Below are positions 1 through 25,978 of a stretch of 25,978 nucleotides of DNA, one piece after another. Origin of the DNA: a virus; the IMG/VR virus record IMGVR_UViG_3300025282_000212, positions 1 through 25,978 of that record, one strand, 5' to 3'. Both the position numbers and the translations under genes were made by a program. Each line of letters begins with the position of its first letter. The stretch's first letter is position 1. Below the pieces are notes generated by a model. That model was not told the origin of the DNA. It searched no databases and saw only the letters and a program-made list of their open reading frames with translations.

Positions 1-1
1 T

Positions 2-292
2 TCACGGTAACAGTCTCCCGAAAAACTTATTCCATTTCCCGTTCGCTGGCGTTGTAAACCAAAAGCCTGTCATTCGGTAGAGCCTTACCTGCTCAGGAAA
101 TGTTAAGATTCCCGTCTTGCTTGTCCATTCGTTCCCGAGACAGTAAGGGCAAAACAGAATATTGGTTTCAGAGGTATCGAGTCCCTTCCTGCAAGTCTTA
201 CACCGCAGGACATCAACTCTTGGATTCCCGTCAACGTCAAACCCCAAAGCGTTAAGGTTGATATCCCCATCAGGTGGCACGTTTGGGATCAT
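2..292 (-). CDS. Small zinc-ribbon protein
   Basis: A 96-residue protein of unknown role. Two CxxC pairs (the CKTC and CPYC motifs, about residues 31-34 and 48-51) are spaced like a rubredoxin-type zinc ribbon, so zinc binding is likely. The ATG overlaps the stop of the upstream glycosyltransferase by four bases (ATGA), so translation is probably coupled; no separate strong ribosome binding site is seen. The TGA stop lies at the very edge of the window, so the gene is complete. Its place at the end of the sulfotransferase/glycosyltransferase group suggests an accessory role there, but this is only inferred from position. Confidence 0.75.
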   Translation of the reverse strand: MIPNVPPDGDINLNALGFDVDGNPRVDVLRCKTCRKGLDTSETNILFCPYCLGNEWTSKTGILTFPEQVRLYRMTGFWFTTPANGKWNKFFGRLLP

Positions 293-1461
293 ATAATATT
301 CGATGCCTTGTCTACATGCACCCCCGGCTTCCTGATCGGTAAAAACTTATCGTCCTCGTTTGTCTGGAGTTTCTGGATCTTCACTTCTCTTTCGCCGTTT
401 CCGAGTCCGTATTTGCTTCGCTCAATAGCATCCCTGAAACCTCTGGTAATAACTGGAGCAAATCCGACATGCCCAGCGAAGGAGTCTGAGTCGCAGAAGG
501 TTTTGATGCCCTTCCGTTTTGCACGGTAACACCAATACATATCCTCTGTTCCCCTCTTCGGCATCAAGAAGTACGGCTTCCCTGACTGATACTCCTCGAC
601 AAAATTATGAGTCTCATCGGGGATGTCACCCAGGTAGTGGTCATAACGCTGCTGATCCTCTTCGTTCAAGTTATCCTTGATAAACTTGACGATATTCGTG
701 ACCTCGGTAGGCATCGCATCAGGACCACCAACCTGACCCCTTCGATCATAAAACGATTCGGTCTTGACAAGCATTGCGTGTGTGCCGCCTCCGTCCACCT
801 CGATCAAACCCCGGTCAAGATTGTGGAACGTAGAGAGGTTTCGATATGCCCTGTGGTTGTGGAAATCTCTCCACATTTCCCGGCTCCCGCATTTGGGGCA
901 GACGATCTCATCTTCGTTCGCTGGGCAACCTTCCGGCCCAGCCTCTTCGTCCGGTGCGTCTCCAATCTCTCCCCTCAGCTCCTCCAGGGTTTCGATTGTA
1001 ATGACCTTCTTGTCTTCGTAGGACCACAATATATAGCCGTACCACCCACAATCACATTTATGTGCAACGGAAGTCAAGACCCCAATCTCGTAACCGGGCC
1101 TCCTCATCGGGTACGGTGAGATCACCACATCCTTGTCAAAGTCGATATACCTCAGAAGCAGATCCGGCTCGATTACTGCGTCATCATCCAACCACAAAAC
1201 ATGCGAATAAAACGGTTTGTATTCTGGATGCCCGAGGGGTTTGTCGTTGTCTGCTGGCTTTAAAACGAGTTCCACCATCTGTGTCCTGGCGAAATGAACA
1301 AACGTCCTGCCAATCAAAACACAGTTAAAACTCAATCCCCACTTGGTCCAGTTGACCGCAAGTTCGATGTGGTTGACGTGGACCTCTGATGACAACTCGT
1401 TTGTATAGTTTGGAGTTGCCACAAGGACGTTCGCCGCCTTTGCCTTGTCACTTAGTTCCAT
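289..1461 (-). CDS. GT-A-like glycosyltransferase with inserted zinc ribbon
   Basis: A 390-residue protein. It opens with an NVLVATPNYT strand, and a WLDDDAV motif follows at about residues 90-96. That acidic motif is typical of GT-A glycosyltransferases, where it binds metal and nucleotide-sugar. After it comes an insert with CDC (about 136-138) and CPKC (about 188-191) that looks like a zinc ribbon. The ATG at 1461 is chosen because GGGAGA lies 9 bases upstream; a TTG at 1467 is also possible. The gene overlaps the upstream sulfotransferase by 14 bases. Substrate is unknown: virion, host surface glycan or DNA are all possible. The neighbouring sulfotransferases favour glycan decoration. Confidence 0.7.
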   Translation of the reverse strand: MELSDKAKAANVLVATPNYTNELSSEVHVNHIELAVNWTKWGLSFNCVLIGRTFVHFARTQMVELVLKPADNDKPLGHPEYKPFYSHVLWLDDDAVIEPDLLLRYIDFDKDVVISPYPMRRPGYEIGVLTSVAHKCDCGWYGYILWSYEDKKVITIETLEELRGEIGDAPDEEAGPEGCPANEDEIVCPKCGSREMWRDFHNHRAYRNLSTFHNLDRGLIEVDGGGTHAMLVKTESFYDRRGQVGGPDAMPTEVTNIVKFIKDNLNEEDQQRYDHYLGDIPDETHNFVEEYQSGKPYFLMPKRGTEDMYWCYRAKRKGIKTFCDSDSFAGHVGFAPVITRGFRDAIERSKYGLGNGEREVKIQKLQTNEDDKFLPIRKPGVHVDKASNII

Positions 1462-2146
1462 GTTCAAATATCTCCCGGTTTTCCAGCGGTGTTAAAATAT
1501 CGGTGTAAAGGTTTAAGAGGTGCCGATACTCGTCTGGCACATCCTCGGGTTGATTGTGAATAAATATATCGTGGAATGAATCTGTCTTTTTGTACGTGCA
1601 ACCAGTTGATCCAACAGCAGACTTTATGCCGTTCTGTTCTGGGAAACTTACCCAGTTTACTGGAATGCTGCAAGATAATCCGACAAGATTAATCATGTAC
1701 CGCCACCAGATCTTGGGGCATCTCGACTCGGGGAACGAAACCGACTCGTTCAGCGACTTAACGCACGACCACGGATGCCTGAGTGTGGCACAGACTACAA
1801 AGTCAAGATCCAGCTCCATCCACATCGGCAGGGTAAAACAAAATCCAGGGTCTTTGATGACCCACGGCTCTTTTTTGTCTGACAAGACTTCTTCAACAAA
1901 CGAAGGTGATGGAGTCGACCAGACGTGATCAGGAGGCATCATGGGATGGCCCTCAGAGAATGAGAACGACTGATTATTTTCTTTCAACACCCACGGATCT
2001 TCCCACCTGGGCGGCTCTACCTTCGCATGATATTTTTTAGACTCCTCGAAGGCTCGTCTGCCGGGATCAAATCCATGATTAACAAATACTGATGCCAACC
2101 ATGACGTGCCGCTCCTCGGAACACCTGTCACAATTACGTTACGCAC
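1448..2146 (-). CDS. Sulfotransferase family protein 1
   Basis: A 232-residue protein with both PAPS-binding signatures. The N-terminal 5'-phosphosulfate loop is GVPRSGTSW (residues 8-16). The 3'-phosphate motif is LRHPWSCVKS (about 122-131), with Arg123 and Ser127. A VIKDP motif at about 96-100 is usual in this family. It probably moves sulfate from PAPS to a hydroxyl on a glycan or other small acceptor in the cytoplasm. It starts with GTG behind GGAG and overlaps the second sulfotransferase by 13 bases. At about 230 residues it is at the short end for the family, but both cofactor motifs are present. Acceptor unknown. Confidence 0.85.
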   Translation of the reverse strand: MRNVIVTGVPRSGTSWLASVFVNHGFDPGRRAFEESKKYHAKVEPPRWEDPWVLKENNQSFSFSEGHPMMPPDHVWSTPSPSFVEEVLSDKKEPWVIKDPGFCFTLPMWMELDLDFVVCATLRHPWSCVKSLNESVSFPESRCPKIWWRYMINLVGLSCSIPVNWVSFPEQNGIKSAVGSTGCTYKKTDSFHDIFIHNQPEDVPDEYRHLLNLYTDILTPLENREIFEHGTK

Positions 2147-2817
2147 TTGTTCTCCAGGTATTCATAAAGCCTTGTCAGTTGATGGAACTTCCCCGGCAAA
2201 TCCCTTATCGGTGTCCTTACAAAATTATGATTATAAGACTCCCTCCATTTTATTGGTTCTGGAGAATCCAGTGTCGCCGTCTCCATCCCCAGCAACTGAG
2301 GGAACAGAACCCACCTGAAATCGTCAGGATACAGAGTAGTCCAGGTCAGTAGGGATTGATAGGTCTGCCACCAGATCTTTGCCATGCGATCCGGCCTGAT
2401 AGAGAAGAATGATGACCCCGAAGAAATCACCGATGATGGATGTCTGAGAACAAAGACTGCGCGAAACTTTATTCCTCTCTCGTTCAACACTTTTCGCCAG
2501 AGAGGGTAGAGCAGCGAGACTCCGATAGGATCTTTCAGTACCCACGGATCTGTCTTGTCATCAAAAACCCTGTCAACACCTTCCCGCTGTATTTTGCTGT
2601 CAAAGAACGATTCCGCACGCCTCCTGTCGCAGTCAGCAGTTTCAAACACCTGCGTATTAGCTGCGACAAAAACTGGATCTTCTGTGGCGAGTCTTTGATG
2701 TGTTGATTTTCTGCGGATCTTACTCAGTCTCTGACCGAGGTCTAATCCGCATCGGCTCAACGCATCGGTAATGCAGGAGGTGCCCGACCTCGGGCACCCC
2801 CCCACCATCACGTTCAT
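2134..2817 (-). CDS. Sulfotransferase family protein 2
   Basis: A 227-residue protein with the same layout as its downstream neighbour. The PAPS loop is GGCPRSGTS (residues 6-14), a VLKDP motif lies at about 93-97, and the 3'-phosphate motif is LRHPSSVISS (about 124-133). The pair also share a KIWW segment after the second motif, so they look like an old tandem duplication that has diverged strongly. The start is ATG behind GGGAG. It sits 20 bases downstream of the small head-protein gene, so the pair is probably transcribed with the late structural genes. It may decorate a virion or cell-surface glycan; this is inferred from context. Confidence 0.85.
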   Translation of the reverse strand: MNVMVGGCPRSGTSCITDALSRCGLDLGQRLSKIRRKSTHQRLATEDPVFVAANTQVFETADCDRRRAESFFDSKIQREGVDRVFDDKTDPWVLKDPIGVSLLYPLWRKVLNERGIKFRAVFVLRHPSSVISSGSSFFSIRPDRMAKIWWQTYQSLLTWTTLYPDDFRWVLFPQLLGMETATLDSPEPIKWRESYNHNFVRTPIRDLPGKFHQLTRLYEYLENKCVT

Positions 2818-2837
2818 GCCGTCTCCCGGTTTTGACG

Positions 2838-3299
2838 CTACTGCAAATACAGCTGCACTGTCGAGTTGGTGGCGTTAGGACCATTCTCCAGAGTCCAACC
2901 CACCAGAGCCTCGATGTAGTTAATACCGTGATCGGAGTGTCCCGTCACGGTAGTAACATGTCCCTTGTTGGTGGCGTTGATTGATCCCGCAGCTACCAGT
3001 TTCGAGACATCGAGACTTGCGGACGCCCTGACGAGGTCTGGACCGTAAATCTGCAACCTCCCCGTTGCGCCTGACGCTATCGTAGAGTCTACGACCCCGG
3101 CGCATTTATGACCCCCCAGACCTGCGGTCGTGGAGATCGCGGCATCCACCAGTTCAACCGCATATCCCTGGTCGTCATCGTCTGTGGTAGTTTCCCACTC
3201 CACGACTTTTCCAGGTTCCAGCTCTGCACCTTCGGCGTTCGTTACACCGATGTAGATTTTCGTCGCTTCATTGAAGCCAACGCTCATTTCCTGTGCCAT
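2838..3299 (-). CDS. Putative head decoration or stabilisation protein
   Basis: A 153-residue protein rich in Ala, Gly, Thr and Val, with alternating beta-strand-like segments and almost no cysteine, as in small capsid-decoration or head-fibre proteins. I do not recognise the family with confidence. The start is clear: GGAGG five bases before ATG. It is the second gene after the major capsid gene, a usual place for head decoration or completion proteins. The role is inferred from position and composition. Confidence 0.6.
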   Translation of the reverse strand: MAQEMSVGFNEATKIYIGVTNAEGAELEPGKVVEWETTTDDDDQGYAVELVDAAISTTAGLGGHKCAGVVDSTIASGATGRLQIYGPDLVRASASLDVSKLVAAGSINATNKGHVTTVTGHSDHGINYIEALVGWTLENGPNATNSTVQLYLQ

Positions 3300-3307
3300 A
3301 TTACCTC

Positions 3308-3601
3308 CTACGAACCTGCATAAATGCAGTCGTATCGAAGCGTTCGCACCGTAGGATCATTTGTGGCTATTTTCGCCGTCCCCACGGTTGCTGAATCTGA
3401 AGCGTTGACGTTCAGGTCAACCTCCGCCACAGATAAGCCATCTTCTCCGACAACCTGCACAGAAACCAATCTTGAGGTTGTCGGCAGAAGCGCGAACGCT
3501 GTTGCGCTTGAGGATGCTTCGATGGTGCCCGTGAGTCGCATAAAGCCACCCCGTAGCGGTATTGGCATCCCCGTATCTCTGGTGATATCACCTACGGCCA
3601 T
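3308..3601 (-). CDS. Small structural protein after the major capsid gene
   Basis: A 97-residue protein. It has an N-terminal MAVGDITRDTG segment and a beta-rich body with strands such as RLVSVQVVGEDGL and LRYDCIYAGS. AAGGAGG stands seven bases before the ATG. It lies 12 bases after the major capsid gene and is probably transcribed with it. Length and position fit a head accessory or decoration protein, but no specific family is recognised. Confidence 0.55.
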   Translation of the reverse strand: MAVGDITRDTGMPIPLRGGFMRLTGTIEASSSATAFALLPTTSRLVSVQVVGEDGLSVAEVDLNVNASDSATVGTAKIATNDPTVRTLRYDCIYAGS

Positions 3602-3613
3602 GATGATCCTCCT

Positions 3614-4597
3614 TTAGGTGATACCTGTGAGTTTGAACAACTTTTTCGGTGCATTCGAGACAAGGTTGCCCTTGAACAGCACCTGGGTGACGAGCGCATC
3701 CTGGTTGACAGGCTTCTGGAATCCGCCCTCAGCCATCGCCATATTCCGGTTGCGGTGAACAGCAAGCCAGGAATGGGCAGAGTTCAGACCGAAAGCCGTA
3801 CCCGAAGTCGCATCTGCATCCCACCATGTTCGAGCAGCCTTGTAACGCAAGTCAGACAATCCTGCGTTTACAGAGTTGTCAGCCGTTGAGGAACCCGTGT
3901 ATTGCAAGAACGGGAACATCAACGCCTCGAACGCTTCATGGTTGGTCTGCGTGAATACAATGGCGTCAGGCTTCGAGGACATCCCGCCCTTGCCCTGAGT
4001 CGCGTTGTTATACTGAGTCCTGAGATTCGGCAGCAAATTCGTTGCCGCCGCACCTACTGACGCTTCGTTGGAAGCCCACGCCGTATTCGAGGAGCGGTCA
4101 ATCGTGCCGTACGTCCCAGTGGAGTCGATCTGGAGACCGAGTCCCGTGATACCGGAAGCACCATCTGCGCTAGTCGAAAACAGATCCGTTGACAGCAGGT
4201 TGGCAAGAGAGATCTCTGCCTGAGACGTTTTGCCGTTCAACAGATCAAACAGTTGAGCCTCACCCATGTTTGCCGTTAACTCATCGCCGTTGATGGCGAT
4301 GCTTACGGCATAGAGTTTGTTCGTGAAGAACGCACGGGTAAAACCCGTGCTCTCCGAGGTGTCCAGCACGCCGTATCCCGTATAGGACTGAGCGGTGCTG
4401 TTCAACTCGTGCATGATTGCCACCGAAAGCCTCTCCCCACCCGTTGTGAGTTTGATCCGATCCCCCGACAGATAATAATCCAGTGTCGGAGTTGCGTCTG
4501 CGATATTATCCGCAAACGAACCGGATTCCAGGTAGTTGAAGAGAGTGCTTGTCAATAGTGGCCCATACGACAGGGTCAATGACGTTTCGTTTGCCAC
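3614..4597 (-). CDS. Major capsid protein
   Basis: A 327-residue protein following the scaffold gene in the usual portal-scaffold-capsid order. The sequence is typical of a phage capsid subunit: few charged runs, abundant Ala/Ser/Thr/Gly, long beta-rich stretches, an N-terminal arm, and a basic-hydrophobic end (APKKLFKLTG). The start is GTG behind GAGAGGATAA, two bases after the scaffold stop region. It should form the icosahedral shell with the HK97 fold. Assignment rests on order, length and composition rather than one diagnostic motif; a capsid-like match is expected in profile searches. Confidence 0.8.
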   Translation of the reverse strand: MANETSLTLSYGPLLTSTLFNYLESGSFADNIADATPTLDYYLSGDRIKLTTGGERLSVAIMHELNSTAQSYTGYGVLDTSESTGFTRAFFTNKLYAVSIAINGDELTANMGEAQLFDLLNGKTSQAEISLANLLSTDLFSTSADGASGITGLGLQIDSTGTYGTIDRSSNTAWASNEASVGAAATNLLPNLRTQYNNATQGKGGMSSKPDAIVFTQTNHEAFEALMFPFLQYTGSSTADNSVNAGLSDLRYKAARTWWDADATSGTAFGLNSAHSWLAVHRNRNMAMAEGGFQKPVNQDALVTQVLFKGNLVSNAPKKLFKLTGIT

Positions 4598-4601
4598 TTA
4601 G

Positions 4602-5537
4602 TTATCCTCTCTGATTTCGAGACTGCTGCTGCTTCGCCAACTGGAATGCCCTCGCCATGACGTTGTCCCTCTTATCTGCGGGAGTGCCTTTCTCTCCCCT
4701 CAGACTGACAGACGTTGCCACTGACGCACCTGGACCCTCCGTCTGAGCACGTTGCAGGTTTTTGATTCTCAACGTCTCATCTGTTTCACCCAGACTCGCC
4801 TTTAAGTCCGACACCTGTTTTTTCAAGGCATCGTACGTTCCAATCTTCATCAGATCGTTATAGGTAAGTTTTGGAGGTGGCTTGCCGTCAATCGACAGTC
4901 GATTGTAAATCGGTGTCATCATCGACTTGGCGTCTTTGGACAAGATGATCCCACCCACGGAATCGAGCTGGCCCAGAGACTCACCGAAAACCTCTACCGC
5001 CTTGACATTCTCCTTCGCTACAAAGTCTACAGCCTCTTGTGCTTTGAGGTCTCCAGACTTAACGAAACCAAGTTCGTCAGCGATCCTGAGAAATAGATGC
5101 TTCTGCTCCGAAGTTACGGCTGCCAAAGGATCATCGGGTTCGTATCCCGAATCCGCAACTGCCTGTTCCCTCAGTGCTGTATTTACGGCGGTATCGACAG
5201 TGTTCTTCAACTGCTCCTCTCCGCGAACCTCTAACTCCCTGACTTGATTAAGGAGGCGAGTATTGTCAGCAAAAATCTTCGCAACCGCCTCTGCTTGGTT
5301 ACTGGGAAGTGCTGCTCTTATGGACTGGAGATCCGTGTGTGGTGTCTCGGTCCCATTGGTTGCCGAGTCCTCACTGCCAGCTGGTGCCACGATCCCATCG
5401 GTTGTCGTGTCCGTGCTGTTGGCCTGTCCGTCCGTCACTCTACCGAGTGTGTTTTGAAGATCTGCCATCAATCCCGCCGCTTGAGCATCATGGATTTCGG
5501 CGACAGGATTGTCGTTATTTAATTTTTCCTCAGCCAT
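4602..5537 (-). CDS. Scaffold-like head assembly protein
   Basis: A 311-residue hydrophilic, acidic protein. It has a low-complexity Thr/Asp/Asn-rich segment (about 35-70), a helical and probably coiled-coil middle, and a basic glutamine-rich tail (about 290-311, containing KQQQSRNQ). This is the usual make-up of a capsid scaffold, with a basic C-terminus that contacts coat protein. It lies directly upstream of the capsid gene. GGGAGA lies seven bases before the ATG. No protease domain is visible, so it is more likely a stand-alone scaffold than a protease-scaffold fusion. Confidence 0.72.
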   Translation of the reverse strand: MAEEKLNNDNPVAEIHDAQAAGLMADLQNTLGRVTDGQANSTDTTTDGIVAPAGSEDSATNGTETPHTDLQSIRAALPSNQAEAVAKIFADNTRLLNQVRELEVRGEEQLKNTVDTAVNTALREQAVADSGYEPDDPLAAVTSEQKHLFLRIADELGFVKSGDLKAQEAVDFVAKENVKAVEVFGESLGQLDSVGGIILSKDAKSMMTPIYNRLSIDGKPPPKLTYNDLMKIGTYDALKKQVSDLKASLGETDETLRIKNLQRAQTEGPGASVATSVSLRGEKGTPADKRDNVMARAFQLAKQQQSRNQRG

Positions 5538-5550
5538 TAGTCTCTCCCGG

Positions 5551-5958
5551 TTAACCTAGTCCCTCAACATCTCTCATCTTATTGGCCTTTTCGACTTCTC
5601 GTTTCTGCTGCTCCCTGGATTGCCACACACTGACTCCCGTTGGTGGCATAGGTTTGATATGGTGAGGTGCGTGCTTGTCAAAGAACCTGCTGCCACCTCG
5701 CTTGTCTCCGGCCTCCTCCAGACCCTCAGCCTTGAGAAATTCCTTGCGGTCCCTACGTGAGGTGATGTCTCCATCCAGGCACTCATCGTAGTAAGGAGCG
5801 AACGGCTGGAAACCGTTTAACGCATCGATTGGGAACTGGTACTCAGCCCAGTATCCACACTCGCTGCACATTTGCAGTTTAAATCGGGCATCATAGGGGA
5901 TCTGGTAATACGTCTCCGTATACCCACAATCCTTGCACTTGTAGTCGTAAGCGGGCAT
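5551..5958 (-). CDS. FmdB-like zinc-ribbon protein
   Basis: A 135-residue protein. Residues 1-40 form an FmdB/CxxC-type zinc ribbon: MPAYDYKCKDCGY, then CSECGYW at about 32-38. The C-terminal part is charged, has no recognised domain, and contains a His/Pro patch (HAPHHIKPMPP). It is placed between the ART-ParB fusion and the scaffold gene. Such ribbons are common as short linker genes in environmental phages. A structural, nucleic-acid-binding or assembly role are all possible. The ribosome binding site is weak (GGGG only). Confidence 0.72.
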   Translation of the reverse strand: MPAYDYKCKDCGYTETYYQIPYDARFKLQMCSECGYWAEYQFPIDALNGFQPFAPYYDECLDGDITSRRDRKEFLKAEGLEEAGDKRGGSRFFDKHAPHHIKPMPPTGVSVWQSREQQKREVEKANKMRDVEGLG

Positions 5959-5974
5959 TATAACCCCAACTCTA

Positions 5975-7417
5975 TTAAAATATCTCTTTCACCACCAAAG
6001 CCGGAAAGGACTTTTTCCCAAGTAAGTACAATGCACCAAGTCTATGTAATCCCTCCAGGACATATGGTCCATCTTCTCTGAAGGCAATAATCAATGGGTC
6101 TATTTCCCCGCTTTCCTGAATTCGCTTTGCCAATGCGTGCGTTCTTTCAATGTCATCAGCGGCATAGAACATTTTTTCTGGGTTCGCATGCCATCCAGAA
6201 AGTGACATTTTTCGTACCCCACCACCTATTTCTTCCATGTCGCTTGCACTTATTGATGATAGGTTGGGAATGTCGTCTGTCACGCGAAGCCCATCCACCA
6301 TCTCTCCAGCCACTATCTCAGGGTCAGCCTTGAGTTTGGCAAGTTCGTCCCCGAATTTTCCGTATTCCTTGAAATCCATCTTCCCCAACTGCTGCAAGAG
6401 TTCATCATCAGAGAGTTGCATCGCCTTGATCGACTCATCTAAAAACTCGACCTTTTCAGGGTCGAACACAATAATGGCATCTCCACCTTCTATTACGTTC
6501 TTGTGAATCACTGCGTCATGGCCTTTGTCCTTGAGTGTTCTTTTCGCAGACTCTGCAAGATCTCTTGCAAAGTCGTCTGCAAGAGATGGATCGTCAAGTC
6601 TGCCCAACTCAGTTACAATATCTCTGTTGATCTCATTCCTTACGGATGCCCCACCTTTTTGGTACTGATTGAAAAGTTTTTCTGCTGCTTCCTCATCAAA
6701 GTTCGCGATGATATCGATGCCATCCTCAAAACCTACGCCTTCTGCCTTTTGGTTAAAAAGGAAGTCCTGGAGTTCAAAATCATCTGCAAACTTCTTTGGG
6801 TTTACCACCCCAAGTTTCGCCGGAATGACTCTGCCAGCACTTTCTCCGAATCCGCGCATCGCAATATTTCCAGCCTTTGATGTTCCTGTTGCAAATTTGC
6901 TGGCGATGTCTGGAGTGAAGGCAAAGGACACACCCAAATAACTGCTCGGATCAGGACCAGATCCCACATCAATAAAATCTGAAGTCTGTTCTGCAAACTC
7001 ATCAAACTGCTGCCTGGGACCACCAACCTCAAAGCCCTCTTTATACTCAAACGGCTCTGGTGTTCTTGTGCCGTGGTAGAAAGTTGTCGGATCTTTTGAG
7101 ATCGGAACATCTTTCGGAACCTTGCCCCTGAGTATCGAAGATACTCCTCCCGCCGCTTTCTTTAGCACTCTTTGCTGCACTGCGAGAGGACCAACAATAT
7201 CGAACATCGCCTCCCCTGGATCTTGAGGCAGAATCATATCCAACAAATCAGCACCCGTGACGTTCGGAGCATATCCAGTGAGTGACTCGATACCATGTGC
7301 CACTCCCTTGCTGATAGGTTCTTCAAAGGGCAGAGGAAATATAGGCACCTGTTTTGCCGCTTCCCTGATCCCGAGAGCATCCAGAACACCCGATGGCTTG
7401 GGTGGGAGCATCATCAT
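5975..7417 (-). CDS. Polyvalent-type protein: ADP-ribosyltransferase-like plus ParB-like domain
   Basis: A 480-residue protein with two recognisable parts. Residues about 111-325 resemble the ADP-ribosyltransferases of phage polyvalent proteins. They have an FYHGT motif (His115), a second strand SYLGVSFAFT (about 159-168) followed by a helix, and a closing GGDAIIVFDPEKVEF segment (about 311-325). Residues about 425-480 look like a ParB/sulfiredoxin-type domain, with IDPLIIA and VLEGLHRLGALYLLG. The gene overlaps the portal stop by four bases, so it is late and translationally coupled. By analogy with T4 Alt, it may enter the host with DNA and modify host proteins. That function is inferred; NAD-binding residues were judged by eye. 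Confidence 0.65.
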   Translation of the reverse strand: MMMLPPKPSGVLDALGIREAAKQVPIFPLPFEEPISKGVAHGIESLTGYAPNVTGADLLDMILPQDPGEAMFDIVGPLAVQQRVLKKAAGGVSSILRGKVPKDVPISKDPTTFYHGTRTPEPFEYKEGFEVGGPRQQFDEFAEQTSDFIDVGSGPDPSSYLGVSFAFTPDIASKFATGTSKAGNIAMRGFGESAGRVIPAKLGVVNPKKFADDFELQDFLFNQKAEGVGFEDGIDIIANFDEEAAEKLFNQYQKGGASVRNEINRDIVTELGRLDDPSLADDFARDLAESAKRTLKDKGHDAVIHKNVIEGGDAIIVFDPEKVEFLDESIKAMQLSDDELLQQLGKMDFKEYGKFGDELAKLKADPEIVAGEMVDGLRVTDDIPNLSSISASDMEEIGGGVRKMSLSGWHANPEKMFYAADDIERTHALAKRIQESGEIDPLIIAFREDGPYVLEGLHRLGALYLLGKKSFPALVVKEIF

Positions 7418-9441
7418 AATTGCACCGACTCCCTGATCTGTGCGGCCTCGTTACCCGCAGGTTGTGCGAACTGCTGCCTGTTAATCGGCCCAGTCTGTTG
7501 ACCGTTAGGGCCGATCTGTTGCTGTAGTGCCTGTGCCAGTGGATTCTCCGCACCTATGCTCTGCTCGATAGCTGGCCACAGCTCCTCGGGGTTCATGACA
7601 TCGTAGCCTCGGACGAGTAACTGCTCTGCAATCTTCGGCAGGTTCGGTGGCGGCATACCCTGTTGCACCGAGATCTCCACCATACCCGACAACAAGTTCA
7701 AGAGATCCAGCCACTGTTTCCGCTCCAGTGCTTGAGCTGTGACTGCCGAGGAAACATCTATGCTAAACCGGAATGCCCCCTTGACAATTCGTTCATCGAC
7801 CGTGGAGAATTCTCTGGCTCTCTCATCTATTTCTACCTCCATCTCTGGCTGGAATTGCGTGTGCAGTCTCCAGATAATGGTGGCTGTATCAACCTGGAAT
7901 TTCTCAAAGGCATCTATCCTCAGACCCTCTCGGGCAGTGGTACGCCTCTCCTTGATCGCTGACTCCGTAGCTGTATCTGATCCTGAGTCAATGGGTTGAG
8001 GTGTTCCCGCCGCTCTATCTCCCAGACTCGTGATCAGACTCAAAAATTGTCCCTTATCCCCTGGGATCTGGAGGAACGGTAACGGCACAACAGATCCCAG
8101 ACCCGCCTGGGACAAGCCGGGGACACCTATAGCCGCATCGCCAGGAGAAGCAACTGCTATGTCTACCTCATCGTTCTGGAAGACGTTGGAATCGTAGAAG
8201 ATGATATTTTTTTGCTTACGGATAGTTGCGAGGAACGAATCGAGCAGCTCGTTGACAAGTAACTGGATATTATCGAATCCAGCGAGGCTGAGTGTCGGCT
8301 TCTGAAGCCATGTCTTGACACCCTGAAGCGCAGGTGGCAACAATACCGAGGGATAACCCTTCAAGGTATCGTAAGGCCATTCGTCCTCATGCCTCAATAA
8401 CACCGGACTTTCTGATCCCTTTGCACCTTGCTCCGCTATGACCGCCATCACGTTACGTCTGCGTCTGCCGCTCAGTTTGAAGTTCCGCGCCCATATCTCC
8501 CACACCGTCACCATCCCGAACCCGTCCTCCTCCTGGAAAGTGGAATCTATGTCAGGCGCATCCTCCATCCTCTGAGGTTGTAAGGCGTTGACTGCCTGTC
8601 GATTATAATTTGGATTATCCCTGACCTCCTCGATGGGTTTCACTGATCGGAAAGCAATCCATCGTGCGTCCTTGAGGCCATCCCTCGCCAAAGGATCAAT
8701 ACGGAAATCCTCGGGCCACCATCTCAGACCGAACGGAGATTCCTCCTGCACATCGATATGCGTAGTAGCCTCCGCACGGTTTGCTCTTTCAACATGCTCA
8801 TCAATGTGTTCCTGGATAATCTCCTTGATATCGTCCGCAATGGTCCTGTCATCCATCAAGGGTCGATGCTTCTCGTTGTGACCTATGTGGTCATGGTCTT
8901 GCAATATTTTGGTAGGAGTGCCCGTAGCCAGCCAGAGATTTTCCTCGTCAGGATCATCAAATTGGAGTTCTGCCGAGTCAGACAAAAACTCCCGGTCCTC
9001 GCCACTCATTTTAATGTCTGCGGTCCAGCCCATCTTCTTAATGCCGAACCCGTAGACCATCTGATCCAGCAGACATTTCCTGTCCTGATGCATCTGGTCC
9101 GTGTCGTCATACCAATAATTTATGACTCTGCCCACAGGGACTTCCCCAGCCACTGAGTCGCGTCGCTTTGCCTGAACCCTGAACCGAGGCTTGCGGGATA
9201 GCATATTTGCGATACTCTGCTCTATCCAGGCATACGTGAGACTCGGCTTCACCCTCTCGGTACCGTCAATAGAGTGCTGAGATGCCTGTAGGACTGTCTC
9301 TCGCTGCGTATAAGCCTCGTTTTCAAACATGCTCAGTATTCTACGACCGACCTTGAAGAATGGGTCTAGTTGCTTCGTAGATTGCTCTATGTGCCGTTGC
9401 CACCACGAGGCTCGATCTTTATTCGATGTCGGGTAAGCCAT
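7414..9441 (-). CDS. Portal protein
   Basis: A 675-residue protein downstream of the large terminase, with the size and character of podovirus portals. Tryptophan-rich N-terminal segments (SWWQRHI) are followed by a mixed alpha-beta body, a long helical region (about residues 390-470) and a glutamine-rich C-terminus. It should form the dodecameric ring at the capsid vertex through which DNA is packaged and ejected. The ATG at 9441 is preferred over 9450 because GAGGG lies nine bases upstream; it lies too close to the outer ATG. The gene overlaps the 62-residue upstream gene by about 23 bases. Confidence 0.85.
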   Translation of the reverse strand: MAYPTSNKDRASWWQRHIEQSTKQLDPFFKVGRRILSMFENEAYTQRETVLQASQHSIDGTERVKPSLTYAWIEQSIANMLSRKPRFRVQAKRRDSVAGEVPVGRVINYWYDDTDQMHQDRKCLLDQMVYGFGIKKMGWTADIKMSGEDREFLSDSAELQFDDPDEENLWLATGTPTKILQDHDHIGHNEKHRPLMDDRTIADDIKEIIQEHIDEHVERANRAEATTHIDVQEESPFGLRWWPEDFRIDPLARDGLKDARWIAFRSVKPIEEVRDNPNYNRQAVNALQPQRMEDAPDIDSTFQEEDGFGMVTVWEIWARNFKLSGRRRRNVMAVIAEQGAKGSESPVLLRHEDEWPYDTLKGYPSVLLPPALQGVKTWLQKPTLSLAGFDNIQLLVNELLDSFLATIRKQKNIIFYDSNVFQNDEVDIAVASPGDAAIGVPGLSQAGLGSVVPLPFLQIPGDKGQFLSLITSLGDRAAGTPQPIDSGSDTATESAIKERRTTAREGLRIDAFEKFQVDTATIIWRLHTQFQPEMEVEIDERAREFSTVDERIVKGAFRFSIDVSSAVTAQALERKQWLDLLNLLSGMVEISVQQGMPPPNLPKIAEQLLVRGYDVMNPEELWPAIEQSIGAENPLAQALQQQIGPNGQQTGPINRQQFAQPAGNEAAQIRESVQL

Positions 9442-9607
9442 TGGACCCATCCCTCAAATCTTTGAAGTTCCTGCAAACGGATTTTATGATCTCAACCTCC
9501 TTGAGGAACTCTGCTCGTTCTCGGTAATCCTCAATTTCTTCAACGGCTAATCGCCACATATCATCCATCGCCTGATCTAATATATCAACAATTTTTTCTG
9601 TTAGCAT
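9419..9607 (-). CDS. Small helical hypothetical protein
   Basis: A 62-residue acidic protein predicted to be largely alpha-helical; the segment IEDYRERAEFLKEVEI looks coiled-coil-prone. AGGTGG precedes the ATG. It lies between the large terminase and portal genes and overlaps the portal start. No family recognised. Tiny helical genes in this slot occur in several phages, and a packaging or head-assembly accessory role is possible. Confidence 0.6.
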   Translation of the reverse strand: MLTEKIVDILDQAMDDMWRLAVEEIEDYRERAEFLKEVEIIKSVCRNFKDLRDGSNGLPDIE

Positions 9608-9621
9608 CAGTCCACCTGAGT

Positions 9622-11109
9622 CTATTCTCCGTTCCCTACTGCATAGGATACTCCACGCCGCATCCCATATCTGGCAAGCCTGGATTCCTGCTCAAGATCG
9701 TTCCACGTTTTGGGTCTGGCTTTTTCTGGGATCTTGGCTGTCTGCCCTCGGAGCATCTCATCCAGCATCCGGCCGAAAAGACTCAGCACATCTACCTGAT
9801 CGTCATGAGCCGCTGCCGGAAACCTCAAAACCTCAGAGATGAGATCGTCTGCCCATGCAGTTCTCGGGAAGAAGACCTTACCCATGCTCATCCTGGCCTG
9901 TATCGACCTCGCCCTTGTCGGTTTGTCCCTGCTCGATACGAATTGCTCTCGGCGGCAGAAGACTTTTCTCTCCATCATCCGCTTGGTCAAGAACGGTCCT
10001 ATTGATTTCTCGATCTGTCCTGACTCCTCACCCCAACAGAACGGCTTCCACCTGTCCATCAGGCTGATGACAGCCTCGACCCATTCATCGCTTGACGTTT
10101 GCCCCTTCCACCAATCGAGGACGTAGATGTTCTCGGCAGGATCTATCCCGATCACCCCATGTACCGTCCAATCTCCTCCGCCGTCCGTGACCGCATAATC
10201 AGAGGCTCCGTAATACGCCAGAGTCCCCACAGCTCTCTCGTCCGGCAACTTGTCGTAGTAATTGATCCAGCCTCGATTGAAATAGTCTCCCTCGTCCGGC
10301 ACAGGTTCTTGCTGATACTGAGCACTCCACTCTCTAGGACCGATAGTCTGGCGGATGTTCTCCAGTGCCTCCGCCGGATACCACTCTCGCCATAACGCCT
10401 TGTTGTCCCTAAGAGCCGGAAGCGTCAGCACCTCCCATTCGCCGGATGAATCCTCCAGGATTCTTCCCGCAAGATCATCATCATGCCATCTCGTCTGTAT
10501 CAAGACAATAGCTCCACCGGGTTGCAATCTGGTGTAAGCCGTCCCCTTGTACCAATCCCACACTCTGTCCCTGTACGTCTGAGACTCCGCATCTTCCCTG
10601 GACTTCACGGGATCGTCAATCAGGAGCAGGTCCGCGCCTCGTCCTGTGATCGGCCCACCCACTCCAGCTGCAAGATACGCCCCGCCCTCAGACGTATCAA
10701 AGCGATGCGCTGCGGTAGAGTCTTCGGTCAGGAGGTTGCCCCATAAGGCTCTATACTCCTGCGTCTGCATCAAGTTCCTGACCTGACGCCCAAAGTGAGA
10801 CGCGAGTTCCTGGGCGTATGATGTGGCAATCACCGACTTGGTAGGGTTCCTGCCGATATACCACGCCGGGAATCTGATCGAGGCAAGTTCCGACTTGCCG
10901 TGCCTGGGTGGCATAAAAATCATCAGCCGCTTGCACAGACCCTTCTCCACTCTCTCCAGAGACTTGGCGATCAGTCTGTGGTGCTTGGCTGTCTGATATG
11001 CCCGGTAGGTAAACTCGGTAAAATTTATGAGTTTCTTACGTGCCTGTCTTCTTCCGAGCACTTCCATTCCTGCCTCGGCGGTGCTGGGCAAGATCTGAGT
11101 CTGTGTCAT
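9622..11109 (-). CDS. terL: Terminase large subunit
   Basis: A 495-residue packaging motor. The ATPase half has a Walker A loop PPRHGKS (about 67-73), Walker B LLLIDDP (about 161-167) and a coupling-type QTRWHDDD segment (about 205-212). The nuclease half has the RNase H-like acidic residues in ASDYAVTD (about 302-309), EESG (about 361) and HDDQVD (about 435-440). It cuts concatemeric DNA and drives it through the portal. The ATG at 11109 overlaps the small subunit by 74 bases and has a poor ribosome binding site. An in-frame ATG at 11067, with GAGG five bases upstream, is a credible alternative start. Confidence 0.93.
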   Translation of the reverse strand: MTQTQILPSTAEAGMEVLGRRQARKKLINFTEFTYRAYQTAKHHRLIAKSLERVEKGLCKRLMIFMPPRHGKSELASIRFPAWYIGRNPTKSVIATSYAQELASHFGRQVRNLMQTQEYRALWGNLLTEDSTAAHRFDTSEGGAYLAAGVGGPITGRGADLLLIDDPVKSREDAESQTYRDRVWDWYKGTAYTRLQPGGAIVLIQTRWHDDDLAGRILEDSSGEWEVLTLPALRDNKALWREWYPAEALENIRQTIGPREWSAQYQQEPVPDEGDYFNRGWINYYDKLPDERAVGTLAYYGASDYAVTDGGGDWTVHGVIGIDPAENIYVLDWWKGQTSSDEWVEAVISLMDRWKPFCWGEESGQIEKSIGPFLTKRMMERKVFCRREQFVSSRDKPTRARSIQARMSMGKVFFPRTAWADDLISEVLRFPAAAHDDQVDVLSLFGRMLDEMLRGQTAKIPEKARPKTWNDLEQESRLARYGMRRGVSYAVGNGE

Positions 11110-11473
11110 TGGCTATGATCTCGTGGAGTTCCCTGTCCGTGAATTCCTTGATGTCCTTCTTCTGACTGATGACCTGGTCAATGTGTCGTTTGTCCGTCTG
11201 ACCCAACTTCTGCTTGCCGAGCCAGATCAGCATCGTGGTGTCACCGTCCATCGCCTTTTTGAATTGCTGCCGCCTGATACTCGTTGTGCCTCTTGCTCTG
11301 CCCTCATCCAGGTACTGCTGAATTTTGGGATGCCGTTTTTTGAGTCGATGGAATGCCTCGGGAGTTATCCCGATGAACGCAGCGACCTCCTTGTCGAGAG
11401 GATCGAGCATACCGAGCTGACCCATCTTGATCAGGAAGTCGCCATCCACCTCTATTTTTATGCCTGTGGGCAA
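11036..11473 (-). CDS. terS: Terminase small subunit
   Basis: A 145-residue protein directly upstream of the large terminase. Residues about 25-60 form a helix-turn-helix-like segment (DKEVAAFIGITPEAFHRLKKRHP). It is followed by a helical core and a charged, basic C-terminus, as in small terminases that recognise the packaging site and load the large subunit. The start is TTG at 11473 with AGGA seven bases upstream. Its last 74 bases overlap the large subunit reading frame. Confidence 0.82.
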   Translation of the reverse strand: MPTGIKIEVDGDFLIKMGQLGMLDPLDKEVAAFIGITPEAFHRLKKRHPKIQQYLDEGRARGTTSIRRQQFKKAMDGDTTMLIWLGKQKLGQTDKRHIDQVISQKKDIKEFTDRELHEIIANDTDSDLAQHRRGRNGSARKKTGT

Positions 11474-11485
11474 ATCTTAATCCTA

Positions 11486-12208
11486 TTAAATACCATTAAT
11501 CGGGACTCTCAGTCTAGGATTGGTAGACTTCTTAAGATCATATCTAACTACACCCCTCCCCCACTTCTGAATCATAAGATCAGACTGTGCTTTCTCCTCC
11601 TTCATCGTTCGATATGCCCCACACCCACCCCTTTGACTCAAATGACCCGCTTTATACCAATTACAGTTGAACCTTAAGGTCTTGTGATACCGTTGGATGT
11701 GCTGAAGAAAATAGTCGTAGTCCTCATTCAAGGAGAGTCTTTCGTCGTACCTTATCGGGTTCTTTCTGATACAAGAAAAAGGTCCGAGTACGGGAGAAAG
11801 GAAAGAAAAAGGGCTGTATGCCCTATAGAATTTAGGATCTGACTGAAGATTCACACCCCAAAGACACACGCCCAATTCTTCAGCCATCCTGAATCCGTGG
11901 TCAACGAAACTTTCAAATTCATTCTTATCGTATGACTTACCTTGAAAATCATTAACCCTTGAGTCGAATCTACCCACTGACACCACGTCATCATCCAGCA
12001 TCACAACATCACCAAAAGACTCAACAATAAAATTCCTCACCTTTCCCATGTTCCCCCTGAGACTGTCGGGAATGATCAATATAGGTTCCCCATCTTTCTT
12101 CTTGTATTCTCCTGCTTCAAACTCATGAACCGCAAGAACGGTATCAGGGTAAAACCTTCTCACAGATATATTTCCAGCCCTTTTGTATGAGGGGCTAACC
12201 ACCACCAT
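11486..12208 (-). CDS. TAGT-like glycosyltransferase
   Basis: A 240-residue protein that opens with VVVSPSYKRAG. The segment RGNMGKVRNF (about 51-60) is followed by VVMLDDDV (about 68-75), the metal-binding DDD motif of GT-A enzymes. The pattern is like that of the TET-associated glycosyltransferases (TAGT), which are predicted to add sugars to modified DNA bases in phages. GAGGAG precedes the ATG, and the gene overlaps the ParB-domain gene by 14 bases. The ParB-domain and PP-loop neighbours support a DNA-modification role. No TET dioxygenase or cytosine methylase is present in this window, so a protein or surface-glycan substrate is still possible. Confidence 0.65.
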   Translation of the reverse strand: MVVVSPSYKRAGNISVRRFYPDTVLAVHEFEAGEYKKKDGEPILIIPDSLRGNMGKVRNFIVESFGDVVMLDDDVVSVGRFDSRVNDFQGKSYDKNEFESFVDHGFRMAEELGVCLWGVNLQSDPKFYRAYSPFSFLSPVLGPFSCIRKNPIRYDERLSLNEDYDYFLQHIQRYHKTLRFNCNWYKAGHLSQRGGCGAYRTMKEEKAQSDLMIQKWGRGVVRYDLKKSTNPRLRVPINGI

Positions 12209-12830
12209 TTAATCTCCTCACCACATTATCACCCCTTATCACTCTACCCACACCCCTGGAATGTTCATAATCCGAAGTATTCTTGAGAGATTGGACCGTT
12301 TCAATACCAAAAGTTTCTTGAGCCGCCAACCAATCTGCGGAATTATCAAAATACAGGACTATGTAATTATGCTCTTCAAGTAACTCTTGGGTGAATTCTT
12401 TCTCTGGTTTCTCTTCGGATTTTCCGTGTAGCATCTTATCTAATTCTTCGCCACTCCACAATCCACTAAAATCAAGGCCCCTATCCAAATCTTCGAGAAT
12501 TTTACTGGTGTCGAACTCCAGATCTACTTCGGAGACTCTGTTATCTGCGTATGCCAGTTGCCTTGCCGAGTCATCTTTAAGCAGGTCAAGGTCCACTCTC
12601 TGGACAGCAATTATCTTCTTACCGTCTGTCTGAATAACCTCTACCTCGTCAAATCCTGACTCGATAGCCGTCTCCAGGGTCTTATTTCCAGCGATGACCC
12701 TACCGTGCTTATCCACCAATATAGAACGGCCAGCACCATATTGCTTGAGTGAGTCCTCAAGCATGGCCCGGCCTCGTTCGGTCCCCCTGTTGGCGTTGTG
12801 GGGATCTGGTACCAGATCTTTCAGTTTCAT
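12195..12830 (-). CDS. ParB-like domain protein
   Basis: A 211-residue protein. Residues 1-100 form a ParB N-terminal (sulfiredoxin-type) domain: KLKDLVPDPHNANRG, then a GRVIAGNKTLETAI core (about 43-56) and a QLAYADNRVSE segment. Residues about 150-175 carry a second small domain with NYIVLYFDNSADWLAA, seen after phage ParB domains. Many phage ParB-domain proteins sit beside or fuse to DNA methylases or other DNA-modifying enzymes and may act as nucleases or NTP-dependent clamps. The gene follows a strong candidate promoter (12896-12868) and overlaps the glycosyltransferase gene. Confidence 0.8.
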   Translation of the reverse strand: MKLKDLVPDPHNANRGTERGRAMLEDSLKQYGAGRSILVDKHGRVIAGNKTLETAIESGFDEVEVIQTDGKKIIAVQRVDLDLLKDDSARQLAYADNRVSEVDLEFDTSKILEDLDRGLDFSGLWSGEELDKMLHGKSEEKPEKEFTQELLEEHNYIVLYFDNSADWLAAQETFGIETVQSLKNTSDYEHSRGVGRVIRGDNVVRRLNGGG

Positions 12831-12867
12831 TGGCTTGGGATGGCCTGGATAAAATCCTCCATTTGAA

Positions 12868-12896
12868 AATATACGTTTCTGAATTTAAATTGTCAA
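12868..12896 (-). promoter_or_regulatory. Sigma70 promoter for the ParB-domain/GT/terminase run
   Basis: TTGACA (12896-12891), a 17-base spacer, then TATATT (12873-12868). This is a consensus -35 with a five-of-six -10. Transcription should start near 12861, about 30 bases before the ParB-domain gene. The -35 box lies inside a 24-bp direct repeat that is also found upstream of the PP-loop gene. Confidence 0.75.
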
Positions 12897-12909
12897 GACC
12901 ACTCCTCGT
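12886..12909. repeat. 24-bp direct repeat, left copy
   Basis: Perfect 24-bp copy of 13776-13799, starting six bases beyond the PP-loop stop codon. This copy provides the -35 hexamer of the promoter for the ParB-domain gene. Confidence 0.95.
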
Positions 12910-12915
12910 TTGAGA

Positions 12916-13758
12916 TTAAAATCCGCAATAACCCTCACACTCGGCAGAGAACATATCAACTTGACCGTGGTCTTCCGCTGTCGTGAGATCTACCTCGTCT
13001 ATCGGGATGCAGTCTCGGTGAGTATAGACCATACCAGTTACACCTGGATAAGGCTGCTCCCGAAGTGCGTGGTCAAATCTCACCACATCGTCCCATTCAT
13101 CCGTCTGGTGGAGTTTCATATCTCGCCATCGATCATTTGCATGATAAGGACATCCAATACAAGCAGATTTTGGGGGTTCGGGGAAACCGTTGCGGTTTAA
13201 CCATTTTTGGCAATTATGGCGAGACATACGCAGATCCACAAGCGGATATTTATTCACGATCCACCCCTTGCCAGAATCTTTCATCCGATGTGCCTCGTCA
13301 ACTGATATGCCCATCAGCTGCGTGACCGTTTCCTTGACCCGTTGCCCTGTCTCGTAGCCCAACATCTCACGGATTTTGGCATGGATCGGGTCGATCTTAT
13401 AGTTTTTTGTGCATTTACGCCAGAGAGAACCTCCTGTGTCGGGAGACATCCCATCCTTTGTCTCCCTATTTATGACATAAAATGGAGGTTGCCCATTGCT
13501 CCATTTTGCAGCTCCGCTAACATGATTTAGCACGTCATCTCTGATGTTGCCCTTACTCACAACCTCAATCGGCACCCCACCATGCTCATTCGACCAATCA
13601 ATCAGCCACTCCAGATGATCGTAAACTGCTTTTGGCTCCCACCCCGTATCAGCAAAAATTGCTGCGTCTGCCCTGTTTATTTCACCCATGCACGACATTA
13701 GATATAGGGCGGTTGATTGCACACCAGCACCCAGAGAAATTACAGTTAAGTCAGACAT
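12916..13758 (-). CDS. PAPS-reductase-like PP-loop protein
   Basis: A 280-residue member of the adenine nucleotide alpha-hydrolase (PP-loop) group. The nucleotide loop is SLGAGVQST (residues 8-16). The KCTKNYKIDPI segment (Cys116) recalls the PAPS-reductase K-x-x-P region. CIGCPYH (Cys200, Cys203) and a closing ECEGYCGF (Cys274, Cys278) suggest a metal or Fe-S site. Related proteins are frequent in phages, often near DNA-modification genes, and their substrate is unknown. The ATG at 13758 has AGGGA upstream and is preferred to 13773. The gene stands alone between two perfect 24-bp repeats, which suggests it arrived as a cassette. Confidence 0.82.
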   Translation of the reverse strand: MSDLTVISLGAGVQSTALYLMSCMGEINRADAAIFADTGWEPKAVYDHLEWLIDWSNEHGGVPIEVVSKGNIRDDVLNHVSGAAKWSNGQPPFYVINRETKDGMSPDTGGSLWRKCTKNYKIDPIHAKIREMLGYETGQRVKETVTQLMGISVDEAHRMKDSGKGWIVNKYPLVDLRMSRHNCQKWLNRNGFPEPPKSACIGCPYHANDRWRDMKLHQTDEWDDVVRFDHALREQPYPGVTGMVYTHRDCIPIDEVDLTTAEDHGQVDMFSAECEGYCGF

Positions 13759-13775
13759 GGGTATTTCCCTCATGA

Positions 13776-13799
13776 TAAATTGTCAAGACCACTCCTCGT
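13776..13799. repeat. 24-bp direct repeat, right copy
   Basis: Perfect 24-bp copy of 12886-12909. On the minus strand it encodes the last five residues (DEEWS) and the TGA stop of the upstream gene, then runs to two bases before the outer ATG of the PP-loop frame. Confidence 0.95.
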
Positions 13800-13938
13800 C
13801 AAGTGCCTCATCCAGAGCCTTACACCAATCCGGTTTGAGCCACAGCGCACGCAATATTTCCATCTCCTCAAGGCCAAATCCTCTGAGCAGATCAGCACAT
13901 TGCTTGATGGTTTCCACCGTGGACTCAGACCCTGTCAT
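13783..13938 (-). CDS. Small acidic hypothetical protein
   Basis: A 51-residue acidic, helical protein (MTGSESTVETIK... to DEEWS). The ATG at 13938 overlaps the previous gene by 14 bases and has a modest GAGAG upstream. A longer frame to 13995 is open but has no better ribosome binding site. The last codons and stop are part of the 24-bp repeat. No family recognised. Confidence 0.5.
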   Translation of the reverse strand: MTGSESTVETIKQCADLLRGFGLEEMEILRALWLKPDWCKALDEALDEEWS

Positions 13939-14092
13939 GCCAGCTCTCAAGTGGCGCATCGGGATCGGGGTGCACCTGAATCTCAACGATCTCATATATA
14001 CCGTTTTTGTGGACTAGCGCAAATTCGATTTTATCTTCGGTTGCCATCTTCCTGACTATCTCCAAAGCAACAGATATATTGGTGGTTTTCAT
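13925..14092 (-). CDS. Small hypothetical protein
   Basis: A 55-residue protein (MKTTNISVALEIVRK...). The ATG at 14092 shares ATGA with the stop of the upstream putative nuclease gene, which argues for this start rather than the longer open frame to 14179. It has a compact alpha-beta look (KIEFALVHKNGIYEIVEIQVH). No family recognised. Confidence 0.55.
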   Translation of the reverse strand: MKTTNISVALEIVRKMATEDKIEFALVHKNGIYEIVEIQVHPDPDAPLESWHDRV

Positions 14093-14643
14093 TTCATCAG
14101 ATCCTTTAAAATGCTGATATCGTAGAGATATCGCCCGTCCAAAAACATGCCTGAGTATTTGTTTTGTCTTTTGTTCCACCAGGGTTTCGCGTTGTCGATA
14201 TAAAACTCTGGCGTGGCATACCCGAGGCAGATCATCTCTATTTTAGCTGCACCTGTTGGCTGTTTTTCTGATGCAGACCACGTTATATTCGATTTATAAT
14301 TCCAGGGTATAATATAGTCACATTTGAGAAACTTCTTCTCCTCGAACTGTTTATCGGTAAATATGATCCCGGGTGTGCCAGTTGCCTTGATCGAGAACCT
14401 CAAGCCCTTGACCTCCAGGTCTACTCCGTCATCCGGCTTGTCTGTGGCCACCATATCATGCGATACCTGAAACAGGTCACAGGTAGAGATCTCACCAGCG
14501 ACCCCCATAAAGTTGATCTGTAAATCTGTTTTCGTAGGGTCCGCTTTTTGGTTCGTTTCATGCCAGGAATTTTGGCGCAGAACCGCCTTTTTCCATATCT
14601 CCTTTATGACCTCATCGCCTGTCAGAGTCACGGCATCCGTCAT
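14089..14643 (-). CDS. Putative PD-(D/E)XK-type nuclease
   Basis: A 184-residue protein. The stretch GEISTCDLF (about 51-59), then DDGVDLEVKGL (about 71-81) and FSIKATGT (about 83-90) resembles the helix, acidic strand and D/S-x-K strand of PD-(D/E)XK nucleases, as in restriction-enzyme-like phage proteins. The C-terminal half (about 130-184) has aromatic-rich segments. It lies with an HNH-type gene and other DNA enzymes, so DNA cleavage in replication, recombination or host-DNA breakdown is plausible. The active-site match is by eye and needs a structure prediction. Confidence 0.5.
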   Translation of the reverse strand: MTDAVTLTGDEVIKEIWKKAVLRQNSWHETNQKADPTKTDLQINFMGVAGEISTCDLFQVSHDMVATDKPDDGVDLEVKGLRFSIKATGTPGIIFTDKQFEEKKFLKCDYIIPWNYKSNITWSASEKQPTGAAKIEMICLGYATPEFYIDNAKPWWNKRQNKYSGMFLDGRYLYDISILKDLMK

Positions 14644-14646
14644 CTC

Positions 14647-14958
14647 CTAATCCCTCTTTTTTGCGAGTTTATCTATATCCAGATCCCCATAGATTTCTAT
14701 CACGGTCTCCCCTACAGTCCTGTCCTCCCACGCCCTGAACCGTCTACCGTGTTCATGGAGGAATTCGTGGCAGCCTTTTTTCCATCCACTCCCTGGGCCA
14801 CACAGAGGTATTGTCGCCCAATGATTTTTGGGAACTCCCATCGAGGTTCCCACATGGTGCGCCTCGCTCATGCCCTCAACTCCGCACAAGGTGCACGGTA
14901 AACTTTTTATTTTTTCGAGGTGCTGTCGTTCCTCAGCTGTCACTGGTTTCTTGCTCAT
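14647..14958 (-). CDS. HNH-type (DUF968/Ref-like) nuclease
   Basis: A 103-residue protein with a zinc-HNH layout: PCTLCG (Cys22, Cys25), EAHHVG (His34, His35), IPLCGPG (Cys53), then GCHEFLHEHG (Cys63, His64, His68). This order of Cys pairs and a double His is seen in Ref/DUF968-like phage recombination nucleases. It probably nicks or cuts DNA in recombination or replication. The ATG overlaps the upstream stop (ATGA), so it is coupled to the 77-residue gene. Confidence 0.72.
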   Translation of the reverse strand: MSKKPVTAEERQHLEKIKSLPCTLCGVEGMSEAHHVGTSMGVPKNHWATIPLCGPGSGWKKGCHEFLHEHGRRFRAWEDRTVGETVIEIYGDLDIDKLAKKRD

Positions 14959-15188
14959 TCAGTCACCCAATCGGGTAGCGGTGGTGCTGTGTATCTGGAC
15001 TGCTCCTCGGGATGCGGGTTGTCACGGCCCCACACCAATATTCTGGCATGAGCAGATTCATAGTCTACTCCCCAGCGTTTTGACAACGCCTTAACTGCCA
15101 CCGTTAACAGACCTCGGTCGAAAAGGTCCGGTGACACTATTGACCTAAGACCTGAGTCAGCGGGTCCGGCTCTATCTGCTGTTTCCAT
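14955..15188 (-). CDS. Hypothetical protein between replication and HNH genes
   Basis: A 77-residue protein with a helical middle (LTVAVKALSKRWGVDYESAHARI) that could be a small helix-turn-helix-like fold. GGGAGA lies upstream of the ATG. It overlaps the replication gene by about 52 bases and the HNH gene by four. No family recognised. Tight overlap on both sides supports that it is real. Confidence 0.55.
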   Translation of the reverse strand: METADRAGPADSGLRSIVSPDLFDRGLLTVAVKALSKRWGVDYESAHARILVWGRDNPHPEEQSRYTAPPLPDWVTE

Positions 15189-15964
15189 GCGTGTCTCTCC
15201 CTATTCAGGCGGTTGTTTTCCCGTTCACGGATTTTCCTTTGCTCTGCCTTTTCCTCAACCTGCGCGTCATTAGGATTCAGGAATTGATCGACTCTCTGGT
15301 CCTTGTCAAAGATCCAATCCAATCCCCTATGGGCGTTATTTTCCATCTGCCACTTGTCCTGAGCGAAATTGACTAGCGCCGTCATCAATTCCTCTCCGGT
15401 GAAGCCACTTGATTTTCTGGCAATGATTTTTATCAGTGCTCTTTTCCTGATCGGTGCTGTGTCCTTGCCGTTGGGTTTGATCTTTTCCCTAAAGAATTTC
15501 CAGAGAGACGGGAAGTCTTTGTCTGTGTCTTTATTCTTTTTCTTCTCTTCTCTTATCTTCTCTTCTCTTATCTTCTCTTCTCTGATGTTTAACTTTTCCT
15601 GTAACGCCTCCTGTGCTTTTTCTTGTAATCCATCAGACTTAGATTGCTGGTATTGTGACCAATTCACAACGGTTATTCGTGTAAACGATCTGTAAACTAC
15701 CTCGGTGATTATGCTGTCAACAATCTCCAGCTCGTGAAGAGCACGTTTAACGGTAGGTTTGGACGGTTTCTTGAAATTATTACGCGCATCCCATGCAACA
15801 TCGGACGCTATCTTGTCCAGGCTCGTCTGGATCTGACCCGTCTCATCGTCCGCATTCATGAGAATCCACATCCAGATTTTAAAGTAAAGAGGCGGCATAA
15901 CCCATACAGGTTTTTGCTGTATCGCCTTGTATAGTTTCAACCATCGCCGTGTCCCCGAATACAT
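15137..15964 (-). CDS. Replisome-organiser-like replication protein
   Basis: A 275-residue protein. The N-terminus (RRWLKLYKAIQQKPVW, then LYFKIWMWILMNADDETG and PTVKRALHELE, about residues 5-85) is like the winged-helix domain of phage replisome organisers that bind origins. Then come a highly charged linker with three tandem IREEK units and a helical, DnaD-like C-terminal region (about 150-235). It probably starts phage replication and loads the host helicase. The ATG at 15964 has GGAG six bases upstream; a GTG at 15976 is less likely. A strong candidate promoter and a hairpin-bearing leader lie upstream. Confidence 0.68.
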   Translation of the reverse strand: MYSGTRRWLKLYKAIQQKPVWVMPPLYFKIWMWILMNADDETGQIQTSLDKIASDVAWDARNNFKKPSKPTVKRALHELEIVDSIITEVVYRSFTRITVVNWSQYQQSKSDGLQEKAQEALQEKLNIREEKIREEKIREEKKKNKDTDKDFPSLWKFFREKIKPNGKDTAPIRKRALIKIIARKSSGFTGEELMTALVNFAQDKWQMENNAHRGLDWIFDKDQRVDQFLNPNDAQVEEKAEQRKIRERENNRLNRERHAWKQQIEPDPLTQVLGQ

Positions 15965-15984
15965 ATTTTTCTCCACTCACAGGT

Positions 15985-16067
15985 AAAAAAATATCTCCCA
16001 ATGGCTTGAGTAACCCGCCGTGACAGGTTGGGTTCCCTCTCGGGTAACCCGGGCCATTGGGAGATAT
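15985..16067 (-). terminator. Long leader hairpin with U-tract (terminator or attenuator)
   Basis: Perfect 15-bp arms ATATCTCCCAATGGC (16067-16053) and its complement (16005-15991) are followed on the minus strand by seven T (15991-15985). Two further stems sit inside. One, at 16050-16030, has a GAGA (GNRA) tetraloop. The element lies between a candidate promoter and the replication gene, so it could act as an attenuator as well as a terminator for the operon upstream. Confidence 0.65.
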
Positions 16068-16107
16068 ATAGGAGGTTGTGCGATGCTCACGGCGTTCACT
16101 CGATACA

Positions 16108-16136
16108 AGTATACGAAATTATTCAGGCAAAATCAA
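16108..16136 (-). promoter_or_regulatory. Sigma70 promoter before the replication gene
   Basis: TTGATT (16136-16131), a 17-base spacer, then TATACT (16113-16108). The -35 matches four of six bases and the -10 five of six. A transcript from here would carry the long hairpin leader and then the replisome-organiser gene. Confidence 0.6.
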
Positions 16137-16145
16137 GGTAAATTT

Positions 16146-16517
16146 TCACCGTTTGCCTCCAAAGTATTCTACGGCGTGTCCATCAGTAATAAGATCTTCA
16201 TTTAGAGTTCTGGAATCAGTTATAACCCCCTCCTCCACTTTCACAATTCCCAGCACACGACCAAACTTGCCCAACTCCTTCGACAGGAGTGTGAACTCTA
16301 CACCGCGTTCGCAATGGGCGATGAACCAACCCTCAACATATAGCGTTGCCGCCTTGCCTCTTGCCTTCTCCGCCAGGTCTCTTGTCCTACTCTCAGGCGT
16401 GTTTACGCCGTAGAGTCTGATGCGTTTTTTGACGTGGACATCAAATCCCAGATCTATGTCGGCGTCCAGAGTGTCACCGTCCACGATCCTCACCAGCTCT
16501 GCCCGGTATTCAAACAT
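16146..16517 (-). CDS. Staphylococcal-nuclease-like (SNase/TNase) protein
   Basis: A 123-residue thermonuclease-fold protein. IVDGDTLDADIDLGF (about 11-25) holds the Ca-binding aspartates, IRLYGVNTPE (about 33-42) the catalytic Arg and Glu, and KFGRVLG the second Arg region. The usual ending LNEDLITDGHAVEYFGG is also present. It should cut single- and double-stranded DNA or RNA in a Ca-dependent way. No signal peptide is seen, so it acts in the cytoplasm and may serve DNA metabolism or host-DNA breakdown. GGGGG precedes the ATG, and it overlaps the upstream gene by eight bases. Confidence 0.88.
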   Translation of the reverse strand: MFEYRAELVRIVDGDTLDADIDLGFDVHVKKRIRLYGVNTPESRTRDLAEKARGKAATLYVEGWFIAHCERGVEFTLLSKELGKFGRVLGIVKVEEGVITDSRTLNEDLITDGHAVEYFGGKR

Positions 16518-16755
16518 CGGTTGACCCCCTTACGAAGATAAATTCCTCCGAACCCGTCAGTTTTGGCAACGATTGAGCGAGGCCATAATCCCTCATCAAC
16601 TCCCATCGCATAAGCACAAATCTGTGTCGCTCCTCAATCAGATCCCATTTTACGCGTGACGGCTCATCGCTATTGTCTATCCTGTGTCTGAGGTAGTCTA
16701 TGCGGATATCCATCTTGGTGATCTTGTCCCTGACCTCTCGGTCTAGTTGCCTCAT
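16510..16755 (-). CDS. Small coiled-coil hypothetical protein
   Basis: An 81-residue charged, helical protein (MRQLDREVRDKITKMDIRIDYLRHRI...), probably a short coiled coil. The ATG at 16755 has GGGGGAG four bases upstream. The frame stays open to a TTG at 16899, but that start lies inside an inverted repeat and has no ribosome binding site, and the extra 48 residues are low-complexity and basic. The shorter form is preferred. No family recognised. Confidence 0.55.
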   Translation of the reverse strand: MRQLDREVRDKITKMDIRIDYLRHRIDNSDEPSRVKWDLIEERHRFVLMRWELMRDYGLAQSLPKLTGSEEFIFVRGSTDV

Positions 16756-16936
16756 CTGTCTCCCCCTGGGTTTCGTGGGAAGCCGGGGGTGCCGTGCTTG
16801 AGTTCCCTCGATTCTTATCCCCCGTGCATGTTTGCCCGTAAGGCCCGGCCCTTTTTCCCCACGCTTTGCTCTTTCCCTATGTTGCTTACAGATAAACAAA
16901 CCAGGAATATTCTTATCTGTAAGCGATACTAGGCTG
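16756..16936 (-). other. Non-coding, structured gap after rusA
   Basis: No well-supported gene. It holds one copy of the inverted-repeat element (16884-16929). It also holds an imperfect long-range stem: CGTGGG-GAA and GCCGGG on one side pair with CCCGGC and TTCCCACG about 60 bases on. The frame of the downstream gene stays open through it, so a longer basic form of that protein cannot be excluded. Confidence 0.5.
16884..16929. repeat. Inverted-repeat element, copy 1
   Basis: Twelve-base perfect arms (GCTTACAGATAA and its complement) around a 17-base loop. The right 26 bases (16904-16929) are identical to 18013-18038. It is not followed by a T-tract on either strand, so an intrinsic terminator is unlikely; a protein-binding site or processed RNA hairpin is possible. 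Confidence 0.85.
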
Positions 16937-17311
16937 TCACACCTCTGTCAATTCGATCACGATTGATCCCTGCCTCGGTGGTGCCGTCTCCCATAGATAC
17001 TCTCTGTCCAGATGGGACGGGCCATCATCCTCGATCAAGCCCAATTTGACGAGCGCATCAACCACGGGTTTGAACGACATGACCAAGTTGTCAAAGTCTG
17101 GCTGGCGGCTGGATTTGCGCCACAATCTCACCAGAGCCATTTTAAGAGGTTTTGGCGGCCTTTTATGTCTGCCCATAAGCATACCCACCCTTAACCTTTC
17201 CGTCCACCTACGGGCCTCTCTGTGGCCCACAGACCAATGTCTCCTGGTGTGTCCGGTATTCAGCTGGGGCAGCATCCGGTCAAATTCCATCCTCAGAACA
17301 TATTTTCCCAT
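16937..17311 (-). CDS. rusA: RusA-like Holliday junction resolvase
   Basis: A 124-residue protein with the RusA core PDFDNLVMSFKPVVDALVKL (about 71-90) and GLIEDD (about 91-96). The aspartates of DFDN, the Lys of FKP and the later Asp pair match the known catalytic set. It resolves four-way junctions made during phage recombination and replication, before packaging. GGAGG lies four bases before the ATG. It belongs with the putative annealing protein and DUF932 genes upstream. Confidence 0.9.
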   Translation of the reverse strand: MGKYVLRMEFDRMLPQLNTGHTRRHWSVGHREARRWTERLRVGMLMGRHKRPPKPLKMALVRLWRKSSRQPDFDNLVMSFKPVVDALVKLGLIEDDGPSHLDREYLWETAPPRQGSIVIELTEV

Positions 17312-17321
17312 TACACCTCCC

Positions 17322-17379
17322 AGCTACATAAATATTCAGATTTATGTAGCTACTTCTCTGGATCTACATAAATATCCAG
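17322..17379. repeat. Repeat cluster upstream of rusA
   Basis: A perfect inverted repeat with 12-base arms (AGCTACATAAAT, 17322-17333 and 17340-17351) and a six-base loop. A related direct copy of CTACATAAATATYCAG lies at 17364-17379. It overlaps the end of a tiny reading frame just before the rusA ribosome binding site. It may be an operator or an RNA hairpin controlling rusA. Confidence 0.7.
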
Positions 17380-17416
17380 GATATAGGTGGAACTGACCTG
17401 CTTGTGCTTGTTTCAT
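17342..17416 (-). CDS. Micro-ORF of 24 residues
   Basis: Encodes MKQAQAGQFHLYPGYLCRSR and four more residues. GGAGG lies seven bases before the ATG, and the start shares ATGA with the stop of the 12-residue frame upstream. The two linked starts with good ribosome binding sites are more than expected by chance. They could be leader peptides controlling rusA or real microproteins. No similarity recognised. Confidence 0.35.
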   Translation of the reverse strand: MKQAQAGQFHLYPGYLCRSREVAT

Positions 17417-17451
17417 TGGCGCCCCTCCAGATGGGGATACACTTTGGACAT
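17413..17451 (-). CDS. Micro-ORF of 12 residues (leader peptide?)
   Basis: Encodes MSKVYPHLEGRQ. It has the strongest ribosome binding site of this gap (AAGGAGG five bases before the ATG) and a four-base ATGA overlap with the following 24-residue frame. Too short to judge by coding bias. A leader-peptide role is possible. Confidence 0.3.
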   Translation of the reverse strand: MSKVYPHLEGRQ

Positions 17452-17630
17452 CGTATCCTCCTTTTGTGAACTGTTTTTCGTGTTACTTTTTTTCAGGTTA
17501 CTCCGCCACCCAACGCATAAGAAGGGTATATCTTCACACCGACTTTTCGTCCCTCTTTGACGTCCTCCTTTCTCAATAGGGCTTCTGGCCTCGCTTTTAG
17601 ACTACTCGTTATTACATTGATTTGAGATTC
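17452..17630 (-). other. Gap without a clear gene
   Basis: A 27-codon frame (17576-17493, TTG start, AAGGAGG inside it rather than before it) is weak. No convincing promoter or terminator. With the two micro-ORFs this makes a roughly 320-base region between rusA and the next sizeable gene. Confidence 0.5.
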
Positions 17631-17939
17631 TCAGCTCTTAACAACCAACACTTTTCGCTTGGTTTCTTCAGGTAACCCATCAAACTCGGCACATTGCTTC
17701 TCGAAAACCTCTAGAGCCTCATCTTGCTCTGATTCCGGCAGCTCTGCAATCCGCCTCGCCTCGTGTTCAGCCCGCTCTGCGAACTCAGTCTCAGGGGTAG
17801 GTAAAATACCGTCGTCACTGTCAATGCCGTCGGCGCCCTTGTGCAGCAATGAGTTAGGCGCCGGCGGTGTTTCGACAGTATTGAGGCCCTCAAGAATGCT
17901 GTCGGCATGTTGTCGATTTATAACCTGTTGTTTTTCCAC
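17631..17939 (-). CDS. Acidic hypothetical protein
   Basis: A 102-residue acidic protein with a helical second half (EFAERAEHEARRIAELPESEQDEALEVFEKQ) and a short basic end (KRKVLVVKS). The GTG start at 17939 lacks a visible ribosome binding site, so the true start is uncertain; no in-frame ATG is better placed. No family recognised. Amino-acid make-up favours this frame over the antisense frame, which is Ser/Arg/Pro-rich. Confidence 0.5.
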   Translation of the reverse strand: MEKQQVINRQHADSILEGLNTVETPPAPNSLLHKGADGIDSDDGILPTPETEFAERAEHEARRIAELPESEQDEALEVFEKQCAEFDGLPEETKRKVLVVKS

Positions 17940-17990
17940 GTCGTCGACAATATTGACGGTATCGACAGTACTTTATGTGGATTCGAGGAT

Positions 17991-18038
17991 GCTTACAGAT
18001 AAACCAATTCCTGGAATATTCTTATCTGTAAGCGATAC
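17991..18038. repeat. Inverted-repeat element, copy 2
   Basis: Same 12-base arms as copy 1 (17991-18002 and 18022-18033) but a different 19-base loop start. Shares 14 bases at the left and 26 at the right with copy 1, about 1.1 kb away. Arms are kept while part of the loop differs, which favours selection on the stem. Confidence 0.85.
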
Positions 18039-18044
18039 CTCTGG

Positions 18045-18082
18045 TTTGGGGGACACTCTCAGATCTGAGAGTGTCCCCCAAA
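18045..18082. repeat. Perfect 38-bp palindrome
   Basis: Two 19-base arms with no mismatch and no spacer; each arm begins TTTGGGGGACACTCTCAGA. There is no T-tract on either side. As RNA it would give a very stable hairpin, possibly an RNase III site or transcript end-stabiliser after the 49-residue gene. As DNA it could bind a dimeric protein. Confidence 0.95.
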
Positions 18083-18111
18083 GGAAGCGTGTGAACAAGG
18101 GTGGTCCGGCC

Positions 18112-18261
18112 TTATTCCTCTTCGGGCTGCAACGTGTCCTCGTAGCCCGACAACCTGCACGCGCCGTGCGACTGTCCCTCAGTTGGCGTGCCGCAGACAT
18201 CACAGATCTGCCTCCACTGCTCCATCACAGTCTCCCATTTCTGCCGATCAGCATCAAGCAT
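18112..18261 (-). CDS. Tiny CxxC protein
   Basis: A 49-residue protein (MLDADRQKWETVMEQW...). A CDVCG pair at about 20-24 followed by SHGAC (about 31-35) could form a small C2HC zinc knuckle. GGAGG lies six bases before the ATG, overlapping the end of the putative annealing-protein gene; the start is two bases after its TGA. Coding in the same operon is very likely. Function unknown; single-strand DNA or RNA binding would fit the context. Confidence 0.6.
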   Translation of the reverse strand: MLDADRQKWETVMEQWRQICDVCGTPTEGQSHGACRLSGYEDTLQPEEE

Positions 18262-18262
18262 C

Positions 18263-18949
18263 TCAAGCCTCCTGTCCCTTTTCGATCTGCGTTTGAAGGC
18301 TCTCGATCATCTCGCTTGCCTTCGCCTTGTCCAGACCGTTTGCCAGTAACACCTCAACCCTCTCCCTCACGGCATCACTAATCTCATCAGCCCTGCTCAG
18401 ACCTGTGATCATACCGATCTGTTTTTTCGTAGCCCCGTTTGTGACGGGTGGAGTCTGCTTAAATCCCTCTTTCGGCACCTCCTCCGCTGGGGTTGCCTCA
18501 AGCCCTGCCATGACCGCAAGACCGGAAAGACCGATCCGGTATGCCTTGCCCGTGGCCCGTGTAGTCGCCATAGACTTGATCGCATACTCATCTCGATTTC
18601 TCCAACTCTTCTCGTTGCTCGAAACTATCGCAGAGGCACGGGTGATGAGTTGATCTCCCCGGTAGACTGCCACCACCGCCTCGTAAATAATCTCGCTTGG
18701 ATCGTCCCGCACGATTCGAGTATTTTTCTCTTCCCTCGGGAAGAGGGAAAGCCCCATCCCCGCCGTTGTCCACCACTCGACCTTCGGATAATTGCGGCCC
18801 TGGATGCTTGCGATATATTCCGCACCCTTGCAGTGCTGGACCATGTACTTCACAACCCTTGACGCCTCAGACAGTGCCTCGATTGGATCAGATGATCCGA
18901 AGACGCATTGTGACGGCATCACGTCCGTTGCAATTTCCAATTCACTCAT
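18263..18949 (-). CDS. Putative single-strand annealing (Erf/RecT-like) protein
   Basis: A 228-residue protein. NYPKVEWWTTAGMGLSLFP (about 53-71), then EYAIKSMATTRATGKAYR (about 121-138) and a LAVMAGLEATPAEEVP tail (about 144-159) are like the core of phage recombination proteins of the Erf/Rad52-like kind. The SMA-TRA-xKA-R and TPAEE patterns are the main evidence. The C-terminal 60 residues are helical and may contact a partner. It would anneal complementary single strands during recombination, with RusA resolving the products. GGAG lies seven bases before the ATG. Family assignment is moderate. Confidence 0.5.
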   Translation of the reverse strand: MSELEIATDVMPSQCVFGSSDPIEALSEASRVVKYMVQHCKGAEYIASIQGRNYPKVEWWTTAGMGLSLFPREEKNTRIVRDDPSEIIYEAVVAVYRGDQLITRASAIVSSNEKSWRNRDEYAIKSMATTRATGKAYRIGLSGLAVMAGLEATPAEEVPKEGFKQTPPVTNGATKKQIGMITGLSRADEISDAVRERVEVLLANGLDKAKASEMIESLQTQIEKGQEA

Positions 18950-18985
18950 TTTTTGTCTCCTCGGGGGTTGGGATGGCCCTGTGGA

Positions 18986-20026
18986 TTAGTTGACTCCGGC
19001 TCTCAGCACCTCGGCCCATTCGCTCTGCGGTAGTTCGACAGCCTTGAAACCCGCGCCCTCGATCTCTGTAGCGCGGTCGTACGACTCCACGTCCTCGGCC
19101 TGACGCGTGACTGCGTTGACGACACCCCACGCACTCAGGTCGCCGCCCTGAATCAAGTGCTTCAGCACGCCTCCGCGCTCATGGTCTGATAGGTCAAGTT
19201 TGGTCGACAAGACCTCCACCGCCTTGACCGGATCGCCGACAATCCTGTCATCCGTCAACCCCCGAAACTTCAGCGCCGCGTCTTCGATTTTGGCCTGAGA
19301 CAGTAACCCCTCCACAACGTCACGGGTCTTCAGGAAAAGCGCCTTGTCATCTGCTTTCAGGGTGTCGGACTTGAAAAACTCATGGCCATCGCCGTCACCG
19401 TTTCCTTGGCCCGTGTGGTATTTGACCAACTCCTTGGTACCGACCATCCCGTTTTTGCAAACAAGACGCTCGATAAAAGCGGAGATCTTCCAGCTCCCAA
19501 GTCCGATCTCGGAATTGGATGCGATCACTCCAGCTGCAACAAGATCGCCAACCTCAACCTCGGCATTGACGTGGTACGCGACTCCCTTGATATACATCCT
19601 AGATTCTGTCACCTCCGCCGACCTGACCTCAACGCCTACCTCCTCAAAAATGGGCAGAACAACTTCAGCCATATCATAATTATCGATGGGCCGATAACGG
19701 TTGGACAAAAACGCCCGAGCCTTATCGTCCAGCGTTCTCACCATCCTGGACTGAGGGTTGTGCTGAAACCAGTGGTTGACGTTATCCGACAGCAACCCAG
19801 GCGCATCGGCCAGCATCCTGTCGTAATACTTCTGCGGAATATTCAGCCTAGATGAAATCTGCCTGTGAAACGTGGGACGCATTCCGAAGCGTCCAACATC
19901 CTCAATGGACAGATTCTCCGCACCCTCCATCACCATCACTCTAGTGTCTGCAACGAAATCCCGCTTGGCGTCTCTCTGACGCCCGAGTTCCGTGGCCAGA
20001 TCTGCAATACTACGTCCCTGCTTCAT
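18986..20026 (-). CDS. DUF932 family protein
   Basis: A 346-residue protein typical of the phage/plasmid DUF932 family. It has FGMRPTFHRQISSRLNIPQKYYDRML (about 47-72), RTLDDKARAFLSNRYRPIDNYDM (about 96-118), then VCKNGMVG (about 191-198) and long helices after it. The biochemical role is not established; such genes usually sit with recombination and replication genes, as here. GGAGG lies five bases before the ATG. A 150-base structured leader lies upstream. Confidence 0.82.
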   Translation of the reverse strand: MKQGRSIADLATELGRQRDAKRDFVADTRVMVMEGAENLSIEDVGRFGMRPTFHRQISSRLNIPQKYYDRMLADAPGLLSDNVNHWFQHNPQSRMVRTLDDKARAFLSNRYRPIDNYDMAEVVLPIFEEVGVEVRSAEVTESRMYIKGVAYHVNAEVEVGDLVAAGVIASNSEIGLGSWKISAFIERLVCKNGMVGTKELVKYHTGQGNGDGDGHEFFKSDTLKADDKALFLKTRDVVEGLLSQAKIEDAALKFRGLTDDRIVGDPVKAVEVLSTKLDLSDHERGGVLKHLIQGGDLSAWGVVNAVTRQAEDVESYDRATEIEGAGFKAVELPQSEWAEVLRAGVN

Positions 20027-20030
20027 CGCT

Positions 20031-20183
20031 ACCTCCAGTTTGGGGTGGGGAAATTTGGGATGTCAATTCGATGCCCGGGACGGCTCCTATCCCCTGAGAA
20101 AAATCCTCTAGGAACCGCCCCGAGCGGTTGCCGCGCTCCGCAGTGTCAGGCTCCCCCACCATCAACTGCATCACCGCGCGGCA
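20031..20183 (-). other. Structured untranslated leader of the DUF932 gene
   Basis: No gene. Strong potential RNA folds include a 7-bp stem (GCCGCGC 20182-20176 with 20136-20130) enclosing GCAGT/ACTGC, and a 12-bp stem (20120-20109 with 20089-20078, two G-U pairs). I tested by eye for hammerhead and HDV-like layouts and found neither. Confidence 0.5.
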
Positions 20184-20405
20184 TTACTCACCTCCGTTGA
20201 TGAGATCCGCTACCGATACGTCAAGTGCCCTTGCGATACGGCAAAGCGTCCTGTGCGTCATGCCGTTGCCCTTCTCAAGGTGCACCCAGTTTTGCTTGTG
20301 TTTCCAGCCGCCCCTCGTAGCGGCTTCTTGAAGGGTCAACCCCCTGTCCTTGCGGGTTGCCCGAATCCTAATCGCCAGTTTTGCGAGTTGCTCGTCAAAC
20401 GTCAT
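20184..20405 (-). CDS. Cro/CI-like helix-turn-helix regulator
   Basis: A 73-residue protein made almost wholly of one HTH_3 (Xre) domain: RIRATRKDRGLTLQEAATRG with the recognition region KHKQNWVHLEKG, closing RIARALDVSVADLI. It is Cro-sized with no dimerisation or cleavage domain. The ATG at 20405 is favoured because GAGGAGG stands five bases upstream; the frame is open to 20450. The candidate promoter at 20520-20492 would serve it. It may switch early transcription; no partner repressor or integrase is present here. Confidence 0.82.
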   Translation of the reverse strand: MTFDEQLAKLAIRIRATRKDRGLTLQEAATRGGWKHKQNWVHLEKGNGMTHRTLCRIARALDVSVADLINGGE

Positions 20406-20491
20406 CTCGTCCTCCTCCTCGATTATATACTCTCTGTCAAAATTCACCATAGGTCTGTACGGAATAGTGGAGTGGGCCTATTTCGTACAAA

Positions 20492-20520
20492 ACTGTAGTA
20501 AACTAAATCCTACATATCAA
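20492..20520 (-). promoter_or_regulatory. Promoter for the HTH regulator
   Basis: TTGATA (20520-20515), 17-base spacer, TACAGT (20497-20492). Five of six bases match at -35 and four of six at -10. The stretch just upstream (GCTAAGGTAAAAATAACAC) closely resembles that before the 22146 promoter, suggesting a shared UP element or activator site. Confidence 0.55.
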
Positions 20521-20529
20521 GTGTTATTT

Positions 20530-20817
20530 TTACCTTAGCACGAAAACATCACACGCATGATCTGACCCGACATCTACAAGCCTAGCCCTCGCGCCGTCTA
20601 CGACTATGTTCGCGAGGTCATATTCATCGTCCTCAATATCCCATACACCTGATGCCATCTCCACGAAGGAGCCGTCACTAACCCCAACAACCTCCAGCGT
20701 GTCTCGATCCACCACGGGCCAGCGTTGATCCCACTCGATGCCGTCACCCAGATCACCAATATGTCTGCCGATAAGATTCTGGACCTCGGCACTCGTACTG
20801 CGAGAAAAATTACTCAT
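20530..20817 (-). CDS. Hypothetical protein
   Basis: A 95-residue acidic protein with beta-rich segments (WPVVDRDTLEVVGVSDGSFVEM, YDLANIVVDGARARLVDV). AGGAG lies five bases before the ATG and two bases separate it from the ParB-like gene upstream, so the two are co-translated. No family recognised. Confidence 0.6.
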   Translation of the reverse strand: MSNFSRSTSAEVQNLIGRHIGDLGDGIEWDQRWPVVDRDTLEVVGVSDGSFVEMASGVWDIEDDEYDLANIVVDGARARLVDVGSDHACDVFVLR

Positions 20818-20819
20818 GG

Positions 20820-21167
20820 CTACTCCTCTCTTTTGTATGTGTCGTTGTCTATGATGATGTGATCATCCAGTGACGTGATATCGCTCGGAACCTCTCCGTA
20901 AAACTCGTCCTCGATCAGTCTATCAAAATCATCGCTGCTGACAACCCACGCCTCAGTCTGCGACTCCCCGATATCCCTCAGAGCGGAGAATCTGTGGTGT
21001 CCGTCCAGCACCAATGCGCCGCCCCCCAAATCCTCCACGACCAGCGGCAGCGGCATCGCAACCCCTCGCCTGTATGCATCGCGTATTGATAAAACCTTTT
21101 TGTCGTCAACGTCATGCTGTGGGAGGATAGATGTCCTGACCTCATCTCTGTACGCGCGTATCGTCAT
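20820..21167 (-). CDS. Small ParB/sulfiredoxin-like protein
   Basis: A 115-residue protein. The core LPLVVEDLGGGALVLDGHHRFSALRDIGESQTEAWVVS (about residues 40-77) is a compact ParB-type fold with the DGHHR signature. The C-terminal acidic part (about 80-115) is unknown. It could be a small nuclease, kinase-like or clamp-type DNA protein. The ATG at 21167, six bases after AGGAGG, is preferred over a GTG at 21170. An HDV-like ribozyme ends just before this ribosome binding site. Confidence 0.7.
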   Translation of the reverse strand: MTIRAYRDEVRTSILPQHDVDDKKVLSIRDAYRRGVAMPLPLVVEDLGGGALVLDGHHRFSALRDIGESQTEAWVVSSDDFDRLIEDEFYGEVPSDITSLDDHIIIDNDTYKREE

Positions 21168-21182
21168 CACTCACCTCCTGGT

Positions 21183-21254
21183 TACCTGTCTTAGCCGGAG
21201 GTCAATCCTCCGTTGCCTGGGCCGCGCCGCGTAGAGGCGTCAGGTATGCGGCCC
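21183..21254 (-). ncRNA. HDV-like self-cleaving ribozyme
   Basis: Full nested double-pseudoknot. P1 is 7 bp (GGGCCGC 21254-21248 with GCGGCCC 21225-21219). P2 is 6 bp (TACCTG 21246-21241 with 21188-21183). P3 is 3 bp (GCC/GGC) with a seven-base loop. P1.1 is possible (C21234-G21217, U21233-A21218). J1.1/4 reads GCAA. P4 is 6 bp (CGGAGG/CCTCCG) with a five-base loop. J4/2 holds the catalytic C21194 in GCTAAGA, fitting the C-N-R-A rule. The loop-3 and J regions resemble those of genomic HDV. Cleavage is predicted between 21255 and 21254. It begins 22 bases after the upstream stop and ends just before AGGAGG. Confidence 0.9.
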
Positions 21255-21255
21255 T

Positions 21256-21269
21256 GCCCCCGAAGGGGC
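21256..21269 (-). other. UUCG tetraloop hairpin before the HDV-like cut
   Basis: GCCCC-TTCG-GGGGC: a 5-bp GC stem with the extra-stable C(UUCG)G loop, one base 5' of the predicted cleavage site. After cleavage it would sit at the 3' end of the upstream mRNA. Confidence 0.85.
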
Positions 21270-21276
21270 GATGCTA

Positions 21277-21582
21277 TCAGTCAACTTTGAAAAATTTGAA
21301 TAGTCTGTCGATCTCCTCTGCGGCTATGTCAATGGCGTTGGTTAGCCTAGGATCACCGTATCCCGATTCTTGATGCTCGGTCCAATGCCCTAGAATGCTT
21401 TCGGCTTGATATGCGATCACTCTCCGAACTGCCTGTCGTATTTCTCGTTTTGTCATCGCCTTCTTGACCTTCTCTAACTCTCGCTCCTCCCGCTCCTCCT
21501 GCTCGAAGTCCCTGATCAACTGTTCAGCCCTCGACTTCTCTCCTGTGATCCATCGCTGTTTGTCTTCAGCATAAATGTCCAT
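21277..21582 (-). CDS. Helical hypothetical protein
   Basis: A 101-residue charged protein with a coiled-coil-prone segment (LIRDFEQEEREERELEKVKKAM) and a helical C-terminal part (TNAIDIAAEEIDRLFKFF). GGAGG lies seven bases before the ATG. It is bracketed by self-cleaving ribozyme motifs: a type II hammerhead before it and an HDV-like ribozyme after it. Two stop codons in a row (TGA TAG) end it. No family recognised. Confidence 0.62.
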   Translation of the reverse strand: MDIYAEDKQRWITGEKSRAEQLIRDFEQEEREERELEKVKKAMTKREIRQAVRRVIAYQAESILGHWTEHQESGYGDPRLTNAIDIAAEEIDRLFKFFKVD

Positions 21583-21602
21583 CTCGCACCTCCGTTTAAA
21601 TG

Positions 21603-21656
21603 GGTCTCATCAGTACCGGCTTGTCCGGTAGACCGGGCGGTTGCCCGGTTTCGACC
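21603..21656 (-). ncRNA. Type II hammerhead ribozyme
   Basis: All core bases are present in type II order. Stem II strand GGTC (21656-21653) is followed by GAAA (21652-21649). Stem III has 7 bp, ACCGGGC/GCCCGGT, with an AACC loop (21649-21632), then C17 at 21631. Stem I has 6 bp, TACCGG/CCGGTA, with an ACAAG loop (21630-21614). CTGATGA (21613-21607) and closing stem II strand GACC (21606-21603) complete it. Cleavage is predicted between 21631 and 21630. The first base of the motif is the last base of the upstream TAG stop codon, so the ribozyme starts at the gene's end. Confidence 0.92.
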
Positions 21657-21847
21657 TAGGTTACAACGTCCAGGGCGCTTTCCAGGGTTTCCTTGTCGAG
21701 AAACACGCCGTGCTTAACCCGAACGCCGGTGTTTACATCGAAGAAAAGAAGCCGGTGTTTCAGGTAGTATTCATATATCTTCTCTGTTTCTGAATCGTTG
21801 GCGCCGATTGTCTCGCGCACATACTCTCTAAATCCGTTCCGGGTCAT
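21656..21847 (-). CDS. Small hypothetical protein, first gene of the early operon
   Basis: A 63-residue protein (MTRNGFREYVRETIGANDSE...) with two helices and a short beta hairpin (HRLLFFDVNTGVRVKHGVF). AGGAGG lies seven bases before the ATG. It is the first gene after the strong early promoter, behind a leader of about 265 bases. First early genes are often host-takeover proteins, but no family is recognised. Hammerhead-like motifs flank it on both sides. Confidence 0.62.
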   Translation of the reverse strand: MTRNGFREYVRETIGANDSETEKIYEYYLKHRLLFFDVNTGVRVKHGVFLDKETLESALDVVT

Positions 21848-21857
21848 CTCGCACCTC

Positions 21858-21909
21858 CTGGGTTTCGGCGTATCTCGTCAGATCCAGGCTACGATGCCTG
21901 GCGACCCAG
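21858..21909 (-). ncRNA. Candidate type III hammerhead ribozyme (weak stem II)
   Basis: Stem III CTGGGT (21909-21904) pairs with ACCCAG (21863-21858). C17 is at 21903. Stem I is CCAGGC/GCCTGG with an ATCGTA loop, plus a G-U pair and a bulged A. CTGACGA (21881-21875) and GAAA (21866-21863) complete the core. Stem II (GATACGCC) has only one Watson-Crick pair, which would weaken activity. A competing 9-bp pairing of CTCGTCAGA (21928-21920) with TCTGACGAG (21882-21874) would hide the core. The motif ends in the ribosome binding site of the first early gene. Confidence 0.5.
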
Positions 21910-22111
21910 CCTACTATGTTCTGACGAGCTCACCCTGCTCGTCTGCGCTCCCGCTCTCCTGTGTGCCGTAGTGTTAATCCGGATTTCCCGACTTTCTGGC
22001 CGGTACCGGCGGGGTAGGAGTCCCACTCTTGCGGTTGCTATGTCCTTCGAGTGGAATCCCGAGGGCCAGACTCACGCCCCAGTTTTAACTTCGGTTCCTA
22101 CTCTCTCTTAC
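21910..22111 (-). other. Long structured early leader
   Basis: No supported gene. Potential stems include GTAGGA with TCCTAC; CCACTC with GAGTGG inside an imperfect 10-bp hairpin; and a 12-base palindrome GCCGGTACCGGC. A 33-codon frame exists but has no start or ribosome binding site. The length and structure suggest a regulatory 5' untranslated region. Confidence 0.5.
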
Positions 22112-22117
22112 ACCCAT

Positions 22118-22146
22118 AATATAACTCTTATCCTTTACTATGTCAA
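22118..22146 (-). promoter_or_regulatory. Strong early sigma70 promoter
   Basis: TTGACA (22146-22141), a 17-base spacer, TATATT (22123-22118). An A-rich stretch (GGTAAAAAAAACAC) lies just upstream as a possible UP element. Start expected near 22111. It stands directly after two terminators and drives the leftward early genes. Confidence 0.85.
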
Positions 22147-22167
22147 GTGTTTTTTTTACCTGTTAGC

Positions 22168-22195
22168 AAATAAAATATGGGCCATAAGCCCATAT
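22168..22195 (-). terminator. Intrinsic terminator, second of pair
   Basis: ATATGGGC and GCCCATAT (22195-22188 and 22182-22175) form an 8-bp stem with a five-base loop. TTTATTT follows on the minus strand. Confidence 0.75.
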
Positions 22196-22212
22196 CAATG
22201 CTGCACTTACAC

Positions 22213-22255
22213 AAAAAATGCCTTTTTTGGTCGTTATAATCCCTGAAAAAAGGCA
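22213..22255 (-). terminator. Intrinsic terminator after the virion-protein genes
   Basis: TGCCTTTTTT (22255-22246) pairs with AAAAAAGGCA (22228-22219) across a 17-base loop. TTTTTT follows. It begins one base after the TAA stop of the 649-residue gene. With the next hairpin it should stop late transcription from the right. Confidence 0.8.
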
Positions 22256-22256
22256 G

Positions 22257-24206
22257 TTATTCCATGCCGAGATTCGTTAGTAATGCCTTAGCTGCCTCCT
22301 TAGTCCTGGCATCCTCCTGGGCTATCTCCCACGCACCCGCCACAGTCAACGCCTTCCGAGCACCCGTTTTCCCGATTAAAAATCTTTCGGGAACCAATTT
22401 TTTCAGGTCAGTCACAAAACTCATGATCTGTGCGGCCTTGCGCTCACTCGCTCCCAATCCGTGGAAGAACACTCCAACTGCACGGGGATTTCGGATCGTT
22501 ACATTACCCAGGAGCTGTCCCAAACCCTTACCCAACAACGCCCCCAATGAAACCCCGATTGCTTGTCCTCCGATTGCTAATCCAACTGAAGCACCGAGAG
22601 CTGCGCCTATCCCGCCACCCCTCCCCGCTTGCGCTCTTGCGATCCCGAGAGTCTCTGGCCTTGCGAGTCTGAGTCCTGCCAACTCGTCCATGATCGAAAT
22701 CGTCTCTCCCGTGACCTCACTCAAGGTGCTCTCAATAATATGTATCGCATCCTCGCGGAGACCGAGGTTGCCACTCGCCCGTACATTTAGGATGTTTCCG
22801 AGTTTCGTCAGCTCTGTCTCCGTGATCGGACCCCCACCCTTAACTGATAGCGATTTGACGATCTTCTCGAGTTCGTTCGATGCCGCCGCATAGTCATCGG
22901 ATGCCTTTTTGAATCCGGTGACTTTTGTGTTCAGTTCGTTGCCGATCCTCTGTCTCGCTTTGGTGAGTGTCCGATCCATAAACGTAGCACCCAGAGGATC
23001 TCGTTTTTTCGTCTCAAAATCAGCAATAGATTTTTTTATTTCGTGCAATTTTTTCCAGTCCGTGGGATCGTTGCCCATTTCATACATCTGGTTTACCAAC
23101 AACTCTAACTGCGTCATTTCTCTGGTCGCACCCGGTGATCTCAACCTCACACCTGCTGCATTATTTTTGAACTCGAGTTCAAATTTGTAATTATGGATTC
23201 CGTTAGGCAGCTCCTCAACGCGGTCGAACCTGATTACTGCACCGTGGTTATCCTCCAGCTCCTTGAAGACTGCCTCGCGGATGCCCTTGAGGTCCAGGTC
23301 AGCCTCAAGGGTTGCGTCCTTGACAGCCTCCCCAAACCCCCTCGACTTTTCATTTTGCAACAGATCGACACCCTTCCGCACACTCTCTGAGACGTCCTCA
23401 ATACTTCTCTCCCCCATCTGTGCAGCCTTGAATGACTCTGACCTTTTTCCACCTGCCCTCCCTGCCGCCCTGGCAATCTGGAACGCCTCTGTTCCCGCAC
23501 CCGTAGCAACTCCAGACAGACTCGCGAGATTGGCCTTGCCGAGCATCTTGCCACCCAACCACATTGTGGCTGATATGGGATCTGCTCTTGATGATATAGC
23601 CGCTAATTTAGCTGTCGCTCTTGCAACCTTCCCGCTTGTCTTTGCCGCCTGGGACAAAACCGAAAGACCTTTCGATGCCACACCTAAACCTGGAACCATC
23701 AGTGCCGAAACATCGAGAACGGCACCCACAGGATCATTTATAATCGTTTTTCCCGGCTCTCTGAATATGCGGGTCATCTCCTTGAACAGCTGTCTTGCCA
23801 GATTAGCCCTCTCTGATCCCCCTTCACCTGTGGCAATGTCGTACGCACCACCAAGACCCTGACCCACTGCACTCACCGCAGATGAAATTCCTGACGGCGT
23901 AAACAGCGAGAAGAGACCTGACGCAACATTTGCCGCAGATCTCGGCACGTTCGCCAAAGTGCGACTCGCATCAATCAAGAGGTTGCCCGTAGGCAGAACT
24001 TCGGGGGTGCCAGCGAACGCTTGCTGTGCCTGACCCTGAAGTCCTCCTCCGACTCCCGCCTCGAATAATCCCTCCCTGACTGCTTCCTGCATCAACGAGA
24101 GACTTCTGGCTTCAGGGTTTAAACCCGCTATAGGTGCCACAGGATCAAGAATTCCTCTGGCCTGTGCTTCCCGCATTAACGCAAGACTTCTGTATTCTTC
24201 AGGCAT
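22257..24206 (-). CDS. Putative internal virion / ejection protein
   Basis: A 649-residue protein. Two N-terminal repeats (PEEYRSLALMREAQARGIL and a related NPEARSLSLMQEAVREGLF) precede Ala/Gly-rich helical segments and a charged helical middle (about 280-470). Residues about 525-580 form a Gly-rich hydrophobic stretch (GGGIGAALGASVGLAIGGQA...) that could enter a membrane. This make-up is usual in podovirus proteins ejected ahead of DNA. AAGGAAA precedes the ATG, and TAATG joins it to the gene upstream. No enzymatic domain is recognised. Role inferred from length, composition and late position. Confidence 0.6.
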   Translation of the reverse strand: MPEEYRSLALMREAQARGILDPVAPIAGLNPEARSLSLMQEAVREGLFEAGVGGGLQGQAQQAFAGTPEVLPTGNLLIDASRTLANVPRSAANVASGLFSLFTPSGISSAVSAVGQGLGGAYDIATGEGGSERANLARQLFKEMTRIFREPGKTIINDPVGAVLDVSALMVPGLGVASKGLSVLSQAAKTSGKVARATAKLAAISSRADPISATMWLGGKMLGKANLASLSGVATGAGTEAFQIARAAGRAGGKRSESFKAAQMGERSIEDVSESVRKGVDLLQNEKSRGFGEAVKDATLEADLDLKGIREAVFKELEDNHGAVIRFDRVEELPNGIHNYKFELEFKNNAAGVRLRSPGATREMTQLELLVNQMYEMGNDPTDWKKLHEIKKSIADFETKKRDPLGATFMDRTLTKARQRIGNELNTKVTGFKKASDDYAAASNELEKIVKSLSVKGGGPITETELTKLGNILNVRASGNLGLREDAIHIIESTLSEVTGETISIMDELAGLRLARPETLGIARAQAGRGGGIGAALGASVGLAIGGQAIGVSLGALLGKGLGQLLGNVTIRNPRAVGVFFHGLGASERKAAQIMSFVTDLKKLVPERFLIGKTGARKALTVAGAWEIAQEDARTKEAAKALLTNLGME

Positions 24207-25975
24207 TATTTCCTTCCGTAAAATTTGTTTAATTCTTGCCTCGCCCTTACAACTGACATATGATTCACAGGGAGTTGCATCCTTCGAGCAACTTCCTCAA
24301 TATGCATGTAACTGGGAACTCTGCCCTCAGTAAGTTTAAAGGCTTCATTTAAAATAGTCTGAGTATTCGCTGCCACTTGCTCTCTGGTCTTAGACATCTG
24401 ACTCTCGAATGTCGGCGGTTGATAGGCAAGTGCTTCTTGGACTGTGGGGTTTCTTTCATCTCCAGGTTGCCACCCTCTTTGCATGTATTCCGAGAGGGCC
24501 AACACCTCTGGGTTGACTTGCCCCGGGGTGACAGTAACGTCCTCTCTCTTTGGTTCAGGAATTGGACCTCTGTCCGTTGTTTTCTGCACTAATGCTTCGG
24601 ACCTATTTATCTCCTCCGCTGCCCTAAACCAATCATCTTCATCGGTAATGTGGAAGATACTTTTATATTTCGGTAGTTTTCTCAGATGATCCATTCTATC
24701 CTTGTGGGTCATATTTTCAGGATCAATGATTTGTGATGCAGCAAGGTCAGGAATCAACTCATGAACGATTCCATTGATGATCCTTTCTTTTCTTTCTCTG
24801 GAAAACTCATTGAACCCGAGAGTGCCAGTTTTTGTGCGCCTCACCAAAGATGTAATACGTTCGATATTTACATTTTTGAAGTCCGAAAGGCGTTTGATCA
24901 ATTCCCGCTGAGTCAGTTTCAATGAACCCGTCTGCTGCATGAATTTAGAATCTTCTTTCACTCCAATAGCTGCACCAGACTGATCACGGCCATAAAACTC
25001 AACCAAGAGAGCAAGTCTGTTTCTCGTTTCTCGGAGTGCGTCAGGTACTTCGCCTTCAAGACCTTCTCGAATCGTCATCCCAAGATCTGTCCACCGACCC
25101 AAAAGTTTATCCATCCCTGGCGCATTGACGAGATTAATGATCTGTTGAGATTGTTCTGCAAACAAAGACCAGTTGGACATATCAGAGCGATCTGTAGGAC
25201 TCATCTTGGATAGGTTCAGGTGGGTGTTCTTCACTTTCTGTGCTACGAAGATACTCGTAAGAGACGGTAGCCATCTCTCGCCGTTTGGAATATTATTAGC
25301 AATGAAAATCAAATCTCGCAATGCCCTTTCGGGTGTTTTGTTTCCTTCGTCCACTTCCTTTATCGCGGGCTGTACCCACTGTTGCATGAATTCAGAAGGA
25401 ACTTTATCGACTGCCGTCCCCAGAACATCCGCGAGTGTTTTCGTGTAATCAATCGCTCTTTGGAGTCTTGGATCTGTTTTGGCAGCATCACTATAAAGAT
25501 TAATCGCTTCTCTGAGGAGGGTGGGATCATCGACATCGGCCACCCTCGCCGTGAAGTCCACCAGGTCTTGAGACGGTCGTGCGTTAAGTTCGTTTTGAAG
25601 TGATTGTTTCTGCAATGCTACGAGTTCGGTCTGTGCCTGATCTCTTGACATCCTGCCTAGAGCAAGAGTTTTTCGGATCTCCAGTTCTTCCTCTTTGATG
25701 CGTAACTGCTCTTTTGACTGCTGCCCCAGAAGTGAACCCTTCGCAAACCCAGTACCAAACGCCGCACCAGCCTCAGCACCCTTCTTCCCTCCAACCAGCG
25801 CACCCACACCTGTGGCAAGCAAGGGAGCAAGAGCAATCGCGATTTCCTTGATATTTATACCACCTCGACCGTCACTCATCTTGCCGGACTTGACTGTCTC
25901 CCTTACTGCCTCCTTGATTGCAAGGTTGCGATTTAGGTCGTCAATATCTTCCTGGGAAGTGTCGAACATGCCCAA
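24206..25975 (-). CDS. Putative internal virion protein (start at window edge)
   Basis: A helical protein of about 589 residues. Near the N-terminus is a short hydrophobic Gly/Ala segment (IAIALAPLLATGVGALVGG, about 46-64) and a coiled-coil-like stretch (EQLRIKEEELEIRKTLALGR). The rest is mostly helical and charged. The ATG at 25969 or TTG at 25975 may be the start, but the frame is open to the window edge, so the gene could extend further. Its stop overlaps the ATG of the next gene (TAATG). Likely an ejected or core protein acting with its downstream partner. Confidence 0.58.
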   Translation of the reverse strand: MGMFDTSQEDIDDLNRNLAIKEAVRETVKSGKMSDGRGGINIKEIAIALAPLLATGVGALVGGKKGAEAGAAFGTGFAKGSLLGQQSKEQLRIKEEELEIRKTLALGRMSRDQAQTELVALQKQSLQNELNARPSQDLVDFTARVADVDDPTLLREAINLYSDAAKTDPRLQRAIDYTKTLADVLGTAVDKVPSEFMQQWVQPAIKEVDEGNKTPERALRDLIFIANNIPNGERWLPSLTSIFVAQKVKNTHLNLSKMSPTDRSDMSNWSLFAEQSQQIINLVNAPGMDKLLGRWTDLGMTIREGLEGEVPDALRETRNRLALLVEFYGRDQSGAAIGVKEDSKFMQQTGSLKLTQRELIKRLSDFKNVNIERITSLVRRTKTGTLGFNEFSRERKERIINGIVHELIPDLAASQIIDPENMTHKDRMDHLRKLPKYKSIFHITDEDDWFRAAEEINRSEALVQKTTDRGPIPEPKREDVTVTPGQVNPEVLALSEYMQRGWQPGDERNPTVQEALAYQPPTFESQMSKTREQVAANTQTILNEAFKLTEGRVPSYMHIEEVARRMQLPVNHMSVVRARQELNKFYGRK

Positions 25976-25978
25976 TTG

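Follow-up and report, generated by a model that had tools for sequence, protein, structure and literature searches.

The window analysed here is a viral record of 25,978 bases, and the operon that concerns us lies on its minus strand, where ribozyme motifs stand between a predicted promoter and a series of short genes. In the order of predicted transcription, the features of the operon are as follows.

22118-22146, minus strand: predicted sigma-70-type promoter, TTGACA-17-TATATT, called from an 11/12 consensus match only
21903-22111, minus strand: predicted non-coding leader of ~209 nt, which type III cleavage would set free; its start is placed by reference to the promoter
21858-21909, minus strand: type III hammerhead-like element, predicted cut between 21903 and 21902
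21656-21847, minus strand: gene 1, 63 aa, Shine-Dalgarno (SD) sequence GGAGGTG
21603-21656, minus strand: type II hammerhead, predicted cut between 21631 and 21630
21277-21582, minus strand: gene 2, 101 aa, SD GGAGGTG
21256-21269, minus strand: hairpin GCCCC-UUCG-GGGGC, ending 1 nt before the HDV cleavage site
21182-21254, minus strand: HDV-like ribozyme of the RF02682 family, predicted cut between 21255 and 21254
20820-21167, minus strand: gene 3, 115 aa, SD GGAGGTG, with a weak match to ParB-like nuclease/partition domains
20530-20817, minus strand: gene 4, 95 aa, 2 nt after gene 3, with no ribozyme in between

The initial annotation had described three consecutive genes, each preceded by a ribozyme motif, and this observation largely holds. 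The start codons it gave (21847, 21582 and 21167) are correct, each with an SD of the GGAGGTG type, and all three elements are on the coding strand, ending ~0-9 nt ahead of the SD. Along the operon they follow one another as type III-like, type II and HDV-like, the latter two in successive gaps that run from a stop codon to the next SD on the same strand; the type II hammerhead (21603-21656) overlaps the last base of the gene 1 stop codon. Genes 3 and 4 are predicted to share one mRNA. For the gene 1 protein, family searches gave no confident match.

The HDV-like ribozyme upstream of gene 3 (21254-21182) scores 49.8 bits against Rfam RF02682, with E = 1.4e-6 for the window and a gathering threshold of 44 bits. 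Its nested double pseudoknot is complete, with P1 formed by GGGCCGC/GCGGCCC (7 bp), P2 by ACCUG/CAGGU (5-6 bp), P3 by GCC/GGC (3 bp) and a P4 of 6 bp, and J4/2 carries the catalytic C (GGCUAAG). The full HDV-like ribozyme claimed at this position is therefore borne out, both by its score above the gathering threshold and by the presence of P1-P4 and J4/2. ARAGORN finds no tRNA in the window, and the cleavage site accordingly does not fall at a tRNA 3' end, the placement of theta ribozymes; a UUCG hairpin occupies that place.

The type II hammerhead upstream of gene 2 (21656-21603) has the core CUGAUGA and GAAA and the cleavage triplet GUC. All of its stems are paired, with stems I (UACCGG/CCGGUA, 6 bp) and III (ACCGGGC/GCCCGGU, 7 bp) closed by loops and stem II (GGUC/GACC, 4 bp) open. 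With Rfam RF02276 it reaches 30 bits at E = 0.0013 over 1.8 kb, short of the 37-bit gathering threshold, in a match that ends at model position 56 of 66; part of the 3' tail is missing, whereas the catalytic core is complete. Scored with a model of 56 further type II hammerheads from phages, from which the window sequence was excluded, it reaches 63.3 bits (E = 5e-20), and its fold and core are the same as theirs. Covariation in this family is very strong, with 293 doubly changed cells versus 74 in shuffles. A full type II hammerhead at this position is thus confirmed by the independent model together with the complete core and stems. The loop I-tail pseudoknot usual for type II is absent from the window ribozyme, and its rate may be low for this reason. 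Scoring with Rfam covariance models, which the initial annotation had proposed as a check, therefore supports its claims in part: the HDV-like ribozyme lies above its gathering score, but the type II hammerhead does not (30 vs 37 bits), and the type III-like element reaches 15.8 bits with Rfam Hammerhead_II.

The element upstream of gene 1 (21909-21858) had been called a hammerhead-like type III. Its core is intact (CUGACGA, GAAA and the cleavage triplet GUC), stem III has 6 bp (CUGGGU/ACCCAG) and abuts the SD, and stem I (CCAGGC/GCCUGG) adds a G-U pair to its 6 bp and contains a single bulged A. The core, stems I and III and the position support the assignment, but stem II and the scores do not. 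Stem II is a single G-C pair with a 6-nt loop, below a two-pair minimum; stems II with as few as two pairs are mentioned for hammerheads in the portion of PMC3088659 considered here. Against a type III model based on five phage sequences, which themselves score 57-74 bits, the element reaches 11.7 bits (E = 0.004 over 291 bases), and a scan of the window with this model at default settings does not recover it. A descriptor with a 1-bp stem II has a chance expectation of 1.3e-4 for a leader of such length. The CGUA of loop I could pair with the UACG of loop II in a 4-bp contact, a coincidence with a ~3% chance for two random 6-nt loops; such a contact may compensate for the 1-bp stem II. Judged from its sequence, the element is probably a type III hammerhead, and it may cleave.

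The leader itself contains a hairpin, GACGAGC/GCUCGUC, and an anti-core strand, CUCGUCAG. When only its final 98-nt segment is folded, the hammerhead stems dominate (stem III pair probability 0.84), whereas in the fold of the full 265-nt predicted leader, which considers secondary structure only, the core is paired with CUCGUCAG at a probability of ~0.90. The leader was also considered as a tRNA or tmRNA, and this was rejected, as none was detected. Leaders that precede other type III hammerheads show no sequence similarity to the window leader.

Other structured elements occur in the window. A perfect 38-bp self-complementary stretch lies within a gap at 18045-18082, and another element is present in near-identical copies at 16883-16929 and 17990-18038. 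On the minus strand, 15985-16136 holds a promoter match followed, within ~150 nt, by a long hairpin and a T run, which would fit a small RNA or an attenuated leader as a possible reading. A 157-nt gap upstream of the DUF932 gene (20027-20183) has two strong hairpins and no Rfam match.

The layout seen in the window recurs in other phages. A pattern scan of viral contigs for type II returned at least 120 stretches. In the fetched loci, a structural descriptor identifies at least 176 distinct type II hammerheads, compared with 1 match in 1.25 Mb of simulated sequence (both strands); because the loci were fetched with the type II pattern, this count is uninformative on abundance, and the control bears on specificity and placement. 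With a stop codon at -12 to +10 nt and an SD or start codon at 5-45 nt, 104 of the 167 usable type II hammerheads among the matches listed occupy a gap that runs from a stop to the following SD/start, against 1 of 167 for the opposite strand. Among these matches, the next SD/start follows within a narrow range of distances (median 24 nt), and the ribozyme starts cluster at the stop codon. Arrays can comprise ten or more hammerheads in a row; by simple chaining of open reading frames (ORFs), 54 of the 70 ORF gaps in 13 array contigs are filled among the matches listed, and in three contigs (L119, L066 and L033) a hammerhead stands in nearly every gap. In three cultured Streptomyces phages of the Arquatrovirinae, Spernnie, Alvy and Amethyst (L154, L155 and L156), a single leftward gene cluster holds ~10 matches per phage to the type II hammerhead model. 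The window differs from an all-hammerhead array in the gap ahead of gene 3, which holds the HDV-like ribozyme.

A true type III hammerhead comes first in at least five contigs (L024, L030, L065, L078 and L079), followed downstream by type II (or I) in the same direction. In these five contigs it precedes the first gene, and any long frame further upstream is at least 100 nt away. The order in the window, with the type III-like element first, matches theirs.

Several peculiarities were seen along these arrays. Type II hammerheads occur as back-to-back pairs at L154 7580-7701, L155 11403-11529 and L037 5057-5185. In Alvy, an annotated 24-aa CDS, KGG89_gp10 (L155 10037-10111), overlaps a ribozyme at 10030-10085. 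Gaps of the usual size at 11890 in L066 and at 2564 in L033 have strong hairpins and no recognizable ribozyme, and may hold another class.

Searches for close relatives and for further mixed operons returned little. Viral contigs searched with P0002, P0003, P0005 and P0007 yielded a single relative, 99.98% identical, which has no change inside any ribozyme. The operon-region DNA and the gene 3 protein had no match among phage records, and the DUF932 and terminase proteins matched distant phages only. A strict HDV pattern recovered the near-identical contig only, whereas relaxed patterns yielded two further phage examples and one Clostridia set; the remaining relaxed-pattern matches were rejected because their fold is not HDV-like. 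In the hammerhead loci, an HDV descriptor that allows an unpaired G before the catalytic C, as in the window ribozyme, revealed no further convincing HDV-like ribozyme; scores of 16 or more numbered 11 there, of which two came from the window phage, versus 7 in simulated sequence. Hammerhead descriptors found no hammerhead in the HDV loci, and a second operon mixing the two classes was not found in the loci searched. Four Clostridia stretches (L149, L140, L141 and L146) each carry two to three HDV-like ribozymes on the same strand.

The sequence immediately before the HDV cleavage site also tends to be structured. At 20 HDV-like loci (the window, two phage contigs and Clostridia genomes), an inverted repeat stops 0-4 nt short of the cut. 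The best such repeat measures 4-12 bp (mean ~8.7), compared with ~4.7 bp in a control 200 nt upstream, although the Clostridia loci include many related sequences, so that the 20 loci are not independent. The 5-bp hairpin of the window, taken alone, is not beyond chance (shuffle p = 0.69); the repeat in L138 counts as 4 bp owing to a bulge, and those in L150 and L147 are weak. A hairpin directly before HDV cleavage may be a general rule, and the pattern is worth testing. Because the repeat ends so close to the cut, either ribozyme class should leave structured mRNA ends.

Structured ends protect bacterial RNA, and a 5'-hydroxyl resists decay that depends on a 5'-monophosphate. What the sequence shows is the motifs themselves, where they lie, the hairpins beside them and a like placement in other phages; from this we infer co-transcription, cleavage in cells and an effect on mRNA stability or translation. 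The reading best supported is that the transcript is processed into mRNAs of gene length. The type II hammerhead and the HDV-like ribozyme would each cut a transcript starting at ~22111, with the type III-like element as a possible third cutter. The products would be an mRNA of ~272 nt for gene 1, another of ~376 nt for gene 2 and a joint one for genes 3 and 4, besides the released leader. Cleavage by type II would leave stem III upstream as a 3' hairpin and stem I downstream as a 5' hairpin. Cleavage by the HDV-like ribozyme would leave the whole ribozyme with the downstream RNA and nothing of it upstream. Each new 5' end would thus have a hydroxyl and, shortly before a strong SD, a folded element: a hairpin formed by stem I, or else the HDV fold in its entirety. 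The upstream pieces would end in a hairpin with a 2',3'-cyclic phosphate; behind gene 1 this hairpin would be stem III, and behind gene 2 the one with the UUCG loop. In this view, the two classes would be interchangeable solutions that leave structured ends on each mRNA, and these ends may protect the mRNAs from exonucleases and from 5'-monophosphate-dependent RNase E, setting expression gene by gene. To this reading, in which the transcript cuts itself between genes, the two classes are interchangeable and the mRNA ends are structured, we assign a probability of about 0.68. A more tentative extension treats either a type II hammerhead or a hairpin plus an HDV-like ribozyme as a punctuation unit with a swappable catalyst and structured cut ends, and reserves type III for the first gene, where it would trim the leader and might act as a switch.

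How many of the elements cut is the point at which alternatives come closest. It has somewhat less than an even chance that only the type II and HDV-like ribozymes work and that the leader element is a decayed, non-cleaving type III. A single-pair stem II, a score far beneath that of the five phage type IIIs, the failure of the default scan and the sequestration of the core in the full-leader fold all point this way; however, the element occupies the type III position of five other arrays, all of its core nucleotides are intact, and the 4-nt complementarity of loops I and II could replace stem II. The same leader folds could instead reflect regulation, with type III off when CUCGUCAG pairs with the core strand CUGACGAG and on when the upstream GACGAGC/GCUCGUC hairpin forms, so that the cut frees the SD. 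The two foldings are mutually exclusive, the local fold being compatible with the hammerhead (0.84) and the full leader incompatible with it (0.90), and the end of stem III reaches the SD directly. Such a switch is nevertheless unlikely, as energy differences of ~3 kcal/mol do not exceed the error for a fold of 265 nt.

Readings that deny the ribozymes a role in mRNA punctuation fare worse. They might serve another purpose, such as ligation into circular RNAs, or be passengers of gene cassettes, and we regard this as quite improbable. Perreault et al. considered ligation or circular products, but the portion of their report considered here records none detected (PMC3088659). Cassettes bearing their own ribozyme would likewise produce placement in same-strand gaps, yet their carriage requires neither the narrow distance to the SD/start nor the clustering at stop codons. 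That the motifs are chance resemblances without catalytic function is scarcely credible: only the type III-like element is weak, and for the two strong elements, with their complete cores, E-values of 5e-20 and 1.4e-6 and locations in coding-strand gaps, nothing favours it. Self-cleavage between genes by both classes accordingly remains the preferred reading.

Parts of this arrangement have precedents. Clustered prophage hammerheads of types I, II or III around single genes were described by Perreault et al. (2011; PMC3088659), and the portion of that report considered here proposes single-gene mRNA processing and states that some cleave in vitro and in Escherichia coli. Those clusters resemble the window operon in having several ribozymes flanking individual phage genes, but as described there they contain hammerheads only, whereas one gap of the window operon has an HDV-like ribozyme. 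The same portion includes HHphage of haloviruses HF1/HF2, a hammerhead variant in a phage transcript, where 13 nt separate it from the first ORF's start codon downstream, with in vivo activity inferred from a transcript end (PMC3088659); like the window element, it lies close upstream of a first-ORF start, but it is described as a single ribozyme, and its host is archaeal.

For the HDV-like ribozyme, the nearest counterparts are the HDV-F-prausnitzii (RF02682) ribozymes of Clostridia, which share the fold, the conserved nucleotides, the location in a gene gap and the hairpin before the cut. The window ribozyme is divergent, at 49.8 bits versus 56-81 for Clostridia matches above threshold, and the structural descriptors used detect no hammerhead in the Clostridia loci. 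HDV-like ribozymes are also known from tailed gut phages, chiefly beside tRNAs; non-tRNA matches fall mostly in non-coding regions and are oriented like the nearest gene (Kienbeck et al., 2024; PMC10879173). These theta ribozymes are named for tRNA 3' ends, whereas the window site has a hairpin and no tRNA.

Different ribozyme classes are known to share similar locations by phage genes, near one another (earlier work cited in PMC10085705). The portion of that paper considered here names hammerhead, twister, pistol, hatchet and twister-sister ribozymes, but no hammerhead and HDV-like ribozyme in adjacent gaps of an operon. We found no description of these two classes in successive gaps of one operon in the open-access literature, which is not proof of absence. 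The analysis upholds the presence of two unrelated classes, type II and HDV-like, in consecutive gaps of a single operon, where each lies shortly before an SD. The judgment that this is unusual stands for the mixed operon, but not for its components, as far as the portions of PMC3088659 and PMC10085705 considered here extend; the novelty is narrower than first thought because hammerhead-punctuated prophage genes and co-occurring ribozyme classes were already known.

The proposed processing predicts 5'-hydroxyl ends that can be mapped, mRNAs that end in hairpins and functional exchange of the two classes. The idea is testable in laboratory phages, because the cultured Spernnie, Alvy and Amethyst carry type II arrays of their own. 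Two unrelated folds in equivalent gaps argue that what these phages keep between their genes would be a cut and its flanking structure, and not a particular ribozyme fold.
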